Shown here: piece after piece, positions 1-64,000 of the stretch
Layout of the letters: each line of letters opens with the position of its first letter
Position numbering within the stretch: position 1 is the stretch's first letter
Program-made: the position numbers and the translations under genes
The notes under the pieces: model-generated
Seen by the model: the letters and a program-made list of their open reading frames with translations, nothing else
What the model was told of the DNA's origin: nothing
Database searches by the model: none
Source of the DNA: an uncultured archaeon
GTDB lineage: Archaea; Thermoproteota; EX4484-205; JAAOZP01
Length of the DNA: 64,000 nucleotides
Assembly: GCA_938045545.1 (NCBI GenBank)
Contig: CALIBN010000008.1
Span: forward strand, 1 to 64,000
Direction: 5' to 3'

Positions 1-157
1 TGACCTTTCCTTTAACAGTGATTTTGAAGAAACACTCCTCGCCGCCAAGCACGCTCCTTATTTCGCTAGCCTTAAAGTAAAGTTGTCTATACTCAGGCTT
101 ATGGCCTTTCTCAACCACGGCTTTGAGGATATTTTCATCCCTGCCTGAGCCTTGCAT
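1..157 (-). CDS. Partial hypothetical protein (N-terminus only)
   Basis: The first 52 codons of a gene that runs off the left edge. The protein starts MQGSGRDENILKAVVEKGHK and continues through a basic, mixed alpha/beta-looking stretch; I do not recognise the family. A TATA-like TTTATATAA (minus strand) at about 180-189 lies roughly 26 bp before the ATG, which supports this start and a leaderless transcript. It points away from the neighbouring restriction gene's start, so nothing ties it to the restriction-modification locus except proximity. Confidence 0.6.
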   Translation of the reverse strand, partial: MQGSGRDENILKAVVEKGHKPEYRQLYFKASEIRSVLGGEECFFKITVKGKV

Positions 158-250
158 GATTCAGGAGATCGAGTATTTTCTTATATAAACGCCACTACTC
201 CGTTTTAATCAATTTAAAATTCAACATTTTGAATTAGTGATTACACGCTT

Positions 251-1426
251 TTAAGTGCATTCCGCTTTTATTTTCTCCATGTTTCGTCTGAACAACTCAA
301 GGTTCATTAGGAAGGGTATTGGCGATGGATCTAACTCATGCTCTTTGATTTCAAAATCCAACATTTCCCTAACATTCTTAACCAAACCGAACCACCCCAT
401 TCCGTCAGTAATGTAGATGAGCCTGTATTTTCCTCGACAGGCCTTCTTCAACTCCATGAAGTGGCGGACAACCTCTCTTATTTTCGACATCGAGGTTGTG
501 AAATAGTTTGTCTCAACCACGAACTGTATACGGTTGTTCGCTATCAGAACGAAGTCAAAACGCTTATCTTCCTTCCTCCAGAATTTCTCTGCAGTGTAAA
601 CGTATCTCGGCTCGCTTTGCAGGGTGTTCTGCGTTTTAAGAAAAGCCTCTAGGTCTTCGATATCACTAATCTTATCGTAAGGCTTGAAGATAAAACCAGA
701 GCTCTCTAGGATTTCCCTTACTTTCTGCGACCCATATTTTCCCCTCTCTCTTTTAATCAATTCAACATTGACTGTTCTGAGGCTCCGTTCAAGCGAGCTT
801 CTGACAGTATCGTTTTCAATAAGCTTCTTCAAATCCTCGTTTCTCACGACAAACTCGGCGATTCTTCGGGGAACCGTAGCGTCGTTCTCTATTCTGGCCC
901 TCCACAACGGCCAACATTCTTTCTCGCTACCAGTGTAGCCTGTAACTACTTTCTTGAAAGTTGCAAGCCTAACAACCTCGTCAGAGCCTAAACCATTAGG
1001 GCTAATGTAACTGTTCCATTTTTTCGAAGAGTATGTTTTCTCAAACTGTTTCCTAAACACCGGTTCCGTCTCGAGAAGCCTCTCATAATACTCTATGTTA
1101 TGAATCTCGTTCCGATCAAAGAAGAAGTGGATCAGCTCCAGGTTGGTAAAGCGAAGCTGCCTATGCAGGTGGGCAAGTATGAGGAATATCCGGGGGTCCC
1201 GCTTTATCAGTTCAGCTATCCTGTCTATAAGTTCCTCCTCTGTCACATATCTTCCCTTCAGGCTTTGAATGCTCTCCACAGCCCTCCAGAAGGCCTCTTC
1301 ACCTGAGAAAACCCTCTTTAAAAAGGGTGTGACACCCTCCGCCGCCATGGTGATGGGGATCTCGCATGCGAGGTCTAGCGTGCTATAGAACTCTGCCAGC
1401 CTCCGGTACACATGCCTCATGGCCAA
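251..1426 (-). CDS. DpnII/MboI-family type II restriction endonuclease
   Basis: 391-aa protein whose C-terminal third matches the DpnII family: a KRFDF segment, then a beta strand ending in VVETNYF, then a helix and YITDGMGW. This is the nuclease core of enzymes that cut GATC. The first 250 residues are helical and less diagnostic. It is divergent from a D12-class adenine methylase 121 bp away, the classical layout of DpnII-type systems. GATC specificity is an inference from family membership of both genes. Acts on unmodified foreign DNA in the cytoplasm. The frame is intact, so the enzyme is probably active. Confidence 0.85.
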   Translation of the reverse strand: MAMRHVYRRLAEFYSTLDLACEIPITMAAEGVTPFLKRVFSGEEAFWRAVESIQSLKGRYVTEEELIDRIAELIKRDPRIFLILAHLHRQLRFTNLELIHFFFDRNEIHNIEYYERLLETEPVFRKQFEKTYSSKKWNSYISPNGLGSDEVVRLATFKKVVTGYTGSEKECWPLWRARIENDATVPRRIAEFVVRNEDLKKLIENDTVRSSLERSLRTVNVELIKRERGKYGSQKVREILESSGFIFKPYDKISDIEDLEAFLKTQNTLQSEPRYVYTAEKFWRKEDKRFDFVLIANNRIQFVVETNYFTTSMSKIREVVRHFMELKKACRGKYRLIYITDGMGWFGLVKNVREMLDFEIKEHELDPSPIPFLMNLELFRRNMEKIKAECT

Positions 1427-1547
1427 GCCTCAGCCAAAAACCCTAACTCTTCTGGACTGAAAAATCTTTCCTAGAAAGCTCTGGAAAAACTGGTAATTCT
1501 CTTAGGATATGTTTTTAGGCAGGTAGCCTGAGAAATATGATAGGAAT

Positions 1548-2528
1548 ATGGTTGGAGCTGCACAAAAACTTGGTTTAAACAAGACGCCGAGTGGACATAT
1601 TGGGGAAAGAGCTCCTGAGCCCTTTGTAAAATGGGCCGGGGGGAAATCGCAGCTCCTCAAAGTTTTCAGCATGCTTTACCCAAGGAGGTTTAAAACATAC
1701 TATGAGCCTTTTCTGGGCGGTGGAGCCGTTTTCTTCGACCTTTACGCTAAGTGTAAGATAAGCAGAGCAGTCCTATCCGACTTGAACGCTGACCTGATGA
1801 ACCTGTGGGCAGCCATCAGGGAGAACGTCGACGAGCTGATCAGTCAGCTGGAGGCTCTCAGGAGGAAGGTGAACGACCGGGCTTTCTACTATGAGAAGAG
1901 AAAGGAGTTCAACTCGATCAAGCTCCGCGAGAATTTTCTCGACGAGCCGGATATTCGTAAAGCCAGCCTGCTGATATTCTTGAACAAGACTTGTTACAAC
2001 GGGCTTTACAGGGTTAATGCGAAGGGAGAGTTCAACGTTCCCTTCGGAAGATACAGGAATCCTCAATTGTTCGACGAGGCGAACCTAAGGGCTGTGCACC
2101 AAGCTCTGAAAGACAGGGATAGAATAAGGCTGCTCTGCACGGATTTCCAAGATGCTGTAAAGGATGCTGAGAAGGGAGACTTCATATATTTCGACCCGCC
2201 TTACCAGCCTCTTGGGAAAACGGCGAATTTCACAGAGTATACTGCAGGCGGCTTCGGTCCAGATGAGCAGAAAAGACTGGCCGAAGTCTTCAGAAACAGG
2301 GACGAGCGCGGCTGCCTCCTCATGCTGAGCAATTCTAGCAAAAGGGAGTTTCTCGAACCCCTCTACAAGCCCTATTTTGAAAAAGGCTATGTTTTAGAAG
2401 TTAAGGCTGCCAGGGCAATCAGCAGCATAGGCAGCAAGCGTGGTCCTGTGAAGGAATTTGTAATAATGAACTACGCCCCTAACCGTGACCAAAACCTCAG
2501 CCGCTTTTTAAGAACCGAAATAGATTAG
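1548..2528 (+). CDS. Dam/DpnIIA-like DNA adenine-N6 methyltransferase (D12 class)
   Basis: 326-aa alpha-class N6-adenine methyltransferase. Near the N-terminus PFVKWAGGKSQLL and YEPFLGGGAVFF form the S-adenosylmethionine site; FIYFDPPYQPL is the catalytic DPPY motif. Length and motif order match Dam and M.DpnII. It would methylate adenine, most likely in GATC, and protect the host from the divergent DpnII-like nuclease. ATG at 1548 is the first good start. Followed by a second methylase after about 100 bp. Confidence 0.92.
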   Translation: MVGAAQKLGLNKTPSGHIGERAPEPFVKWAGGKSQLLKVFSMLYPRRFKTYYEPFLGGGAVFFDLYAKCKISRAVLSDLNADLMNLWAAIRENVDELISQLEALRRKVNDRAFYYEKRKEFNSIKLRENFLDEPDIRKASLLIFLNKTCYNGLYRVNAKGEFNVPFGRYRNPQLFDEANLRAVHQALKDRDRIRLLCTDFQDAVKDAEKGDFIYFDPPYQPLGKTANFTEYTAGGFGPDEQKRLAEVFRNRDERGCLLMLSNSSKREFLEPLYKPYFEKGYVLEVKAARAISSIGSKRGPVKEFVIMNYAPNRDQNLSRFLRTEID

Positions 2529-2624
2529 GAGGAAACTTAAGCAAGCCGTAGGAAGCTTTTGCCGATTAAGCATTCCTAATATTTGTGGTTAAAAGGCAAT
2601 CAACCATAATTTTATTCGGAAAAA

Positions 2625-3611
2625 TTGTTAAATTTAAGTGAAGATGATGAAGCATACATAGTAGACTTGGTGAGAAAGAGAAAGGAGAAACAGGTTTCCA
2701 AGTATATCGTTATGCAAGAGTTTAAAAAAGAGGATTATCTACAATTCATCAAAAATCATAGCTCTGTAGTAATCGAGGATACTCGGGTTCCCTTAAGGAA
2801 AAAATGGAGAATCAAGACTTTCACCCCTCCCGATGCTTATATTCCTGAAAGGGAAACAGTCTGGAGCTTCCCGGACAGGGGAGACTGGGCTACGCACGTC
2901 GGCGACTACAGAGGGAACTGGTCGCCCTACATTCCGAGAAACCTGATTCTGAAATACACCGAAAAGGGAGATACTGTCCTAGACCAGATGGTGGGGAGTG
3001 GAACAACGCTGGTTGAATGCAAACTATTAGGTAGAAACGCTATCGGCATAGATATAAACCCCAACGCGTTAATAGTGACTCACGACAGGCTTAACTTTCA
3101 GTATAGACCGTTAACCGGGGAATACACGGAGCCGGAGATACGGGTTTACCTGGGTGACGCCCGGAACCTGGATAAAATCCCTGATGACTCAATAGACTTG
3201 GTGGCGACCCACCCTCCTTACGCGCATATTGTTTCATACTCGAAATCACGCGTTGAAGGCGATCTTTCAGCGCTATCGTTTGAAGACTATTTAAGGGAAA
3301 TGGGCGTGGTTGCGAAGGAAGCCTACAGGGTTCTTAAGCCCGGAAAACACTGTGCCATACTGATAGGCGATACGCGGAAGCATAAGCACTACGTGCCCAT
3401 ATCCTTCAGAGTGATGCAGAAATTCTTGGAAGCAGGATTTATACTTAAGGAAGACATTATCAAGCAGCAGTGGAACACGAAGACAACGAGGGAGAAATGG
3501 AGGAAGGCGGTTTATGATTTCTACCTGATAGCACACGAGCATCTGTACGTTTTCAGGAAACCCTCGAAAAAAGAGGAGCTTAGAAAATTTAAATTGAGCA
3601 CAGCATGGTGA
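2625..3611 (+). CDS. N4-cytosine/N6-adenine DNA methyltransferase
   Basis: 328-aa SAM-dependent DNA methylase of the COG0863 type. The SAM motif DQMVGSGTT (about residue 120) precedes the catalytic motif THPPY (about residue 190), so the order is SAM site then catalysis. SPPY-like motifs are commoner in N4-cytosine enzymes, but the target base cannot be fixed by eye. The start is TTG; the next in-frame ATG is about 87 bp on and would remove part of the N-terminus. Eight bases separate it from the 188-aa gene, so the two are probably co-transcribed. It may form a second restriction-modification unit rather than be a DpnA-like helper. Confidence 0.82.
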   Translation: MLNLSEDDEAYIVDLVRKRKEKQVSKYIVMQEFKKEDYLQFIKNHSSVVIEDTRVPLRKKWRIKTFTPPDAYIPERETVWSFPDRGDWATHVGDYRGNWSPYIPRNLILKYTEKGDTVLDQMVGSGTTLVECKLLGRNAIGIDINPNALIVTHDRLNFQYRPLTGEYTEPEIRVYLGDARNLDKIPDDSIDLVATHPPYAHIVSYSKSRVEGDLSALSFEDYLREMGVVAKEAYRVLKPGKHCAILIGDTRKHKHYVPISFRVMQKFLEAGFILKEDIIKQQWNTKTTREKWRKAVYDFYLIAHEHLYVFRKPSKKEELRKFKLSTAW

Positions 3612-3618
3612 TGAAAAA

Positions 3619-4185
3619 GTGTTCAGAAAAGTAAAAGTCGGAGATATGGTAAGAGAAGGCAGTGAAAGAAAAAGAGTTCTGGAAATTGTAGAGTTGTCGA
3701 ACGGTTGGCAAGTAGTTAAGACTGAAAACAAGAAGTCTCCCCGTGACTTTAAGGTTAAGATAATTAACCCTAAACACCCGCAAGGCCTAACCATCAAGCA
3801 CGCTCATTTCGCTATCGACTTATACGGGAAGCTTTGCCAGAATAGAGAAAAGGCCCTCAAGGTTCTAGAGGCAATCAGCAAAGTTTGGCAGGGCGTAAAC
3901 GTGAGAGAAGTATTGGATAAGTATGAGCCCTATACCCGTGGTCTAGTCGGGTATAGTTTAGAGTATATCCTCTACTCGTTAAACTGGATTTTAGAGCAGG
4001 AGGATGTTAACTTCACTGGACGACCACCTAATAAGCAGAAAGAGCTGGATGAAAAAATAGAAAGGCAGGGGATTAAAACTCCAGAGGGAAGACTGGGCAG
4101 CCAATTAGCAGTCGCACTTCTCTGCGATATTGCGAGCGGGGTCCACCCGGTAGAAGCCTTCTATGGTGCTGGATTAAAAATATGA
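3619..4185 (+). CDS. Unknown 188-aa protein coupled to the N4/N6 methylase
   Basis: Starts at GTG 8 bp after the methylase stop. The N-terminal 55 residues look like a small beta-rich domain (KVKVGDMV, VVKTENKK) and the remainder is helical, with a conserved-looking stretch VNFTGRPPNKQKELDE. I do not recognise the family and see no clear PD-(D/E)XK, HNH or GIY-YIG nuclease motif. Its position suggests a cognate restriction enzyme or a specificity/accessory subunit; this is inference from context only. Confidence 0.7.
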   Translation: MFRKVKVGDMVREGSERKRVLEIVELSNGWQVVKTENKKSPRDFKVKIINPKHPQGLTIKHAHFAIDLYGKLCQNREKALKVLEAISKVWQGVNVREVLDKYEPYTRGLVGYSLEYILYSLNWILEQEDVNFTGRPPNKQKELDEKIERQGIKTPEGRLGSQLAVALLCDIASGVHPVEAFYGAGLKI

Positions 4186-4189
4186 TTTT

Positions 4190-4700
4190 TAAGCCGGATA
4201 AGCGCGGGCCAATATTCTCATCTATAAAAACCAAAACCACAATCATTATATAAGCTTTTACATCCTTTCTAACCCCGTCAAATACTTTAAGAGCATGTTC
4301 TTCAACAATCTTCCTGTCCTTCTCAAGGATTACCGTGTTCGGTGACCTTTCTGCTATAAAGTACTGAGATAAAGAGGCTCACTCTTATTCATGCTCTCTA
4401 ATCATGATTCTTTTAACATCCTTATACACCATGAGGCATTGGGACAACCATGATGGAACGAGTTTAAGCGCGCCCAGATTTTATCTTTTCGAATTGTCGA
4501 TTTGACCTCAATTACTATGAGCTCATTCTTTACTGTTATGACAACTATATCTACTTTTTCGTTCATGCCATAAACTCGGCGTTCAAACAGTATATCTTTC
4601 ACTTCCTTTCCGAATATCTCGCCTTTTCCCTCCTCAACTGGATCAGAGGAGACGCTTGCAATAGCAATTTTTGAGAGTTGTAGAGAAAATTTGAGTTATT
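4190..4700 (-). pseudogene. Broken PD-(D/E)XK nuclease-like gene (DUF3782 type)
   Basis: The middle part (4402-4700) reads VDIVVITVKNELIVIEVKS, with the D...ExK spacing of PD-(D/E)XK nuclease folds seen in archaeal DUF3782-like proteins. It opens with an in-frame stop just upstream and no good start. Downstream, another frame continues with protein-like sequence (FIAERSPNTVILEKDRK, about 4240-4360) that could be its displaced C-terminus. I read this as one decayed gene with at least one frameshift. The family assignment is moderate; the decay is clear. Confidence 0.5.
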
Positions 4701-5000
4701 CGTAGTATCTGCTTATTTTTCTATGTCCTGTTATTTTATTACTTTCCTCTTAGTGTATCTTCATCCGCCTTATAGCATCAAATGCCATCGGATGAGCCTG
4801 TCTAGTAACCAGTAAAAGACTAGCGCGGCTATAAATACGGTTATATTTCAAATATGATACTTACTCTAGCCTTATCTAACATATGAATGATCTTCTAGAT
4901 GACATTATTTTTCCTGTACAAATTTGATTTGTAAGTTCGGCTTTAAAATTGCTCCATGCAAAGGATAATATTGGTTTGATGAAGAAGATGTTAATAAGAA
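4701..5000. other. A/T-rich spacer with a small membrane-tail remnant
   Basis: No intact gene. On the minus strand near 4770-4840 a short open stretch reads TVFIAALVFYWLLDRLIRW, which looks like the last transmembrane segment of a lost membrane protein. The right part is A/T-rich and probably holds the promoter of the downstream antitoxin gene. Confidence 0.3.
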
Positions 5001-5183
5001 GTGGAGAAGCTTGAGGTTAAGGATTTAACCGAGGAGGAGATTAAGATCGTGAGAGAATTTATCGATTTACTAAGGACAAGGAGGGCTAAGAAGCCAAGGG
5101 GGAGTAAGGAAATAGCCTTCAAAAGCTGGCCCTTGAAAGTTAAGGGTAGGCTTACGAGAGAAGAAATCTATGGCCACCTCTGA
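5001..5183 (+). CDS. VapB-like antitoxin (copy A)
   Basis: 60-aa protein with a short acidic helix (LTEEEIKIVREFIDLLRTRR) and a C-terminal tail ending WPLKVKGRLTREEIYGHL, a common ending of archaeal VapB-type antitoxins that bind the PIN toxin. GTG start. The toxin ATG (5170) lies inside its last codons, giving a 14-nt overlap. Because the toxin is truncated, this antitoxin has probably lost its partner. A second, worse-preserved copy of the same tail and overlap is at 11206-11355. Confidence 0.65.
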   Translation: MEKLEVKDLTEEEIKIVREFIDLLRTRRAKKPRGSKEIAFKSWPLKVKGRLTREEIYGHL

Positions 5184-5307
5184 CGTTATCGCCCTTCTAG
5201 ATACTAACGTTCTGGTTTACGCTGCTGACGAGGCATCGCCTTTCCATCGAAGATCGAGAGATTTAAGAAATAGTTCAGAATCGCCTTCTCCTCGTAAACA
5301 TCGCTAG
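5170..5307 (+). pseudogene. Truncated VapC PIN-domain toxin (copy A)
   Basis: Begins MATSDVIALLDTNVLVYAAD, the first strand and first catalytic aspartate (LLDTNVLVY) of a PIN-domain ribonuclease. It keeps only 45 codons, against about 130 for a complete VapC. The three other acidic residues of the active site are gone. After the stop, the next gene begins in a different frame and belongs to another family, so the toxin was cut by deletion or recombination rather than by a simple frameshift. Confidence 0.7.
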
Positions 5308-5317
5308 TCTCTTCCTA

Positions 5318-5622
5318 ATGAGCATCAATAAACTAGTGGAAAAGCCTTTTAAGCAGACAACCCTTCAATATTTCAGGCTGTCTGAATATGTCGCTCTATT
5401 TGAAGAGTATGAGAGGAATTGGTCCTGGTTTAGGGAAAACTATGGGGAGTTAGTGAAGAAGTTTGACGGTGAATTCGTAGCAATATCCGAACAGAACATA
5501 GTAGATCATGACAAGGAGCTGAGTAATCTAATGGAGAGGATCAGAGAAAAATATCCGAGGAAAACGTTTTCGTTGATTTCGTGAGCCGCGAAAAGCTGAT
5601 GCTGATACTCGAAGCCGCCTGA
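5318..5622 (+). pseudogene. DUF5678-like protein, frameshifted near its end
   Basis: From about residue 25 the sequence matches the small DUF5678 family: YERNWSWFRENYGELVKKF, then EFVAISEQNIVDHDKEL. The annotated frame stops at 5584 after KTFSLIS. Losing one base near 5560 explains this: the next frame continues ENVFVDFVSREKLMLILEAA to a stop at 5622, the ending expected for the family. The first residues come from the fused toxin remnant. Function of the family is unknown. It is followed by a fragment of an aspartic-protease-like gene. Confidence 0.6.
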
Positions 5623-5638
5623 GGAGCCCGTTTTCTAA

Positions 5639-5752
5639 ATGAGGATTTCATGCTACTTTGACAATAGGTTTGAGCCTCCAGCTCCGTTCATCAAGGCAAC
5701 GCTTGAATCAAAAACAGCGTCAACCTTTTCACAGCTTATAAACTCTTATTAG
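5639..5752 (+). pseudogene. N-terminal stub of a retropepsin-like aspartic protease
   Basis: 37 codons beginning MRISCYFDNRFEPPAPFIKA and ending in a premature stop shortly before the expected DTGA catalytic motif. The RFEPPAPFIKATLES opening is the kind found in archaeal clan-AA proteases. It sits 16 bp after the DUF5678 remnant, so the two were probably a pair. An intact clan-AA protease gene lies 0.8 kb downstream. Confidence 0.45.
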
Positions 5753-5787
5753 CACACGCTATAGGATCCCATCATATAGCTGCATTA

Positions 5788-6105
5788 TCATATTTCCTCT
5801 TCTACTACTTCTTCCGTTAGTTTTCGACCACAATTACTACAAAACTTTGCCCAATGAAGAACTGGTTTCCCACAATAAGGACAGAAATACATCCTCTCCC
5901 AGTAACTCCTTCGCCTCATCTTTACTGAATGTTTTCTGATTTTTCTTGTAATAACAGCTATCAGGATTGTTGACGGAATAGTAACTATTATTATAACTAT
6001 TGGCAGCCATTTAGTTTTTCTCTCAACTCTCCACTCTGCCTGCACGGTTTTTGGTGCATTAATCAAAACCTCATTTCCCTCCATCTCCTTCCAACCCTCA
6101 AACAC
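5788..6105 (-). CDS. Membrane-anchored zinc-ribbon protein, probably an N-terminally truncated remnant
   Basis: 105 aa: a short outer segment, one transmembrane helix (about 34-54, WLPIVIIIVTIPSTILIAVI), a basic linker and a cytoplasmic zinc ribbon with two CxxC pairs (CPYCGKPV and CSNCGRKL). The segment before the membrane (GWKEMEGNEVLINAPKTVQA) resembles the last repeat of archaeal surface proteins, and an in-frame stop lies just upstream of the GTG start. It therefore looks like the tail of a larger surface protein. It may or may not still be expressed. Confidence 0.5.
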   Translation of the reverse strand: MFEGWKEMEGNEVLINAPKTVQAEWRVERKTKWLPIVIIIVTIPSTILIAVITRKIRKHSVKMRRRSYWERMYFCPYCGKPVLHWAKFCSNCGRKLTEEVVEEEI

Positions 6106-6545
6106 TGCAACCCCATCCTAAACAATTCGGATGAAAGCACAACATGGTTAAAGCTATTATTCCGAGCGGCTATGTATGCGACAACCAATTCTTTAAAATA
6201 GACATCGACAATTCGAAACTATCAGGATAGACTTCATCTTTAAAAAGTAATTTTTCCAAGCCGACTTTCTTTTTTTATTAAGTGCACACAACCCATTTTA
6301 TATCAACACAAGGTATAGCGGGCTCATAGTACAATCTGTCATATAAAATTTATTTTCAGCCTTAGAAAAGATTTACTGTAGAGAAGTATGTCTGGAAGGT
6401 CCTTGCGCGCACTAGAAACTCGCTTAAATAAACCAGAGCATTAGGCTTCTTAAACAATTTCATCCCGACCTGAATAATGGGGCCTAGTGTTTAATTTAAG
6501 TTTTTGATAGAGAAGGTTTTTAAGTTGCTTTCTCTACACTTATAT
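6106..6545. other. Intergenic stretch without recognisable genes
   Basis: A/T-rich 440-bp stretch with no protein-like reading frame I can support. Its right end probably carries the promoter for the aspartic protease gene (T-rich TTTTTAAG near 6520-6528), followed by a Shine-Dalgarno-like GGAGG at 6546. Confidence 0.4.
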
Positions 6546-6557
6546 GGAGGATAGTCT

Positions 6558-6914
6558 TTGGGATTTGTCAGGGTTAAAGCAAGGGTCTGGAACATTGAAT
6601 GCCCAGAGAATGCTACGGAGGTCACGCTTCTAGCTGACAGCGGCGCCATCTACACCGTCTTGCCGGAAAGCCTCCTCAAATCGATAGGTGTTAAAAGTAT
6701 TGGGAGGAGAAGATTCAGGCTGGCCAATAATCAGGTTCTTGAAAAAGACATAGGCATCGTAGGCATGGAGGTTAACGGCGTAAAGACGCATACGATAGCG
6801 GTCTTCGGTGATGAAAACGTATATCTCTTAGGGGTTGTAACACTCGAAGAGCTGGGTTTAGAAGTGGATCCGATAAGAGGTGAACTGAAACCGCTTGAGC
6901 TATTGTTAATGTGA
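6558..6914 (+). CDS. Retropepsin-like (clan AA) aspartic protease
   Basis: 118-aa single-domain aspartic protease. LLADSGAIYTVLPESLL carries the catalytic DSGA; the rest is beta-rich with the C-terminal YLLGVVTLEELGLEVDP and RGELKPLELLLM endings common in archaeal family members. Retropepsins work as homodimers, each giving one aspartate. TTG start 7 nt after GGAGG. Substrate unknown. Cousins occur in toxin-antitoxin-rich islands such as this one; a truncated relative is at 5639-5752. Confidence 0.8.
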   Translation: MGFVRVKARVWNIECPENATEVTLLADSGAIYTVLPESLLKSIGVKSIGRRRFRLANNQVLEKDIGIVGMEVNGVKTHTIAVFGDENVYLLGVVTLEELGLEVDPIRGELKPLELLLM

Positions 6915-6944
6915 ATTACCTATTAGTGCGATTATTGAGTTAAT

Positions 6945-7089
6945 TTGAAAACTTTCCAGACTTTAAGAATGCATGATCCTGATGTAGTTATACTTTTATT
7001 TGCTTCCGGGAAACTTGTGTGTACTGGTGCTGTTAACGAGAAGATGATTTACGACGCCGCTGAGAAGCTTATGGCTGAGCTGATTAAGT
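6945..7089 (+). pseudogene. tbp 3'-end fragment, copy 1
   Basis: Encodes RMHDPDVVILLFASGK then LVCTGAVNEKMIYDAAEKL, the last repeat of an archaeal TATA-binding protein: the R-M-x-x-P, LLFxSGK and CTGA motifs are diagnostic. Only about 45 codons remain; upstream, TTTCCAGACTT looks like a decayed Phe-Pro-Gly-Leu. The 3' end diverges after codon AELI, just before the convergent PIN gene. The core frame is uninterrupted. Nearly identical in DNA to copy 3 (9490-9656). Confidence 0.75.
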
Positions 7090-7117
7090 TTGTAATCCGC
7101 ATCTCTAAGCTCTTTGG

Positions 7118-7660
7118 TCAGGCTTTCTCTATGGCGTTAATTATCTCGGCATAGTCCCTTGCGCTACAATACCATCCCTCTTTGATAATCCTATCTATTA
7201 CTTGTTTTCCCTCTTGTCTCGTTAGGGCACCACGCTTTACAAGTTGTATTACCACATGAGGTGTGCTTGAGACCCTCACGCCGAGGGTTTTGGCTACATG
7301 CCTACCTCTCTTATCGTCCATGACAGCAATTCCATCGAGTTCGATGGATAAAGATATGACCGTGGCCTCGCCATAATGTATGCCAGAGTTCTTAAGCTTC
7401 TTCACAACATCTTCATTCACATGTGCCACTACTTCGATTATATGCAATTTAAATGCATTCCTCAATTCGTTAACCTCGTCGGCATGTTTCTCAACGCCCT
7501 TCTCAACTACTTCCTGATAGACTGCTCTCGTCGTAACCAGCCTGAAGGGTAGATTGGTAAGCCGCTTTATGATTCCTGCTTTTGTTAGGTATATGAGAGG
7601 CGTTGAATTGAAAACTAACGCAGTCTTTCTATCGCTTCGTCTAATTCGAATTCTGCCCAT
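7118..7660 (-). CDS. PIN-domain toxin, DUF3368 family
   Basis: 180-aa PIN-domain ribonuclease of the DUF3368 type. ALVFNSTPLIYLTKAG is the first strand, in which Asn replaces the usual first Asp, as is frequent in this family. HYGEATVISLS and IAVMDDKRGR supply the acidic residues. It overlaps the upstream UPF0175 antitoxin by 46 nt, a standard pairing. The ATG at 7660 is the only good start in the overlap, so the first 12 residues may be non-native. The pair looks intact. Expected role: RNA cleavage when freed from its antitoxin. Confidence 0.82.
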   Translation of the reverse strand: MGRIRIRRSDRKTALVFNSTPLIYLTKAGIIKRLTNLPFRLVTTRAVYQEVVEKGVEKHADEVNELRNAFKLHIIEVVAHVNEDVVKKLKNSGIHYGEATVISLSIELDGIAVMDDKRGRHVAKTLGVRVSSTPHVVIQLVKRGALTRQEGKQVIDRIIKEGWYCSARDYAEIINAIEKA

Positions 7661-7908
7661 TCGATTCCCTCTTTCTTAACCAGGTCTATAAAGTCCCATA
7701 AAGTCATCCCCGCCATCTCAGAAGCCTTCCATAGGGAAATCCTGCCCTCCCTAAGCTTTTCGAGGGCTCTTTTCAGCCTCCACTCCCTATATCCAATATG
7801 TACCAATATCCTTAGGGCGGTTGACTTGTCCACGGATTCTTCTTTAACTACCTCCTCTACGGCACGTTCCATCTCTTTAGTAAGACGCACACCCAGTATG
7901 GATGTCAT
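7615..7908 (-). CDS. UPF0175-family antitoxin
   Basis: 97 aa. N-terminal ribbon-helix-helix-like DNA-binding part (GVRLTKEMERAVEEVVKEE), then the UPF0175 helical core (EGRISLWKASEMAGMTLWDFIDLVKKEG) and an acidic C-terminus that would bind the toxin. Partner of the overlapping DUF3368 PIN toxin. Likely autoregulates the pair. Its start faces the divergent tbp copy 2 ORF. Confidence 0.85.
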   Translation of the reverse strand: MTSILGVRLTKEMERAVEEVVKEESVDKSTALRILVHIGYREWRLKRALEKLREGRISLWKASEMAGMTLWDFIDLVKKEGIEWAEFELDEAIERLR

Positions 7909-8060
7909 TTTCTGTTAAACAATGTTTAACATTCAATATAAACCTTTCTGTTGACACTCAGCTCCATGAAGGAGACAGTAGCCTCTACCATGCCCTTTGG
8001 AAACACCGATGGAATAATTGGAATCTAGCCTTTGGGGCGAGAAAAATAGAGGATTTGATT

Positions 8061-8216
8061 CTTATTTACAGAATGCATGATCCAGATGTTGTTATGTTAT
8101 TATTTGCTTCTGGGAAATTGGTTTGCACAGGCGCGGTTAATGAGAAGATGGTCTACGATGCCGCGGAGAAACTCATGAACGAGTTGATTCAGAAGGGATT
8201 GTTAATTGGATACTGA
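8061..8216 (+). pseudogene. tbp 3'-end fragment, copy 2
   Basis: Encodes ILIYRMHDPDVVMLLFASGK, then LVCTGAVNEKMVYDAAEKLM and NELIQKGLLIGY with a natural-looking stop. This is the C-terminal repeat of archaeal TBP. An open frame runs back to 7902, but the upstream part is unrelated to TBP. Compared with copies 1 and 3 the DNA differs mostly at third codon positions while the protein is almost the same, so this copy descends from a tbp that was under selection. Confidence 0.75.
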
Positions 8217-8230
8217 AAAGTTTATTACAA

Positions 8231-8490
8231 ATGGTTTTTATTCTTATCTTTCTTAATGTCGGACGGAATTCTCTTGATTCTGCTAATGCTTTAGTTCAGA
8301 CTTCCGACAAGGTTTACGCCATAGCAGGCATCACCATGTCCTATGGGCTGGCTATTCTGATTTTTGGCTTGTTAAGACCGATGCTTATCAAAAAACGGAC
8401 GCCACGATTTCAATTTCAGTGATGATAGTAGCAGTCGTTATAATAGTGATGGTCATAGCGGTAGTGCAAGCATTGAGGAGAATGTTTTAA
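8231..8490 (+). pseudogene. Membrane-protein C-terminal remnant with frameshift
   Basis: The first frame (to 8422) has a hydrophobic helix AIAGITMSYGLAILIFGLL. At the A-run near 8393 a one-base shift restores KTDATISISVMIVAVVIIVMVIAVV and a basic ALRRMF end at 8490. Two hydrophobic helices with a short basic tail look like the membrane end of a larger protein. No start or N-terminal domain is left. Confidence 0.4.
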
Positions 8491-8723
8491 TGTTTTCGAT
8501 ACTCATGATCCCAAGTATTTTGCAATTCTAGAGAATAATACGCTGTGATAACGATTATATTATCGTCTTCTTTCCTATACACGACAATAAGAGCGTTATT
8601 ATTTGTTTTCACAATGTTTTTAGACAGATCGTGCTCAACGATAACCCTATCAGGAGACTCTATACATTTGGAAACCTTTTCAATCGGTATTTTCCTCTGC
8701 CTGATTCTTTCTAACGCATGCAC
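8487..8723 (-). CDS. DUF4258-family toxin
   Basis: 78 aa matching the DUF4258 family: HALERIRQRKIPIEKVSKCI, then a beta sheet with NALIVVYRKEDDNIIVITAY. These small basic proteins are usually paired with DUF2283 antitoxins, as here (13-bp gap, antitoxin first). The biochemical activity is not established in general; a RelE-like ribonuclease fold is suspected. Confidence 0.8.
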   Translation of the reverse strand: MHALERIRQRKIPIEKVSKCIESPDRVIVEHDLSKNIVKTNNNALIVVYRKEDDNIIVITAYYSLELQNTWDHEYRKH

Positions 8724-8736
8724 CGTTAAATTATTT

Positions 8737-8955
8737 TCAAGGCTTAGCTACAATCTCTATGCCCTTCACAAGGATTTCTCCAATATCCATTTTCGACTTG
8801 GAGAAATTAATCACCTCGATACCAAGTACCTCACCGTTCTGATCGAAGTCAACAATTACATTATCCCTGATTTCGAGACTATCCGCTATATCGCCATTTC
8901 TAACCCTGATATACAGCGCATCAGCCAAAGAATCGTATTTCACCCTATACTCCAT
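8737..8955 (-). CDS. DUF2283-family antitoxin
   Basis: 72 aa with the DUF2283 signature: VKYDSLADALYIRVRNGDI, DNVIVDFDQNGEVLGIEVI. Precedes the DUF4258 gene on the same strand, forming a toxin-antitoxin pair that looks intact. The ATG is preceded by A/T-rich sequence suited to an archaeal promoter (about 8970-8985). Confidence 0.85.
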   Translation of the reverse strand: MEYRVKYDSLADALYIRVRNGDIADSLEIRDNVIVDFDQNGEVLGIEVINFSKSKMDIGEILVKGIEIVAKP

Positions 8956-9114
8956 TACTATCTAAAACATTTATTTCGACAGATTTAAAGATTCCCATTT
9001 TAAAAACATCCCAGCTAAACTACTCGCTCAGGCTAACTTCTAAGATTTTTTCGGATTCTTTTCAAGGACGGATCCTAAAGTTTAAGAAAGTGAAGAAAGG
9101 CTTAAACAGGATGG

Positions 9115-9489
9115 TTGCGGTTTAAGGTTTTCTGAGGAAGCCAATAAGGGTCTGTCACACATAATACTCTGTTAGAAGGCCCGCAACATCGCTCCGACAG
9201 GTTCGAGGGCCAGGAGACAATAGTTGAGAAGATGCTGAGGGAGATAAGGAAGTTCGGGGAATCAATCTGCTGATAGACCAGAGGCTCCTCGCAGTATCTA
9301 GGAAATACTAGGGCTCTGCGCCACGATAACCTGCCTGAGGCTACAATATGCGAGCGACGCGGGGAAGGTTGCTGACACCATGCACCTAAACGAGGAGCAG
9401 ACGTTAAAGCTCAGGAGCTCAAGCAGGGGGAAGCAATAGCATTACTCCCGAGAATGAGTATGGCAATACCGATTATAGTGCAGATATAA
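9115..9489 (+). pseudogene. HerA/DUF87-type ATPase, C-terminal remnant
   Basis: Broken pieces in several frames line up as one protein: SEEANKGLSHIIL, then RNIAPTGSRARRQ, then IVEKMLREIRKFGESI, then CLRLQYASDAGKVADTMHLN, then LKQGEAIALLPRMSMAIPI and a stop at 9489. This order (Walker-B-adjacent ANK..HII, arginine-rich loop, D-A-x-x-V-A segment) is the C-terminal half of HerA-like hexameric DNA-pumping ATPases. At least three frameshifts or stops interrupt it. Such ATPases are typical cargo of archaeal plasmids and integrated elements. Confidence 0.65.
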
Positions 9490-9656
9490 TCCCTTATTCT
9501 GGCCTAATATATAGAATGCATGATCCTGATGTAATTATACTTTTATTTGCTTCCGGGAAACTTGTGTGTACTGGTGCTGTTAACGAGAAGATGGTTTACG
9601 ACGCTGCCGAGAAGCTTATGCAAGAGTTGATTCAGAAAGGATTGTTAATTAGATAG
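9490..9656 (+). pseudogene. tbp 3'-end fragment, copy 3
   Basis: Begins right after the HerA remnant's stop codon and reads PYSGLIYRMHDPDVIILL, FASGKLVCTGAVNEKMVYDA, AEKLMQELIQKGLLIR and a stop at 9656. From the internal ATG (9516) it is an intact 46-codon frame. This is the C-terminal repeat of archaeal TBP with PYSGLIYR replacing the usual FPGLIYR. Its frame is clean although the abutting gene is shattered. Confidence 0.75.
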
Positions 9657-9748
9657 CGAATGATACCTAATCCATATTGGTTCTTCACTTGTCCAGCGTT
9701 AAGGAGCTGTTTTTCAATAGAGTTGGTTAAGAAGAGCGCGCTAGATTT

Positions 9749-9960
9749 CTAAGAGGGCTTTTTAGGGCTTGTCAACAACAATAGTATAATAATGAAGAAA
9801 GCGATGATAACGAAACCGATTATCGGGAATTGCAAGGGTGCATGTCATAGAGTATGGCTAGGTATAGAGCGAGTAGAAGAAACAGGAAGGTGAAAAACGA
9901 AACGATCGTAGCTGTTATTATGGTTTTATGCTCATCTTTCAACGAGAACAAGCTGGTTCC
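9749..9960 (-). pseudogene. Membrane-protein tail with frameshift
   Basis: On the minus strand one frame gives FSLKDEHKTIITATIVSFFT and FLFLLLALYLAILYDM, then stops; the next frame continues FPIIGFVIIAFFIIILLLL and TSPKKPS to a stop at 9749. Two transmembrane helices and a short basic tail. Looks like the end of a decayed membrane protein. Family not recognised. Confidence 0.35.
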
Positions 9961-10082
9961 GTCAGCACACGCATTTGAGCGGTGCGCGCTTAACAGGCAC
10001 TACCTTCTTCCCCTGGTCTAGCTCTTTCTGACGATGGTAGTAACCTTTATTAGGTAGTACCAAAATATTAGTAGTACTAAGA

Positions 10083-10313
10083 ATGGAACACGAGGTCGTG
10101 GTTACCAGGAAGGGGCAGACGACCATTCCAGCGGAGCTAAGGAGGAAATACAATATCGTTGAAGGCACAAGGATGGTGGTAATGGATACGGAACAAGGAA
10201 TCCTCTTTAAACCCGCTCAGAACACCTTGGGTCTTGCAGGCTCAGGCTCCAAACGTGCGACGCCGAGGGAGATGAAAAGGTTGCTTGACAGGCTCAGGGA
10301 GGAGGATCTTTGA
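10083..10313 (+). CDS. vapB: AbrB/MazE-type antitoxin (VapB)
   Basis: 76 aa. Swapped-hairpin AbrB domain at the N-terminus (VVVTRKGQTTIPAELRRKYN, GTRMVVMDTEQGILFKP) and a C-terminal helix (REMKRLLDRLREEDL) that would occupy the toxin site. Overlaps the PIN toxin by 4 nt (TTGA). Likely represses its own promoter. A TATA-like TAATATTAG lies near 10064-10075. Confidence 0.88.
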   Translation: MEHEVVVTRKGQTTIPAELRRKYNIVEGTRMVVMDTEQGILFKPAQNTLGLAGSGSKRATPREMKRLLDRLREEDL

Positions 10314-10690
10314 GCGTTTACGACACAAGGTTCTTCATTGAGCACTACTATTCTGGCGATGATGAAATCCTGAAAAGGACAACCAGCATGCTAAGGACAG
10401 ATAGGAACAGGATTATTTCTACAATAGTTGTCCACGAGGTCTTCAGGTTGACGCTGGAAAAAGAGGGGAGGGTGTTGGCCGAACTGAGGACAAGGCTTCT
10501 AGAAAAGGATTTCAAAGTGGTGGGCGTTGATGTGCAAACAGCCAAAGCTTCCGCCGAGCTCAGACATAAGTACAGGGTGCCGATGGCGGACAGCATTATA
10601 GCGGCGACAGCTAAGGTTTTAAATTTAACGTGCATAACTGACGATAAACATTTGACGCAGATGGACGAGATAAAGACGAAATGGATTTGA
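10310..10690 (+). CDS. vapC: VapC PIN-domain toxin
   Basis: 126-aa complete PIN-domain ribonuclease: VYDTRFFIEHYY (first Asp), TIVVHEVFRL (Glu), RVPMADSIIAATAKVLN (Asp) and CITDDKHL (Asp-Asp). TTG start overlaps the antitoxin stop as TTGA, indicating translational coupling. Expected to cut tRNA, rRNA or mRNA when the antitoxin is degraded. One of the intact modules of this island. Confidence 0.88.
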   Translation: MSVYDTRFFIEHYYSGDDEILKRTTSMLRTDRNRIISTIVVHEVFRLTLEKEGRVLAELRTRLLEKDFKVVGVDVQTAKASAELRHKYRVPMADSIIAATAKVLNLTCITDDKHLTQMDEIKTKWI

Positions 10691-10920
10691 CGAGTTCTGT
10701 TATTAGGCTGTTCGCCATCAGCAAACATTAATATTATTAACCCAGTGAGCACAGACCTTTATTTTTTCAGAAAGCTGTTTACCCTCGGATAGAATTCAGA
10801 AGGGTTTGCCGTTCGGATGATTTTTATGCTAATTTCTTTACCATAAAAAAGCTCGTTACAAGCATTAGAACAGAGGATAATGTTTAAGCCATGTTAAGGT
10901 TGATTTTAGAGGGTCTCGTT
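10691..10920. other. Short A/T-rich spacer
   Basis: About 230 bp after the VapBC pair with no protein-like frame that I can support. T-rich runs just after the toxin stop could terminate its transcript. Confidence 0.3.
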
Positions 10921-11205
10921 TGGCAAGATTGTCCATCTTAAAAATTAGTTTGATTTTTCTACTTCTTTTTTTTCTGCAGCGCCTCCTCGTAATGTTCCTC
11001 TTTTAACTTGATAAAAATTTACACCGACCATTAACGCCGATAAGCCTCACGGTTTACTGCGAAGCAGGCACAACAGGATACTGCAACATAACTATACAAG
11101 TGCTGCTCCAGGCGAACCATGGATCATCAAACTTAACGGAACAGACTGGACTTCAGCAAGGGGAAAATGACACGGTGCGCCCATCGGTTTACTTAAAGCC
11201 AGAAG
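10921..11205 (+). pseudogene. Secreted-protein N-terminal remnant
   Basis: TTG at about 10920 opens a signal-peptide-like stretch (LSILKISLIFLLLFFLQRLL) that hits a stop at about 11003. The following frame reads ISLTVYCEAGTTGYCNITIQ and continues as an exported-looking, Asn/Thr-rich segment. The two probably belonged to one secreted protein. The second frame now runs straight into the antitoxin tail at 11206, making a chimeric open frame. Confidence 0.4.
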
Positions 11206-11303
11206 GGTTGAGAAGCCGAGAGAGTGAGAGAATAGCATTCGAAAGCTGGCCTTTAAAAGTCAAGAGTAGGCTTACGAGAGAGGAAATCTATGACTATCTC
11301 TAA
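11206..11303 (+). pseudogene. VapB-like antitoxin tail (copy B)
   Basis: The last 30 codons, SERIAFESWPLKVKSRLTRE and EIYDYL, are a clear duplicate of copy A (5001-5183), with similar DNA. The N-terminal half is replaced by the secreted-protein remnant. The toxin ATG overlaps the same last codons as in copy A. Confidence 0.6.
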
Positions 11304-11355
11304 CACTATCGCTCCCTTGGACACTAACGTTCTGGTTAACGCATGCTATGATTAA
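11290..11355 (+). pseudogene. VapC PIN toxin stub (copy B)
   Basis: 21 codons, MTISNTIAPLDTNVLVNACYD and a stop. It preserves the first PIN strand with the catalytic aspartate (LDTNVLVN). It overlaps the antitoxin by 14 nt exactly as in copy A (5170). Both copies are cut shortly after this strand, though at different points. Confidence 0.6.
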
Positions 11356-11379
11356 CGCTTTTAACCGTAGGAGGATACC

Positions 11380-11664
11380 TCATGAACCTGAATCGATTTC
11401 CATATGGTGAATATTGTCTTTTCCGGTGCTTATCGCTCCGAATCCTGTGTCTTCGACGACTTTACTCATAAACCGGTGTTTCAGAACTACTTGAGCATCG
11501 GCTAAAGGTTCTCCATTACATGTAACTCTATGAAAGATGTAATCCATGGAGGCAACTATGTACGAGATCGCCCGGATTCGCTTATTCTTCTCCTCATGAG
11601 TGTTGTCGAGCGTGCGCGATTCGATTTGCCAGTGAAGCCTACCAGTGCTTAAGTAAATCTCTTA
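11380..11664 (-). other. Unassigned open frame, probably a gene remnant
   Basis: About 94 codons open without a clear start (first ATG gives 55 aa): RTLDNTHEEKNKRIRAISYI, then VASMDYIFHRVTCNGEPLAD, then AQVVLKHRFMSKVVEDTGFG. The composition is protein-like and unlike a shadow frame, but I do not recognise the family. An in-frame stop lies just upstream and the C-terminus ends abruptly. Could be a decayed gene or a short real one. Confidence 0.35.
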
Positions 11665-11826
11665 ACCGTTACGGGTTCGTTTTAAAGGTTGGCGAAATAA
11701 CGCGCGCTAAAGGGCGTCTAAATCTTTCAGATTCGAAACTGAAGCTGGAATTCTGAAGCTGTTCGTTTTACGACACTATCGCAAAGCGTGGGCTTAAACT
11801 TTCTTCTACCGTGTTTCAGTTTCAAC

Positions 11827-12282
11827 TTAAGCGTCTTGCTGCTGTAATGTTTCTGTTTTCCTAAGCCTTACCTGCAGTATTCCGTTGGCATACTTCTCGT
11901 CTTGCAGTTCTACGCCTTTCGGCACCTGTATTCTTTTCAGAAAGTTTCCCCCTCCCCGTACTTCTAGCATGCCCCTGACGATTTTTACTTTCACCTCTTG
12001 CGCGGGACCTGGCACCTTCGCTACGAAGGTTATGTTTTCCTCCTCCTCAATAAGGTCGTAGAACCATTCGGGCTCCTCTAAGGCGGGGGCTTTCTCTTGG
12101 AAAATTCTCTTGACCTCCATCAACCAGTATATTAGAACCAGGGCCGCAACAGTTCCTATGATAACCCCCAGTATTCCTGCCTTCAGCTTAAAGAGCACTA
12201 TTAAGAGTATGATTACAACGGCTACTCCTACCATCAGCAGGTTTCCCAGAGTCTCATCCTTCTTCTCCCCCTCCCGCCTCAT
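11827..12282 (-). CDS. Membrane-anchored Hsp20/alpha-crystallin-like protein
   Basis: 151 aa. Two hydrophobic helices near the N-terminus (about 15-32 and 35-54), then a cytosolic domain (about 73-145) with the small-heat-shock fold: FYDLIEEEENITFVAKVPG, VKVKIVRGMLEVRGGG, VELQDEKYANGILQVRLRK. The usual C-terminal I-x-I motif is missing. It begins 10 bp after the UPF0182 stop, so the two are co-transcribed and probably act together at the membrane. A soluble oligomeric chaperone role is unlikely. Confidence 0.78.
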   Translation of the reverse strand: MRREGEKKDETLGNLLMVGVAVVIILLIVLFKLKAGILGVIIGTVAALVLIYWLMEVKRIFQEKAPALEEPEWFYDLIEEEENITFVAKVPGPAQEVKVKIVRGMLEVRGGGNFLKRIQVPKGVELQDEKYANGILQVRLRKTETLQQQDA

Positions 12283-12292
12283 GAGTCACACC

Positions 12293-15103
12293 CTAGGTGA
12301 GCTCAACCGTTATGTAATGGAGTTCAACCACTTCTTCGACGCGCACCAGAATCCCGATGCTCACCTTCTCCTCTACCTTCCATACTAATACTCTTTTAAC
12401 TTGATGAGCATCACATAGCTCTAGGAGCTTGGTGAGAAACGGCTGGACACTCACCCAGTCCTCATCAGAAATGTATCTAGTGTTCCCGTAATGGAAGGAA
12501 ACATCAGGGTTGACAGCTGTTGGCACAAGCACTGTTAAGCCTTCTTCTTCGAACACCTCCATTAGTCTAGCGATCCTTTCCTCCACACTCTTTTCAGGTG
12601 CTGGCGGAGGAGTTTCAACTCCGGCGACCTTGGCTAGGAATGCCCTGAAGCTTTCCACAACCGTGGAGCCTAAACCCACGTAGTATTCGCCGGTGAAGTC
12701 AGCCCCCACAGTCGCGATGGTTCCAAGCTGGGTGACAACACCACCTCCAGGCGCTGTGTAAACCGGTATGAAGAACACGTCGAAACCGCCAATCCTATAG
12801 AATATCTGGTTCCCCACGCGGGGGTTTCGCAGAAGGGTTTTCAACGTTGCATAATCCGGGTTTCTGTCCAACGCTTCGTTTATTGCAGTGGGGCCTAAAA
12901 GCTTGCTCTCCGCCTCAAGAGGCACCTTGAAGAAAAACATCTCGCCGGTGTGCGGATGGTCGTTTTTAACCACCATGTATCCGGCAAGATTTTCCCCTAA
13001 TGCTCCACGTAGCTCGAGCGACAGTATTCCTACAAACTCCAATTCTTTGAAGCCGTGGGGCTGGGCAATGATGTAATAAGTGTCGAGACCACTAGGCACG
13101 ATGTAGAACTCCTTGGCCGCGATGAAGGTCGAGGGGTCGGTGACATGGTAAAAGTTATACATGGAGATCCTCCATTCGAAGAGCTCCTCAGGATACCTGA
13201 TCTGGGTCTTTAACCATTCAGGTACGCCCGTGGAAACGTATTCGCTGTAAACCGTTTTAAAGAGTTGGCTGAAGTAATCTTCACCGGTAATTATCAGCTG
13301 AATATCCCCATGGTAAATGTTTATCAAAGCGTATCCAACGAGCCTCCCCAAGTAGTTTCCACGGCTCCACGGCACTTTTCCAGCGTCGAAAAACGCTATG
13401 AGGGGCATTATCCAGAAGGTTTGTTTACCATCGGTTACTGGCCATATGTCTATGCGTCGCCCTCCGATTTCATACGTGAAGTAGGGGAAGAGCAGCTGCA
13501 TGCGGTCGAAAACATCCCTGTACCTGAGAACCCGCATAGTAGTCGTAGGATAGGAAAGGAGGAAGTTTGGCTCGAAGACCCAGCTTAGAGGTGGAGAAAT
13601 ATCTACTCCGCCGTTGCCATCGTAGAAGTAGCCACCTACTTCGTCGCTCACTGTTCTCCCAACAGGGTATGCGATCCATGTCTCCCGAAAGAGCCCACCC
13701 TCCCCGTAGTAGATTCTCCTCTGGGGGAAAAACTTAGCGGCGTCAACAATTCTTCCAGTGTGAGCGTCAAGCATGAGGAAGCCGTTTGGTACATGCGTGT
13801 ATACGAAATGGATGGCGTACCATCGGTCTTCCTGCCTAACGGTTTGAGGCAGAATGAGGTCCATTGAAGCACTCCAGTAGAGCGTTCTGTTGAAACGAAG
13901 AATATCCGCGTCTGCGAAATCTATATAGGGTATTAGACCTATCTCCGGCCTTAGTTTGTCAAACGAGCCCTGCTGGTCCCAAAGGCGTACTTTTTCCAGT
14001 AGCTCTCCGTATTTCTTAACATAGTCGTCGATCTGGCTTGGAGGAATAGATGATAAACCGAACTCATACGGCACTTCCACTATCTTGTCCAGTTCTGCGA
14101 GATGCCTGTTTACAGAAATGGTTTGAGAGATATATGGGCCAAGCATCTCCAGCTTCCTCACGTTTGCAATAGTGTTGTTAAAAAACATCATGGAGCCGAC
14201 GGCTAAGCCTATTACGAGTAGAACGCCTAGGCGGAGGTATAGATGCCGGCCTTGTGAAGCAGGGTGCACCGCCACCTCTCTTCTCTTATCTAGGAGGGCA
14301 AAGATGGCTAAAGCAACACTGGTGGCGGCAAACCCCAAAATCTGGTACTTCGTATTATAATCGATGAAGGGGGTGAAGAAGCTGGTGAACATAAGCCATG
14401 AAACGAAGACCGCGGCCAAGCCCTGTATGGTCGGCGCAAACCTTCTCGGGTCCGGCATGCCTAAGCCGAAGATGTAGAATGCGAAGAGAGGCACGAATAA
14501 GCGGATAATGTGAGTCGCCGCAACAAGTATCAAGCGTATCCAGAGGGAGCGGAGTAATGGTGGAGCCAGAAGAGTCAATATCGGGATTAAGGGCATGATT
14601 TTTTCCTCGGCGTAAGCCATGTTCATGGGTGGAGTAGAGAAGGGGAGACCAAATATCCTGGGGAATGCTTCAACATGCGGGTTCCAACCCATTATGATAG
14701 CGTTTAAAGCCATGCCGAGCGTCACGTTTGCGAAGAAGACCGTTCCGACTAGGACTTTCGTAACCTGCCACACAAGAAACTTGAAGGGCCGCATTTTGAA
14801 ACTTTCGAAGTCAGGCAATATTGGGGGAGCAGTTTCACCGATGCTTAACGAACGGGCTAGCTTAAGTTTGCGCACGCTATTAATAAACCACCATGTTATG
14901 GATCTTCTGTTTTTAAAGTCTACTCTAAATAGGGCTAAGGCGGCAAGAACAAGCCCACCCAGAAGGCTGAAGAATAATGGTTTGAAGAACATGTCTCCGA
15001 ATTCTGAGAGATTAAGCCAGAAAACCACGATTTCGCGGCTGAGGAAAACAATGGAAACTGAAACAACCACTAGCATTATGAACAGCTGGTACGTGAAACG
15101 CAT
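12293..15103 (-). CDS. UPF0182 family large membrane protein
   Basis: 936 aa of the UPF0182/COG1615 family. About seven transmembrane helices fill the first 310 residues; a large extracytoplasmic domain follows. Family-like segments include PFIDYNTKYQILGF near the membrane, and NEALDRNPDYATLKTLLRNP and GNQIFYRIGGFDVFFIPVYT in the outer domain. Function is unknown in all organisms I can recall. A TATA box (GCTTAAATAC, minus strand, about 15131-15141) sits about 30 bp before the ATG. Heads a two-gene operon with the Hsp20-like membrane protein. Confidence 0.88.
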   Translation of the reverse strand: MRFTYQLFIMLVVVSVSIVFLSREIVVFWLNLSEFGDMFFKPLFFSLLGGLVLAALALFRVDFKNRRSITWWFINSVRKLKLARSLSIGETAPPILPDFESFKMRPFKFLVWQVTKVLVGTVFFANVTLGMALNAIIMGWNPHVEAFPRIFGLPFSTPPMNMAYAEEKIMPLIPILTLLAPPLLRSLWIRLILVAATHIIRLFVPLFAFYIFGLGMPDPRRFAPTIQGLAAVFVSWLMFTSFFTPFIDYNTKYQILGFAATSVALAIFALLDKRREVAVHPASQGRHLYLRLGVLLVIGLAVGSMMFFNNTIANVRKLEMLGPYISQTISVNRHLAELDKIVEVPYEFGLSSIPPSQIDDYVKKYGELLEKVRLWDQQGSFDKLRPEIGLIPYIDFADADILRFNRTLYWSASMDLILPQTVRQEDRWYAIHFVYTHVPNGFLMLDAHTGRIVDAAKFFPQRRIYYGEGGLFRETWIAYPVGRTVSDEVGGYFYDGNGGVDISPPLSWVFEPNFLLSYPTTTMRVLRYRDVFDRMQLLFPYFTYEIGGRRIDIWPVTDGKQTFWIMPLIAFFDAGKVPWSRGNYLGRLVGYALINIYHGDIQLIITGEDYFSQLFKTVYSEYVSTGVPEWLKTQIRYPEELFEWRISMYNFYHVTDPSTFIAAKEFYIVPSGLDTYYIIAQPHGFKELEFVGILSLELRGALGENLAGYMVVKNDHPHTGEMFFFKVPLEAESKLLGPTAINEALDRNPDYATLKTLLRNPRVGNQIFYRIGGFDVFFIPVYTAPGGGVVTQLGTIATVGADFTGEYYVGLGSTVVESFRAFLAKVAGVETPPPAPEKSVEERIARLMEVFEEEGLTVLVPTAVNPDVSFHYGNTRYISDEDWVSVQPFLTKLLELCDAHQVKRVLVWKVEEKVSIGILVRVEEVVELHYITVELT

Positions 15104-15694
15104 TTAACGCGTGTAAGTGGATGTCATCGTATTTAAGCTTTGCACGGATGCTGTTATAATAGTCGGTTCTCATCAAATGCGTGAGGAAGTGGGGTACCGT
15201 TTTGAGAAGAAGGTTAAACCTTTTCAGCACACTAGCGGCGCTAAACAAAACGGTTGAAGAAACAGCTTGTTTATGAGAGCAAACAGGCAAGCTATGAGTA
15301 TGGGGCGACGAGTATGTTCAGAGCTCCTACGTCGCGACCTCTTGTGCTTCTTTTTCTTCTTCAGCTCCTCCAGTTTACTTTTCGCAATCCTATGTCTGAT
15401 ATACCAATGAGGAGCATCACTCATATATAATCACTCTCCTTTAATACATTGACCTTGGTTTATCCCTAAGGACCTCACATTGGATTCGAAATGCAAAGTT
15501 TCTCTCGGCTTTAAAATCTTTCATCTTCCAATCCTCCTTATTGAAATTCAACTACAGCGTGCGCTCCTCCCTGCTCAATCCTACGAAACCTCCTTAAAAT
15601 GATCTCTATCATCCTCAGTTTCTCCTAGACGTTCATTCAGAAAGGCTTGCTAATAAGATAGTAGGATGTACGACGCTTGAGTGAACATGCGATG
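15104..15694. other. 590-bp gap with one doubtful small frame
   Basis: Contains the UPF0182 promoter and, on the minus strand, a 66-codon frame (15224-15424) with a very basic centre (KLEELKKKKKHKRSRRRSSE). That frame has no family I recognise, and its lysine/arginine run may be chance. No other supported feature. Confidence 0.3.
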
Positions 15695-16102
15695 CTAAGG
15701 AATCTGAATTAATTTGGCCTGCACTATTTTAGGCTCTACGAGTCGGGAATCTGTCGTGATTAGGATTCCTCCCAGCATCTTTGTAGCCGCTAGGATATAG
15801 GCATCTACTAGAGAAAACCTGTCCCTATGAATACACTTTAAGCTTCCTGCGACACGTGTAAGCCGTTCATCCAAAGGCAATATTGAGATTCTGGAGTGTC
15901 TGATGGATGCACTCCTAACTTCGGCAGCCTCTCGACCAAGCTTCTCGCAGGTTTTATAGTAAAGTTCCGCGATGTTGACCTCACATGTATAACCCTCTGC
16001 CTTACCTGCTATAACTTCATCGAAAAAACCTTTAACACGATTATCCTCAGCAAAATAGAGAAGAAGCGGACCTGTATCAAAGATAAGCTTATCCTTTCTC
16101 AG
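15695..16102 (-). CDS. vapC: VapC PIN-domain toxin with an apparent CTG start
   Basis: 135-aa PIN-domain ribonuclease: KLIFDTGPLLLYFAEDN (first Asp), TCEVNIAELYYK (Glu), HRDRFSLVDAYILAATKML (Asp) and LITTDSRL (Asp). No ATG, GTG or TTG lies in frame before the first conserved strand. The best candidate is CTG at 16102, 8 nt after a strong GGAGGAG and overlapping the antitoxin stop by 14 nt. Partner of the AbrB antitoxin at 16089-16328. Conventional starts would give only the last 61 residues, so a normal gene caller would miss most of the toxin. Confidence 0.75.
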   Translation of the reverse strand: MRKDKLIFDTGPLLLYFAEDNRVKGFFDEVIAGKAEGYTCEVNIAELYYKTCEKLGREAAEVRSASIRHSRISILPLDERLTRVAGSLKCIHRDRFSLVDAYILAATKMLGGILITTDSRLVEPKIVQAKLIQIP

Positions 16103-16328
16103 ATGCTTCTCTCCTCCTCTCCTCTTGCAGCTCTTTTATCATTTGATACGTTATCTTCTTAAAGTTCTTATCCGCGCCGAAAAGATCCTCTAATGGGATA
16201 ACTGGGACAAGCAAGATTCCCTCATCGGTCTCTATGAACTTAACCCGTGAGCCCTTTTTCAGCTTGTACTTTTTTCTGATCTCTGCTGGAATTGTTACCG
16301 TACCTTTCTCGGTTATAGTATAACTCAA
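16089..16328 (-). CDS. vapB: AbrB/MazE-type antitoxin (VapB)
   Basis: 79 aa. AbrB swapped-hairpin domain (TITEKGTVTIPAEIRKKYKL, GSRVKFIETDEGILLVPV), then an acidic-basic helix (MIKELQEERRREASEKG) for toxin binding. TTG start with GGTGA upstream; A/T-rich promoter near 16350-16380. It translates into the toxin by a 14-nt overlap. Module appears intact. Confidence 0.85.
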   Translation of the reverse strand: MSYTITEKGTVTIPAEIRKKYKLKKGSRVKFIETDEGILLVPVIPLEDLFGADKNFKKITYQMIKELQEERRREASEKG

Positions 16329-16491
16329 GTCTTTTTCACCATACTTATACTCTTAAAGTATCCCTATTTAACCTTTATGCATACATATGCTTTCTAATCT
16401 CCAACTCGCCGGGTTTCCAGATTTTTAGCAAGGCTGAATCGCCTTAATCTTGAGATCTGCTTACTTTCTTCTAAAGGCGTTTGCAAAAAGG

Positions 16492-16647
16492 ATTCCAGCT
16501 CATATACCGTATGCAGGATCCAGAGGTTGTTATCCTACTTTTCACCGGTGCAAATTGGTGTGTACCGATGCGGTTAACAAGAAGATGATTTACGGGCCGC
16601 GCAAAACTGATGAACGAGTTAAAACAGAAAGGATTACGATCAGATGA
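16492..16647 (+). pseudogene. tbp 3'-end fragment, copy 4 (frameshifted)
   Basis: LIYRMQDPEVVILLFTG in one frame, then CKLVCTDAVNKKMIYG in the next, then KTDERVKTER. It is the same TBP C-terminal repeat as the other three copies, but with at least two frameshifts and altered motifs (SGK lost). Same strand as the others. The oldest-looking copy of the series. Confidence 0.65.
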
Positions 16648-16659
16648 AGCTAATCTGGT

Positions 16660-17020
16660 TTAATCAGCTCTAGAAATTCGGTTTGGTGAGAGAATTTTAA
16701 TACTTTTGAATCTGCCCAGTGCTAGGAGATGTTTATTTCCTGTGATAATCGCATTGGCCTTCGCATAAAGGGCACAATCTAGGACTATATTGTATGCTGG
16801 ATCGTTGCGAATAATGTTGTCTAATGTCCTAGGTTCAATAGTTCTCAATATTATCCGGTAAAATCCAACGGCGCTGCTATCTAGTCTTCAGAAGGCTTGA
16901 ACTTAGGATGGTTCATAACCTTTTCAAATTCCTGTATTAATTGGAGTGAGATACAGCCGGTAACAATGCCATTTTCAACTAGTTCAACGATTTTAGACAC
17001 GCGCGGTTGACACTCTAGGT
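16660..17020 (-). pseudogene. PIN-domain protein (COG1569-like), broken
   Basis: Upstream part: PRVSKIVELVENGIVTGCIS, then LQLIQEFEKVMNHPKFKPSE with a stop; after a frameshift the C-terminus is intact: YNIVLDCALYAKANAIITGN, KHLLALGRFKSIKILSP. This is the layout of COG1569-type putative PIN nucleases. The first strand with the first aspartate is missing or scrambled. At least two stops and one frameshift. Confidence 0.6.
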
Positions 17021-17130
17021 TAAAGTTCCATTTTTACCCGTGACACGCTGTTGTGTTTTACAGACTTCAGCATATCCTTATAAGACATCTCGGCAAAGCT
17101 TAAATTGATTTTCGTTGATAACCATTGTCA

Positions 17131-17763
17131 ATGTTCAAGAAGAAGACCTTTCTTCTATTAATGGCTTTGCTTTTAGTTATAGTTATTACGGGTGGTGGAG
17201 TTTATTACTGGTTTGCGATGAGACCTGAGCCTTTACCCATCGTTAGGGGCGCGAAGGTCTTAGTCTTGATTGCCGACCGTTATAACCATGTGGAATACAG
17301 CTACGTGGTGGATGCTCTTGTGAGACAAGGGGCCGAGGTTACGGTAGCCTCGTTCGAAGTCAAAACCGTCACTTCCTATGACGGAGGCACTGTAAATTCT
17401 CAGGTGACATTCGAAGATGTGAAAGTGGACGAGTTTCACGCCATCTATATCCCCGGAGGCTATGCCCCTGAGGATTTAGCCAAAAGCGAGCTCGTGTTAA
17501 ACATCGTCCGTGGAGCTAGAACTAAGGGGCTCGTAATAGCGGCTATATGTCACGGCCCCTTGGTCCTAGCCAAGGCGGACGTCATTAAGGGCGTCAGAGT
17601 AACGGGTTACTCCGCCATTTTAAACGATTTGAAAGAGGCTGGCGGGATGGTTGTGAACGACCCGTCCGTCAGGGCTGGTTTGATAATAACGGGCGTAGAT
17701 CCTAAAGCCTTACCGTCGTTTACAAAGCTTTTCTTAGAAGCCCTAGAAGAGAGGATTAAATAA
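17131..17763 (+). CDS. Membrane-anchored DJ-1/PfpI-family protein
   Basis: 210 aa. An uncleaved signal anchor (about residues 4-28, FLLLMALLLVIVITGGGVYYW) followed by a DJ-1/PfpI domain: AKVLVLIADRYNHVEYSYVV, FHAIYIPGGYAPEDLA, VIAAICHGPLVLA with the nucleophile-elbow Cys and the following His, and LIITGVDP near the end. Most DJ-1/PfpI relatives are cytoplasmic proteases, deglycases or chaperones; the anchor would put this one outside. I prefer ATG 17131 to the TTG two codons earlier; GCTTAAATTG (17098-17107) lies about 28 bp upstream. Confidence 0.85.
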   Translation: MFKKKTFLLLMALLLVIVITGGGVYYWFAMRPEPLPIVRGAKVLVLIADRYNHVEYSYVVDALVRQGAEVTVASFEVKTVTSYDGGTVNSQVTFEDVKVDEFHAIYIPGGYAPEDLAKSELVLNIVRGARTKGLVIAAICHGPLVLAKADVIKGVRVTGYSAILNDLKEAGGMVVNDPSVRAGLIITGVDPKALPSFTKLFLEALEERIK

Positions 17764-18350
17764 AAACAGGAAGCCAAATCTTCCCTGGCGCATGCTAGCT
17801 CAAATCCACCTCCTACATCGCCTTTTTAGGCTAGAAATGATGTAGTTGGGGATTAAAATTAAGAAATAGTAAATTTGGGTTACATACAGTCCTTATAGAA
17901 AGGATGAGATATTTTCTATACTTTCGGACTGGAACTTTTGGGGGAAAAGGGTTTGATGTCGGACATGAAGGGGCATTTTACTTGGACAGGATTTTAAGCT
18001 TTTTTGAAGGTGTTGAAAAGGTAGTTTCGGTTTATGAGGTAAGGAGGAGCGAGAAAAGCTTTTTGCTAGCGCGCTACAACTTCCTGCTTTCATGAGGTAG
18101 TCGTTGAAAACAGAGTTAGCATGAAATTCTTCGAGTATCTTATGCAGCATTATATCGTTTTCTATTAGGTTGATGCTCTTGATTCAGATTTCTCAGCGCG
18201 CTTTATGGGTACTCTATCAGTTGGATTAAGAGGGTAAATCTTCATAGTAAGAATAGCTCCGAACCCTCGCATCAACCCCGGCCTCAACCGTCTCCTCTAG
18301 CGTGTGCCATCTTGTTTTCACATAAATACACATAGCATGCAACCCTCTTA
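17764..18350. other. Gap with a possible small gene at 17904-18095
   Basis: About 600 bp. On the plus strand a 63-codon frame begins MRYFLYFRTGTFGGKGFDVG and reads HEGAFYLDRILSFFEG. It looks more protein-like than a random frame but I do not recognise it and it may be a remnant. The rest holds no supported gene. Confidence 0.3.
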
Positions 18351-18356
18351 CACAAC

Positions 18357-18367
18357 ACTTATAAGTT
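18357..18367 (+). promoter_or_regulatory. TATA box of the surface metalloprotease gene
   Basis: ACTTATAAGTT sits about 28 bp before the TTG start at 18390, matching archaeal TATA-to-start spacing for leaderless genes. It supports TTG as the true start, since there is no nearby in-frame ATG before the signal peptide. Confidence 0.6.
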
Positions 18368-18389
18368 TCCACATGCTTCCCATAGAGTC

Positions 18390-21300
18390 TTGACTGTAAC
18401 GGTTAGGGCATTGTTGCTTCTAACACTATTCTCGTTAATGCTCGTCTCCGCCACGCCTGTCTTCGCCTCCCCAGGGATCAAGCCTGATGCTCTTCCAGCC
18501 GGGCTGGTTGGCAAGTTCTACCAGGTTATTCTAAGATGGGAGGGACACCAGCAGCCTCCCCCGATCACCTGGTTCCTAGTGTCCGGCAGTCTTCCGCCCG
18601 GGCTCCGCCTGGAAACGCTTGCAGACGGTTCCGGCTACATATATGGGACGCCGACTCAAGGAGGGACATACGAGTTCAGAGTCAGGGCTCAACAGCCGTT
18701 CGGCTTGATAGCGATAATCAAGGAGGAGAAGGATTACACTGTTTCGATAGCTGGCCTAGGGATTCACCCCGAGTCTCTCCCCGAAGCCACTGAGGAGACA
18801 GGTTACGATGCTAAAATCAACGTGGTCGGCGGAACACCCCCGTATGACTGGGGCATAACCGGGTTGCCTCCAGGCTTACGATGGAGTTATCTTGACTTAA
18901 GAGACAAAGAGGTGGTGGCGATACACGGTTCCCCGGAAGCCGGCTCCGCTGGAAACTACTCGGTCACTGTGACTGTCCGCGACAATAAGGGCAATGTAAT
19001 TTCAAGAACATACGTTCTAACGGTTAAGGAGCCCCCCTGGGATTACAGCGTCACGATAACTCGTCTAACCTCTGAAGGAGAGTCTTCCCGCGCCACAGTG
19101 TATATAGATGAGCTGATAATAGCGCCGGGAACCCTGCCTGTAGACTTCTCCACCGGAAAGCCCTATTTAGCTGAAGATGTTTTCGAAGTCAGGCTCCACC
19201 GTACCTCGGGAAGAGGAGACAAGCATGTTGAGCTTTTCCTCTCCATTCCGGAAACAACTCCACCTGGAGTAACCGTGGAGATGGAGTCTCCCTGGAGGGG
19301 AGAGTTCGGCGGCATGGATCTTGTGAGAAGAATATCCGTAAAGGTTGACAAGAGATACCTGTCGCTTCACGAGAGTTTCACCACAAAGGATGTGCCGAGA
19401 AACCTTGTTGTTAAAGTCGCAGGGGTGAGGAACGAGACTCACCCGCTCACAGTGACCATTAAAGGCCTTAAGATAGATGTTTACTTCGGGTACCCGAAGC
19501 CCTGGCAGGCTGAGCCGATCCAGGTGGTGGAGAGCTACGACGTGAAAGAAAGCCTTGTTGAGCGTAAATCCACTGTTTTCAAGACCCAGGTGTGGGTAGT
19601 GTGCAGCAGGACCCCGCGAGTGGACGTCAGCTTCAAGGTGGCGCTGGAACTGCCTTTTGAAGACTGGGATTGGGACATTCCGGACTGGAGTTCAGGAACT
19701 AATGGGCTCTCCTATGTTACAGTAAGCATTCCTAGGGCCGAGATCGTTCTGCCTTCAGGCGCCTCCTGGACAACCCCGGTTTCCCGCACCATCTATATTC
19801 CCAAAGTACACTCTCAAGCAGTGTTTGAATACTTCTACATTTCGTTCCCATTGTCCATGCCGCGGCCCAGGCTCACGCCAAGCCGAACCGTCAGGTATAA
19901 GCTTTATGTGGATGCTGGAGCAGACATATCTGAGTGGAACGAGAATAACAATCTGTACGAAGGAACATGGCCGGTTGTCCGGACCCGCCGGCTCCACCTG
20001 CTTTTCGTACCATGGGTTAACGATGACGAGGAGCTTCACGCAGCAATAGGGCTTTTCCCAAATGTCCCCCCATATGCACCCTATCGATTGGGTGACTATT
20101 TCTACAATGGGAGCGGCCTCTGGGGAGAATGGACGCCGAATGTCTGCGTTAAGTTCCCCGTCAGCACGTCAGATTTCACAAACATCACTGAGGCCTACAG
20201 GATTAAAGCCAGGGCTCTAGCGGAATACGTGCAGGCCACTTACCCTATAGCGGAGTTGGAGCTAACATATTCCGTGAGGCCCGTCTGGATTGACTTGGAG
20301 GCGCCAGGCCTGCCCATAATAATATTGAAAAACAGGGATCACGGGAGGGTTCTGAGGGAGGTCGCTAGACTGGCTAGGATATATGGCTACGATGCCGGCG
20401 TGGCGATGAGGATATGCGGCTCAGGAGGACAGTCGCGGGGAGTCAAATGGGCGGTTTTCACAGATGTTTTCGCGCCAGTGACTACGCTTGCGCATGAGCT
20501 GTACCATCTTTTAGGCCCAATGAATTACGATGATTATGATCAGCATCCTGCGGACGCTGGGTACTGGGTTAACAAGGGTCAGGTAAGGGGGCAGGGGGAA
20601 AGCTACTTCATGGCGGGGTTCGGGCTCACGGCTCCCAGCACTCTTCTAGGGGGAACTAATGATGCTGAACGTTCATGGCCTCCCTACTTCGAATGGGCTT
20701 GGGAGAGCAGCCACTGGATTACGTTACAGATGTATAAAAGACTGATGGAGGGATGGTTCAACCCTGAAAACTCTAGGGATCCGCTCGCCATCCTGGTGGG
20801 CGGGGCGGTTTTCAAGAATGGTTCAGCCTTCTTCGAGCCGTTTCTGGTTCAGGAGGCTGAGATAGACCTGCTGCCGGGTTCAGCCGGAGACCACTATATA
20901 GTTTTTCTTGATAAGGAGGGCATGGTGTTGAAACGGTTCGGCTTCAACGCCAGTTTCCTGGTTTTCGACAGTCCCTTGGAGAATCAGGTGGACGAGTCTT
21001 ATTTCAACTACTATCTGGAGGCTGTCGACGGCATCCGAGCAATCGAGTTAACAGACTCGAGTGGGAGAACACTGGCTCGCAGAGAAGTATCTGAGAACCC
21101 TCCGACCCTGCGTCTAAAGTTCCCCTTGGGCGGAGAAAGGCTGACAAACCTGCGGAGCAGTAAGACTTGGATAAGCTGGGAGGCAAGCGATCCAGACGGG
21201 GACACGCTGTACTACTATGTGGCTATCAGCCCGGACAACGGTACAACATGGCTTCCCCTGGAGGTTGACTACACGGATACGAGCCTCGGGTTCGGCGCAT

Positions 21301-21755
21301 GGTGTTTCGAGCCCGGAGACAAGTACCTGGTCAACGTTAAAGTGTCCGACGGCTTCAACACCATGGAGGTTTTATCGAAGCCGTTCAGCATAGGCCCCTA
21401 TGTTGAGCTTAAAATATTATCGGAGATCGGGGGAGTCAACGGGTCCGGGTGGTATCTGAAGGGTGAGGAAGCAACCTTCAACGTGCTCTTCACAAAGAAG
21501 ACTATGGATGGGCTTCTAGGGCTGCTGGGAGGCTACTACGAGTTCACAGGCTGGGGTGGAGACCTTGTGTCAAAGGAGACGCGAGTCGCAGTCACGATGG
21601 ACAGTGACAAAACGGTAAAAGCCATGTTCCGGGCAGACTATACAATGCCGTTAATATACGTAGCGATACTGGTCACCATACTGTTTCTCACAGTATTCAT
21701 CATAGCGCGCGTGCTTAAGGCAAGAAGACCATTGCCTCCGCCTCCGGTTGAATAG
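18390..21755 (+). CDS. Large surface-anchored metalloprotease-like protein with Ig-type repeats
   Basis: 1121 aa. Signal peptide (LLLTLFSLMLVSATPVFA), two putative-Ig (He_PIG-like) repeats with GSLPPGLRLET and TGLPPGLRWS motifs, a beta-rich CARDB-like middle, then a zinc-protease-like HELYH at about residues 702-706 (TTLAHELYHLLGPMNYDDYD). After it come an Ig-like region (GERLTNLRSSKTWISW), an InlB-type repeat ending in KTVKAMFRADYT, and one transmembrane helix (MPLIYVAILVTILFLTVFII) with a short basic tail. Probably displayed on the cell surface to degrade external protein. The third zinc ligand is not certain. Monocistronic, with its own TATA box. Confidence 0.8.
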   Translation: MTVTVRALLLLTLFSLMLVSATPVFASPGIKPDALPAGLVGKFYQVILRWEGHQQPPPITWFLVSGSLPPGLRLETLADGSGYIYGTPTQGGTYEFRVRAQQPFGLIAIIKEEKDYTVSIAGLGIHPESLPEATEETGYDAKINVVGGTPPYDWGITGLPPGLRWSYLDLRDKEVVAIHGSPEAGSAGNYSVTVTVRDNKGNVISRTYVLTVKEPPWDYSVTITRLTSEGESSRATVYIDELIIAPGTLPVDFSTGKPYLAEDVFEVRLHRTSGRGDKHVELFLSIPETTPPGVTVEMESPWRGEFGGMDLVRRISVKVDKRYLSLHESFTTKDVPRNLVVKVAGVRNETHPLTVTIKGLKIDVYFGYPKPWQAEPIQVVESYDVKESLVERKSTVFKTQVWVVCSRTPRVDVSFKVALELPFEDWDWDIPDWSSGTNGLSYVTVSIPRAEIVLPSGASWTTPVSRTIYIPKVHSQAVFEYFYISFPLSMPRPRLTPSRTVRYKLYVDAGADISEWNENNNLYEGTWPVVRTRRLHLLFVPWVNDDEELHAAIGLFPNVPPYAPYRLGDYFYNGSGLWGEWTPNVCVKFPVSTSDFTNITEAYRIKARALAEYVQATYPIAELELTYSVRPVWIDLEAPGLPIIILKNRDHGRVLREVARLARIYGYDAGVAMRICGSGGQSRGVKWAVFTDVFAPVTTLAHELYHLLGPMNYDDYDQHPADAGYWVNKGQVRGQGESYFMAGFGLTAPSTLLGGTNDAERSWPPYFEWAWESSHWITLQMYKRLMEGWFNPENSRDPLAILVGGAVFKNGSAFFEPFLVQEAEIDLLPGSAGDHYIVFLDKEGMVLKRFGFNASFLVFDSPLENQVDESYFNYYLEAVDGIRAIELTDSSGRTLARREVSENPPTLRLKFPLGGERLTNLRSSKTWISWEASDPDGDTLYYYVAISPDNGTTWLPLEVDYTDTSLGFGAWCFEPGDKYLVNVKVSDGFNTMEVLSKPFSIGPYVELKILSEIGGVNGSGWYLKGEEATFNVLFTKKTMDGLLGLLGGYYEFTGWGGDLVSKETRVAVTMDSDKTVKAMFRADYTMPLIYVAILVTILFLTVFIIARVLKARRPLPPPPVE

Positions 21756-22060
21756 CGCACGTTAGGTTGAAGCCTAGTGAGGAGGTTTCTCCCGGTGTTC
21801 ATTTGCTGCTCCTCGCTGTCGCAGGCCCAAAGCCATCAGCATCCTCCAGCACATACTCGCCAGCTATTCTGAAGCTTCTTCTATGAGATGCTTTTTAAAA
21901 CAATAATGCGCGTGCGGAAAACATTATGATGCGCAGCGCAAATATTACAGTTTCCGTAACGTGAACTTAGCAAGATAAAAAGACAGAATTATACGCTCAG
22001 CGATAATCTCTGCACACGCTTGTGATGATCCCGGTTAAACCGGCCCATGTTATAATTTGC
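21756..22060. other. Spacer with a weak coding remnant and a small inverted repeat
   Basis: On the minus strand at about 21815-21885 a short open stretch reads FRIAGEYVLEDADGFGPATA and stops; it may be the tail of a lost gene. CCGGTT-A-AACCGG at about 22030-22043 can form a 6-bp stem just downstream of the fucosidase stop and might help end its transcript. Confidence 0.3.
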
Positions 22061-23509
22061 TCAAACGCTCTTTGGTTTAGGCGTTATTTTAATCGCATAT
22101 GCAGGAGATTCTGGCAGGTCCTTTGGAAGAACAATCGTCAAATCCGTACCTCTTTGCTCCCATTTCAATTGTTCATTAATACTTAAAAGATATGCGTTAG
22201 TATCTTTCTCTGCGTGTAGCGACTTTAACGTGATTTTATCACTTTTCGGTTTATCCAGTATGATGATAAAGAGCGAACTCGCCTTCTGCGTGAAACGCAC
22301 TGGTATGCGATCTTCAGTTACTCCTTCAGCCCTTACCCACGGCCTTGTACCATAGATGGCTTCCCCATTTACGCTAAGCCATTGTCCTAACTCCAATAAA
22401 CGTCTCCGCTGGTGTTCAGGGATTGTCCCATCGGCCATGGGGCCAACACCCAATAAAAGGTTTCCATTTTTGCTAACAACATCCACTAATAAAAAGACAA
22501 GTCTCTTTAGTGAAAGAATATGCTCTTGGCCTTCATTGCGGTTATACCCGAACGAGTAACCGAGCGCCTGCACGCATTCCCACTTGCCTTTTGATATTTT
22601 ATCAAAAGTAGCGTATTCCAGCGTCCTAAAATCATAATGGAGCCCCCCAAGAGAGGAAAACCTTCCCGACATCAGACGCGAGACAACCCTATTCGACATC
22701 AGCCTAACTAGGAAACGGGATATACGACTGTTCATATTAAATTGATAGAAACGATCGTTTATTACGCCATCGGGCACATTATTATAATAGTATGAGAAAA
22801 GATCTAAAAGATTAGATGCAACAGGATATCCAATATCACCCCATACGACCGACGGCTTATAGCGATCTATTAGTTCATGCCAATGATTATCAACATACTC
22901 TGCATATTCTCTGTCCTGTGGAATTGCAGAAAGCAAATCAGCAAGATCTTGTATCACGGTATCGTTAAATGTCCAGTCTAACCCGCCTGAGTAGTATAAA
23001 CCCATTTTCAGTCCGTTGGCTCGCACGGCTTCTGCTAATTCGCCTATGGTGTCCCGTTCAGCAAAATATTTCTCTTTTTTCGGATTAGGGTGCTCGCTGG
23101 GCCATAGAAGAAAGCCATCGTGATGCTTAGCTACGAAAATCACATAACGGGCTCCTGCCTTCTTAAACAAGTCCGCCCAATCTTTAGGGTCCCAACTCTT
23201 AGATGCCTCATTAAAGATCGAAACGAAATTGTCATACGGAAAGTTTTCTCCATATGTATCAACGTGATATCGGTGGGATGGGCTGTTTTTGATCCTAATG
23301 GAATTAAAATACCATTCGGAATAAGGATTTTTGGCAAACCATCTCCTCCAACCCTCCTTTGAAATGACTTCGGAAGGATTGCCTGTAAGTGGCGCCCATC
23401 CGGGGATGGAGTACAATCCCCAATGAATAATGATTCCGAACTTGGCATCTTGAAACCAATCTGGAACTAAATGCTTACGTAAAGATTCAACAGTAGGTTC
23501 GTATCGCAT
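22061..23509 (-). CDS. Alpha-L-fucosidase, GH29 family
   Basis: 482 aa. GH29 landmarks: WFQDAKFGIIIHWGLYSIPG near the N-terminus, VIFVAKHHDGFLLWPSEH (about 122-140), GLYYSGGLDW, and PSVVWGDIGYP where Asp 225 is the likely nucleophile; MADGTIPEHQRRRLLELGQW and a C-terminal beta domain follow. No signal peptide, so it acts in the cytoplasm on imported fuco-oligosaccharides. Two lines I counted by hand (22681-22800) are 36% G+C against 50% in a line of carA, so it may have been acquired. TATA-like AAATTTAAATG lies near 23536-23546. No sugar transporter is next to it. Confidence 0.88.
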   Translation of the reverse strand: MRYEPTVESLRKHLVPDWFQDAKFGIIIHWGLYSIPGWAPLTGNPSEVISKEGWRRWFAKNPYSEWYFNSIRIKNSPSHRYHVDTYGENFPYDNFVSIFNEASKSWDPKDWADLFKKAGARYVIFVAKHHDGFLLWPSEHPNPKKEKYFAERDTIGELAEAVRANGLKMGLYYSGGLDWTFNDTVIQDLADLLSAIPQDREYAEYVDNHWHELIDRYKPSVVWGDIGYPVASNLLDLFSYYYNNVPDGVINDRFYQFNMNSRISRFLVRLMSNRVVSRLMSGRFSSLGGLHYDFRTLEYATFDKISKGKWECVQALGYSFGYNRNEGQEHILSLKRLVFLLVDVVSKNGNLLLGVGPMADGTIPEHQRRRLLELGQWLSVNGEAIYGTRPWVRAEGVTEDRIPVRFTQKASSLFIIILDKPKSDKITLKSLHAEKDTNAYLLSINEQLKWEQRGTDLTIVLPKDLPESPAYAIKITPKPKSV

Positions 23510-23666
23510 AATCTAAATACGCTACAATAAAACTTACATTTAAATTTTCTAACCACCTCGCCGAATGCGCACGCTATCGCTGCTGACAGAACAGGCTACG
23601 GGTTCACCCTGGTGTTTTTAACTATCCTATGACTCGTATTCTTAGAAAAATATTGAGGGCTAGGTT

Positions 23667-24788
23667 TCAGTTCTTCTCCACAAGCTTCAGAAACTTCTCA
23701 AAATATATTCTTGCGTCAAGAGGACCCGGTGAAGCCTCAGGGTGGAACTGTACGCCAAACACGGGTTTATCTTCCATTTCAACACCCTCCACCGTCCCGT
23801 CGTTCACGTTCAGGTGTGTAAGCTTCAGCCCGGAGTCTCCAAGGCTCTCCCTGCTGACTGCGAAACCATGGTTCTGGCTCGTTATGAGAACCCTGCCTGT
23901 CTCAAGGTCTATGGAAGGATGGTTCTGGCCTCGGTGGCCGAATTTCAACTTGTAAGTGGTTGCTCCAAGGGCTAGGGAGATCAGCTGGCTTCCCAGACAG
24001 ATTCCGAATACAGGTAGGCCGTATTCGATTAACCCTCTAACTGTTTTGAAAGCGTAGTCGAGGATTGCAGGGTCTCCGGGCCCGTTTGAAATGAGAACAC
24101 CATCCGGCTCAAAACTCATGATTTTCTCCAGGGAAGTATCGTGCGGAACCTGGATTACTTTGAAACCGAGCTGCAGGAGGTTCAGTATAATCGACTTCTT
24201 AACGCCGAAATCTAGCAGAACTATTTTGTAACCGTTCTCTTTAGCAGGAGTGTGCTCTTTAATCTTCCTGGTGGAGACTTCGGCTGCGAGGTTTCTCCTG
24301 TTGGGATCCTGAACCCTCCTGGCTTTCTCCAGGAGCTCGTCGACGTCCACTTTCTCATCATCATAATACACTTTTAAAATCCCTAGCTGAGTCCCCTTTG
24401 CCCTTATCTTCTGGGTCAGCATCCTCGTGTCCACCCTTGAAATACCCGGCACGGATTCCTTCTCCAGCCACTCAGGAAGGGACATCACTGAGGTGCGGTG
24501 GCTGGGTGTTTCTATACACTCTCTGACGACGAAACCCCTGATCTTAGGCCTGTCCGACTCGAAATCCTCAGGGTTAACGCCGTAGTTTCCTATTAGCGGA
24601 TAGGTTTGAATAAGAATCTGCCCCCAGTAGGATGGGTCTGTTATTGACTCCACGTATCCAACCATGCCGGTGTTGAAGACGAACTCGCCGTCAACCTCGC
24701 CTACGGCGCCGAAGCCTTTACCGTGGACAAGCGTCCCGTCTGCAAGAACTATTACAGCCTTCTTACTCTCATACTTGTTTTCAGTCAC
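23667..24788 (-). CDS. carA: Carbamoyl-phosphate synthase small (glutaminase) subunit
   Basis: 373 aa, full family length. The N-terminal CPSase small domain (VLADGTLVHGKGFG, FNTGMVGYVESITDPSY) precedes a class I glutamine amidotransferase domain with GICLGSQ (catalytic Cys), FGHRGQNHP and QFHPEASPGP (catalytic His and Glu). It supplies ammonia to CarB for carbamoyl phosphate used in pyrimidine and arginine synthesis. GTG start. Divergent from pyrF across one shared TATA-like element. carB is not beside it in this window, which is unusual. Confidence 0.96.
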   Translation of the reverse strand: MTENKYESKKAVIVLADGTLVHGKGFGAVGEVDGEFVFNTGMVGYVESITDPSYWGQILIQTYPLIGNYGVNPEDFESDRPKIRGFVVRECIETPSHRTSVMSLPEWLEKESVPGISRVDTRMLTQKIRAKGTQLGILKVYYDDEKVDVDELLEKARRVQDPNRRNLAAEVSTRKIKEHTPAKENGYKIVLLDFGVKKSIILNLLQLGFKVIQVPHDTSLEKIMSFEPDGVLISNGPGDPAILDYAFKTVRGLIEYGLPVFGICLGSQLISLALGATTYKLKFGHRGQNHPSIDLETGRVLITSQNHGFAVSRESLGDSGLKLTHLNVNDGTVEGVEMEDKPVFGVQFHPEASPGPLDARIYFEKFLKLVEKN

Positions 24789-24822
24789 AGATTTATTCGA
24801 GGAGGGAAGGTTGCTGTCTCGT

Positions 24823-24832
24823 CTATTTAAAG
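24823..24832. promoter_or_regulatory. Symmetric TATA element between carA and pyrF
   Basis: CTATTTAAAG reads as a TATA box on both strands. It lies about 38 bp before the carA GTG and about 48 bp before the pyrF ATG. It is the only good TATA match in the 87-bp gap, so it may drive both pyrimidine transcripts and coordinate them. Confidence 0.5.
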
Positions 24833-24875
24833 GTTATCCGCAAAGAAAATAAGCCTGTGTCAAGCATTGGGAACG

Positions 24876-25613
24876 ATGTTGGAAAGCGTGTTTAGAAGAA
24901 GAATCCTTGAGAAGGCTTTTGAGAAGGAAAGCAGAATAGTGCTGGCTTTCGACGAGCATAACGGCGAGAAGGCTGTTAGCAGGCTGAGCGCGCTGTGTGA
25001 AAGCCTTGGTGAACACGTGGTTGGGATTAAGATAGGTTTGCCAACTATGCTTTCAACCGGCCTAGATGTTCTCAGCGGGCTTGTTAAAAGGTTTAACGAG
25101 GATTACGTGTTCATATCGGACGTTAAAATGGCTGACGTTTCGCATGTGAACAGCCTTACTTCCAAGCTTCTCTACGAGGCGGGTTTCGACGCTGTGATAT
25201 CGCACGGCTTCATAGGCTACGAGGGTGGTTTAGAAGGTGTTTTCAACGAGGCTAAACGGCTTTCGAAAGGAGTGATAATCGTGGTGAGCATGAGCCACGC
25301 TGGCTCAAGGGACTTCATAGACCCTGTTGTAGACAGGCTTGTTAAAACGGCTTTGAAGCACGGGGCGGAGGGGGTTGTTGCCCCAGCCACAAGGCTCAGA
25401 ATAGTTGAGGAGGTGAGGAAGACGGCTGGCAGCAGTCTTCTAATACTGACCCCGGGCGTGGGTGTTCAGGGAGCGCCCTATGGCGCTGGGCTTTCAGCCG
25501 GGGCTGACTTCGAGATAATTGGTAGAAGCATAACTGGTTCCATGAAACCTGTTGAAAAAGCTTTGGAGGTGAAAAGGGAGCATGGAAGAATCCTTGCTCA
25601 GAGAGCTTGTTAA
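24876..25613 (+). CDS. pyrF: Orotidine-5'-phosphate decarboxylase
   Basis: 245 aa. SRIVLAFDEHN at the first strand and the catalytic D-x-K-x-x-D motif in ISDVKMADVSHV identify OMP decarboxylase, the last step of UMP synthesis. TPGVGVQGAPYG is a phosphate loop. The length and motif set place it in the long, archaeal or bacterial PyrF type. I prefer ATG 24876 to the TTG three codons upstream. Its last codons overlap pyrE by 32 nt, so the first genes of the pyrFEBKC operon are tightly coupled. Confidence 0.93.
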   Translation: MLESVFRRRILEKAFEKESRIVLAFDEHNGEKAVSRLSALCESLGEHVVGIKIGLPTMLSTGLDVLSGLVKRFNEDYVFISDVKMADVSHVNSLTSKLLYEAGFDAVISHGFIGYEGGLEGVFNEAKRLSKGVIIVVSMSHAGSRDFIDPVVDRLVKTALKHGAEGVVAPATRLRIVEEVRKTAGSSLLILTPGVGVQGAPYGAGLSAGADFEIIGRSITGSMKPVEKALEVKREHGRILAQRAC

Positions 25614-26235
25614 AGATATCTACAGGGCAGGCGGGTTTAAAACAGGGGATTTTAAGCTGACTTCAGGGGGTTTAAGCCCCTACTACGTGGATCTGAGGAT
25701 GCTTGTCTCCAGGCCGAGGCTTTTCGAAAGGCTCGTCGACTCCTACATCAGCAGGATGAGGATGATCGGTGAGGGCTTCGACGTCGTGGCGGGTGTTGAA
25801 ACCGCGGGCATACCTATTGCAACCCTGATATCATTCAAGACCAGTATGCCCATGGTTTACGTTAGAAGTGGTGAAAGAATGCATGGGACTGGGAGGCTGG
25901 TTGAGGGTGAGCTTGAACCCGGGAGCAGGGTGGTTATTGTCGACGACGTTTTAACAACTGGCGGAAGCATTATGAGCGCCGTTAAATCGATAAGTGCTTC
26001 AGGAGGAAGAGTAGTTTACGCGCTCGTCTTCCTAGACAGGCTTCAAAACGGTGTTAGAAGGCTCGGCGAAGCAGGGGTTAAGGCTTACTCAGTGGTGGAG
26101 ATAGACTGCTTTCTCAAAATACTTTTCGAGGACAAGCTTATATCAGAGTTGGAGTACGAGAGGATAATGAAATATTTGGAGGGTTTTCGAAATGTGGAGA
26201 AACAGGGACCTGGTAGACTTAACCGAGTTCACTAG
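25582..26235 (+). CDS. pyrE: Orotate phosphoribosyltransferase
   Basis: 217 aa. The type I phosphoribosyltransferase PRPP loop VVIVDDVLTTGGSI and the orotate-binding N-terminus (FKLTSGGLSPYYVDLRMLVS) are both clear. It converts orotate and PRPP to OMP, the substrate of PyrF. Overlaps pyrF by 32 nt and pyrB by 44 nt. The C-terminal extension (FRNVEKQGPGRLNRVH) arises from that overlap and is probably not functional. Confidence 0.95.
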   Translation: MEESLLRELVKDIYRAGGFKTGDFKLTSGGLSPYYVDLRMLVSRPRLFERLVDSYISRMRMIGEGFDVVAGVETAGIPIATLISFKTSMPMVYVRSGERMHGTGRLVEGELEPGSRVVIVDDVLTTGGSIMSAVKSISASGGRVVYALVFLDRLQNGVRRLGEAGVKAYSVVEIDCFLKILFEDKLISELEYERIMKYLEGFRNVEKQGPGRLNRVH

Positions 26236-27136
26236 GAGAGACTTTGAGGCCCTGTTTAAGCAGGCGGATGTCTTCTTGGAGGCTGGGCTGGCGCCGACGA
26301 AGATGCTTGAGGGAAAGATCATGGCTGCAGCCTTCTTCGAGCCGAGCACCAGGACTAGGCTCAGCTTCGAGTCGGCGATGCATAGGCTCGGAGGATCCGT
26401 GTTAGGGTTCTCCTCAGCCGAGGGCACATCCGTCGAGAAGGGTGAGAGCACTGAGGACACTATTAGGATGCTTGACAACTATAGCGACGTGATAGTTGTT
26501 AGGCACCGCGAAGACGGTGTGATGCGTAGGCTTGCCCAGCTCGCTAAAAAACCGCTGATAAACGCTGGCGAGGGGCAGAGCCGCCATCCTACTCAGGCGC
26601 TCATCGACATCTACACTGTTCTAAAGGAGAAGGGCATGGTTGAAGGGTTGAACTATGGCGTGATGGGCGACGTTAAGCATGCTAGGGCTGCTAAGGATTT
26701 CATAAGGGGTTTAAGCCTGTTCGGTGTTAAAGAGGTTAACCTAGTGACGCCGAAGGAGCTTATGCCTGAGGAGGCTTTCGTTAAAGAGATGAATAATAAG
26801 GGTGTCAGGCTAAACCATTACGAGAGGATTGAGGACTTGATAAGCATGCTCGACATTCTTTACGTCGTCAGGCTTCAGGTTGAAAGGTTCAGCGATAGGA
26901 GTGAGGCTGAGATGCTGAAGGGGAGCTACTCGATAACCTTGAAAACGCTTGAGCGGGCGAACAGGGGGCTAAGGATTCTCCATCCTCTTCCAAGAGTCTG
27001 GGAGCTTTCAGGCGAGGTCGACGGCACGCCTTACGCTGCATATTTTAAACAGGTTTACTACAGCATACCCGTGAGAATGGCTGTTCTGAGCCTAATACTC
27101 ACGGACGTGGAGATGATTCGAGAGGGCTTGATTTAG
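26192..27136 (+). CDS. pyrB: Aspartate carbamoyltransferase catalytic chain
   Basis: 314 aa. Carbamoyl-phosphate site PSTRTRLSFE (residues 51-60), the SxxK segment around SVEKGEST (about 80-87), and RHPTQALID (about 131-139). Condenses carbamoyl phosphate with aspartate, the committed pyrimidine step. In many archaea pyrB is followed by the regulatory chain pyrI; here pyrK follows directly after 3 bp, so allosteric control by PyrI is either encoded elsewhere or absent. Confidence 0.96.
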   Translation: MWRNRDLVDLTEFTRRDFEALFKQADVFLEAGLAPTKMLEGKIMAAAFFEPSTRTRLSFESAMHRLGGSVLGFSSAEGTSVEKGESTEDTIRMLDNYSDVIVVRHREDGVMRRLAQLAKKPLINAGEGQSRHPTQALIDIYTVLKEKGMVEGLNYGVMGDVKHARAAKDFIRGLSLFGVKEVNLVTPKELMPEEAFVKEMNNKGVRLNHYERIEDLISMLDILYVVRLQVERFSDRSEAEMLKGSYSITLKTLERANRGLRILHPLPRVWELSGEVDGTPYAAYFKQVYYSIPVRMAVLSLILTDVEMIREGLI

Positions 27137-27139
27137 CGC

Positions 27140-27949
27140 ATGAACGCTTCCCACTACTATTTAGAGGCTACCGTTGCCTCCAACATCAGTGAGACGAGCA
27201 GGGTTAACACGCTGGTCCTCAGGCTTAGCGAAGAACTGAAAATAGCGCCTGGACAGTTCCTAATGGTTTGGAGGCCTGGAGACGGGGAGATACCGATAAC
27301 GCCGTCGCTTACCATGGGTGAGACGCTCTGTCTCACGATAGAGAAGGTGGGCTTCACTTCCAGCAGGCTAGCGTCGCTAAAGCCTGGTGAAAAGGTTTTC
27401 CTAAGGGGCCCCTATGGCAATGGCTTTAACCTTAGCCTCCCTGGAAGATACTTGCTCATCGGGGGAGGAACCGGCGCAGCGTCTCTGACACCATCCTACC
27501 TGAGCCTTGTCAGAAGGGGTGTTGAAACCCTTTTCCTAGTCGGGGCCAGGAATAGGGAGAGCCTCGTATACGTGCGTAGGCTGAGGGAGCTTGGAGCAGG
27601 GTTCCAAGTGGCTACTGACGATGGGAGCGAGGGCTTCAAGGGAACCCTGCCGGAGTTTTTCATGGAAGTGTCTTCAAGAAACCGTTTCGAAAACGTTCTT
27701 ACAATCGGGCCTGAGAGGATGATGGTTAAGATAGCTGAGAAGTGTGTTGAACAGGGTGTTTCCTGCCAGGTTTCACTGGTTAGGATTGTTAGATGCGGGC
27801 TGGGGGTGTGCGGGTCATGCGTGCTCGACCCTCTTGGGCTGCGGGTCTGCGTAGACGGGCCGGTTTTCCACGGTGAGAAAATCCTGGGCTCCGACTTCGG
27901 AAGATTCATGAGAGACGAGGCTGGCAGGAGGGTTGAAGTCGTTCAATGA
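27140..27949 (+). CDS. pyrK: Dihydroorotate dehydrogenase electron-transfer subunit
   Basis: 269 aa. Ferredoxin-reductase-like FAD/NAD fold (FLRGPYGNGF, YLLIGGGTGAASLTP) and a C-terminal [2Fe-2S] site with Cys 219, 224, 227 and 237 (RCGLGVCGSCVLDP). It would pass electrons from the PyrD flavin to NAD+ in the class IB enzyme. The PyrD partner is encoded 1.4 kb downstream. The ATG of pyrC overlaps the stop codon (ATGA). Confidence 0.93.
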   Translation: MNASHYYLEATVASNISETSRVNTLVLRLSEELKIAPGQFLMVWRPGDGEIPITPSLTMGETLCLTIEKVGFTSSRLASLKPGEKVFLRGPYGNGFNLSLPGRYLLIGGGTGAASLTPSYLSLVRRGVETLFLVGARNRESLVYVRRLRELGAGFQVATDDGSEGFKGTLPEFFMEVSSRNRFENVLTIGPERMMVKIAEKCVEQGVSCQVSLVRIVRCGLGVCGSCVLDPLGLRVCVDGPVFHGEKILGSDFGRFMRDEAGRRVEVVQ

Positions 27950-29253
27950 CGCACTTAGACAGGATTCTAACAGGCAGAATATACTTTGAGGGTGACTTTA
28001 TAGAGGGGTGTGTGGGTGTAAGCGGGGGAGAGATAGTCTTCATCGGCAAGGAGGCTAATGCCCCGTCTTACGATGAGAAGATTGACCTTGGAAGACTGAT
28101 CGTGGTCCCAGGCTTGATAGATATTCACGCGCACCTCAGGGGGATGAGGCTCAAGCATAAAGAGGACTTCCTGACGGGGACATGCGCCGCGGCCGCAGGA
28201 GGGTTCACCCTTGTACTGGACATGCCTAACACGGAGCCTCCTACTAACAACCATCTCAGGATGATGGAGAAGATTGAGGAGGCCAGTGATAAAATAGTTG
28301 TCGACGTCGGGTTCTATTTCGGGAAGCCTGAAAACAGAAGGGAGCTTGAAAGGCTTCTCAACACTGTTGCAATAGGGGTTAAGCTTTATCCTGAGGATTA
28401 CTGTGGAGCCGGCCAGGCTGAATTAGCCGGAATTTTGAAGACCGTTAGAGAATCAGGTAGGAAAATAGTCTTCCATCCAGAGGATCTTTCAGTCATAAAG
28501 GAAAACAGGAGTAAATACCCCGCGCAGTTGAAGGGTGTTGAGAAACACGGCTTCATAAGGCCTCTTGAAGCGGAGCTTTCAGCCCTGGACCTCTTCGGAA
28601 GGCTTTCGGAACCCGGTTCGCACGCTGCTCATTTAACGAGCGTGAAGAGCATTAGGAAGGCTAGGGGGAACGGTTTCACGTTCGACGTGAGCGTGAACCA
28701 TCTGGCTCTTAGTGATGAAGACCTGTCTTCCATGGGAAGCATTTGTAAGGTTAACCCTCCTCTTAGAAGCCCTGAGGAGAGAAGCATGCTGGTTGAGAGC
28801 GTTAACAGAGGGAAGGTTCCGGTGATAGTTACGGACCATGCTCCCCACACGGTTGAGGAGAAGAATGCAACGCTTTACGACGAGGTTCCCTCCGGGATAC
28901 CTGGGTTTGAAACAGCTTTCCCGGTTCTTATAGACATGGTTAACAGGGGTTTTCTGAATCTTCACAGCGTTTTGGAAGCGCTGACAAAGGGTCCTGCCGG
29001 CTTCCTTGGGGACGCTAAGCTGGGAGGCATTGTTGAAGGGAATGTTGCTAACCTGACGGTTTTCGACCCTAAGGAGGAGTGGCGTGTTGAACCTGAGGAT
29101 TTCTACACGAAGGCGAAGCATTCTCCTTTTAAAAACAGGGTTCTCAAGGGCAGGGTTAAAGCAACGCTGGTCAGGGGCGAGTTTGTTTTCCGGGACAACG
29201 AGATATTGGTGTCAAAGGGTTTTGGAAAAATATACGGGTTTAAACGCCCGTAG
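27946..29253 (+). CDS. pyrC: Dihydroorotase
   Basis: 435 aa, class I long-type dihydroorotase of the amidohydrolase superfamily. HxH zinc ligands at residues 61 and 63 (DIHAHLRG), LVLDMPNTEPPTN, HPEDLSVI, HLTSVKS, and the late VTDHAPHT aspartate. No carbamylated-lysine motif is obvious in its usual position; VKLYPEDY occupies the region. Closes carbamoyl-aspartate to dihydroorotate. 4-nt overlap with pyrK. Last gene of the overlapping cluster. Confidence 0.93.
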   Translation: MTHLDRILTGRIYFEGDFIEGCVGVSGGEIVFIGKEANAPSYDEKIDLGRLIVVPGLIDIHAHLRGMRLKHKEDFLTGTCAAAAGGFTLVLDMPNTEPPTNNHLRMMEKIEEASDKIVVDVGFYFGKPENRRELERLLNTVAIGVKLYPEDYCGAGQAELAGILKTVRESGRKIVFHPEDLSVIKENRSKYPAQLKGVEKHGFIRPLEAELSALDLFGRLSEPGSHAAHLTSVKSIRKARGNGFTFDVSVNHLALSDEDLSSMGSICKVNPPLRSPEERSMLVESVNRGKVPVIVTDHAPHTVEEKNATLYDEVPSGIPGFETAFPVLIDMVNRGFLNLHSVLEALTKGPAGFLGDAKLGGIVEGNVANLTVFDPKEEWRVEPEDFYTKAKHSPFKNRVLKGRVKATLVRGEFVFRDNEILVSKGFGKIYGFKRP

Positions 29254-29390
29254 AAAACGGGCTGGCTTGACAGGCTTCAAAAACCCTGTGTAAATCCGGC
29301 TTTCAGCGTTGCTCAGCTTTTCCGTTAGAAACGCGGCTGAGCTGCGAGCCTTGGCAAGGTTAATAAAGTTTGAAGCGCGCTGAATGCAGC

Positions 29391-30317
29391 ATGCATCCCG
29401 GCATGGAGGTGGAGGTTGCGGGCCTGGTTCTCAGGTCGCCGCTGATGGTTGCTTCCGGCGTCTTAGGGTCTTCGCCGAGCCTGATCAGGATTATCGCAAC
29501 CAATCCGGATGTTGGAGCAGTCGTTACGAAAACAGTTACATACCTGCCGAGAACGGGCTACGAGAACCCTACCGTCGTCGACCTTGGCTACGGGTTTCTG
29601 AACGCGATGGGCCTGCCGAACCCCGGCTACTCGGAATACAGGTTTGAGCTGGGTTCCGTAAAGAAGGGTTTGGAAATACCATTGATAGTTAGCATCGGGC
29701 CCTCTGATGAGGATGAGGCGGAGGAGATGGTTGAAGAGCTGGACAGCGTGGCCGACGGTTTTGAAGTTAACCTTTCATGCCCCCACGTGGAGAACCTTGG
29801 GGTGGAGGTTGGTTCTGACGCGTCAAAGGCCAGTGGGATTGTTAAAGCCGTCCGAGGCTCAACTGGGAAACCGGTTCTAGCCAAGATAAGCCCTAACGTT
29901 ACGGATTTCGTAGCCAACGCTAGGAATGCTGTTGAGGCTGGTGCCGACGCGATAACGGCGATAAACACGGTTAGGGGGATGGCTATAGACGTGAACGCTA
30001 TGAGGCCTGTTCTCTCAAACGTTTACGGGGGGCTTTCGGGGAAGGCTATACACCCGGTGGCGGTGAGAATAGTCTTCGAGCTCTACGAGAAGATTAAAGC
30101 ACCCATAGTCGGATGCGGCGGGGTCTATGATTGGAGGGATGCTGTGGAGCTTATCCTAGCCGGCGCCACAGCCGTCCAAATAGGGTCTGCAATAGCGCAT
30201 AGTCAAACAGGGTTGAAAGTTTTCAACGAAATAGGTGAGGGTGTCAGAAGGTACCTGGCGTTGAAAGGGTTTAGCAGCGTTAAGCAGATCATTGGCTTAG
30301 CGCATTCTGAGCGGTAA
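29391..30317 (+). CDS. pyrD: Dihydroorotate dehydrogenase, class IB catalytic subunit
   Basis: 308 aa from the ATG (a TTG 21 bp upstream is also in frame). FMN barrel with SPLMVASGVLG at the start, the catalytic-loop NLSCPHVENLG with its Cys, AKISPNVTD, and GCGGVYDWRDAVELILAGAT for phosphate binding. Works with PyrK. GTTAATAAAG at 29359-29368 lies about 27 bp before the ATG, so pyrD seems to have its own promoter although it follows pyrC by 137 bp. Confidence 0.95.
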   Translation: MHPGMEVEVAGLVLRSPLMVASGVLGSSPSLIRIIATNPDVGAVVTKTVTYLPRTGYENPTVVDLGYGFLNAMGLPNPGYSEYRFELGSVKKGLEIPLIVSIGPSDEDEAEEMVEELDSVADGFEVNLSCPHVENLGVEVGSDASKASGIVKAVRGSTGKPVLAKISPNVTDFVANARNAVEAGADAITAINTVRGMAIDVNAMRPVLSNVYGGLSGKAIHPVAVRIVFELYEKIKAPIVGCGGVYDWRDAVELILAGATAVQIGSAIAHSQTGLKVFNEIGEGVRRYLALKGFSSVKQIIGLAHSER

Positions 30318-30346
30318 TCCAGTTTTTCTCAGGATAGCCGCGTTAG

Positions 30347-31267
30347 TTAAACAGGCTCAAGCCAGTGAGAGTATTTCTCTGATTGTCCTCTGACTATCCT
30401 GTAGAACTCTTCCTGTATCCTTCTAGTAATTGGCCCAGGCTTACCGTCGCCGATCTTATAATTATCCATCTCAACCACAGGCACCACTTCCGCGGCGGTT
30501 CCGCTCATGAATGCCTCGTCAGCATAGTAGAAATCGACCCTCGTAAGGTCTCTTTCAACAACCTTCAAACCCATGTCTTCAACAATATGGAAAACCGTGT
30601 CCCTCGTTATTCCTTCAAGTATGCCGGACGAGGTTGACGGAGTATAGACTATGCTGTTCCTCGCCATGAAAATGTTTTCCCCGCTTCCCTCTGAAACCAT
30701 GCCGCGGGAATCCAGCATCACCGCCTCATCATACCCAGCCATCTTGGCTTCAACCTTTGCTAGAACACTGTTGATGTATTGTCCAGTGGCCTTAACCCCG
30801 GCCGGGATAGTGTTAACGTCGATCCTTCTGAAGGACGATGTCTTAACCCTTATGCCGTTTCTAATGCCCTCGTCACCCAAGTATGTTCCCCAGGACCATG
30901 CCGCTACGGCAACATCCACCGGCGAGTTTAAAGGGTAGAGCCCCATCTCCCCGTAGCCTCTGAAAGCTATGGGCCTGACGTAGGCGCTGCTGAGATGATT
31001 CTCCCTGACTACTGCTTTGCATGCCTCTCTAAGCTCGTCGAGCGTGAACGGTATATCCATGAAGTATATTTTCGCCGAGCGGTAGAGCCTCTTTAAATGG
31101 TCTGTGAGCCTGAAGATAGCTGTACCGTTTACAGTCTCGTACGCCCTTATGCCTTCGAAAACGCCGGTTCCATAGTGGAGGCCGTGCGTAAGAACATGTA
31201 TCTTAGCGTCCTTCCAGTCGACGAGTCTACCGTTAAACCATATTTTCTCAACTTCCCCTATCGGCAC
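30347..31267 (-). CDS. ilvE: Branched-chain amino-acid aminotransferase
   Basis: 306 aa, fold-type IV PLP aminotransferase. HVLTHGLHYGTGVFEGIRAY near the N-terminus, RPIAFRGYGEMG, the PLP-lysine region TIPAGVKATGQY, and EGSGENIFM. Transfers amino groups in the last step of Leu, Ile and Val synthesis. GTG start, with AGTTTATTTT (minus strand) about 40 bp upstream. Convergent with pyrD. Confidence 0.93.
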   Translation of the reverse strand: MPIGEVEKIWFNGRLVDWKDAKIHVLTHGLHYGTGVFEGIRAYETVNGTAIFRLTDHLKRLYRSAKIYFMDIPFTLDELREACKAVVRENHLSSAYVRPIAFRGYGEMGLYPLNSPVDVAVAAWSWGTYLGDEGIRNGIRVKTSSFRRIDVNTIPAGVKATGQYINSVLAKVEAKMAGYDEAVMLDSRGMVSEGSGENIFMARNSIVYTPSTSSGILEGITRDTVFHIVEDMGLKVVERDLTRVDFYYADEAFMSGTAAEVVPVVEMDNYKIGDGKPGPITRRIQEEFYRIVRGQSEKYSHWLEPV

Positions 31268-31340
31268 GGCTTATGCACTGCGGCTGTAACCGTAGAGGGG
31301 TTGAAAATAAACTTTCCTGGAAAAGCTTGGCGGAAAATAC

Positions 31341-33545
31341 TCAGGATACTATTACTTCCTCCTTTCTGCGAAGCCTGTATAAGAGCAGCGCTGCAATCAC
31401 TATGCTTCCAACGGATAGTGCTGCCGCAACCATGTTCAAACCTGTTTTAAGAGGAGTTGTTGTCCCGCCGGGTTTCACCGTGATGGTGATGCCTTTTCCG
31501 AAGGTCGGCTGGACTATGGAGTAGCTTAAAGCTTCGCTCCTCTCGCCAAGGCTGCTAGCCATAGAATAGTCTACTTCAACCCTTATCTGAGAGCCTTTAG
31601 AGAAGAGTAGGCTAACTTCCTGCCCGTTCCAGAGGGTTAGGATATTGCCATCGTCGTAAAACCTGAACTGCTCTATGACTACGCTGTTTCCCGAAACCAG
31701 TATCCCCATCGGGCTAAGGTTTGCAGAGTACCTGGAGCCGTTTAAAACGACTCCCTCGAAACTACCGTTGTAACTTACCTTGACGCGTCTAACCCCGATT
31801 CTGGTTTCGTTCGCTAAAACCACCCTGTTTAACACTAGAAAACCGTCTTCAACCGCCTCAGGTTTGAAAATAATACTCGCCCCGTTTAAAACCTCTGGGG
31901 CAAGAAGGCTAGTTCTGGCCTCGCTATAATCTATAAGCCGGAGGATCAGGGTCAGCTCATCGTAAACGTTCATCAGGGACGTCATGTTCTCGCTTAGGCT
32001 TTTTTGAACACTCTCTAAACCTGAGGAGACGTTTTCAAGCATCGGGGTGACGCTGGTCAGATTGCTCCCCATCATCATGTTTGCCTCGCCGATAAGCTTT
32101 AAAGCTGAGCCCATCTCGGCTAGCGCTGACGATGTTTGTGACAATGCTGAGGCACCTAAGCCTAGGCCTGAGCTCATCTCTACAATTCTGGAGCCATATT
32201 CCTCCAGCGTGTTTATGAAGGATTCTAGGCTTTCGAACAGATGGTCCAGTTGAGGCCCGGCTGATTCGAAATAGCTTTCAGCGAGGCTTAAGCGGCTGTA
32301 CAGATTGTTTATCCTCCGTGTGGCGTTTTCCAAGAGGCTTATCTGGTCAGGGTTAGTCAAATTGTTTCTGACCGCCGTTAAAGTATTGTTAATCTCCAAG
32401 AGGCCCTGTTTCGCGTCTACAATCATCCTGTAGGTTTCGTTTAGGATTAGGCCGGCTGCCTGTCGAGAGGAGTTCAACCCTTTCCTAAGCCTGTTGAAAT
32501 CCACTTTGGAAACGTTTTCAGCGATCGCGGAGAATAGTGAAGCCGCCTGGGAAAGCTGGGATGCTGCCGAGCTGAGTCCAAAGCCTATTGCTTTCAATGC
32601 TTCACCGATCATAATGGTTTGATTACCAGTTGTCTCCAAGCCGTAGCTCAGGTTTCCAAGCATATTCTTCATCAGGTTAATGAAACCAGTAAGGTTACCG
32701 ATGGGTGTCAGAATCATATTCATCATGCGGATCGACGTGTTCAACCCGTTCAACTGTGAACGTATAGACTCTCTAACGGATTCTCCAATCGGGGAGGAGG
32801 AGATCGATATCGTGGTCAACGGGATGGTGCCCCAGTCGTCAAACCCGTCTACAACCGCTTCAACTCTGATCTCCGCCTCCCCCCTCAGTATGAGCATCCA
32901 TGAAACCGAATCCTTTTCAAAGGGGCTAGTCATGTTTGCGGGAGGGTTGAAAACAATATTTCTAAAATATTTTTGAGGAATATTCATCGTCATGGAGACG
33001 AACACCGGGGGTTTTGAAGAAGCGTTCGTCAACGGGTCTAGGAGAACCGGATTATTGTTCTTGAGCCTTACCACCCATTCTGCAGAATCGCCCTCCTTGC
33101 ATTTTACGAAGAACACTCCGTATGCTGAACTATAGTTCGGCACCGCTCCGTTTACCCTTAGGCTTGCTTCAACAGTGAGTGGAAGCCAAAGAGACTTGCC
33201 GCTAAGCTCGAAGATTCTTGTACCCGGCTTAGCCTGAACATTCCATTCAATAACGCATGAGTCTCCTGAATAACTTAGGAGACGTGCCTCCGGGGGCAAT
33301 ACTAGGCTTGAAGAATCAACTCCGGATAGCCTTTGAGTGAAACGGTACTGGATGGTTGACTGACCCGTGTTTTTAACCGTCACTGTTGATTTGAATTCCG
33401 TCGTCGAGTTACCGATCAACGGGTTTAGATCTAGGAAATAGGTGATGTTTTCGCTTACAGTGACTCGGGTTTCCTCCGGGGAGGCTTGGGTCGCCAAGGG
33501 CAGCATCAGCATCAGTATTAGGAGAAAGGCTTGGGCGCGTCTCAT
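31341..33545 (-). CDS. Surface coiled-coil protein linked to an ABC exporter
   Basis: 734 aa. Signal peptide (FLLILMLMLPLATQA), a beta-rich N-terminal half with many N-x-S/T sites, a long helical coiled-coil region (about 255-545: repeated segments such as LMKNMLGNLSYGLETTG, RLRKGLNSSRQAAG, LLENATRRINNLYSRLSLAE), another beta region, and one C-terminal transmembrane helix (AAALSVGSIVIAALLLYRL). It overlaps the ABC ATPase by 4 nt (ATGA), so the three genes form one operon. The family is not recognised. Its layout suggests an extracytoplasmic partner of the transporter, comparable in position to MacA in bacteria; that role is inferred. Confidence 0.75.
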   Translation of the reverse strand: MRRAQAFLLILMLMLPLATQASPEETRVTVSENITYFLDLNPLIGNSTTEFKSTVTVKNTGQSTIQYRFTQRLSGVDSSSLVLPPEARLLSYSGDSCVIEWNVQAKPGTRIFELSGKSLWLPLTVEASLRVNGAVPNYSSAYGVFFVKCKEGDSAEWVVRLKNNNPVLLDPLTNASSKPPVFVSMTMNIPQKYFRNIVFNPPANMTSPFEKDSVSWMLILRGEAEIRVEAVVDGFDDWGTIPLTTISISSSPIGESVRESIRSQLNGLNTSIRMMNMILTPIGNLTGFINLMKNMLGNLSYGLETTGNQTIMIGEALKAIGFGLSSAASQLSQAASLFSAIAENVSKVDFNRLRKGLNSSRQAAGLILNETYRMIVDAKQGLLEINNTLTAVRNNLTNPDQISLLENATRRINNLYSRLSLAESYFESAGPQLDHLFESLESFINTLEEYGSRIVEMSSGLGLGASALSQTSSALAEMGSALKLIGEANMMMGSNLTSVTPMLENVSSGLESVQKSLSENMTSLMNVYDELTLILRLIDYSEARTSLLAPEVLNGASIIFKPEAVEDGFLVLNRVVLANETRIGVRRVKVSYNGSFEGVVLNGSRYSANLSPMGILVSGNSVVIEQFRFYDDGNILTLWNGQEVSLLFSKGSQIRVEVDYSMASSLGERSEALSYSIVQPTFGKGITITVKPGGTTTPLKTGLNMVAAALSVGSIVIAALLLYRLRRKEEVIVS

Positions 33546-34420
33546 TGTTTCACCATCAGCTCCTTCTCCTCTATGGATTTTAAAGCTCTCTCATAGGTTT
33601 CCCCGGATATAACCTTGTTTTTGAAAAGCCTTTCAACGTTCTCCCTCTCCAGTTTTAAAAGGTCTAGTTGAACCTGCTTCTTAAGCCTTGTCGACTCCTC
33701 GTCCATGGGAATGCCTTCCAGGAAGCTTCTGGGGGCTTCCTCGAATACTTGGCCATCCTTCATAAACAGGATCCTGTTAGTAACCCGGGCCAGCTCCACG
33801 TTATGAGTTACAATGATAATCGTGTTTCCAAAACTGTTCAGGAGCCTGAAGGTTGCTATTATTTCTGTTGATGAAGCGACGTCCAGGTTGCCCGTGGGCT
33901 CGTCTGCAAGAATGTAGGCAGGATTATTAGCGAGGGCTCTCGCAATAGCCACTTTCTGCTGCTGGCCTCCGCTAAGCCTGCTAGGAGGGTTTCTCAACCT
34001 GTCTTCAGGGAAGCCGACAAGCTTCAGCAAGTAGAGAGCCTTAAGCCTAGCCTCCTTGAAAGAGTATCTTTTAGAAAGGAGCATCGGGAGCATCACGTTC
34101 TCCACGGCTGAAAGGTTTCTGAGAAGGTTGAAGAACTGGAAGACGAAGCCTATCTTGTTCTTCCTGAAAATGGATAGCTGGCTCTCGCTGAGCTTAGTCA
34201 CATCGACACCGTCAACCAGAACCCTTCCCGAGGTGGGCCTATCCAGGGTTCCAGCTATATGGAGCAGTGTTGACTTTCCTGAGCCAGAGGGCCCGACGAT
34301 AGACACGAAATCCCCCCTCCGGATTGTGAGCGAAACGTTCTTCAAAGCCTTCACCTCTATGTCTCTACCCATAACGTAGGTTTTAGAAACATCTATGCAT
34401 TCTAAGGCTGGGCTACTCAT
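33542..34420 (-). CDS. MacB/LolD-type ABC transporter ATP-binding protein
   Basis: 292 aa. Walker A GPSGSGKST, Q-loop FVFQFFNLLRNLSAVENVML, signature LSGGQQQKVAIARAL, Walker B ILADEPTGNLD, and switch His in IIIVTHNVE. The extra C-terminal 60 residues form a helical pair not present in LolD. Overlaps the permease by 8 nt and the surface protein by 4 nt. Confidence 0.92.
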   Translation of the reverse strand: MSSPALECIDVSKTYVMGRDIEVKALKNVSLTIRRGDFVSIVGPSGSGKSTLLHIAGTLDRPTSGRVLVDGVDVTKLSESQLSIFRKNKIGFVFQFFNLLRNLSAVENVMLPMLLSKRYSFKEARLKALYLLKLVGFPEDRLRNPPSRLSGGQQQKVAIARALANNPAYILADEPTGNLDVASSTEIIATFRLLNSFGNTIIIVTHNVELARVTNRILFMKDGQVFEEAPRSFLEGIPMDEESTRLKKQVQLDLLKLERENVERLFKNKVISGETYERALKSIEEKELMVKQ

Positions 34421-35579
34421 ATCTTAAAGCCTCCACGGGCCTTATCCTGGAAGCGTTCCATGAAGGGAGCAGGCTGCTCAGGAAGCTAGCCGCAACTGCG
34501 ATCATGAGACCGTTTAAAACAGGCTCATAGCTGATTATGAAAGGTAGGCTTATCTGGAACCTGAAGACCCTGGGGAGCAGGTAAGTAACAATAACGTAGC
34601 CCAAGCCCATGCCGAGGGCTGACCCGAATAATCCTCCTGAAATGCCGAGCAGGATCCCCTCGACCAGAAAAATGTAGAGGACCTGCAGGGGTGACGCGCC
34701 TATAGACTTCAAAACCCCTATCTCCCTTATCTTCTCCCTTATGCTCATCGTGATGGTGTTCATGGTTCCAACGCCTGCCACGATTATGCTTATGGCGCTT
34801 ATAGTGAATATTACTGCGTCTATCGTGTCCAGAATAGCCTGGCTCTGCTTCAGAACATCCTCCTCGGTTGAGACTGAGAGGCTAGGGTAAGTAGACCTTA
34901 TAGCATTGACAACGCTGCTCATGACGCTTGAATTATAAACTCTAACGAGGATCATGTCTGCAAGCCCCCTCTTGTTCAGAATCCTCTCCCCCTGCTCAAG
35001 GCTCATTACGACAACCGAGGCTGGACCCGCCAGCGCAGCTTGGAAGAGCCCGCCGATCTCCGAAAGCCCCGTAACCTTGAAGGACACTCCTTCCTGCACG
35101 TATGAAGTCACGATCCTCACGGTCGAGTTGACCGAAACACCTAGTTTCTTAGCCGACTCCTCGGGCATCAAGCATTCTCTAGCGTTTGGAGAGGAAACTC
35201 CTGAGCCGCTTACGATCGTCTGGAATGCTTTTATCTCCTCCACCGGCACAGCTAGTATGAACGCGTTGCTAGACTCCACTAGGCCTGAGCCGATTATGAC
35301 TGGAACAGCCCTTTCAACGCCGGTGATGTTGCTTATCAGGTGGACAACGTAGATCGACATGGGCTCGCTGTTCCTTGTCCTCACTATTATCGACGACCCT
35401 AGTAAAGTGTTTATCTCGCTCTCAACCCTTGCGCGCATACCGAGTGAAACTATGAAGAGCGAGACAAGCGAGGCTATGCCTATCGAAATACCTAATATAG
35501 TAAGGCCTGCTCTGAGCTTTTTACTCGCGATATCCCTGAGCGCGTAGCGCGTCAAGTATAGGAGAGTGATCATCTTCAT
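34413..35579 (-). CDS. MacB/FtsX-type ABC transporter permease
   Basis: 388 aa. First transmembrane helix AGLTILGISIGIASLVSLFI, a MacB-type periplasmic core domain (about 50-245), then three C-terminal helices of the FtsX fold, starting with FTISAISIIVAGVGTMNTITM and SIREKIREIGVLKSIGASP (the typical coupling helix). First gene of a three-gene operon; TATA-like AATATTTATC lies near 35600-35609. Such systems act by mechanotransmission rather than by moving a substrate through the membrane. Confidence 0.92.
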   Translation of the reverse strand: MKMITLLYLTRYALRDIASKKLRAGLTILGISIGIASLVSLFIVSLGMRARVESEINTLLGSSIIVRTRNSEPMSIYVVHLISNITGVERAVPVIIGSGLVESSNAFILAVPVEEIKAFQTIVSGSGVSSPNARECLMPEESAKKLGVSVNSTVRIVTSYVQEGVSFKVTGLSEIGGLFQAALAGPASVVVMSLEQGERILNKRGLADMILVRVYNSSVMSSVVNAIRSTYPSLSVSTEEDVLKQSQAILDTIDAVIFTISAISIIVAGVGTMNTITMSIREKIREIGVLKSIGASPLQVLYIFLVEGILLGISGGLFGSALGMGLGYVIVTYLLPRVFRFQISLPFIISYEPVLNGLMIAVAASFLSSLLPSWNASRIRPVEALRYE

Positions 35580-35615
35580 TCGTGCAGCCGGATGAGTAGA
35601 TAAATATTAGCCTGT

Positions 35616-36446
35616 TTATAATGCTGCGGTGAAAACATATATCATGATGCCGAGAATGCCCGCTATAAGGTTTGAGACAAGGTTTACAACATGGTTGTCA
35701 AAGCCCTTAAACCCTTTCACTAAAACGTATTCCCCCTGCTTCCCGGGCTTTTCACGAAGCCTGCCGTCAGTCTTAGACACGTATGCCTCTTGAACGGTTG
35801 CTCCAAGCAGGCTGTCTACAATCATCCCTAGGAAACCGCCGGCTGAGCACGCTACAAATAGGCCTAGAGCATCACCGACCCCGGAAATGATGCCTGGAGC
35901 ATTAGCCTGCCGGAGTGCCACCGAGACCAACGCTATCACAATTGCTCCTGAAAGCCCTGCGAAAGTGCCCAGCAGGGTGACTCCTCCAGAAACCCCTTTC
36001 TCAACACTCCTCCTAAGGTTTGTTATAAGCCTAGGCTTAGAGCTGCTTAACAGTCCCAGTTCAGTGGCCAGCGTGTCTGCCGCAGCCGAGCAAACTGTGG
36101 TGGTGAAGAAGACGAGAAATATCTCCATCCGGAAAAAATGCTCAAGCATGATGGACATTGCCGCGGGCCCACCGTTTGCGAGAACGTTAACCCAGCTTCT
36201 AACCCCACCCTTCTCCTGGGCCAAAGCATCCAGCTCCTTGTCTTTACGCCTATACTTCGTGGAGGCGACGCCCAAGACTAGGAACGCCAGCATTATTATG
36301 AAGCAATCCCAGCCCCCTAGGAAGAGCACTATTACCCCTAGGAAAATAGAGGCTAGGACCCCGGAAAAGCTTAGGGAGCGCGAGACATATGTTGCTACCG
36401 CCAGCATGACTATCGCGAGCGTTTTAACCAGGGTTTCGGCAATCAT
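35616..36446 (-). CDS. DUF92 family membrane protein
   Basis: 276 aa with about seven transmembrane helices and family features: FLGGWDCFIIMLAFLVLG, then a basic loop, ADTLATELGLLSSSKPRLIT, GVSGGVTLLGTFAG, FLGMIVDSLLGATVQ. Plant relatives (VTE6) phosphorylate phytyl phosphate, so a prenyl-phosphate kinase role is possible but unproven here. Start: ATG at 36446 is preferred to TTG 36449; GCTTAAATAG (minus, 36475-36484) lies about 30 bp upstream. Confidence 0.85.
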   Translation of the reverse strand: MIAETLVKTLAIVMLAVATYVSRSLSFSGVLASIFLGVIVLFLGGWDCFIIMLAFLVLGVASTKYRRKDKELDALAQEKGGVRSWVNVLANGGPAAMSIMLEHFFRMEIFLVFFTTTVCSAAADTLATELGLLSSSKPRLITNLRRSVEKGVSGGVTLLGTFAGLSGAIVIALVSVALRQANAPGIISGVGDALGLFVACSAGGFLGMIVDSLLGATVQEAYVSKTDGRLREKPGKQGEYVLVKGFKGFDNHVVNLVSNLIAGILGIMIYVFTAAL

Positions 36447-36484
36447 CAAAAGCTGGATGACTCTTCTTAAAGGGCTATTTAAGC

Positions 36485-37222
36485 TTAGCCTAGGGAAGTA
36501 AGCCTTTCTATAAGCTCTCTCGTTGAGCCGAGGTTTGACAGTGCCACAACTATCCCGTCAACCTTAGCTATCTCCATAGCAACCGGGTCAAGCTCCTTGG
36601 GGCCGTGGAGAACGATCATCTTAGGCTTAAACGGGTAGAGGTGTATCCCGACCAAGGGGCTTCTACCGTGTTGAACATTCGTGAAGACAAGCGTCCTTAT
36701 GTTCGTGTACCCGAAAACATTAACCAGGTCGTACCATTTGAAGTAAAGTATTGCTTTAACGCTGTCGAGCACCGTGTGGCCGAAAACAAAGTCGTCAAGC
36801 ATGTCTGGAAATGTTTCCACCTTGCCCGCAACAGCCTCAACAACCTTACGCATTGAAACAGGCTTGGAATACTCTTTCATGTCTAGAATTATCCCTTTGA
36901 GAATGGGCTCTGTCTTCAACAGGTCTATCAGATGTGCTCCTCCTCTTTCAGCATCGCTTTCAACAAGGTTCTGAACATAGTGTCTGAGAAAGCCTATTCC
37001 AGGGTTTCTCCTCCTGCCTGTCTCATAGTCACTTATCACTGAGGCTGAAATACCCATTCTGCTGGCTAGGGTTTTCTGAGACACCCCGAACTTCTCACGC
37101 CAGTTCCTCAGGACCATGAAGGGCTGCTCCGCTAGGACAACGTCGCTGATAATCTTCTTCATAGACACTTGCTTGGCTACTGTAAGCAGTTCGCTGAGGT
37201 AGGGAGCAAGTTCATCGCTCAT
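36485..37222 (-). CDS. COG1709-type archaeal HTH regulator
   Basis: 245 aa. Helix-turn-helix of the XRE kind at about residues 40-75 (LRNWREKFGVSQKTLASRMG, ISASVISDYETGRRRNPG), preceded by an N-terminal helical part and followed by a sensor-like domain (SVKAILYFKWYDLVNVFGYT, VALSNLGSTRELIERL). Matches the archaea-specific COG1709 predicted regulators; targets are unknown. GCTTAAGTAT (minus, about 37249-37258) lies about 28 bp before the ATG. Confidence 0.85.
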   Translation of the reverse strand: MSDELAPYLSELLTVAKQVSMKKIISDVVLAEQPFMVLRNWREKFGVSQKTLASRMGISASVISDYETGRRRNPGIGFLRHYVQNLVESDAERGGAHLIDLLKTEPILKGIILDMKEYSKPVSMRKVVEAVAGKVETFPDMLDDFVFGHTVLDSVKAILYFKWYDLVNVFGYTNIRTLVFTNVQHGRSPLVGIHLYPFKPKMIVLHGPKELDPVAMEIAKVDGIVVALSNLGSTRELIERLTSLG

Positions 37223-37495
37223 AGTCGAGACAGGAATTAACTTTAGCCGATACTTAAGCCTTTACTGCTTATCCAACCAGAGACGGTTCCCGTAGACCAG
37301 CTTAAAGGTTGAAAACGAAAGTTCGCCGAGGTGGCGCCAGTTTATTATGATCGCGCGCAGACCCTCATCCTCCCTCTAAGCGGGTTTTCTTTTGCCTGCT
37401 CATTTTATATTGAAAAATATCAAAAACATATCGTCTTCGAAGTTCTGTATCATCATATTTAAAAGAGGTGGGGTGAAGCATACGCCGGCTAAACG

Positions 37496-37918
37496 CTAAA
37501 AGCGACCGCTATAGACTTTTCTAGGGTCGAAAACCTTTTCACCGACCGTTTTAAAGTGGCCGCTTTTAACGATCTTCCTGTAGAAACATGTTTTATAGCC
37601 CATGTGGCACGCGCCAGGACCCTCCTGCTTAACTGTGAAGAGTAGGGAGTTGTTTTCACAGTTAACCCTGACCTCCAGAACCCTCTGCACGAAGCCTGAT
37701 GCTTCTCCCTTCATCCATATTTTCCTCCTTCTCCTAGAATAGTAGTGCATGAAGCCTGTTGAAAGAGTTTTTGAAAGAGCATTCCTATTCATGAACGCGA
37801 CCATCAGGACTTCCCCGTCAACATTCCTCGCCACCACAGGGATCAGGCCTTTTTCAAAATTGAGTTGGGAAATAATCCTCCTGGTTTTCTCAACGCTTGC
37901 TTTAAACAATTGTCCCAT
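37496..37918 (-). CDS. hisI: Phosphoribosyl-AMP cyclohydrolase
   Basis: 140 aa. GLIPVVARNVDGEVLMVAFM, HYYSRRRRKIWMKGEASGF and the zinc cysteines in VNCENNSLLFTV and GACHMGYKTCFYR. Opens the purine ring of PR-AMP in histidine synthesis. Separate from HisE, as in many archaea. Last gene of the his operon; overlaps hisH by 17 nt. Confidence 0.95.
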   Translation of the reverse strand: MGQLFKASVEKTRRIISQLNFEKGLIPVVARNVDGEVLMVAFMNRNALSKTLSTGFMHYYSRRRRKIWMKGEASGFVQRVLEVRVNCENNSLLFTVKQEGPGACHMGYKTCFYRKIVKSGHFKTVGEKVFDPRKVYSGRF

Positions 37919-38522
37919 CTCCGCAGAGGCTTAAGAAGTTTCTGAGGATTCTTAGCCCCGGCTGCCAGCTTTTTTCAGGATGGAACTGCACGCCGAAAAC
38001 GTTTTCCTTCTCGAACACAACTGGGAACCTTATGCCTCCGTATCTGGCGTAGGCGGCAGCATCATCCTCAGCGTAATCCAAGGGAGCGTAGGAGTGTGCA
38101 AAATACATGTAAGAGTTGTTCTCTAAACCTTTGAGAATAAGGGATTTACCGGCTATTTCTATGCTGTTCCAGCCTATGTGTGGAAGCCGTTTAACAGGAA
38201 TCTTTTTAACAAATCCTCTGAAAAACCCGAGGCCCTCTTCACCCTGCTTCCCCTCTTCACTTCCGTTGAACATGAGTTGCAGGCCTAAGCATATTCCAAG
38301 CACTGGGCGACCCTCCTCCACGATACTCATGATTCTTCGCCTTTCCTCATCGACCTTCTTGAAAGCGGCGGAATAGCTTCCGACTCCTGGAATAACTAGG
38401 CCGTCGAAACCCTCCTCCAAGACTATTGACGAGACTATTCTAGGTTCGGCTCCTACTTTTTTCAGGGACGCGCTTATGCTTGCAAGGTTTCCGACTCCGC
38501 AATCAAGAATCATTATCCTCAT
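37902..38522 (-). CDS. hisH: Imidazole glycerol phosphate synthase, glutaminase subunit
   Basis: 206 aa class I glutamine amidotransferase: GVGSYSAAF, catalytic Cys in LGICLGLQLMF, His and Glu in FGVQFHPEKSW. Supplies ammonia to HisF, encoded two genes upstream. 4-nt ATGA overlap with hisE. Confidence 0.95.
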   Translation of the reverse strand: MRIMILDCGVGNLASISASLKKVGAEPRIVSSIVLEEGFDGLVIPGVGSYSAAFKKVDEERRRIMSIVEEGRPVLGICLGLQLMFNGSEEGKQGEEGLGFFRGFVKKIPVKRLPHIGWNSIEIAGKSLILKGLENNSYMYFAHSYAPLDYAEDDAAAYARYGGIRFPVVFEKENVFGVQFHPEKSWQPGLRILRNFLSLCGDGTIV

Positions 38523-38803
38523 CGGTGTCTGCGCCTTCTCTCAAGCTCCCTTGCGACTTCCTCAAGCTCCACTCCGGATGCTGCCAGCACTATTAGGTAA
38601 TGGAAGAGAACATCGGCTGCCTCCGCAACCTTGTCACCATTACCCTGGACCGCTGAGGCGAATTCGAAGGCTTCCTCCCCGAATTTTCCGAGAACCCTGT
38701 CCATCCCTCCTTCGACGATGCTCGCCACGTAAGACCCCTTCGGCTTCTCGCGCACCCTGCTTTTCACGACTTCAAACAGTTCAGCCAAGTACTCCAGGGT
38801 CAA
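38519..38803 (-). CDS. hisE: Phosphoribosyl-ATP pyrophosphatase
   Basis: 94 aa, all-alpha MazG-like fold: [20 protein letters not shown] with the acidic E-x-x-E and [14 protein letters not shown] metal-binding helices. Removes pyrophosphate from PR-ATP, the second histidine step. Four-nt overlaps on both sides. Stand-alone rather than fused to HisI. Confidence 0.93.
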
Positions 38804-39567
38804 AGCCTTACTTCAACCCCCCTCTCCTTCAACCATTTCTTAATTTGTAAGACACTGTACTGTTCATAGTGTAGGAGTGAAGCGATGAGTGCAGCGTCAG
38901 CACCCCCTTTCGTAAGGGCCTCGTAAACGTGTTGCAGCGAGCCGGCTCCGCCCGAGGCTATTATAGGGATGTCGACGCTTCTTCTCGCCGCGTGCAAAAG
39001 TTCAACATCGTAGCCTAGTCTGGTGCCGTCCGCATCTATGCTTGTTAAAAGTATTTCGCCAGCACCCTCGTATTCACACGTTTTAATCCATTCAAGCGCG
39101 TCCAGTCCAGTCGGCTCCTTCCCAGCTTTAACATACACCTCCCACCCTTTCTCAACTCTTTTAGCGTCGACAGCAACAACGACGCATTGATGCCCGAAAA
39201 TACTGCTAGCCCTTCTAATCAGGCTCCTATCCTTGACGGCTGCAGTATTGACTGAAACCTTGTCTGCACCTGCTCTAAGAAGCTTCCCAAAATCCTCTAC
39301 GCTTCTAACCCCTCCCCCGACGGTCAGAGGGATGAAAAGGTTTTCAGCGGTCCTCTTAACCACTTCCACCATGGTTTCCCTCCCCTCCGGCGTGGCGGAG
39401 ATATCGAGGAAAACTATTTCGTCAGCACACTGCTCCATGTATTTAACAGCGAGCTCCGCAGGATCCCCTATCCTCTTAAGGTTTGAAAACTTAACGCCTT
39501 TAACCACGACGCCGTCGTAAACATCAAGACACGGGATTATTCTCTTGGTTAAGCCCATTTCTTTCAC
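38800..39567 (-). CDS. hisF: Imidazole glycerol phosphate synthase, cyclase subunit
   Basis: 255 aa TIM barrel. [19 protein letters not shown] with the first catalytic Asp, then [36 protein letters not shown] with the second catalytic Asp, and [12 protein letters not shown]. Pairs with HisH. The GTG at 39567 overlaps the hisB stop by 4 nt; an ATG three codons later is also possible. Confidence 0.95.
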
Positions 39568-40145
39568 AAAACCCCCTTTTCGCTAGGGATTGTTGAACCT
39601 GTTACTGCAACCGCCTGTTTGAAAGCAAGGCCCGCGGCTTTAAAAACGGCTTCAGCCAAGTGGTGCGGATCACCGTTTCTAAAGATCAGGACGTGAAGAG
39701 TCACACCGGATGAGTTTGAAAGGCTTCGGAAGAAGTGTGGAATCATGCTGGTCCCCATGTTCCCAATGGTTGTCTGTTTAAACCGCATGTTGTGGGAGAA
39801 GAACGGTCTTCCGCTCAAGTCTAGTGAAACGCAAGCGAGCACCTCGTCCATAGGGACGATGGAATAGCCGAACCTGTTCACTCCCCTTTTTTCGCCGAGA
39901 GCCCTCCTTAAAGCCTCGCCAAAAGCTATTGCAACATCCTCGATTAAATGGTGCTCATCGCATTCAACCGTGTTTCTAGCGTTGAGCCTAAGGTTGAAGC
40001 CTGAGAACCTGATCATGCTTCCGAGCAGGTGGTTGAACACAGGGTAAGGCGTCTCTATAGTGTGCGCGCCTTCACCGTCCAAGGTGAGCTCCAGCTCAGC
40101 CACTGTTTCAGCAGTCTCTCTACGAACCATGGTTGTTCTAGTCAA
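39564..40145 (-). CDS. hisB: Imidazoleglycerol-phosphate dehydratase
   Basis: 193 aa with the two metal-binding His clusters of the family: [18 protein letters not shown] and [19 protein letters not shown], plus [15 protein letters not shown]. Only the dehydratase; the histidinol-phosphate phosphatase domain found in bacterial HisB fusions is absent. Four-nt overlaps with hisA and hisF. Confidence 0.95.
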
Positions 40146-40864
40146 TCCTCAACCCTCCTTAAATCCTCTAGGCTTAGCAGCCCGTTGTATAAAGCTTTCC
40201 CGATGACCACGCCTTCCACACCAGTCTTTTTCAAAGTCAAGATGTCTTCCAGTGAAGAGACTCCTCCAGCGTACATGAGCCCCAAGCCTGTTTCCCTAAG
40301 TATTGATAATAGGGAAAGCGTTTCACGGCGCAACCCTGCTAGCGAGCCCTCTCTTCCAACATCGGTTAGAAGTATTCCCTTCAAACCTATTGCGTCGTCA
40401 ACCTTTAAGACCCAGGTGGCAGCCTTCTCCTCACTGATGACGATGCTTTCCTTACCGATGCCTCTAAACATGTTTCTCCCCAGGTAGTCTATTCCTAGAA
40501 CGATTTTATCCAATCCTGAGAAATCGCTTAGGGCATTCGTCGAGCAGGGCCTTGGTCTCACAACAATCCTTGAAGCGCCGTTTGAAAGATAGTCTTCAAC
40601 CTGCTTCCTACTCCTGATTCCGCCCGCGACTTGAACCGGTATCTTGACTGAGCGTATAATCCTCTTAATAATGCTAGCGTTACTTCTCCCAGTGTTCAAC
40701 GCAGCATCTATATCGACCACGTGGACCATGCTTGCACCAGCCTTCTCCCAGTATGCTGCTATTTTAACGGGGTCAGAGCCTTCAAGAGCCTTGTCCACAA
40801 CATGGCCTATTACCTCAACCCTCTTTGAATCCATTAGGTCTATCGATGGAATTATCCTCATCAA
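40142..40864 (-). CDS. hisA: ProFAR isomerase
   Basis: 240 aa TIM barrel. IIPSIDLMDSKRVEVIGH with the catalytic Asp, VDIDAALNTGRSN, VQVAGGIRSRKQVEDYL, LLTDVGREGSLAG and MYAGGVSSLEDI phosphate loops. Isomerises ProFAR to PRFAR. Four-nt overlaps with hisG and hisB. Confidence 0.94.
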   Translation of the reverse strand: MMRIIPSIDLMDSKRVEVIGHVVDKALEGSDPVKIAAYWEKAGASMVHVVDIDAALNTGRSNASIIKRIIRSVKIPVQVAGGIRSRKQVEDYLSNGASRIVVRPRPCSTNALSDFSGLDKIVLGIDYLGRNMFRGIGKESIVISEEKAATWVLKVDDAIGLKGILLTDVGREGSLAGLRRETLSLLSILRETGLGLMYAGGVSSLEDILTLKKTGVEGVVIGKALYNGLLSLEDLRRVED

Positions 40865-41739
40865 ATAATCACCTTGTCGATGTTTAGAACGAGAATGTCC
40901 CGAGCACCCTTGTTTTTAACGTTGTAAACCACTTCGAAAACCTTATCTGAATCAACGACGGTTATGACTTCCCACATGGGTTCCTTAGACTCTACTTTAG
41001 AGATCGTTGGGCCGCTCATGCAAGGCAGACAGCTAACAACTTCCTTCAAGCATTCTTCAGGCACATTCATCATAAGAAGCTTCTTTCCCTGTGCCATTTG
41101 GGTTGCTTGAATAATTGATATGATGCTTCCAATAATGGGTTGCTTTTCAGGGGTTTTAAGGCTGTTCCTGTTTCCTATTAGAACTGCTTGCGAATCCATG
41201 ATTGTTGAAAGAACCTTCAGTCCGTGTATTAGAAGCGTTGTGCCGGTGCTCATCACTGAGACTATGCAGTCGGACAAGCCGAGGTTCGGCATTGTTTCAG
41301 AGGCCCCCTCGACATTTATGATTTCAGCATTAGCATTCAGGCTTTGGAAGAAGCTTCTCGCTATGTTTGGAAACTCTGTTGCCACTTTGAAACTCTCTCT
41401 TTTAAGCAGGTCGCTAAGTTCGCTGAATCTCGAGGAGGGTGCCGCGAGCACAAGCTTAGCGTGACCGTAGTTGAGTGGAAGAACCTCCTCAACGTCTACG
41501 CCTGATTCCTTGACGAGGTCCCTCCCAGTAATGCCTAGGTCTACAACACCGTTTTCAACCATCCTCGGAATATCTGCAGCTCGGTTGAAAACCACTACAA
41601 GTCCTTTTAAACGGGAGAGCGCTTGATAACTCCGATCATTAGGGAAATAAGTTATCAGCCCGGATGAGCCCAGTAGTTCAAGCGAAGGCTGGAACAGCCT
41701 CCCCTTGCTGGGAAGAGCTAGGAAAACTTGGCTGTTCAA
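40861..41739 (-). CDS. hisG: ATP phosphoribosyltransferase, long form
   Basis: 292 aa from TTG 41739. Catalytic domain: VFLALPSKGRLFQPSLELLG, DLGITGRDLV, ATEFPNIARSF, IVSVMSTGTTL for PRPP. A C-terminal regulatory domain (about the last 75 residues, LLMMNVPEECLKEVV) makes it the long, HisZ-independent type, which is feedback-inhibited by histidine in studied enzymes. I chose TTG 41739, not ATG 41775, because it forms a TTGA overlap with the hisC stop, matching the 4-nt overlaps at the next five junctions. Confidence 0.93.
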   Translation of the reverse strand: MNSQVFLALPSKGRLFQPSLELLGSSGLITYFPNDRSYQALSRLKGLVVVFNRAADIPRMVENGVVDLGITGRDLVKESGVDVEEVLPLNYGHAKLVLAAPSSRFSELSDLLKRESFKVATEFPNIARSFFQSLNANAEIINVEGASETMPNLGLSDCIVSVMSTGTTLLIHGLKVLSTIMDSQAVLIGNRNSLKTPEKQPIIGSIISIIQATQMAQGKKLLMMNVPEECLKEVVSCLPCMSGPTISKVESKEPMWEVITVVDSDKVFEVVYNVKNKGARDILVLNIDKVII

Positions 41740-42725
41740 CTTGCCAGGGCCCTCCTTAAGGCCTGTAGAAACCATTTCAGCTCAATCATGGTTCCAACAG
41801 TGACTCTTAGAAACGATCCCTCGATTCCTCCCCATTCAGATGTTACTGAACGCACCCTTATGTTTTCAGCGAGAAGCTTCTCAAAGACTCTTTGAGCGTC
41901 TTCCACGTAGACTGGGACGTAATTCGCCTTAGAATCACATGTCTTAACACCGTCAAGCCTGTTCAACTCGTCAACCATGTAGGCCTTGTTAATGGAAGTT
42001 GATTCGACAACCATTCTAAGCCAGTCTTCGTCTTCAAGAGCTGCCTTAGAAGCCTCCACAGCCGGAGTGGGGACATCGAAAGGCCCCATTGCTTTCTCGA
42101 CTTCTCTTAAAACAGAGCTTTCCCCTAAGAGATACCCGGATCTTAAGCCTGCTAATCCGTATGCTTTAGAAAAAGTCCTGACTAGCACAAGGTTGTTGAA
42201 GCCGCGTAGAAATGAGACGAAGCTTTTACCATAGTACTCGGCATAGGCCTCATCCATAATAACCATTCCGAATTCCTCCAGAAACCTTCTTACAGTGCTC
42301 TCTTCAACAACCTCCCCCGTCGGATTGTTTGGTGACCCTAACAACAGGACGGCGTCGCTGCCTGAAAGTCTGAATACAGCGTCCCAGCCCCTGCCCAGCC
42401 AGGAGGGTGGCTGCTCAACCCTGTTGAAGAAAAGCCTGGAGAAACGCGTGTACATCAGGAAGGCTGGTGAAGGTATTACGATGCGCGCATATTTTTTCGA
42501 CAAGCATTGCAGCAGGGTCTGCAGTCCTCTGTCGCTACCCGGGGTTGGAAGAACCTCCTGGGGCTGCAGAGCTAGACGGCTGGAGATGAACTCTCTGTAC
42601 TCGACGTAATCCGGATACCTGTTTAGGCGCATGGCTGTCTTAAAATAGGCCGTTATTGCTCTCGGAGACGGGCCGAACGGGTTTTCGTTCGTGTCTAGAC
42701 GAATAGGCTTTGGTGGGAATATCAT
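41736..42725 (-). CDS. hisC: Histidinol-phosphate aminotransferase
   Basis: 329 aa from ATG 42725. Fold-type I PLP enzyme: RLDTNENPFGPSP, LLGSPNNPTGEVV, IMDEAYAEYYG, PLP-lysine TFSKAYGLAGLRSGY, and a late FLRVTVG. The open frame runs 42 codons further upstream, but those codons cross the TATA box and the divergent gene. The TATA-to-start spacing (about 35 bp) and the family-typical beginning (FPPKPIRLDTNENPFG) favour 42725. First gene of hisCGABFEHI. hisD and a phosphatase are not in the cluster. Confidence 0.93.
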   Translation of the reverse strand: MIFPPKPIRLDTNENPFGPSPRAITAYFKTAMRLNRYPDYVEYREFISSRLALQPQEVLPTPGSDRGLQTLLQCLSKKYARIVIPSPAFLMYTRFSRLFFNRVEQPPSWLGRGWDAVFRLSGSDAVLLLGSPNNPTGEVVEESTVRRFLEEFGMVIMDEAYAEYYGKSFVSFLRGFNNLVLVRTFSKAYGLAGLRSGYLLGESSVLREVEKAMGPFDVPTPAVEASKAALEDEDWLRMVVESTSINKAYMVDELNRLDGVKTCDSKANYVPVYVEDAQRVFEKLLAENIRVRSVTSEWGGIEGSFLRVTVGTMIELKWFLQALRRALAS

Positions 42726-42754
42726 GGGAATGAAGTTCCATTGGAAACCCACAT

Positions 42755-42764
42755 GTTTATAAGC
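42755..42764. promoter_or_regulatory. Shared TATA element between hisC and the AbrB-ACT gene
   Basis: GTTTATAAGC on the plus strand and GCTTATAAAC on the minus strand are both good archaeal TATA boxes. The element is about 35 bp from the AbrB-ACT ATG (42795) and about 34 bp from the hisC ATG (42725). It is the only TATA match between the divergent genes, so a factor bound here would affect both. Confidence 0.55.
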
Positions 42765-42794
42765 TTTTCCCAATCCTCCTAAGATGAGGCGAGC

Positions 42795-43211
42795 ATGCCG
42801 AAGACATACCTGCTTAAAATAGACGATAGGGGTAGAATCCTGATTCCTCAAGCCGTTAGAGACCTTATGGGGCTTAGGCCCCAGTCTGAGACAGTTGGAA
42901 CATATGACTCTGAGAGAAACGTTTTCACGCTCATGCCCGCCCGCCAGGGCGGTAACTTCGTCAGGATAGTTTTTAAAATATCCGATCAGCCTGGCTCTTT
43001 GGCGAAGGTTGCTAACTCGCTTGCACTATCGGGAATAAATCTTGTAGCAACAAGCTCAACGACCCTGGTGCCCGGTAAACTGGCTGAGTGGGAGGTTATC
43101 GCGGATGTTGAAAAGAACTATCCGTTGAAGGAGCGCTTAAAAGGGGTTGTCGATAGTCTCAGGGGCATCGTGTTCGAGTTTAAAGTTGAGGAGGCCAGGG
43201 TTGAAACCTGA
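42795..43211 (+). CDS. AbrB-ACT fusion, candidate amino-acid-responsive regulator
   Basis: 138 aa. An N-terminal AbrB/SpoVT swapped-hairpin DNA-binding domain (about 1-47: YLLKIDDRGRILIPQAVRDL, VFTLMPA) is joined to an ACT ligand-binding domain (about 53-135: VRIVFKISDQPGSLAKVANS, LALSGINLVATSSTTLVPGK). ACT domains commonly bind amino acids. It is divergent from the his operon across a single shared TATA element, so histidine or another amino acid is a plausible effector and the his operon a plausible target. That regulatory link is inference. Most AbrB proteins in this window are antitoxins; this one has no toxin partner. Confidence 0.85.
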   Translation: MPKTYLLKIDDRGRILIPQAVRDLMGLRPQSETVGTYDSERNVFTLMPARQGGNFVRIVFKISDQPGSLAKVANSLALSGINLVATSSTTLVPGKLAEWEVIADVEKNYPLKERLKGVVDSLRGIVFEFKVEEARVET

Positions 43212-43283
43212 GGTCCCTTTTTCCGGCACGGTGGAAAAAGGTTTTTAAGCATCCCAGAGAATCTTTTACCGAATAAAACGTAA

Positions 43284-43604
43284 ATGGTAGGGATAGAGGA
43301 AACGTTAGGTGAAAGGATAAAGCCGTTTGACGACAAGGAAATTTTCGAGGAGCTAAGTAAGGAGGAGCAGATAATAACCATAAGGCTTGAAGTGACCAGG
43401 TGGAACAAGCAGATGACTATAATCGAAGGCATTGATCCGAAGGAGGTGGACTTAGCCAGCCTTGCTAAGAAGCTTAAGGCTTACTGCGCATGCGGCGGGA
43501 CTGTTAAGAATAATGCTATAATGCTTCAGGGTGACCATAGGCAGAAGGTCTACAGCTATTTGTCTAAAAACGGCTTCTCGGAAAGAAACATAACAATACT
43601 CTAG
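43284..43604 (+). CDS. Translation initiation factor aIF1 (SUI1)
   Basis: 106 aa SUI1-fold protein: IITIRLEVTRWNKQMTIIEG, LAKKLKAYCACGGTVKNNAI and LQGDHRQKVYSYLSKNGFSE are typical of archaeal aIF1, which controls start-codon selection on the small subunit. GTTTTTAAGC at about 43241-43250 lies about 38 bp before the ATG. Confidence 0.95.
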   Translation: MVGIEETLGERIKPFDDKEIFEELSKEEQIITIRLEVTRWNKQMTIIEGIDPKEVDLASLAKKLKAYCACGGTVKNNAIMLQGDHRQKVYSYLSKNGFSERNITIL

Positions 43605-43706
43605 CCTGAGAACAAGCTAAACTGATGGGGAGAATGGTTTTCTCTTAGACTGGAGTAGGCTTGTCGATAGAAAACCTTATCTTCAACAGTAAAGTTTTCT
43701 TAAGCG

Positions 43707-44228
43707 TTGGACGCGTTTGAATGCATCTCGAAAAGGAGGAGCGTGAGGTCGTTTTTAAAGAAACCGGTTCCTAAAGAACTAGTCGACAAGGTTCTTGAAG
43801 CAGCCCTAATGGCTCCCTCAGCAGGAGACATACATCCTTACAGGATAGTTGTCGTAACGGATGAGGGTAAAATAAGGCGGATCGCTGAGGCTGCTTTAAA
43901 CCAGACATTCATATCTCAAGCCCCAATAGTGATAGTGTACTTGGTTTCGCTGGAGGAGGCTTCAGCATACGGCAAGAGGGGAGTTGAACTCTACAGTATT
44001 CTGGACGTAGGCGCGTCCATGGAGAACCTTATGCTGGCGGCCACAAGCCTAGGGTTGTCAACATGCTGGGTTGGGGCCTTCGACGAGAGGCGGGTTGAAG
44101 AGATTCTCAACGCTCCCAAAGGATATAGGGCGGTTTCACTCACCCCCTTGGGTTATTCGGATTCAGCAGCCCGCGGGAGACCGCCGCCGGCTAGAAGCAT
44201 GAAGATCCTATACGAGGGGTTCCAGTAA
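43707..44228 (+). CDS. Nitroreductase-family flavoprotein
   Basis: 173 aa. Opening FECISKRRSVRSFLKKPVPK, ALMAPSAGDIHPYRIVVVTD (FMN contact), GASMENLMLAATSLGLSTCW and a late GYSDS...PPPARS loop: the FMN-dependent nitroreductase fold. Substrate unknown; such enzymes act on quinones, flavins or nitro compounds. TTG start, no ATG nearby. Followed 1 bp later by the ligase-domain gene, so probably co-transcribed. Confidence 0.9.
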   Translation: MDAFECISKRRSVRSFLKKPVPKELVDKVLEAALMAPSAGDIHPYRIVVVTDEGKIRRIAEAALNQTFISQAPIVIVYLVSLEEASAYGKRGVELYSILDVGASMENLMLAATSLGLSTCWVGAFDERRVEEILNAPKGYRAVSLTPLGYSDSAARGRPPPARSMKILYEGFQ

Positions 44229-44229
44229 T

Positions 44230-44865
44230 ATGGGTGCCAAAGGGTTCAGGGATGTGGCTGAGGTGCTAAACCGGTTAAGCGTGTTGGGAGAGCAGGATGC
44301 TGTCCGGGAGATGGCTGCCTTGTTTAAAAAGGTTGACGCCGATTGCCTCGAAACCCTTCTCAGGATAATGAGGATGGATTTCGGAGAGGCTTCGCGGCTT
44401 ATCGGGACACACTTGTTGAGGAGAATAGTTTCAGAAGCCGTGGCCGAAATAACTCTTCTTAGACAGGATGAGGCTGAAGGATTAGTGCAATCCGGAAGGC
44501 TGAGGGATGTTTTAAGCAGGAGGAGCAGCATACTTCTCGAAAAAGGATTGAGCATAGACCAGGCTTATCTGGGAATGCTCGAAGCTTGCAGGATGAGTGG
44601 GAAGAGCAGCATCGGCTTCAAGGTTAAAAGCTTAATAGGGCTTCTCAATAAAGCTTCAGACGAGGAGGCTTTTCTCATCGTAAACATGCTGATGGGTAGG
44701 CAGGAGCCTGTGGATGACAGACTTATTTTAAAGGCTTTGGGCGAAGCATTCCATGGTTCAGCCGCCGCTGGCATAGGAATGATGGGCGGGGAGGCTGGCC
44801 TGAAAGACATTTATAAGGTGGCGCTACAGGTGGTTAAAAATGCGGGACGAGCCGACTCAGGCTAA
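44230..44865 (+). CDS. Stand-alone DNA-ligase N-terminal-domain-like protein
   Basis: 211 aa, all helical. It lines up with the N-terminal DNA-binding domain of archaeal ATP-dependent DNA ligases (DNA_ligase_A_N): FRDVAEVLNRLSVLGEQDAV, LSIDQAYLGMLEACRMSGKS, then KSLIGLLNKASDEEAFLIVN and MGRQEPVDDRLILKALGEAF. In ligase this domain grips DNA; the catalytic KxDG lysine domain and OB fold would follow, but here the protein stops. The frame is clean and the neighbours are intact, so this is not a simple truncation of the housekeeping ligase. Possible DNA-binding or ligase-modulating role; function unknown. Confidence 0.72.
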   Translation: MGAKGFRDVAEVLNRLSVLGEQDAVREMAALFKKVDADCLETLLRIMRMDFGEASRLIGTHLLRRIVSEAVAEITLLRQDEAEGLVQSGRLRDVLSRRSSILLEKGLSIDQAYLGMLEACRMSGKSSIGFKVKSLIGLLNKASDEEAFLIVNMLMGRQEPVDDRLILKALGEAFHGSAAAGIGMMGGEAGLKDIYKVALQVVKNAGRADSG

Positions 44866-45043
44866 AAAAGAAGCATGTGAAAGGATTGAGCAGACAATAA
44901 AGTGTGCTGAAGAGTTATCAAAGATTGTTCAGAGCCTGAATACTGCTTTATCGCGTGGAGACTTCGAAGAGCTAAGGGAAATATTAAGCAAGGTTAAACT
45001 GCGCATATCGGAATTGGAAAGCCATCTAAACATGCTTGACTAA
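44840..45043 (+). CDS. Small helical (coiled-coil) protein
   Basis: 67 aa, two long amphipathic helices (EACERIEQTIKCAEELSKIV, FEELREILSKVKLRISELES). Overlaps the ligase-domain gene by 26 nt, so it is translated from the same message. I do not recognise the family. It may bind the ligase-domain protein; that is a guess from position. Confidence 0.55.
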   Translation: MRDEPTQAKKEACERIEQTIKCAEELSKIVQSLNTALSRGDFEELREILSKVKLRISELESHLNMLD

Positions 45044-45132
45044 AACTGAATTTTGTTTCAACTTGAAGAGGACATGCTTTTGCCACGCGTCCTCTCCGAG
45101 TAAAATTTAATAGGTTTCCAAGATTTTTTAAA

Positions 45133-45414
45133 ATGGTGGTCTCAATGTCTGAAGTTGAGGCAAAGATTGATGAGTGCATAGCTGAGTTGAAGCCTTACAG
45201 GATGTTCTCCTCAGAGGCCAGTAGCGCTATAAAAGGCTTAGAAAATCTTAAGGAACAGTTGAAAAACATTACAAGGGAAAACATTGATGAAATTATAAAG
45301 GGTGTAGAGGAAGGATACCGGGGAAGCCTGGCGTATGCGAATTATATCCCTAAGACGGTTGAGAACCTCAGGTTCATAAAGGAGTATCTTGAGAAGATGA
45401 AGGCCTCCCTCTAG
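45133..45414 (+). CDS. Small helical protein of unknown function
   Basis: 93 aa (89 from the second ATG), charged and helical: EVEAKIDECIAELKPYRMFS, SSAIKGLENLKEQLKNITRE. A TATA-like AATTTAATAGG at about 45103-45112 places a transcript start near the first ATG. Follows the 67-aa gene by 89 bp. Family not recognised. Confidence 0.6.
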   Translation: MVVSMSEVEAKIDECIAELKPYRMFSSEASSAIKGLENLKEQLKNITRENIDEIIKGVEEGYRGSLAYANYIPKTVENLRFIKEYLEKMKASL

Positions 45415-45522
45415 TTGTAGCGACAAGACTGTAAAGCCCAGCCTTTTTTTAATTACGTTCATACATGGGTCGCAAGGAGAAACAGTTTAAGCTTTTTAAG
45501 CCTGTTTCCAAGTGAAGATTCT

Positions 45523-46566
45523 ATGAGGCAGGTTAAGTTCGGCGTAGCTGGTGCCGGAGTTGGTGCCAACTTTGCCCTCCGCGCCATGAAGCTCCTGGAG
45601 GAGAAGGAGGGTATTGTCAAAGCAGTTGCCGTATGCGACGTTGTTGAGGATTTAGCTAAAAAGACGGCTGAGGAGTTCGGGGTAAAGTATTTTATCAACT
45701 ATAGGGATTTATTAGTCAAGGAGAGGGTTGACGCGGTTTTCATTTCAACACCACACTATCTGCATTTCCCCATGACTTTAGAGGCCCTAGAGGCTGGTGT
45801 AAACGTGCTTGTTGACAAACCCATGGCCATAAACGTCAGGGAGGCTGATGAGATGATAAGGAGGGCTAGGAGGGCTGGTGTGAAGTTGGGTGTAAACCTT
45901 CAGGGCAGGTTTGACCCCAGTGTTATCAAGATAAAGGAGGCGGTGGACAGCGGTAGGCTGGGCAGGCTTTTCTACGGGGAGGCAACCGTCAAATGGTTCA
46001 GGACGAGGGAATACTATGATAAAAGCCCTTGGAGGGGGAGATGGGCTACCGAGGGGGGTGGGGCACTGATAAACCAGGCCATTCACACTCTAGACCAGCT
46101 TGTCTGGATCATGGGTCCTGTTGAATATCTTTGGGCCCAGTGCAGCACTGTTTTCCACAACATAGAGGTTGAGGACCTGGCTGTTGCCACCCTAAGGTTT
46201 AAGAACGGCGCTTTAGGCCTTGTTCAGGCGAGCACAGCCCTTTATCCCGGTTTCCCAACTGGGCTTGAGTTCTACGGGACGAATGGCACAGCCATCTTAG
46301 AGGGGGAGGTGATTAAACTATTAGACATAAAGGGGGAGAAACCGTATTCTGAGAAGGAGGCTAAGGTAGGACTTGAGACCTGGGCTAGGCCGGAGGCAGC
46401 GCCCCCGTTGAACCACGCCGCATCTATAAGGGACTTTGCCCAAGCCATCCTTGATGACAGGGAGCCGAAGGTTTCTGGCGAGGAGGGGAGAAAGTCTATT
46501 GAAATCGTCAACGCTATCTACAAGTCCAGTAAGAATAGCGAGGCAGTGAAGCTCCCGCTGACGTGA
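45523..46566 (+). CDS. Gfo/Idh/MocA-family oxidoreductase
   Basis: 347 aa. Rossmann fold with FGVAGAGVGANFALRAMKLL, VFISTPHYLHFPMTLEALEA, and the family's catalytic EKP-type motif as VLVDKPMAINVREAD; Trp/Arg-rich substrate loop (KSPWRGRWATEGGGALINQA). NAD(P)-dependent sugar or inositol dehydrogenase; substrate unknown. TATA GCTTTTTAAG (45491-45500) lies 27 bp before the ATG. In the usual EKP the Glu is Asp here. A decayed DegT aminotransferase downstream hints at a former amino-sugar or amino-inositol pathway. Confidence 0.9.
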   Translation: MRQVKFGVAGAGVGANFALRAMKLLEEKEGIVKAVAVCDVVEDLAKKTAEEFGVKYFINYRDLLVKERVDAVFISTPHYLHFPMTLEALEAGVNVLVDKPMAINVREADEMIRRARRAGVKLGVNLQGRFDPSVIKIKEAVDSGRLGRLFYGEATVKWFRTREYYDKSPWRGRWATEGGGALINQAIHTLDQLVWIMGPVEYLWAQCSTVFHNIEVEDLAVATLRFKNGALGLVQASTALYPGFPTGLEFYGTNGTAILEGEVIKLLDIKGEKPYSEKEAKVGLETWARPEAAPPLNHAASIRDFAQAILDDREPKVSGEEGRKSIEIVNAIYKSSKNSEAVKLPLT

Positions 46567-46590
46567 TTTAAACCGTTAGGGATTCGAGGC

Positions 46591-47487
46591 TTATTCCAAG
46601 TCGAGCTTCAAGACTCTCGCAGCGTTTCTATACATTATTTTATCATAGGTTTTTCGCGATATTTTTCCTTCTTCTCTCAGGCTGCGAAGGTATTTCAGTT
46701 GGGGTATGTTTTGATCCGGCATGTCTAAGTCTGTTCCAAACATCAACCTATCCTGAAACTCCTCTAAGAACTGGACTCCGAACTCCGGGTCTCTAGAGAT
46801 AGCGTTGTATCCGCTGCCAGCTGAAAGATCCCCGTAAAGGTTTTGATAGGTTCTGAACAGGTCGACGACCCTGCCGCCTGGAGCAACCCTGCCAGCTGGG
46901 TAACTGTTCCTCTCCTCCGGCTTAACGTCTCCAGATATCTCCGCCCAGAATGGTTGAGAGTGTCCTATGAATATCAGGCTTGGAAACATTTTTAAACACT
47001 TCTCAAGCCTAGGCAGGCCGGGTTCGTCAACAAGCCCGTAGCAGCCACCCAGGTGGGGACCGATATGGAATATTACGGGGAGCTCTAGTTCCTCACAAAT
47101 CCTGAAGAGGCACAGGGCCCTCGGGTCGTCAAAGTATATGTTGGCAGTTATTTCGCCAACGCCTTTGCATCCTTCGCTTTTATACTCCTCGATTATGAAT
47201 CTCAGGCTTTTCTCCGAGCCAGCGTTTAGCCTCGGATCCGGATTGCAGAAAGGGATTAGCCTACCCCCATATTTCTTGCAGAACTCCATAACATCTCTGT
47301 TGGTCACAGGCTCTATAGTGCTTTCCGGGCTTGGCAGTGGGAGAATCACCGTCATGTCTATCCCCTCTTCCTCCATCCTTTTAACGAGTTCAGACACCGT
47401 TATCCATGGTATGTACTGGTCTTTAACCGGATCGTAGGTAAGCCAGCTTTGTTTAGGGGAACAGTGCGCGTGAATATCAATAATCAT
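46591..47487 (-). CDS. Amidohydrolase-2 family metal-dependent hydrolase
   Basis: 298 aa from ATG 47487. IIDIHAHCSPKQ gives the HxH metal ligands; PVIFHIGPHLGG, LIFIGHSQPFWAE and MFGTDLDMPD supply the remaining His and Asp. Matches the amidohydrolase-2 (ACMSD-like) group of decarboxylases and hydrolases. The frame extends 17 codons upstream, but a TATA box (47510-47519) lies about 27 bp before the chosen ATG. Convergent with the Gfo/Idh gene; substrate unknown. Confidence 0.88.
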   Translation of the reverse strand: MIIDIHAHCSPKQSWLTYDPVKDQYIPWITVSELVKRMEEEGIDMTVILPLPSPESTIEPVTNRDVMEFCKKYGGRLIPFCNPDPRLNAGSEKSLRFIIEEYKSEGCKGVGEITANIYFDDPRALCLFRICEELELPVIFHIGPHLGGCYGLVDEPGLPRLEKCLKMFPSLIFIGHSQPFWAEISGDVKPEERNSYPAGRVAPGGRVVDLFRTYQNLYGDLSAGSGYNAISRDPEFGVQFLEEFQDRLMFGTDLDMPDQNIPQLKYLRSLREEGKISRKTYDKIMYRNAARVLKLDLE

Positions 47488-47509
47488 GTTCACAGTCTGG
47501 CGAAGCAAC

Positions 47510-47519
47510 TTATTTAAGC
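47510..47519 (-). promoter_or_regulatory. TATA box of the amidohydrolase gene
   Basis: Minus-strand GCTTAAATAA centred about 27 bp before ATG 47487. It lies inside the longer open frame and so argues against the upstream start at 47538. Confidence 0.6.
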
Positions 47520-47684
47520 ATTCGGTCTGAAGTTTCAAAAGAAGATGCGCACATCCCTAGGTATTGTTTTCAGGCACCTGTGAATGCTGGTCGCCTTCAG
47601 AATCGCAGTATTCGCGATCAGGGTGAAAGAAATGGGAGCGGAAATATTTAATATCTGCTGAAGCAGTGTAACGATTGTTTAAAG

Positions 47685-49013
47685 GTAGGGAAGCGGCTTA
47701 GCTCTCTTAGGAGGTCCGAAGACTGTCAGGTCTGAACATGGAGACATATTCGCTTGGCCAATTATAACTAGCGAGGTTGAGAATGCTGTTTTAGAAGTAC
47801 TTCGCGCCGGGAAAATGTCAAACATAGATGTGACTCAAAAATTCGAGGGGGAGTTCGCCCTATGCTGGGCTTGGAATATGCGCTTGCACATAGCACTGGA
47901 ACCGCTGCTCTACCCAGCGCGATGTTAGGCATAGGGATAGGGAAGGGGGACGAGATCATTTGTCCAAGCATCACTTACTGGGCCTCCTGCCTACAGGTCT
48001 ACTCGCTCGGTGGAACAGTCATCTTCGCCGACATTGATCCCGAAACGCTCTGCATCGATCCTGAGGATATTGAACGCTGGGTTACTCCGAGAACTAAGGC
48101 GATAATGGTTGTCCACTACTTGGGAATGCTGGTAGATATGGATGGATAACGAAGATAGCTGAGAGAAACGGCTTGATGGTGATTGAGTATTGTTCTGACA
48201 CTCACGGTGCTCTCTACAAGGTTAGAATGGCTGGAACTTGAGATGCTGCAGGCTTCTCACTAATGTCCGGAAAATCACTGCCTTGCGGCGAGGGAGGAAT
48301 GATGACTACGAACGACAGGCGGGTTTATGAAAGGGCTTTGGCCTTCGGCCATTACGAGCGCCACGGGTTCGCCTTAGCGGTGGAAGACCTTAAATGTGGA
48401 GCAGGGCTGCCCTGGGGAGGATACAAGTATTAGGATGCACCAGTTGACTTCGGCAGTCGACGTGTCCGGTTGAAGCATTACCCGGAGCTTATGGCTGAGA
48501 TAGATAAAGCCATGAACTACTTCTGGGACCTGCTTGAAGGAGTCCCCGGAATCAGGAGCCATAGGCCTCCGAAAGACTCCGGGTCAACCAAGGGTGGGTG
48601 GTACGCACCCCACGGCATCTACCGTCCGGAGGAGTTGGGAGGCCTATCTGTTCAAAGGTTCTGCGAAGCAGTAAGGGCAGAGGGAGCCCCATGCTACCCG
48701 GGCTGCAACCTCCCGCTGCATTTACACCCATTGCTCAACGAGATAGATGTCTACAACCAGGGTAGTCGACGCGCATAACGAATTCTCCCCCGGGTGTTGA
48801 CGTGAGGCAGCCGCCGGGTAGCCTACCGGTTTCAGAGAGCGTGCAGGAACGGGTGTTACCGTCCCATGGTTCAAGCATTACAGGCCTAAGATCATTGAAG
48901 AGTATGCTCAAGCATTCAGGAAGGTTGCTGAAAACTACACGGATCTTCTGCCGGGTGACTCTGCACGCGGCGTGCATATCGGATGGAGCACCTTCTGGAT
49001 GGCAGGGAGGTGA
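47685..49013 (+). pseudogene. DegT/DnrJ/EryC1-family aminotransferase, heavily frameshifted
   Basis: Fragments in different frames align in order along one sugar aminotransferase: LALLGGPKTV, HSTGTAALPSAMLGIGIGKG, DEIICPSITYWASCLQVYSL, FADIDPETLCIDPEDIERWV, FSLMSGKSLPCGEGGMMTTN (PLP lysine region), RFCEAVRAEGAPCYPGCNLP, and FKHYRPKIIEEYAQAFRKVA at the end. At least five frameshifts or stops. The family makes amino sugars or amino-inositols using PLP. It lies between an amidohydrolase and an M55 peptidase, and 1.1 kb from a Gfo/Idh dehydrogenase, which often works with such enzymes. Confidence 0.85.
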
Positions 49014-49111
49014 AGCAAAAACCGGTAATCAGCGTGATAAACAGGTGAAGTGGAAACAAGGATCCGAATGAAGATGGTTGCATTCTGGGGCATTATGGTT
49101 CTCCACTAAAG

Positions 49112-49912
49112 TTAATACCAGCCTACTCTTTTCATCACTTCAAGCAAGTCGTCTCCACGTATAACGATTGTTCGAGCGTCAAGGCGTTCTATGCCCGGCG
49201 TTCTGAATTGAATATCCGCGTAATTCGGATGTGAATACTCGATTTTCAGAGTCACAGGCGGGTTGATTCTGAAAGGCTTAAAATCTTCAGCGTTTCGAAC
49301 AGCCTTCTCAGCGGTTTCTCGGATAAGCTTCCTGCTCCGGGCTGGCGGCAGGCAAGCCGCAAAGTTTCTACTAAACCCTTCTTTCACAACAACGGTTTCA
49401 ACCCTGCCTAATAGAGTCTTAGCCTCCTGGGCTGCCATTCTGCAACCGCTCACCAGACCCACGGGCACTTCGAAATACCCCAGTATAGCTGCGTCTATCC
49501 CGATTTCGCCAACCCGCTTCTCGTTTATGTAGGCGTTGACTATTACCCTAGTGGCCATCGTGTGGTCTAGAACCGCACCCTCTGTCCCAGCCATAGCGTG
49601 GTAGCCTATCATGAACGCTAGGCTAAAGCTCCTGTCGAGCCCAGCCATTCTACATGGCCTAGGTCCTCCTGTAACGTATTTCGCCTCCTCGTGCAGCTCC
49701 TCCGGCACAAGGTTGAAACCGTTTCGCGCCCCATGCAGGTCGTTAACAAGGACTTCTGAAGCACCTCCCTCCAAGGCTCCTTCAACAGCAGCGTTCACGT
49801 CTCTAGTTAGAAGGAGGCATGCCTCCTCGTACTCTCTGCTCCCGGGTTTAGTCTGCTGCTCGCGGACCACGTAGCTGGCGCCCTCCATGTCGGCCAGAAC
49901 GTAAACCTTCAT
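49112..49912 (-). CDS. M55 family (DppA-like) D-aminopeptidase
   Basis: 266 aa from ATG 49912. KVYVLADMEGASYVV with metal-binding Asp and Glu, EVLVNDLHGARNGFN, FMIGYHAMAG and GCRMAAQEA match M55 zinc aminopeptidases such as DppA. Would release D-amino acids from short peptides. The frame begins four codons earlier at TTG. No peptide transporter is adjacent, although DppA often travels with one. Confidence 0.9.
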   Translation of the reverse strand: MKVYVLADMEGASYVVREQQTKPGSREYEEACLLLTRDVNAAVEGALEGGASEVLVNDLHGARNGFNLVPEELHEEAKYVTGGPRPCRMAGLDRSFSLAFMIGYHAMAGTEGAVLDHTMATRVIVNAYINEKRVGEIGIDAAILGYFEVPVGLVSGCRMAAQEAKTLLGRVETVVVKEGFSRNFAACLPPARSRKLIRETAEKAVRNAEDFKPFRINPPVTLKIEYSHPNYADIQFRTPGIERLDARTIVIRGDDLLEVMKRVGWY

Positions 49913-50002
49913 ATAAACCACCAATTATAATGTTTTTCGAAGTATTTAAGGGTTTGTGAGGCTTGATGAAAATTTAAGCCGGCTGTCAGCATGAGTTAAA
50001 AC

Positions 50003-51400
50003 TCAGGTAGAACGCTTAATCTTCTGAATTAGACTGGTTCTTAAGGCTCGCTTTTTATACAGGATTGCTGCTGCGCATGCGGCGAAACATATTAAGGCTA
50101 TTGTCAATAGTTTAACGTAATCTATTCTCCAAACAGCCTTTATCATCCTAGACTCGTCAACGTAGATTTCAACAGTCCTCTCGTCTATAATCCTGTCCTT
50201 AGGGCCCAGTCCTTCGAAATGGTCGAAAACATAGAAGCCCCAGCTTGTAATATTAATCCCTACAGGTGCATAAGTACCCTCGTCATACCAGCCTGCGCCG
50301 AAAGCGTTTCCATATTCAGTCTCAACAGTAACATAGTGCTTCTCAGAGATCAACGCGTTTAAAAGCTCTGTTCTCCACTCTCCCTTATCTGGGTCGTAGG
50401 CTCCGAAGCCTGCACAGAACTCCCAGTAGCACCAGGCTATTCCCCTCTTCTCCGCCTCTCTCGCAACGAAACGTGTCCATCTCACTCTCGAATCCATGTC
50501 TGCTTTACTGTATGCTCCGAACTCGCCCATTAAAAGGGAAACGTTGCCGTGCTGCATCGCCCATTCGACAGCCATGTTCAACTCATCCGTAATCTGTTTC
50601 TTCTCACCCTGGGTTCCAAGCCATTTCCTGCCGACGGCGGGAGAGGGACTGACCCATTCCGCCCCCTGATGGGTAAATTCGAAGGGGGTGTAAAAGTGGA
50701 AGGTGACGATAATGTTCTCGTCCTCGGGAATCACTAGTCCCTTAAGATTGTAAACGCTGTTCCACCCTGTTGGACCTACGATTATTTTTCTCGTAGGGTT
50801 AGTTCTTCTTATTATTTCGACAGTCTCCCTGATAAGCATGTTCCATCTCTCATCAGTCAGCTCGCCGTAAGGCTCGTTTAGAAGCTCGAAGAAAAGCGTT
50901 TCAGGATAATCCTTATAATGTTCAGATATCTGGCTCCACAAGGCTTTGAAACGATCTCTGTGGCCCAAGGGGTCTTGCATTATCTCCTCATAGTGGTGAA
51001 TGTTTATTATGGTGATAAGACCCTGTTCCAGGGACCTGTTCACAACCCTATCCACCCTGTTGAAGAAGTCTTTATCGATCCCATAAGGCGGGTTGTTCTC
51101 AGCATGAGCCGACCATCTTATTGGTATTCGAACAGTGTCGAAGCCGGCTTCTCTTATTATCCTGAAATACTCGTCCCTAATGTAAACTCCCCACTCACCC
51201 TCCCTGGGTGCTTCCAAAGCATTCCCAATGTTTATTCCCCTGCGCATCCCGGATTCCACAACGGCTTCTTCAAACCGATAATCGTAAGCTGGCTGCGTTT
51301 GCTCACCATCTCTCCTCGTGCTAACAGGGTAGAATATTGTTAAGAAAAGTAAACTAAACAATAAGACGTATGATTCAAGCCTCTTTTCAAGTAGGGCCAT
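50003..51400 (-). CDS. Membrane-anchored GH5 cellulase-like glycoside hydrolase
   Basis: 465 aa from ATG 51400. Signal anchor (YVLLFSLLFLTIFYPV), GH5 barrel with RRGINIGNALEAP, TVRIPIRWSAHAE, IINIHHYEE, acid/base Glu 176 in FELLNEPYGE and nucleophile Glu 293 in LLMGEFGAYS, then a C-terminal transmembrane helix (LLTIALICFAACAAAILY) and a basic tail. Likely hydrolyses beta-glucans at the cell surface. A TATA box 28 bp upstream (51424-51433) shows that the 26 extra codons of the long frame, which overlap the upstream gene, are not translated. Confidence 0.88.
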   Translation of the reverse strand: MALLEKRLESYVLLFSLLFLTIFYPVSTRRDGEQTQPAYDYRFEEAVVESGMRRGINIGNALEAPREGEWGVYIRDEYFRIIREAGFDTVRIPIRWSAHAENNPPYGIDKDFFNRVDRVVNRSLEQGLITIINIHHYEEIMQDPLGHRDRFKALWSQISEHYKDYPETLFFELLNEPYGELTDERWNMLIRETVEIIRRTNPTRKIIVGPTGWNSVYNLKGLVIPEDENIIVTFHFYTPFEFTHQGAEWVSPSPAVGRKWLGTQGEKKQITDELNMAVEWAMQHGNVSLLMGEFGAYSKADMDSRVRWTRFVAREAEKRGIAWCYWEFCAGFGAYDPDKGEWRTELLNALISEKHYVTVETEYGNAFGAGWYDEGTYAPVGINITSWGFYVFDHFEGLGPKDRIIDERTVEIYVDESRMIKAVWRIDYVKLLTIALICFAACAAAILYKKRALRTSLIQKIKRST

Positions 51401-51423
51401 CTCTAGACTTCTCTGCTGAAAAT

Positions 51424-51433
51424 CTTTAAAAAT
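51424..51433 (-). promoter_or_regulatory. TATA box of the GH5 gene
   Basis: Minus-strand AGATTTTTAAAG-like element centred about 28 bp before ATG 51400, as expected for a leaderless archaeal transcript. It overlaps the last codons of the upstream 123-aa gene. Confidence 0.55.
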
Positions 51434-51797
51434 CTTGTTCTCGGGCAATGAAAGATATTTTCTCAATTCTTCCAGCATTCGGATTAATATTCACATTCAC
51501 CACCACTTCTTTTTCTGCATAGTAAAAATATGCTTTGAAGTATCGGCTTGTTTCATCGAAAGGGTATTTCTCCGTCATGACCAGGACTACCTGGAATTCG
51601 TATTCTATAGGTCTACTTGTAAGCCTGTTCCTACTTAATACCTGCACGATTCTCTGCCCCAGCTCGCTCGTCGCGTTAATAATCGAGACCCTTACATATG
51701 TACTTGGTAATATCCAAATATTTGACGCGTTATTCTTTAACCATGCTTCACCCATACTGTAAGTATATCCTGGATCATACGGGCTTTTTAGTTCCAA
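51426..51797 (-). CDS. Unknown 123-aa protein upstream of the GH5 gene
   Basis: Mixed alpha/beta protein: ASNIWILPSTYVRVSIINAT, IEYEFQVVLVMTEKYPFDET, FYYAEKEVVVNVNINPNAGR. The last part resembles a PepSY-like or secreted beta domain, but no signal peptide is visible; it may be the C-terminal part of a lost exported protein. Family not recognised. Followed directly by the GH5 promoter. Confidence 0.5.
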   Translation of the reverse strand: MELKSPYDPGYTYSMGEAWLKNNASNIWILPSTYVRVSIINATSELGQRIVQVLSRNRLTSRPIEYEFQVVLVMTEKYPFDETSRYFKAYFYYAEKEVVVNVNINPNAGRIEKISFIAREQDF

Positions 51798-51975
51798 CTA
51801 TCGTACTTACAATAAACCCATCACCATATTTATAAATATATGTGCAAACTCTATCAGTCTTATTCCCTCCCTGAGGAATAACTGCAGCTCCCTTGACGCG
51901 TTAGAATTAGACACCAACTTATAGGTTTCTTTAAGAGTTAAGAGCATGATGCTTCAATCCCATCAACCAGCAGTT

Positions 51976-52186
51976 CTATTAGGAGAAAACAAAGCTGAGA
52001 ATATTATGCGGCGAATATGATTCACGTTTACTACCTACTCTGTACGAGTATCACGAATAGTTAAAAAAGCTGAATGTTGAACACGAATTCGTCATGGTAA
52101 AGGAAACGGGACATGATTATCGAGAAATATTTGAGGGCTATGGGCAAGGTGTTTTCACATTCTGGACCAACCCTTTAGAGACTTGA
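51976..52186 (+). pseudogene. Esterase-like C-terminal remnant with one stop
   Basis: One frame reads KTKLRILCGEYDSRLLPTLY, EYHE, a TAG stop, LKKLNVEHEFVMVKETGHDY and REIFEGYGQGVFTFW. The G-E-Y-D (acid) and G-H-D-Y (catalytic His) pieces are the end of an alpha/beta-hydrolase esterase. The N-terminal two thirds with the nucleophile are missing. Frame otherwise intact, so the loss may be fairly recent. Confidence 0.5.
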
Positions 52187-52530
52187 GGTAATAACTTAAA
52201 GTATTGCGCGCCAAACCGAGTATTTTCAATCCTCCGTGCAGATTGCTCTTAAGAAACCCGAATCGGTACATGACATGGTTGTCGGCGAGGACCGTATGCC
52301 TGCAAAGGTGCTCTAGCATGGACGTGAGCAAGAAGCGAAAATACAATACCTTCCCGATGCAAAACAGTGAAGCAGGTTCAGGGTAAGTGGGTCGATGAAT
52401 TTCAGGCATTTGAGAAAAGATCAGATGCACCATATATAGATGGGGGGCTGGACTAAAGAATCCCTGAACATTCACCTTAGACTCGATTAATCTAAGGCTG
52501 TTGAAGCCTTCGCGGTTTCTGAGCTAGTTG
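52187..52530. other. Spacer without recognisable genes
   Basis: About 340 bp; the open frames on both strands are low in protein-like features. Nothing I can support. Confidence 0.4.
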
Positions 52531-54258
52531 TTAACCCAGTGTCCCGAAGGGAAATACGCCTGCTGAAACCCAGGCGAACAGGAGCGCGTTAAAAACTGTG
52601 CCCGTGCCTATGGATGAGGTAAGCCGGTGAAACCACCATGAGCAAGCTGTTGAGATGATGAACAGTACTGTTATGAGTGGAAGGAACTCTATCAGGAAGC
52701 CGAGGAAAGAGGTGAGCGGCTTAAATTCGAACAGGAACATCGGGATGTACTGTATTCCCATTACGAGAATGTAGGGTGTAATCTTGATCCCGATGGTTCT
52801 ACCCATCTCTAAGGCTTCCGGGAGAAACCCGTTTTTCCCACCTCCCCTACGCAGAACATGGAGGTAAATTCCTTCTACGTAAAAGAAGACTAGGAAGAAC
52901 GGTATGAAGGTCAGAAACAGGGTGATTCTCGCCGGAATTCTGAGAACTTTGAAAATAGGCACGAAAATCCAGAGGTTCACGCCTAAAAATAGATCTATAA
53001 GGTAAACAATGATATACAGCATGAGGAACAGGCTTATCGCGACACAGGTCTCCCTCCATGTGAAGGATTCAGATGCCAGTCTCCTAATTCTCAGCCTAAC
53101 ACCTGAGAACCTAGGCATGACGAGCAGGATGAGGAAAACACCGGCTATAGCAACCATGAGCAGCCACCAGGCGATAGACGAGCCGAATAAAACCGGTGGG
53201 AAGGATAGGCTGAAGCCCAGTATGAATGTTGGTAGGAGCAGCACTATGCTCAGGGCCCCCCAAATAACCATAATCTTCCAGTCCTTAAGAGAACCATGCT
53301 TCATACTACTCTTATTCGAAGGCTTGCGCAGCAAGATTAGCAGGGAAACCGGGAATGTTAAACCCACCAGTGAGAAAACGCTCAGGAGCATCATTGTTTC
53401 ACGGTAGGGGTATGTTAAGCCTTCTTCCAGCCGCCTGATTTGGCTGGTTTCGCCAGGCCTGAGAGCGCTGCCCATCCAGACGACTGTTTCGGAAACAATG
53501 GTCGGGTCAAGGGGTTCAAGCAGATGAGTTGTAGCCGGTGCTACTAGTTTCCTCGCAGTCCCAGAGTTGAAATCGCCGTATAGTCTTCCAGGAGAAACCT
53601 CCTGAACCCCGAAAACCGGGGGTAGCCATTCCTCAGTAACTTGGTCAAGGTTGAAAAGCACGTCCTCCCTACCTATGGCTACCAGCAGGTTCTTTGGGAA
53701 AGTAGTGTTGAGAACCCCGTATTCCAACGGGCTGGAAGCCATTCCGCCTAAGCCTCCCGCTATGAGCACGGTTGCTTTAACCCGCCGGTGTGCGGCGGCA
53801 GCAGCCCTGACCGCCCCAGCCCCCAAGCTGTGCCCAACTAGGCCGAGTGAAGAAGCGTTAACATACGGCAGCGTTTCAACGTATCTTAAGGCTGCAAGAG
53901 CACCGAGGCTGGGATCCTTAGTTGCGCCGAGCCGCCCGCCGGAATCACCATGACCCACAACGTCTATCGATAAAGCGACGAAACCCCTTCTAGCGAGCTC
54001 CAAAGCTATGCTGCTCATGGATTCTTTAGCACTACTAATACCGTGCACAAGGACTACGGCCGGCAAAGGGTTTTCCTCAGCGGCTTCACGCGGACGATAC
54101 AGTACCCCGCTTATGTAATGTTCGCCGTCCGGTATTTTAACGGTTTTTACTTCAAGCCTTCCAAAGTCATTGTTTATGATGAACGCGGCAGCTGTTCCAG
54201 TAAGGAAAACAACGGCTAAAGCAATCAACGCCAAACAGCCTGTTCTTGCTGGTCCCAT
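52531..54258 (-). CDS. Alpha/beta-hydrolase fused to a polytopic membrane domain
   Basis: 575 aa. N-terminal signal anchor (LALIALAVVFLTGTAAAFII), then an alpha/beta-hydrolase (about 35-270): VVLVHGISSAKESMSS (oxyanion region), DVVGHGDSGG, nucleophile Ser in LGLVGHSLGAGA, a late HLLEPLD His. From about 285 at least seven transmembrane helices follow. The hydrolase should face outward. An esterase or peptidase acting at the membrane surface is plausible; the membrane half is not recognised. TATA ATATATAG (about 54283-54290) lies about 28 bp before the ATG. Confidence 0.82.
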   Translation of the reverse strand: MGPARTGCLALIALAVVFLTGTAAAFIINNDFGRLEVKTVKIPDGEHYISGVLYRPREAAEENPLPAVVLVHGISSAKESMSSIALELARRGFVALSIDVVGHGDSGGRLGATKDPSLGALAALRYVETLPYVNASSLGLVGHSLGAGAVRAAAAAHRRVKATVLIAGGLGGMASSPLEYGVLNTTFPKNLLVAIGREDVLFNLDQVTEEWLPPVFGVQEVSPGRLYGDFNSGTARKLVAPATTHLLEPLDPTIVSETVVWMGSALRPGETSQIRRLEEGLTYPYRETMMLLSVFSLVGLTFPVSLLILLRKPSNKSSMKHGSLKDWKIMVIWGALSIVLLLPTFILGFSLSFPPVLFGSSIAWWLLMVAIAGVFLILLVMPRFSGVRLRIRRLASESFTWRETCVAISLFLMLYIIVYLIDLFLGVNLWIFVPIFKVLRIPARITLFLTFIPFFLVFFYVEGIYLHVLRRGGGKNGFLPEALEMGRTIGIKITPYILVMGIQYIPMFLFEFKPLTSFLGFLIEFLPLITVLFIISTACSWWFHRLTSSIGTGTVFNALLFAWVSAGVFPFGTLG

Positions 54259-54990
54259 GCGTATTCGTGTTTCCCCTTAAGCCTATATATCTGTTTTCTC
54301 CACACCCCAAGTATTGTTCAACTTTTCATGGGTGCATCAAACCATTTCTGCTTAAGACTGATTTCGCCTTTTTGCCTATGTTCTCCATACTTAAATCCTT
54401 ATATGTATTATCGGGGGCAGAATTAGAAGTAAGGGTGTAGAAAGAAGGTCGGTCGAAAGGAAATTAAAAGCTTCTTTTAATGGTACCAGTGCTTTCGAGC
54501 AAAAGAACTGCCGGCTGAGTAAGAGATGGAACGGATGTGACGGCACCGGTAAATTTAAACTAATAGTTGGAGAAGCCTCCAGGGGGAATACAGGCTTTAC
54601 AAGACTATCTGAAATCTAAAGGTTACGGCATGCGGGTTGACAATAGTGGATGATAGCGGTGAACCTTGAGCGGTTAAAGAGGGTGGAAACCGCTTACCTG
54701 CATGAGTGTTCAGCAAAACCAGTACTGCTAGAGCAGGCGTGCTTGATATAAAGGACTCATGATCCTTTCTATTTCGCGAAAGAACATTACAGGGATAGAG
54801 GGCAGCTGGGTGAAGACGCTGTAGTTTCCAGACAAAGAACATTTGCAGGATGGGTTGTACGTCTTCCTTTCACACTGCTCTGGCCGCGTGCGGGTTACCT
54901 ACACAGAATATGTGAAACCTTAACCATAATGGAATCAGGGGAAAGCATGAATAAATGTTTTGCAAGATAAAAATATTTGTTCTCTAAAGG
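54259..54990. other. Long gap without a supported gene
   Basis: About 730 bp containing the promoter of the membrane hydrolase and scattered short open frames on both strands. Some look like decayed coding sequence, but I could not match any to a family. Confidence 0.35.
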
Positions 54991-55001
54991 GTTTCATTCC
55001 G

Positions 55002-55486
55002 TCAGCCCTCCGGCGTCCTTGTTTTTCTTTCAACGGCTGTTTTAGCTAGAGTCTCTCCAAGCCTCTTCAACTCAGACAAGTCCTTTTCAAAAGGAGCCCC
55101 ATCTCCCTAAGACCCCAGACAACGCCTCCAGTAGCCTTCTCCATTTTGAAAAGCTGGGAAAATCCTCTTTGTGCTCAGCAGCGCTGAGTCGCTTGAACTA
55201 CCTGCGCATGTGAATGCTGCCGCCGGTTTCCCCGCGATCTTCTCCCTTACGCTTCAGGCTCTGTCGAAGAAATCCTTCAACAATCCCGCCATGTAGCCGA
55301 AATAGTTGGGTGAGCCGAATGCTACAGCGTCGCACGATATAGGGTCTTCAACAGTAGCGTAGTCTACGCGTTCCAGCTCAGCGGTGGCTCCTTCAACCTT
55401 CTCCACGCCCTGGGCAACCGCCTTAGCTAAGGCTTAAACGTTCTCTTCTCGAGAATAGTAAAGTATTAAAACTCTAACCTGTTCCC
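55002..55486 (-). pseudogene. Flavodoxin/NADPH-FMN-reductase-like gene, broken
   Basis: In order on the minus strand: VRVLILYYSREENV, stop, ALAKAVAQGVEKVEGATAEL, DAVAFGSPNYFGYMAGLLKD, FFDRA, stop, REKIAGKPAAAFTCAGSSSD, and LSELKRLGETLAKTA. These are the FMN phosphate loop (YYSR), the GSPNYFGYMAG loop and the C-terminal helix of WrbA/flavodoxin-like quinone reductases. Several stops and at least one frameshift. Confidence 0.75.
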
Positions 55487-55611
55487 AAGCCTCCTGCTGT
55501 TAACCCTCCCCTAATAAAAATATTTTACTGTGAAAGCGTCTATGCTGAACTTTTGGATTGCCAGAACTATGGAAATAAAGGTTAAAAAGGCGGCTGAAGA
55601 AGTTTTTTATC

Positions 55612-56784
55612 ATGGAAAACTTCCAGTTTCAATGTCCCACTAGAATCGTTTTCGGCAGGGGTGTTGAAAACCTGGTTGGGGAAGAGGTGAAGAAATACAG
55701 CGATAAGGTTCTTTTCCACTATGGTGGTGGAAGCATAAAGAGAATAGGTCTCTACGACAGGGTTGTCGAATCCTTGAAGAGTGCAGGCGTCAGGTTTATC
55801 GAGCTTCCGGGTGTTAAGCCTAATCCCCGTTTAAGCCTTGTTAGAAAGGGAATAGAGGTCTGCAGGAGTAGTGGTGTAGACTTCATACTGGCGGTTGGGG
55901 GCGGGAGCGTCATAGACTCTGCTAAAGCCATAAGCGTGGGCGTCCCGTATAAGGGTGACGTGTGGGATTTCTACGTTGACAGGGCTGAGCCAGCGGAGGC
56001 TTTGCCCGTCGGGGTGGTTTTAACTATACCGGGGGCGGGTAGCGAGGCGAGCAGCAGCTCCGTTATTACGAACGAGGAGGATTGGCGTAAGCTTTCACTA
56101 ACAACCGAGCTCTTACGCCCCAGGTTCGCGTTGATGAATCCTGAGGTTACTTTTTCAGTGCCACCCTACCATACTGCTTGCGGAGCAGCCGACATAATGT
56201 CTCACGTCATGGAGCGGTACTTCACCAATGTGCGGCATGCTGATCTGACGGATAGGCTTTGTGAAGCTACTTTAAAAACAATGATCAGGAATGTTCCAAT
56301 CGCCTTAAGGGAGCCTGAGAACTATGATGCTCGGGCTGAAATAATGTGGGCCAGCACTGTTGCGCACAACGATCTTCTTGGAACAGGCCGGATAGGGGAT
56401 TGGGCTACGCACGTAATAGAGCATGAGCTCAGCGGCCTATACGACGTGCCGCACGGCGCTGGGCTGGCAGTATTGTTTCCAAGCTGGATGAGACACGTGT
56501 ATAAGCATCGCGTAGACATATTCGTGCAGTTCGCCGTTAGAGTCTGGGGTGTTGAGCCTGATTTCCAGGATCCTGAGAAAACAGCTCTTGAAGGCATAGA
56601 GATGCTGAAATCTTTCTTCAAGCGGATAGGGCTTCCGACGACGCTCAGGGAACTGGGTGTTCCTGAAGACAGGTTGGAGGAGATGGCGCTCCGGTGCACC
56701 GACTCAGGCCGCTCTAAAATAGGAAGCTTCGTAAAGCTGGGTAGGGAGGATGTCCTGAGTATTCTGAGAAACGCCAGAGGATAA
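55612..56784 (+). CDS. Iron-containing alcohol dehydrogenase (BDH/YqhD-like)
   Basis: 390 aa. Cofactor-binding ILAVGGGSVIDSAKAISVG, TIPGAGSEASSSSVIT, and metal ligands in CGAADIMSHVMERYF and HVIEHELSGLYDVPHGAGLA. Reduces aldehydes to alcohols, or the reverse, with NAD(P)H; the YqhD/butanol-dehydrogenase branch fits the length and motifs. Convergent with a Gfo/Idh gene. Probably handles aldehydes from sugar breakdown. Confidence 0.93.
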   Translation: MENFQFQCPTRIVFGRGVENLVGEEVKKYSDKVLFHYGGGSIKRIGLYDRVVESLKSAGVRFIELPGVKPNPRLSLVRKGIEVCRSSGVDFILAVGGGSVIDSAKAISVGVPYKGDVWDFYVDRAEPAEALPVGVVLTIPGAGSEASSSSVITNEEDWRKLSLTTELLRPRFALMNPEVTFSVPPYHTACGAADIMSHVMERYFTNVRHADLTDRLCEATLKTMIRNVPIALREPENYDARAEIMWASTVAHNDLLGTGRIGDWATHVIEHELSGLYDVPHGAGLAVLFPSWMRHVYKHRVDIFVQFAVRVWGVEPDFQDPEKTALEGIEMLKSFFKRIGLPTTLRELGVPEDRLEEMALRCTDSGRSKIGSFVKLGREDVLSILRNARG

Positions 56785-56789
56785 TTCGA

Positions 56790-58004
56790 CTAACGTTTCC
56801 TCTTTAAGAGCCCGTTCGCCCTGTCGATTGGATCCTGGTACTTTGAAATCCTCCCGTTGAGAACATCCTTATACCTTACGGCTGCACGTAGCTTAGCCGA
56901 CTCATATATGGCTTCGGCTATTGCCTTGGCCCTCATCCCGTCTTCGCCGTCAACCTCAGGCCTCCTCCTTTTCTGAACGGCTTCGAGAAAATCGTAGCAC
57001 TCTAAAGTAATCCCGTCGGTAAAACCATGTGGAAAAAGCCTGTTCCTACCCTCCTCGCCTATACTCCTAAGGAATTCTTCTCGAAGCTCAGGCATGGTGC
57101 GCTGTGATCCATCTTTTAGAATGAGCACCGCATTATCGAAGGGACCGTGGAAGACATCGCCCGAGTCTAGGAGACACCCCTCAGACCCATAGTAAACAAC
57201 CTTCGTGAAAGAATGGCCCGGCGCGGCCATCGTCCAGCTCCATGTTCCGACGAGACCGTTTTCAAAGCTTATTAGCGCAACCCAGCTGTCCTCCACTTCG
57301 CTGTAAACGGTTTCCCCATTCTTATCATGAGGCCATTTTTCAAACTGTCCTACGAAAGCGTAAACCCTATCGACCTCTCCGAAGAAGTACCTCATCGAAT
57401 CGCAGAAATGTGCCCCACTATCCAGAACCAGGCCTCCCCCGCTCAGGTTCTTCTCAATCCTCCAATGCCACCTCCTAGGCTTCAACGGGTCGTTCCAGGA
57501 AGCGTGGATCGCGTAGAACATTCTTGGCTTGCCGATCAGCTTAGCCTCGTTAATCAGCCAGTGCATAGTCCTCTGGTTCACACCGCGGCGTATGTTCTCC
57601 GCAGTCGCAACAATCCTACCGTGTTTCTTCCCTGCAGCTATTATCATCTTGCTAGCCCTCAGCGTCACCCCTAGAGGTTTCTCAACCATAATGTCCGCCC
57701 CAGACCTGATGCATTCCAAAGCAACCCTATGGTGTTCAGAATGCGGTGTACATATGTCGACTGCCCCAGGCTTAGCCTTCCCCAGCATTTCCCTAATGTC
57801 TAGGAAAACAGGGGGCCTGTAGCCCAGCAGTTTCTCAGCCTCATCTGCAAAGGCTTCAGCAGACTCTTTCGAGACATCGTTTAAGGCGACAAGCCTGAGT
57901 TTCCCTGGTTCTTTCTCGTTGATCCTCGCATAAGCCGTAAGGTGTGCACGGGCTATTCCTCCGCAACCAGCTATTGCGAGTTTAACCTTCCTGCTTTCTC
58001 CCAT
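56790..58004 (-). CDS. Gfo/Idh/MocA-family oxidoreductase (second)
   Basis: 404 aa. KLAIAGCGGIARAHLTAYAR (Rossmann), VDICTPHSEHHRVALECIRS, catalytic EKP in DIMVEKPLGVTLRASK, and WRIEKNLSGGGLVLDSGAHF with the active-site Asp/His. NAD(P)-dependent sugar or inositol dehydrogenase, longer than the copy at 45523 and only distantly related. GTTTTTAAGA (minus strand, about 58028-58037) is a likely TATA box. Confidence 0.92.
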   Translation of the reverse strand: MGESRKVKLAIAGCGGIARAHLTAYARINEKEPGKLRLVALNDVSKESAEAFADEAEKLLGYRPPVFLDIREMLGKAKPGAVDICTPHSEHHRVALECIRSGADIMVEKPLGVTLRASKMIIAAGKKHGRIVATAENIRRGVNQRTMHWLINEAKLIGKPRMFYAIHASWNDPLKPRRWHWRIEKNLSGGGLVLDSGAHFCDSMRYFFGEVDRVYAFVGQFEKWPHDKNGETVYSEVEDSWVALISFENGLVGTWSWTMAAPGHSFTKVVYYGSEGCLLDSGDVFHGPFDNAVLILKDGSQRTMPELREEFLRSIGEEGRNRLFPHGFTDGITLECYDFLEAVQKRRRPEVDGEDGMRAKAIAEAIYESAKLRAAVRYKDVLNGRISKYQDPIDRANGLLKRKR

Positions 58005-58270
58005 GGGTCCTTGTGTTAAACGCGTCTTAAAAACATATTCATTTTTCCTTATTGTTTAAGAAATTCCCTTTAGTTTGATGATGCTGGAGTGTTTAAGCCG
58101 TTTTAACAAGCGCTAAGAGATCATTAGAGCCTTTGAAGAGTCTAGTTTCCCATGGTTTTCCTAGGCTTAGGTTTATCGCACCCGCTGTGCCCATAGGAGC
58201 CAGCCACCAGAAGTCCCGTTTAAAAAGGTTTTCTAAACAGCCGTAACCTTAATATTCTCCCTTTTAGCGG

Positions 58271-58705
58271 ATGGGGATACTGAAAGTAAGGTCTAGAGAA
58301 AAAATGGACACGATAGTGTTTAGAGAGGTCGATTCGCTCGGCAGATATTATGAGGAGGCTCTTAAGAATGTTGAAACCAGTAAAAACGTTAAGACCGGTG
58401 GGGCTCTCGTCACCTTCCCAGATAAAGAGCGGAAGGTTTGCGAGCTTTCAGCAACCTACCTGGTGAAGCTGGGCAGGTTTTCAAAGGAGCAGAGAGTGGT
58501 GGTTACTCTAACGTTCAATAGGGATGCTAGTGGGGTTTACGTGGCGAAAATCGATGACTCCGTTTTCCACGTGGTTCAGGAGGAAAAGGGGGGTCTGAAA
58601 GAGGTTTGGAGTGGAAGGCTTGCGGAAGCAATGGATAAGCTGGGGGACGTGGCTAGGATTCATGTAAACGTAATGTCCAATCTCTCCCGTAAGTCTTCAT
58701 CCTGA
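58271..58705 (+). CDS. Unknown 144-aa protein
   Basis: Beta-rich centre: GGALVTFPDKERKVCELSAT, EQRVVVTLTFNRDASGVYVA, followed by an alpha helix (LAEAMDKLGDVARIHVNVM). No signal peptide, no metal motif. Family not recognised. Stands alone with A/T-rich promoter-like sequence (GTTTAAAAAG near 58219). Codon use looks normal for the window, so I take it as a real gene. Confidence 0.6.
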   Translation: MGILKVRSREKMDTIVFREVDSLGRYYEEALKNVETSKNVKTGGALVTFPDKERKVCELSATYLVKLGRFSKEQRVVVTLTFNRDASGVYVAKIDDSVFHVVQEEKGGLKEVWSGRLAEAMDKLGDVARIHVNVMSNLSRKSSS

Positions 58706-58799
58706 TTGAAACATTAATTTGCAGCATGCAGTAGGCCAGCCTCCTCGTTTAGACTTGGAGAGGCCTATCGTTTTTTGATTTAACGCTAGTGCGAAGCGT

Positions 58800-59222
58800 C
58801 TATGAAAACCTGTCTTTAAGAGACACTATTTTCCTAAAAAGTTCTTCCTCACCATGGCAGTCGGCGGTAAGCTTTTCAAACGGGCAAACGTCATTCCTTT
58901 TTCTGTTCAGGATTTCAGGGACCAGTTCTTCATATTCAACCCTTACGTCTTTCTCTCTCAAAGCTTCTAAACCTTTCCTACTTACTACTTCAGCATATAC
59001 TTCAGCAATATTGGCATACAGGCAGAGCATCGCCGCTGCCCTGCCAACGACCCTGTCGGCCACAGCCGCCCCGGATAGTTCCGAACCATAGTTTTCAATG
59101 GCTTCAACAAGCCCTATGACACCGTACTTCCTAGTAGCGTGAAAAAGCGTTCCGGGTTTAACTATAACTAGGCTAAAACCATGGTCTTTCAGCATTCTCC
59201 TAGCTGTCTCTAGACCCTTCAT
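58800..59222 (-). CDS. DUF1893 family protein
   Basis: 140 aa with the DUF1893 core: GFSLVIVKPGTLFHATRKYG, LSGAAVADRVVGRAAAMLCL, YAEVVSRKGLEALREKDVRV, VCPFEKLT. These proteins have a cytidine-deaminase-like fold and unknown function. Monocistronic. Confidence 0.88.
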   Translation of the reverse strand: MKGLETARRMLKDHGFSLVIVKPGTLFHATRKYGVIGLVEAIENYGSELSGAAVADRVVGRAAAMLCLYANIAEVYAEVVSRKGLEALREKDVRVEYEELVPEILNRKRNDVCPFEKLTADCHGEEELFRKIVSLKDRFS

Positions 59223-59326
59223 TTTTTCAAGTCGTATTGTTTTGTTTCAGTCTCGGTGCGATATAAGGCTGTTGTTCAACTTGTGGCCTCATGGTCGGAA
59301 AACGGTTCCAAAACGTTCTAAACAAA

Positions 59327-59334
59327 ATTTATAA
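59327..59334 (+). promoter_or_regulatory. TATA box of the aldo/keto reductase gene
   Basis: ATTTATAA centred about 29 bp before ATG 59360. It lies inside the longer open frame, so the start at 59291 is unlikely. Confidence 0.6.
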
Positions 59335-59359
59335 GGTTTACCCCTCTATCCGTGAAGGC

Positions 59360-60496
59360 ATGAAGTATAGGCGGTTTGGGAAGCTGAACTTGCAGGTGTC
59401 TGCGCTCGGCTTCGGATGCATGAGGCTCCCGGTAATAGGCAACGACCATTCTAAGGTTGATGAGCCTGAGGCCATCAGGATGATAAGGTACGCCATAGAC
59501 CATGGCGTCAACTACGTGGATACTGCTTACCCTTATCACGGTGGGAATGGTGAGATCGTTGTTGGAAAGGCTTTAAGAGACGGCTACAGGGAGCGGGTTA
59601 GGCTGGCAACCAAGATGCCCATCTGGAACATTAATTCTAGGGAGGATATGGATAGGATTTTTGAGGAGCAGCTTAAGAAGCTTCAGACAGAATACGTGGA
59701 TTTCTACCTTCTTCACGCGCTGAATAAAAACAGCTGGCTTAAGATTAAAAACCTGAATGTTTTCGACTGGGCTGAAAGGGTTGTTTCCGAGGATAGGATA
59801 AAGTATTTAGGTTTCAGCTTCCACGACGACTATGAGGTTTTCAAGGAGATTATAGACGCGTATGACAAGTGGGCCCTCTGCCAAATACAGTATAACTATG
59901 AGAATGAAGAGGATCAAGCCGGGACAAGAGGGTTGAAATACGCTGCTGGGAAAGGGCTTGCCGTGGTTATAATGGAGCCTCTTTTAGGAGGGGCTTTAGC
60001 CAACCCGCCTCCGGCTGTGAAGCAGATCTGGGATGAGGCTGGTAAGGATCCTGTGGAAATGGCCCTACAATGGCTTTGGAACAAGCCTGAAGTCTCAGTG
60101 GTCCTAAGCGGCATGAGCACGATGGAGCAGGTTAAGCGAAACATTGAGTTCGCCTCAAGATCGGGTGTTGGGCTGCTTACTGAGGAGGATCTTAAGCTTA
60201 TAGCTAGGGTTCACGTTAAGTATAAGGAGCTCCGCCCAATTCCATGCACGAAATGCGGCTACTGCATGCCGTGCCCGAACGGTGTGGATATACCTTGGAA
60301 CTTTGAGGTTTACAATAATGGTGTCGCCTATAACTCGATTGGCTCAGCCAGATGGACGTACAATAATATCCCTGCTGAGAAGCGGGCGAGCGCATGCGTT
60401 GGCTGCAGGAGCTGCGAGGAGAAATGCCCTCAGAGGATTCCGATCAGCGAATGGATGCAGAGGATCGATAAGGAATTAAGATTCCAGCCGCCTTGA
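59360..60496 (+). CDS. Aldo/keto reductase with C-terminal ferredoxin domain
   Basis: 378 aa. AKR barrel: VSALGFGCMRLPVI, NYVDTAYPYHGGNGE (Asp, Tyr), RVRLATKMP (Lys) and DFYLLHAL (His), the catalytic tetrad. From about residue 295 two cysteine clusters, CTKCGYCMPCPNG and CVGCRSCEEKCPQ, can bind two [4Fe-4S] clusters. The COG1453 group has this layout; electrons may come from ferredoxin rather than NADPH. Substrate unknown. Confidence 0.92.
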   Translation: MKYRRFGKLNLQVSALGFGCMRLPVIGNDHSKVDEPEAIRMIRYAIDHGVNYVDTAYPYHGGNGEIVVGKALRDGYRERVRLATKMPIWNINSREDMDRIFEEQLKKLQTEYVDFYLLHALNKNSWLKIKNLNVFDWAERVVSEDRIKYLGFSFHDDYEVFKEIIDAYDKWALCQIQYNYENEEDQAGTRGLKYAAGKGLAVVIMEPLLGGALANPPPAVKQIWDEAGKDPVEMALQWLWNKPEVSVVLSGMSTMEQVKRNIEFASRSGVGLLTEEDLKLIARVHVKYKELRPIPCTKCGYCMPCPNGVDIPWNFEVYNNGVAYNSIGSARWTYNNIPAEKRASACVGCRSCEEKCPQRIPISEWMQRIDKELRFQPP

Positions 60497-61084
60497 ACAT
60501 GACGCTTTAAAACTCTAAACCGGGGGGCCGGGTGCAGTTTATATCTTGCACAGGATTTTCTACTGCGATATGTTTATGGGTGAGGCGGCGCTTTGGGTCC
60601 CGAGGTTCTGAGAAAACTACTGGTTTTCTTATACTTCTTCAAATAGCGTTCGTGAAAAAGGGTGTTGCAGTCAGGATGCTTGAAACATTTGTCGTTAGGG
60701 ATGATGATGGAAACATCATTAGGGTTGAGCACGCGCTAGCATCCTGAGTATGGGTGCAGAAACTCATGCTTAACAGCACAGCCCCATTGGTTTACATGTC
60801 TGTGAACATTGATTCTTAGCATACACCGCCTTCGAAGGATTGAAAATATCTCCCTACCCGGGATCCTGGAGCGGCTTCAAGGCCTGAAGGGTCTTAGGAG
60901 TGACGTACGATATTTTCGTTAAACTTGTTTGAAAGGGTAAGAGGGTTTCGCTCAAAGTGAATGGTAAACATGTTCACAGCGACGTAGTTCCGCTTCCAAC
61001 CGAAGATGCGACGAGCATGGAAGTATGGGTCGCGCTCGAGGACAATAGTTCTGCTTACTCGGAGCCCAGTCTGTTCCAGCAAAG
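60497..61084. other. 590-bp gap with two possible remnants
   Basis: On the plus strand, VRMLETFVVRDDDGNIIRVE (about 60675-60745) ends a short frame. On the minus strand, 60894-61082 reads LEQTGLRVSRTIVLERDPYF, HARRIFGWKRNYVAVNMFTI, which resembles the tail of a class I SAM methyltransferase. Neither has a start or complete domain. I treat both as remnants of low certainty. Confidence 0.35.
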
Positions 61085-61103
61085 TTTAAATTAAAATTTA
61101 AAT
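61085..61103 (+). promoter_or_regulatory. TATA region of the deoxyhypusine synthase gene
   Basis: A 19-bp A/T-only run (TTTAAATTAAAATTTAAAT) centred about 26 bp before ATG 61122, giving a leaderless transcript. The length of the run suggests a strong promoter. Confidence 0.6.
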
Positions 61104-61121
61104 GGTTCAAACCTGTAAAAG

Positions 61122-62210
61122 ATGAGGAGGTTTCTTAAACTCCCCACGGATCCGATTGACGTCAATCCGGATAAAAAGATTAGTCAGCTGACTGATGAAA
61201 TGCTGTTTACAGGTTTTCAGGGTAGGAAGGTTGCTGAGGTTGTTCAAGTATGGTCGAGAATGCTTAAGAAAAGGAATATCGTAATATGGTTCGGCTTGGC
61301 CGGCGCCATGGTTCCAGCCGGGATGAGGAGGCTAATCTCATACCTGATTGAAAGGAGAATGGTCGACGTGGTTGTCTCGACTGGCGCAAACCTTTACCAC
61401 GATCTTTTTGAAGCCCTAGGCGGGAAACATTATGTTGGAACCCACCTGGTAGATGATGTCAAGTTGAGGAGGGAGAGGGTTGACAGGATTTACGACGTTT
61501 TCGCAGACGAGAACAAGTTCTACGAGACTGATCTCTGGATAGAAAAGGTTTTCGCTAGGACGCTTAGGGACGATTACCCATATTCCTCCCGTGAATTACT
61601 CTATCTTCTCGGGAAGCTTTTAAGCAAGAATGCTAAGGATAAAGACTCCATTCTTGTAAGCGCCTACAGAAGCGGCGTCCCGATATTTTGCCCCGCGTTC
61701 GGAGACAGCTCCCTGGGTTTCTCAATAATGTTCTCTAACAGGAGGGAGAGGGTTACAAGCGTCAATGGGAAGAAGGTTGTCCTTAAGAAGAAGAGGATAA
61801 TCGTCGACTACCTAAAGGATGTCGACGAGAGCTCTAGAATAACTGAGAAAGCGAAGCAGACCGGGGTGATATACATAGGTGGAGGCGTGCCCAAGAATTT
61901 TATTCAACAAACTGCCGTGATAGCGAGCTACCAGACTAGGCACGACAGAAGCCATGGTTTTGCGATACAGATCTCCACGGACGTGCCGCAGTGGGGGGGC
62001 TTATCGGGATGCACGTTCGAGGAGGGTCAAAGCTGGGGGAAAATCGGGTTCCGAGCACAGAGGGTGCAGTGCTACGCTGACGCCACCATAGTGCTTCCTC
62101 TCGTAGTTCATTCTTTAAGCGAAAAGTTCAAGAGGCTTAGAAGAGACATCCCGATTTTCGAATGGAAGGGTAGTGATTTGAAGATAACTTATGAGAGGAT
62201 GAGGCTTTGA
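61122..62210 (+). CDS. dys: Deoxyhypusine synthase
   Basis: 362 aa. NAD-binding VIWFGLAGAMVPAGMRRLIS, VSTGANLYHDLFEALG, GVIYIGGGVPKNF, and the catalytic-lysine region GGLSGCTFEEGQSWGKIG with Lys 307. Transfers the aminobutyl group of spermidine to a lysine of aIF5A. The family's usual GGLSGATPEEAVSWGK is altered at several places (CTF, GQS) but the lysine is present, so activity is likely. It may belong to the broader group with homospermidine-synthase-like members. Convergent with the PLP-PadR gene, 2 bp apart. Confidence 0.9.
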   Translation: MRRFLKLPTDPIDVNPDKKISQLTDEMLFTGFQGRKVAEVVQVWSRMLKKRNIVIWFGLAGAMVPAGMRRLISYLIERRMVDVVVSTGANLYHDLFEALGGKHYVGTHLVDDVKLRRERVDRIYDVFADENKFYETDLWIEKVFARTLRDDYPYSSRELLYLLGKLLSKNAKDKDSILVSAYRSGVPIFCPAFGDSSLGFSIMFSNRRERVTSVNGKKVVLKKKRIIVDYLKDVDESSRITEKAKQTGVIYIGGGVPKNFIQQTAVIASYQTRHDRSHGFAIQISTDVPQWGGLSGCTFEEGQSWGKIGFRAQRVQCYADATIVLPLVVHSLSEKFKRLRRDIPIFEWKGSDLKITYERMRL

Positions 62211-62212
62211 CA

Positions 62213-63613
62213 TTAGACGATAGCTTCCCCCCTTTCGGTTAGGGAATAATACTCTCTCTTCCTACCCATGATCCTCTTGGCCTCCACTCTTTTAACATAC
62301 CCTTTTTCAACGAGATCGGAAAGATGCTGGTAAACCGTTGGAATCCTCACGTTCATGCCGTATTTCTCCCTCAACCCTCTCCAAACTTCGTAGCCGTACA
62401 TGTTTTTTTCAGACAGCAGCCTCAGGATGGCTGTCTTAGTAGAACCAAGTCTAACACCTCCGCTCAACTCCTCTATCAACACGCCTAGGCTAGACTTACT
62501 GTAGGCTATTTCCTTCATAACCCTAGGATCCTTGAGGCCGCTTCCAGTTACGACGCAAACCACTTTGGCGTCTCTCCTCACCTCTCCGCTTTCAACCAGC
62601 TTCATCAAGCCTGCTAGAGGAAGGCTTCCAGCCGGTTCTGCAAGTATCCCTTCTTTCTCAGCCAGTAGGCTCAGGGCTTCAAATATCTCTTTTTCGCTGA
62701 CGGATACTGCTAGCCCATCCGTCTGTCTTATTGCTCTGAGGGCAGCGTTTCCGAACCTGGGATTGGCCACGTTCAGGTCGAATATTCTGCTTCTCGGCTC
62801 GGCTTCAGCCTCGACAGCATCGAAGCCTTTTTCAAAAGCCCTCACTATAGGCTTACAGTCCTCCGTCTGGACTCCGACTATTCCTACGCTGCCCCCAGCG
62901 ACGCCAAGCTCCCTCAGCTCTCTCATCATTTTATAGGTTGCGTAGACGAGGCCTCCCTCCCCCATTGGGAGGACCACGTAGTCAAGTGGGCTCCCACTGA
63001 GCTGCAGGAGTATTTCAAGCATGATTGTTTTCTTAGCCTCGTTTATCAACGGGTCGTGCTCCGCCGCGACGATAGTTCCCCTTGAGGCGCGTTTCCCGAA
63101 GGAGTTGACTACGCTAACCTCCGCACCATATATTATCATCTGGTAAAGTTTCCCAACGTCTATCGTGGGCTTAACCTGAACATGCGTCTTTAAACCGGCT
63201 TTAGAGGAGTATGCTGCCAGCGATGCGCCAAGGTTCCCGGTTGAATAGGTGGAGATCCTTCCGTAACCTAGACTTAGGGCAACCGACACGAATAAGGCTG
63301 AGCTCCTGTCCAAGTATGAGCCCGTTGGTTCAACGGTCTCATCCTTAATCCATAGCTCTTCAACACCTATGCTTCTCCCGATTCTTAAGCCGTGTTGGAG
63401 CATTGTGTATCCCTCTCCTAAGGAGACTCTGAACTTTTTCTCAACAGCCGGAAGTATTCCGCTGTGCCTCCAGATTCCGTGCTCTCCCGGCTCCTCTAAA
63501 AAGGATGGTTTCATCTCCAGCGTTAATCCCTGTCCACACTTTTCACACAGCTTTCTTTCAACGCTGAAACTGTAGGCTGCCCCGCAGCTCGTGCATCTGA
63601 GAGCATGATTCAA
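62213..63613 (-). CDS. Threonine-synthase-like protein without the PLP lysine, fused to a PadR-type HTH
   Basis: 466 aa from TTG 63613. A zinc ribbon (Cys 7, 10, 23, 26) and a fold-type II threonine-synthase body follow: IKDETVEPTGSYLDRSS, STGNLGASLAAYSSKAG, LPMGEGGLVYATYKM and VVTGSGLKDP. In this family the PLP-binding lysine lies in a GSFKDR motif; here it is Tyr-Leu-Asp-Arg, with Leu 101 (codon TTG) replacing lysine. Residues about 389-466 are a PadR-like winged helix: GSTKTAILRLLSEKNMYGYE, VRIPTVYQHLSDLVEKGYVK, RKREYYSLTERGEAI. I infer a transcription regulator whose dead enzyme fold senses PLP, an amino acid or a phospho-amino acid. A perfect palindrome lies over its own predicted transcript start. 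Confidence 0.85.
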   Translation of the reverse strand: MNHALRCTSCGAAYSFSVERKLCEKCGQGLTLEMKPSFLEEPGEHGIWRHSGILPAVEKKFRVSLGEGYTMLQHGLRIGRSIGVEELWIKDETVEPTGSYLDRSSALFVSVALSLGYGRISTYSTGNLGASLAAYSSKAGLKTHVQVKPTIDVGKLYQMIIYGAEVSVVNSFGKRASRGTIVAAEHDPLINEAKKTIMLEILLQLSGSPLDYVVLPMGEGGLVYATYKMMRELRELGVAGGSVGIVGVQTEDCKPIVRAFEKGFDAVEAEAEPRSRIFDLNVANPRFGNAALRAIRQTDGLAVSVSEKEIFEALSLLAEKEGILAEPAGSLPLAGLMKLVESGEVRRDAKVVCVVTGSGLKDPRVMKEIAYSKSSLGVLIEELSGGVRLGSTKTAILRLLSEKNMYGYEVWRGLREKYGMNVRIPTVYQHLSDLVEKGYVKRVEAKRIMGRKREYYSLTERGEAIV

Positions 63614-63624
63614 GCTATGTTCAA

Positions 63625-63638
63625 CCCTATATATAGGG
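63625..63638. promoter_or_regulatory. Perfect 14-bp palindrome, candidate operator
   Basis: CCCTATATATAGGG is its own reverse complement. It lies 12 bp before the TTG start at 63613. A separate TATA-like run (about 63644-63655) would start transcription near 63623, inside or beside the palindrome. A bound dimer would therefore block the promoter. The fused PadR domain is the obvious candidate for autoregulation. Confidence 0.55.
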
Positions 63639-63809
63639 GGGTACTTATATATATTTCTCCGCGCTTTTAAGATGGTCGGTTTCCCGCAGAGGCCGCTGCA
63701 CTTGATTCTTGAGTAACCAAGGTATTGAACGCTTCCAAAAATCCCTTTTCAAGGCTGATCACAGTATCATAGTAATGTTTTATAGATAGTTCGGGAAAGA
63801 TGCCTAGGA

Positions 63810-64000
63810 ATGGCCAAGCTGGATTTAAGGATTCTCCTCCTGCTAGCAATACTTATTACAACGGTTTCCTGCATAAGCCTGCTTATGATGCAGCAGCCTG
63901 GGAGAAGGGTGTTGCAGGGAAACTCAAGCAGTATCGAAGAGTATTTCAAAACAGTTCCCCTGGAGAGATTGGAGGTTAAGTTCTTCGGGTGGGTTACGCC
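63810..64000 (+). CDS. Partial exported protein (N-terminus only)
   Basis: Runs off the right edge. The first 63 residues hold a signal-anchor-like helix (LRILLLLAILITTVSCISLL) and then SIEEYFKTVPLERLEVKFFG, a soluble outer segment. A TATA-like GTTTTATAG (about 63777-63785) lies about 28 bp before the ATG. Family cannot be told from this piece. Confidence 0.6.
   Translation, partial: MAKLDLRILLLLAILITTVSCISLLMMQQPGRRVLQGNSSSIEEYFKTVPLERLEVKFFGWVT

What the first reader, a model, noticed from the sequence alone, without database searches (positions are those of the whole stretch)
31341..35579. MacB-like exporter with a dedicated surface coiled-coil protein
Permease, ATPase and a 734-aa protein overlap by a few bases. 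The last is anchored at its C-terminus and carries a roughly 290-residue coiled coil outside. Bacterial MacB works with MacA and TolC; an archaeal cell has no outer membrane, so this protein could be an alternative extracytoplasmic lever or tether in a mechanotransmitting system.
Basis: partly seen in the sequence, partly recalled or inferred. Interest (0 to 1): 0.55.

Follow-up and report, generated by a model that had tools for sequence, protein, structure and literature searches.

The report
Archaeal MacB-type motor with hairpin partner
In a hot-spring archaeon, an ATP-driven membrane machine of the MacB type comes with its own long surface protein, probably hairpin-shaped, and the same trio recurs in many related archaea, which points to an envelope machine that seems undescribed and whose cargo is unknown.

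Summary
On the minus strand a 388-aa permease (FtsX + MacB_PCD), a 292-aa LolD/MacB-class ATPase and a 734-aa secreted, C-terminally anchored protein overlap by 8 and 4 bases. The host is close to a Brockarchaeota MAG. The third protein matches no Pfam family over its cut-off. AlphaFold2 (pLDDT 68) gives a beta-domain, a 289-residue helical region best read as an antiparallel hairpin (arms 141 and 145 residues), a second beta-domain and a membrane helix; a 22%-identical homologue gives the same break at lower confidence. I found the protein in 64 of 398 genomes of the phylum, in 15 families. The ATPase gene is adjacent in 61 of 64, the permease in 43 of 64; elsewhere the permease lies at another place or across a contig break, and it was not seen in one incomplete genome. 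In 26 of 64 an MmpL/RND gene stands beside the cassette. So it is a dedicated partner of a Type VII (MacB-superfamily) ABC motor, without a sequence match to MacA. Lever, conduit or tether, and the cargo, stay inferred. New variant of a known kind.

The parts
34413..35579 (-). Type VII (MacB-superfamily) ABC permease, 388 aa: FtsX C-terminal domain and MacB_PCD ectodomain
   Evidence: PF02687 E 2e-21, PF12704 E 5e-15; PDB relatives LolC, LolE, MacB, YtrF, LolF; orthologue set A4
33542..34420 (-). ABC ATPase, 292 aa, LolD/MacB/FtsE class; overlaps the permease gene by 8 bases
   Evidence: (LolD TIGR02211 E 7e-70, below its equivalog cut-off)
31341..33545 (-). Hairpin surface protein, 734 aa; overlaps the ATPase gene by 4 bases
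   Evidence: homologues in 64 of 398 genomes of the phylum
33480..33545 (-). signal-peptide-like N-terminus (residues 1-22)
   Evidence: Sequence; helix 2-14
32793..33464 (-). N-terminal beta-domain (residues 28-251), with a W-G-T-I motif (238-241) near its end
   Evidence: 10-residue pLDDT means 56-88, mostly 70-88; alignments; resembles the AP-complex mu homology domain
31917..32783 (-). helical region read as a hairpin (residues 255-543)
   Evidence: heptad periodicity (Z 10-14 to chemoreceptor, SMC, EnvC and MmpL5 coiled coils)
32352..32360 (-). predicted hairpin tip (residues 396-398, in ..NNLTNPDQ..)
   Evidence: Helix break; same break at 393-396 of the 22%-identical homologue L042
31560..31868 (-). 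C-terminal beta-domain (residues 560-662)
   Evidence: 10-residue pLDDT means 68-86 to residue 660
31365..31448 (-). C-terminal membrane helix (residues 700-727), short basic tail
   Evidence: sequence

Best explanation
The three genes encode one Type VII ABC machine. A permease dimer and an ATPase dimer convert ATP binding and hydrolysis into movements of the permease ectodomain on the outer face of the membrane. The third protein is the dedicated extracytoplasmic partner that receives those movements. It is held beside the permease by its C-terminal membrane helix and beta-domains, and it carries the stroke, or the extracted molecule, along a hairpin of about 140 residues per arm, roughly 21 nm by helix rise, towards the S-layer. 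Shown: gene order, protein families, conserved co-occurrence. Predicted: hairpin and topology. Inferred: dimers, physical complex, mechanotransmission, reach to the S-layer, and handling of a hydrophobic envelope molecule (suggested only by the MmpL neighbour in two families).
For: Overlapping genes in the order permease-ATPase-hairpin protein. Partner gene found in 64 of 398 genomes: ATPase gene adjacent in 61 of 64, permease adjacent in 43 of 64. In the 18 genomes of family f24 that have the hairpin protein, the ATPase gene is beside the hairpin gene in 17 (the 18th is a contig break) while the permease sits elsewhere in the genome in 18 of 18; in the 8 of 18 read it has no ATPase gene near it. 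So the parts persist although the operon broke. The 61 genomes with a permease match at E <= 1e-75, and 2 more with a broken copy, have the hairpin protein in 63 of 63. AlphaFold2 helix break and near-equal arms in two homologues 22% identical. In the Type VII superfamily the partner protein defines the function (PMC12646458, passages).
Against: No complex was predicted or measured. The hairpin models are of modest confidence (mean pLDDT 68 and 55; the five models of the first run ranged from 54 to 68), come from nearly the same nine sequences, and no coordinates were seen: the chain path is read from helix breaks and structural alignments. In G358 the hairpin gene is unlinked, and in G140 no ATPase gene lies beside it. 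S-layer dimensions of Brockarchaeota are unknown to me. No substrate evidence in the window's own lineage: no MMPL match in any of the 12 listed genomes of the genus and order. The 1e-75 cut-off for the permease was my choice; weaker matches in other genomes were not listed.
Confidence: 0.6

Rival explanations
1. It works as a MacA-like conduit: several hairpin proteins form a ring or funnel on the permease and channel an exported lipid, peptide or other amphiphile through the quasi-periplasm, in some archaea in series with an MmpL transporter.
For: Same plan as periplasmic adaptors in outline: hairpin set between beta-domains, membrane anchor, gene beside the transporter. MmpL gene divergent from the cassette in 26 of 64 genomes. 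Adaptors without an outer membrane exist in Gram-positives (PMC5985334).
Against: No lipoyl or HlyD/MacA family match; anchor at the C-terminus, not the N-terminus; oligomer state unknown; no MmpL in the window's lineage.
Confidence: 0.22
2. It is an envelope signalling device like FtsEX-EnvC: the motor moves the hairpin to switch on a surface enzyme (S-layer protease, glycosidase or lipid hydrolase) encoded elsewhere.
For: EnvC in the FtsEX-EnvC complex aligns to residues 253-524 with the lowest rmsd of the 50 rows shown (8tzl_E, Z 10.4, rmsd 2.7 over 166). FtsX-family hits of the permease.
Against: I saw no enzyme gene linked across families, though neighbours were not annotated systematically; Z near 10 is common for helical bundles by the tool's own note; the permease has a full MacB_PCD match, whereas the FtsX described lacks a significant Sabre subdomain (PMC5985334).
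Confidence: 0.12
3. It is an S-layer stalk or tether (SlaB-like) whose attachment is regulated by the ABC motor.
For: Secreted, beta-rich, coiled, C-terminal membrane anchor, 22 sequons, broadly as in SlaB (PMC10903991, passages). Some coil-only matches fall on long secreted-looking proteins, such as L155 beside a 1311-aa frame.
Against: SlaB is described with a 132-residue C-terminal helix that forms a trimeric coil and enters the membrane, not a hairpin with a beta-domain after it. I saw no SlaA-like gene beside the cassette, but neighbours were not tested for it. Tight linkage to a motor does not suggest a structural lattice protein.
Confidence: 0.1
4. The third gene is an unrelated surface protein that is only co-transcribed.
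For: Unlinked in G358; gene orientation differs (convergent) in G008 and G011.
Against: Co-occurrence is kept where linkage to the permease is lost (18 of 18 f24 genomes) and adjacency is kept where orientation changed.
Confidence: 0.03

Closest known systems
MacAB / YknXYZ / SpMacAB (MacB-family transporters with hairpin adaptors)
   Same: Type VII permease and ATPase with a gene-linked, membrane-anchored, extracytoplasmic protein that carries a helical hairpin and beta-domains; Gram-positive versions lack an outer membrane.
   Different: No match to HlyD/MacA families or a lipoyl domain; anchor at the C-terminus; hairpin arms about 140 residues each; ATPase not fused to the permease, as it is in E. 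coli MacB.
FtsEX-EnvC
   Same: Type VII motor plus a coiled-coil partner (8tzl_E aligns).
   Different: EnvC regulates peptidoglycan amidases and, recalled, is soluble with a LytM domain; this protein is membrane-anchored with two beta-domains.
LolCDE
   Same: Best NCBIfam matches of permease (TIGR02212 E 6e-29) and ATPase (TIGR02211 E 7e-70). The archaeal ATPase MJ0796 is also described as LolD-like (PMC8277102, passage).
   Different: Both matches are far below the equivalog cut-offs; no outer membrane is expected; a LolA-like partner was not searched for.
YbbAP-TesA
   Same: Type VII motor whose partner defines function; extraction of hydrophobic molecules from the membrane (PMC12646458).
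   Different: Partner is a hydrolase; YbbAP has 10 transmembrane helices.
SlaB S-layer stalk of Sulfolobus
   Same: Secreted, beta-domains, coil, C-terminal membrane anchor.
   Different: C-terminal helix in a trimeric coil that enters the membrane; a lattice protein.
NEW3/CARDB surface protein between ATPase and permease genes (genus g41: L087, L143, L147-L149)
   Same: Surface protein encoded in a cassette with a related ATPase and permease, with a C-terminal hydrophobic segment in four of the five.
   Different: NEW3/CARDB domains in the one scanned (L148), no hairpin region apparent to me in L087, gene order ATPase-protein-permease; a separate family.

Membership tests
Type VII ABC (MacB superfamily) transporter | Permease with FtsX domain and MacB-type periplasmic core domain | tested here: met
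   PF02687 76.6 bits (cut-off 25.5), PF12704 56.7 bits (cut-off 27), nearly full profile lengths
Type VII ABC (MacB superfamily) transporter | Four membrane helices with a roughly 200-residue ectodomain between helices 1 and 2 | tested here: inconclusive
   Hydropathy of orthologues shows segments near 35, 265, 312 and 355, but many show an extra or split peak; PF12704 covers 25-229. Window permease not modelled.
Type VII ABC (MacB superfamily) transporter | ATPase of the MacB/LolD/FtsE class | tested here: met
   LolD, MacB and FtsE among the 25 best of 196 matches, all below their equivalog cut-offs
Type VII ABC (MacB superfamily) transporter | Mechanotransmission without transport across the membrane | not testable with these tools
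   Needs biochemistry or structures
MacA/HlyD periplasmic adaptor | Lipoyl/HlyD-type family match | tested here: not met
   no such family listed at E <= 1 for the 734-aa protein. This is a sequence test; a diverged lipoyl fold is not excluded.
MacA/HlyD periplasmic adaptor | Helical hairpin between beta-domains | tested here: inconclusive
   Predicted only: helix breaks and flanking strands (pLDDT 68; pLDDT 55); coordinates not seen
MacA/HlyD periplasmic adaptor | N-terminal membrane or lipid anchor | tested here: not met
   Signal-peptide-like N-terminus and C-terminal helix 700-727; cleavage not tested, so an uncleaved N-terminal helix is not excluded
FtsEX-EnvC | LytM (peptidase M23) domain in the partner | tested here: not met
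   No such Pfam match at E <= 1; that EnvC has it is recalled
SlaB S-layer stalk | C-terminal helix running directly into the membrane anchor | tested here: not met
   Predicted helices to 543, then strands 560-662 and helix 700-727
LolCDE | Equivalog match of permease and ATPase | tested here: not met
   101 bits (cut-off 362) and 235 bits (cut-off 308)
AP-complex mu homology domain | Double beta-sandwich fold of the N-terminal domain | tested here: inconclusive
   Z about 9.3-10.0, rmsd about 4.5 over about 200 residues, 11-12% identity; the domain was not folded alone

The most novel reading that the evidence does not exclude
An undescribed archaeal envelope-spanning machine: a Type VII ABC motor drives a non-MacA hairpin adaptor whose arms (about 21 nm) plus beta-domains match the depth of the quasi-periplasmic space (25 nm in Thermoproteus), so that the S-layer plays the part that TolC or the outer membrane plays in bacteria. 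In two families it works together with an MmpL transporter to move lipids or other amphiphiles to the cell surface.
Probability: 0.25. Interest if true: 0.75.

Novelty: new variant of a known kind. Interest (0 to 1): 0.52.

Why it matters
Type VII ABC motors are well known in bacteria, where the extracytoplasmic partner sets the function. For archaea, which lack peptidoglycan and mostly an outer membrane, my searches (open-access library, listings only) turned up no described partner. A partner family kept with its motor across 15 archaeal families, even where the operon has broken up, gives a concrete, testable system for how archaea do ATP-powered work outside the membrane and across the S-layer space. 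If the hairpin is confirmed, it also suggests that the hairpin-adaptor solution can arise outside the MacA/HlyD family.

Tried and rejected
Coil similarity as homology: weak matches of the coil to MCE, Rad50, SMC and others were not used. MCE proteins recur (E 0.004 in the window, 0.002 in L073, 2e-7 in L071) but only over a coil.

Coil-only hits: of 73 genomes at E <= 1e-10, nine (G261, G293, G213, G313, G160, G217, G076, G112, G100) match over the coil alone (or nearly so) and were dropped; in three of these nine the locus was read (L154-L156) and no permease or ATPase match stands beside the hit. Weaker coil matches were dropped too; three were read (L082, L085, L086) and have no transporter match beside them. 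I dropped them for lacking the N-terminal domain, but had seen their neighbourhoods when I did so. If they counted as homologues, they would be cases without the transporter.

Profile make-up: the rows of A3 were picked after the neighbourhoods were seen. It wrongly included L087, a NEW3/CARDB-type protein matching only at the anchor, and drew in four relatives of genus g41. I rebuilt the profile without it and dropped all five genomes of that genus (64 to 59). Of these 59, 22 are rows of the profile and match by construction. L088 (f24) entered by a weak match (E 6e-5) with the right architecture. One search added five f24 genomes that one search had missed (59 to 64).

The Fisher test (p 2e-58) used the table before those five were found and ignores phylogeny, so I do not rely on it.

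Fold search: Tc-toxin, clathrin-adaptor, chemoreceptor and SMC matches were taken as shared arrangements, not relatives. No MacA/HlyD chain is among the 50 rows shown in either call; this excludes nothing.

Papers: in eight searches no title or abstract opening listed describes this trio; the listed papers were not read, except passages found by word in seven. 'archaea' does not occur in the main text of PMC5985334, PMC12646458 or PMC4446572; PMC8277102 (first 300,000 characters held) has four mentions, none of this trio; the Brockarchaeota paper PMC8065059 has no mention of MacB, ABC transporter or S-layer.

Not reached: distribution outside the phylum (the one genome-contig scan, used a single peptide pattern and found 8 close relatives), complex prediction, permease model, systematic annotation of neighbours.
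Full report
What is there. The window comes from a genome close to Candidatus Brockarchaeota: the nearest named record, MAG GD2_1, carries the 734-aa protein at 95% identity. On the minus strand the order is permease (35579-34413), ATPase (34420-33542), third protein (33545-31341), with overlaps of 8 and 4 bases. The permease matches FtsX and MacB_PCD over nearly the whole profiles; its solved relatives are LolC, LolE, MacB, YtrF and LolF. The ATPase is of the LolD/MacB/FtsE class but below the equivalog cut-offs among the 25 of 196 matches shown. The third protein has no Pfam family over its cut-off and no PDB sequence match at E <= 1.

Anatomy of the third protein. AlphaFold2 with nine sequences gave pLDDT 68, pTM 0.44 for the best of five models (54 to 68): a signal-peptide-like helix, strands 28-251, helices 255-346, 350-395 and 399-543, strands 560-662, a low-confidence linker, helix 700-727. 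I read the helices as a hairpin: a kink near 348, a tip at 396-398, arms of 141 and 145 residues. Coordinates were not shown, so this path rests on the helix breaks and on structural alignments. The homologue L042, 22% identical, modelled from the same sequences in another order, breaks at 393-396, with helices within 251-392 and 397-537 (142 and 141 residues); its hairpin base is of very low confidence (pLDDT about 30, with further breaks), the part around its tip 64-73. Structural alignment pairs residues 253-546 with chemoreceptor, SMC, EnvC and MmpL5 coiled coils at Z 10-14, which the tool warns is common for long helices. A W-G-T-I motif lies near the end of the first beta-domain, and by my reading a short strand with a conserved proline (P680, nearly invariant in A3) precedes the anchor in most members. 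In several families the protein is shorter (about 580-620 aa), and that strand seems to be all that remains after the coil. The protein has 22 sequons. The beta-domain resembles the mu homology domain of clathrin adaptors; I treat this as a lead only.

Conservation. In 101 genomes (the window's and 100 relatives), 11 had a match, and in all 11 the ATPase gene is adjacent; the permease is there in 10 of 11, the other (G001) having a contig cut inside the ATPase gene. In G008 and G011 the third gene is convergent with the pair but still adjacent. A profile search of 398 genomes of the phylum gave 73 at E <= 1e-10. After dropping 9 coil-only matches and 5 NEW3/CARDB proteins, 59 genomes remained, 22 of them rows of the profile; a closer query added 5. 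Of these 64, the ATPase gene is adjacent in 61 (55, two of these across split frames; G245; 5); the others are G146 (contig break, the ATPase at one end and the hairpin gene at another), G140 (permease directly upstream, no ATPase match) and G358 (unlinked). The permease is adjacent in 43 (42, G245); G354 is probably a 44th, split over two contigs. In 18 genomes, all of family f24, the permease lies elsewhere (11, 7). In the 8 of those 18 that were read it has no ATPase match in the stretch (7, 1), while the ATPase sits with the hairpin gene in 17 of 18 and across a contig break in G146. G358 has a permease-ATPase pair elsewhere. G001 shows no permease; it is 70% complete. In the reverse direction, the 61 genomes with a permease match at E <= 1e-75, plus two with a broken copy (G366, G397), carry the hairpin protein in 63 of 63. 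That cut-off was my choice, and weaker permease matches in other genomes were not listed. A4 was built from permeases taken beside hairpin genes, but no f24 permease was in it, so those are independent finds. Related genomes are not independent events; the count by families is 15.

Neighbours. In 26 of 64 genomes (16 of f13, 10 of f24) an MmpL gene is divergent from the cassette (24, G366 and G374), with two more likely across contig breaks (G354, G146). PF03176 identifies it (for L077, for L125). MMPL occurs in 103 of 398 genomes and in none of the 12 listed genomes of the window's genus and order. In five loci (L023, L072-L075) a secreted-looking protein of about 500 aa stands upstream of the permease; in the one scanned (L073) it has an Ig-like match and a CARDB match just under cut-off. 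In six genus genomes, the window's included, a gene of the same length and place as the window's DUF92 gene precedes the permease (window Pfam match). These hint at envelope lipids but prove nothing.

How it most likely works. Type VII motors perform work outside the membrane by mechanotransmission, and the partner sets the function (PMC12646458 and PMC5985334, passages). The hairpin protein has what such a partner needs: export signal, anchor, beta-domains, a long lever, and a gene overlapping that of the motor. I infer that the ATPase cycle moves the permease ectodomains, which act on the beta-domains and hairpin. The hairpin length, about 140 residues at 0.15 nm (recalled), is 21 nm; Thermoproteus has a 25 nm space below its S-layer (PMC5744192, passages) and the Sulfolobus S-layer is about 30-35 nm thick (PMC10903991, passages). 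For Brockarchaeota the figure is not known to me.

Comparison. It may work like a MacA- or EnvC-type system; [quoted passage not shown] its partner is not a MacA/HlyD member by sequence match or by anchor position, not EnvC, and not SlaB by predicted architecture. Eight paper searches listed no title or abstract opening that describes it, in an open-access library only. Verdict: new variant of a known kind, with the interaction, the stroke and the cargo unproven.

Noticed in passing
L200:1638-6152 (+), L199:2035-6609 (+); own genome contigs C7 and C29: Giant FtsX-type permeases of about 1500 aa with an M28 peptidase match in front, in 2 of 3 scanned (the 990-aa one in L202 has none): a Type VII permease and a hydrolase in one chain, reminiscent of YbbAP-TesA. 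In one search, 10 FtsX matches were found in this genome, 7 of them in open frames of 1000 aa or more.
   Followed up: partly
L201:936-2339 (-), beside 2332-3609 and 3611-4297 (own genome C7): A second MacB-type permease-ATPase pair of the same genome adjoins a 468-aa membrane protein with a rhomboid protease domain (PF01694 E 1e-31).
   Followed up: no
window 35616-36449 (-): DUF92 membrane protein 36 bases upstream of the permease gene; the same order appears in six genus genomes by gene length and position. DUF92 includes an isoprenoid-phosphate kinase in plants (recalled), which may hint at lipids.
   Followed up: partly
L023, L072, L073, L074, L075 (upstream of the permease): Secreted-looking protein of about 500 aa (Ig-like match in L073) as a possible fourth member of the operon in several families.
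   Followed up: no
L071:3471-4565 (G358): The one unlinked hairpin gene follows a gene for an M50 (site-2 protease-like) peptidase.
   Followed up: no
window residues 22-250 of the 734-aa protein (32796-33482, -): The predicted fold resembles the mu homology domain of AP clathrin adaptors (Foldseek E 5e-6, Z about 10), odd for an extracellular archaeal protein.
   Followed up: no
L129, L130, L120, L122 (G366, G374, G386, G397): In several f24 MAGs the ATPase, hairpin or MmpL genes appear as split ORFs at this locus; sequencing errors or real decay not distinguished.
   Followed up: no

What the first reader, a model, noticed from the sequence alone, without database searches (positions are those of the whole stretch)
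62213..63613. Dead threonine-synthase fold fused to a PadR winged helix
The PLP-lysine position is Leu 101 while other fold features (GNLGAS loop, glycine-rich phosphate loop, C-terminal TGSGLKDP) are kept, and a PadR-type DNA-binding domain is fused at the C-terminus. The retained pocket without the lysine fits a ligand sensor better than an enzyme. MocR/GabR regulators in bacteria use an aminotransferase fold to sense PLP; this would be an independent invention from a different PLP fold.
Basis: partly seen in the sequence, partly recalled or inferred. Interest (0 to 1): 0.85.

Follow-up and report, generated by a model that had tools for sequence, protein, structure and literature searches.

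The report
Archaeal vitamin B6 regulator from enzyme
In an archaeon, a threonine-making enzyme has lost the lysine that lets it work and gained a DNA-binding tail; gene neighbourhoods and a shared DNA site across a whole phylum suggest that this protein family now senses vitamin B6 and switches B6 uptake and synthesis genes, a job that bacteria give to an unrelated protein.

Summary
Window 62213-63613 (-) encodes a Zn-ribbon, a threonine-synthase (PALP) fold and a PadR winged helix, with Leu101 (TTG) at the PLP lysine. It is under purifying selection. It belongs to one phylum-wide Thermoproteota family: 79 of 81 PadR-fused proteins lack the lysine (R, L, I, M, T, V, A), while 48 of 48 unfused paralogues keep it. 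PLP-contact residues are retained; substrate-phosphate positions (R190, N184) are lost. NCBI's model PRK05638 calls such proteins 'threonine synthase'. In three genomes, two of the window's genus, pdxS (PLP synthase) is divergent from the regulator. The window palindrome CCTATATATAGG is a conserved operator just after the TATA box at regulator promoters (15/38 exact in one clade, 0 in shuffles). It also occurs in trans at S-component promoters, and as a variant at one pdxST promoter. Regulator presence anticorrelates with pdxS. Best explanation: a lysine-less, fold-type-II PLP/B6-vitamer sensor, a non-homologous archaeal counterpart of bacterial MocR/PdxR. Ligand and DNA binding are untested.

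The parts
62213..63613 (-). Regulator gene: Zn-ribbon + lysine-less threonine-synthase fold + PadR winged helix, 466 aa, TTG start
63524..63604 (-). N-terminal Cys4 Zn-ribbon (residues about 4-30; CTSC...CEKC), kept in enzymes and in most fused proteins
62543..63427 (-). PALP (fold-type II PLP enzyme) domain, residues 63-357
   Evidence: Foldseek best hits are threonine synthases 6nmx, 6cgq, 2zsj
63311..63313 (-). Codon 101 TTG (Leu) at the position of the PLP Schiff-base lysine
62222..62428 (-). PadR winged-helix DNA-binding domain, residues 396-464
   Evidence: E 1.7e-13
63626..63637 (.). Operator CCTATATATAGG, part of a 14-bp palindrome, 12 bp upstream of the start codon
63644..63654 (-). 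TATA-box-like element (ATATATATAAG) 6 nt upstream of the operator; same arrangement in other families

Best explanation
The gene encodes a one-component transcription regulator that descended from threonine synthase. It keeps the PLP pocket but lost the Schiff-base lysine and the residues that hold the substrate phosphate, so it is predicted to bind PLP (or another phosphorylated B6 vitamer, or a PLP-amino-acid adduct) without catalysis. The C-terminal PadR winged helix, probably in a dimer, binds the palindrome CCTAYATATAGG just downstream of the TATA box. When B6 is sufficient the protein represses its own gene, B6 uptake (ECF S-component of the PdxU/HmpT type) and, where present, pdxST. Shown by sequence: architecture, lysine loss across the family, retained and lost pocket residues, gene neighbourhoods, operator conservation and its presence at regulator and S-component promoters (a two-mismatch variant at one pdxST promoter). 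Inferred: that it binds DNA at this site, that the ligand is a B6 vitamer, and that it represses rather than activates. In the window's own genome pdxS was not found, and the only exact operator is at the regulator itself.
For: Lysine absent in 79/81 fused, present in 48/48 unfused. 40 enzyme-conserved positions kept in both fused clades, including N127, K155, T356, G357, K361; K101, N184, T125 and R190 lost. Fused proteins form one side of one branch, SH-aLRT 90. PF07155 S-component near or adjacent in 48/80 loci over 19 families, best PDB hit 4hzu_S = HmpT/PdxU2, for which pyridoxamine was reported as substrate (PMC4860826). HmpT ligand residues Y120 48/48, Q143 47/48, N140 42/48, E41 35/48 (+12 Asp); six other PF07155 proteins of these genomes lack all four. 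pdxS divergent from the regulator in G007 and G001 (window's genus) and in G159, with the exact operator between them in G007 and G001. Operator exact at 15/38 regulator promoters of the hydrophobic clade, mean 0.0 in 200 shuffles. Exact operator in trans at S-component promoters L213, L221, L222; the variant CCTATGTATAGA upstream of both pdxST and the S-component in G008. Regulator versus pdxS in 398 genomes: odds ratio 0.09, p 1e-16. Bacterial PdxR regulons hold pdxST, pdxK, pdxU, and pdxR and pdxST share one intergenic region (PMC5320631).
Against: No binding data of any kind. The Arg-type clade (43 loci) shows no common palindrome. Two fused homologues (L133, L138) have Lys. In the window genome the divergent gene is a GH18 glycosidase, pdxS was not found, and the S-component promoter carries only a variant palindrome CCTTAATATAAGG. 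The pdxS anticorrelation is not corrected for phylogeny or MAG incompleteness. The S-component substrate is inferred from HmpT similarity; H84 is mostly Lys here and S136 mostly Glu. A ThiL/HypE-like AIRS protein next to many S-components could hint at another vitamin. In family f14 the divergent gene is a canonical threonine synthase.
Confidence: 0.72

Rival explanations
1. It is a regulator of threonine or other amino-acid metabolism: the dead enzyme senses O-phosphohomoserine, threonine or a PLP-amino-acid aldimine and controls amino-acid genes.
For: Ancestry from threonine synthase; in f14 genomes (L066, L095, L107, L108, L111, L114, L115, L117) the fused gene is near and divergent from a canonical threonine synthase.
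Against: The substrate-phosphate positions R190 (enzymes 41/48, not among the common residues of fused proteins), N184 and T128/S129 are lost while PLP contacts are kept. S-component and pdxS neighbourhoods and the operator at S-component and pdxST promoters point to B6. Most f14 loci also carry the S-component downstream.
Confidence: 0.13
2. It regulates uptake of a different vitamin (for example a thiamin precursor such as hydroxymethylpyrimidine), with a ThiL-like kinase in the same cluster.
For: HmpT was first named for hydroxymethylpyrimidine (PMC4860826); AIRS proteins matching ThiL/HypE models below cut-off lie near many S-components.
Against: Divergent pdxS in three genomes and an operator-like site at pdxST in another; a PLP-enzyme fold as sensor fits B6 better than thiamin; anticorrelation with pdxS.
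Confidence: 0.07
3. It is still an enzyme (threonine synthase, or a reaction needing no internal aldimine) that also binds DNA, as the NCBIfam equivalog name implies.
For: NCBIfam PRK05638 names the family threonine synthase and matches along its whole length; two members have Lys; the fold is intact.
Against: The lysine is required for the known chemistry of this fold (established knowledge); all inspected PRK05638 members above the curated cut-off have Arg there; an unfused threonine synthase with Lys is in the same genome; substrate residues are lost.
Confidence: 0.04
4. The ThrS domain is only a dimerisation scaffold: the wHTH binds DNA constitutively and no ligand is sensed.
For: No ligand shown; pocket residues could be kept for structure (inference only).
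Against: Conservation includes the PLP-contact residues in both clades while substrate contacts are lost; B6 regulon context.
Confidence: 0.04

Closest known systems
MocR/GabR family, PdxR subgroup (bacterial PLP-responsive regulators)
   Same: Winged helix fused to a PLP-enzyme fold; regulon of pdxST plus a PdxU-type B6 transporter; regulator and pdxST share one intergenic region (PMC5320631).
   Different: GntR-type N-terminal HTH and fold-type I aminotransferase domain; absent from Archaea per PMC5320631. Here PadR-type C-terminal HTH, fold-type II threonine synthase, lysine lost, Archaea.
Threonine synthase (ThrC), fold-type II PLP enzyme
   Same: Fold, Zn-ribbon as in archaeal ThrC, PLP-contact residues.
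   Different: No Schiff-base Lys, no substrate-phosphate Arg/Asn, extra PadR domain.
NCBIfam PRK05638 / NF004170 'threonine synthase' (442 aa with C-terminal HTH region)
   Same: Same architecture; window protein matches nearly its full length (251.7 bits, cut-off 421). Above-cut-off members belong to the same fused family.
   Different: The model calls it an enzyme; the above-cut-off members inspected have Arg at the lysine position.
PadR-family transcription regulators
   Same: C-terminal winged helix matches PF03551 and PadR structures.
   Different: PadR proteins usually sense through helices next to the winged helix (recalled); here a separate enzyme-derived domain precedes it.
CymR-CysK of Bacillus (recalled, not tested)
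   Same: A fold-type II PLP enzyme takes part in transcription control.
   Different: There the active enzyme is a separate partner protein; here the fold is fused and has lost its lysine.

Membership tests
Threonine synthase enzyme (functional member) | Schiff-base lysine in the SFKDR motif | tested here: not met
   Leu101; 79/81 fused homologues lack Lys
Threonine synthase enzyme (functional member) | Residues for the substrate phosphate (R190, N184, T128/S129 in window numbering; role from general knowledge) | tested here: not met
Threonine synthase fold (homology) | Significant PALP/ThrC profile and structural match | tested here: met
MocR/GabR regulators | GntR-type N-terminal wHTH plus fold-type I aminotransferase domain | tested here: not met
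   Pfam gives PALP + C-terminal PadR; no aminotransferase or GntR match
MocR/PdxR-like function (works like, not member) | Regulates pdxST and/or B6 transporter through a nearby operator | tested here: inconclusive
   Operator and context present at pdxS and S-component promoters in relatives; no expression or binding data
MocR/PdxR-like function (works like, not member) | Binds PLP | not testable with these tools
   Only conservation of PLP-contact residues was shown
PadR family (HTH domain) | PF03551 match above gathering score | tested here: met
   50.8 bits versus 27
PRK05638 (NF004170) | Score above curated cut-off 421 bits | tested here: not met
   251.7 bits; only a few members of the fused family pass

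The most novel reading that the evidence does not exclude
A previously unrecognised archaeal transcription-factor family, found in at least 35 Thermoproteota families, that senses PLP (or PMP, or PLP-amino-acid adducts) non-covalently through a fold-type II enzyme pocket without the Schiff-base lysine, and controls vitamin B6 supply; an independent invention parallel to bacterial PdxR.
Probability: 0.6. Interest if true: 0.9.

Novelty: new variant of a known kind. Interest (0 to 1): 0.83.

Why it matters
If true, B6 control by a PLP-enzyme-derived regulator arose twice, from two unrelated PLP folds and with two different DNA-binding domains. It would give a candidate B6 regulator for Archaea, where MocR is absent. 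It assigns likely B6 transporters to many archaea, a gap named in PMC9997740, and suggests which of these archaea lack B6 synthesis. It also flags a systematic misannotation: proteins called threonine synthase that probably cannot be enzymes. The natural series at one position (K, R, L, I, M, T, V, A) allows a direct test of how lysine loss turns an enzyme into a sensor.

Tried and rejected
The idea that Leu101 is an error or pseudogene decay was rejected. The search for a shared palindrome in the Arg clade found nothing above shuffles. A genome-wide scan for the operator with one mismatch gives chance numbers (12 versus 10 control), so only exact or positioned sites were used. The idea that the window's divergent gene is a B6 transporter was rejected: it is a GH18 protein. 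Literature searches for a fused threonine synthase-PadR or lysine-less threonine synthase regulator found no description, within an open-access library only. PADLOC hits are only to the winged helix of Csa3/CARF proteins.

Full report
WHAT IS THERE. Window 62213-63613 on the minus strand is an intact 466-aa gene with a TTG start. Pfam finds PALP at residues 63-357 (E 8e-56) and PadR at 396-464 (E 2e-13), after an N-terminal Cys4 Zn-ribbon. An AlphaFold2 model is confident (mean pLDDT 87.6) and its best solved matches are threonine synthases. The lysine motif reads PTGSYLDRS, with Leu101 (TTG) at the Schiff-base lysine. The genome belongs among Ca. Brockarchaeota relatives (one search names the records of close homologous loci). 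It also has a normal unfused threonine synthase with TGSFKDRG (L002). dN/dS between congeneric copies is 0.05-0.16, so the gene is maintained.

THE FAMILY. I collected 81 PadR-fused proteins and 48 unfused paralogues from about 400 Thermoproteota genomes. At the lysine position fused proteins have R (40), L (25), I (4), M (4), T (4), V (1), A (1) and K (2); all 48 unfused have K. On a tree built without that column, fused proteins lie on one side of a single branch (SH-aLRT 90) and split into an Arg clade and a clade with mostly hydrophobic residues. The two Lys members are sisters inside the Arg clade, so their Lys is probably secondary; that is inference. NCBI's equivalog PRK05638 'threonine synthase' belongs to this family: the inspected members above its cut-off all have Arg there. 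The window protein itself scores below that cut-off.

THE POCKET. Forty positions that are at least 90% conserved in the unfused enzymes are kept in both fused clades. They include residues that, from general knowledge of this fold, touch the PLP ring: N127 and T356. The phosphate loop changes to M-G-x-G-[GS], with G220 invariant in fused proteins. What is lost is the lysine and the positions that general knowledge assigns to the substrate phosphate: R190 (41/48 enzymes; fused proteins mostly V, F, S, L, I), N184 and T128/S129. This looks like a cofactor pocket without catalyst and without substrate site.

THE NEIGHBOURHOOD. Among 80 loci, 48 have a PF07155 ECF S-component beside the regulator, either downstream on the same strand or divergent, with at most one gene between, across 19 families. 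Genomes here hold only a few PF07155 genes, so adjacency is far above chance. The best solved relative is 4hzu_S, the HmpT/PdxU2 S-component for which pyridoxamine was reported as substrate (PMC4860826). PF07155 is the family of the known PdxU and PdxU2 B6 transporters (PMC9997740). Of the HmpT ligand residues, Y120 is kept in 48/48, Q143 in 47/48, N140 in 42/48 and E41 in 35/48 (12 Asp); six other PF07155 proteins of the same genomes lack all four. H84 and S136 differ.

PLP SYNTHESIS. pdxS lies divergent from the regulator in G007 and G001, which are in the window's genus, and in G159. pdxT follows pdxS in G007 and G159; the G001 stretch was read only in part. In the window's genome and its closest relatives pdxS was not found, and a GH18 gene takes that place. 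Across 398 genomes, regulator and pdxS anticorrelate: 11 both, 85 regulator only, 175 pdxS only, 127 neither (odds ratio 0.09, p 1e-16). This is not corrected for phylogeny or MAG completeness, but contrasts also exist inside families f12 and f8.

THE OPERATOR. It is the only exact copy in the genome, 6 nt after a TATA-like ATATATATAAG. In the hydrophobic clade CCTAYATATAGG is exact at 15 of 38 regulator promoters and within one mismatch at 19; 200 shuffles gave means of 0.0 and 0.05. The spacing to the TATA box is nearly constant. In G007 and G001 the exact site lies between regulator and pdxS. It also occurs in trans: exact copies stand upstream of S-component genes not adjacent to the regulator in G011, G066 and G010, and in G008 the variant CCTATGTATAGA precedes both pdxST and the S-component. 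The window genome's own S-component promoter has a related palindrome CCTTAATATAAGG, present in three relatives, with CCTTCATATAAGG in a fourth; its meaning is unknown. The Arg clade has no such site and no other shared palindrome.

HOW IT MOST LIKELY WORKS. The protein binds a phosphorylated B6 vitamer in the lysine-less pocket; the PadR domain then occupies the palindrome next to the TATA box and blocks transcription initiation of B6 uptake and synthesis genes and of itself. Shown: architecture, lysine loss, pocket conservation, context, operator conservation. Inferred: ligand, DNA binding, sign of regulation.

COMPARISON. Bacterial PdxR (MocR) does an equivalent job with a GntR-type HTH and a fold-type I aminotransferase domain. 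Its regulons contain pdxST, pdxK and pdxU, pdxR and pdxST share an intergenic region, and MocR is stated to be absent from Archaea (PMC5320631). The present family is not a MocR member: it would work like PdxR but arose independently. I found no description of it in the open-access library, which does not cover subscription journals.

LIMITS. No ligand, DNA or expression data exist here. The survey covers one GTDB phylum only. Neighbour annotation rests on profile matches. The AIRS (ThiL/HypE-like) gene near many S-components is unexplained; a kinase role in B6 salvage is a guess.

Noticed in passing
60631-61037: Two fragments match the start (residues 44-76) and the end (883-954) of a 957-aa protein that is intact in close relatives (L228 6467-9340; L078 3422-6295): most of this gene has been deleted in the window's genome.
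   Followed up: partly
61122-62210: A deoxyhypusine synthase gene is convergent with the regulator, 2 bp apart, and the pairing is conserved in the genus.
   Followed up: partly
63810-64000 (continues beyond the window): The gene divergent from the regulator is a GH18-family protein; in two congeneric genomes pdxS occupies this spot instead.
   Followed up: yes
L230:4908-5924, L231:340-1377, L234:5086-6105, L239:5152-6201: An AIR-synthase-related protein (matches HypE/ThiL/SelD models below cut-off) accompanies the PdxU-like S-component in many genomes; it might be a B6-salvage kinase.
   Followed up: partly
L133 and L138 (fused proteins): Two sister fused proteins have Lys at the PLP position, nested in the Arg clade, and have no S-component neighbour: a possible reversion or return to enzyme function.
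   Followed up: partly
L066, L095, L107, L108, L111, L114, L115, L117: In family f14 the fused regulator is near and divergent from a canonical Lys-containing threonine synthase.
   Followed up: partly
G000:C2:104954-104966 (L243): Palindrome CCTTAATATAAGG upstream of the window genome's own PdxU-like S-component, the only copy in the genome and present in relatives: a possible diverged operator.
   Followed up: partly
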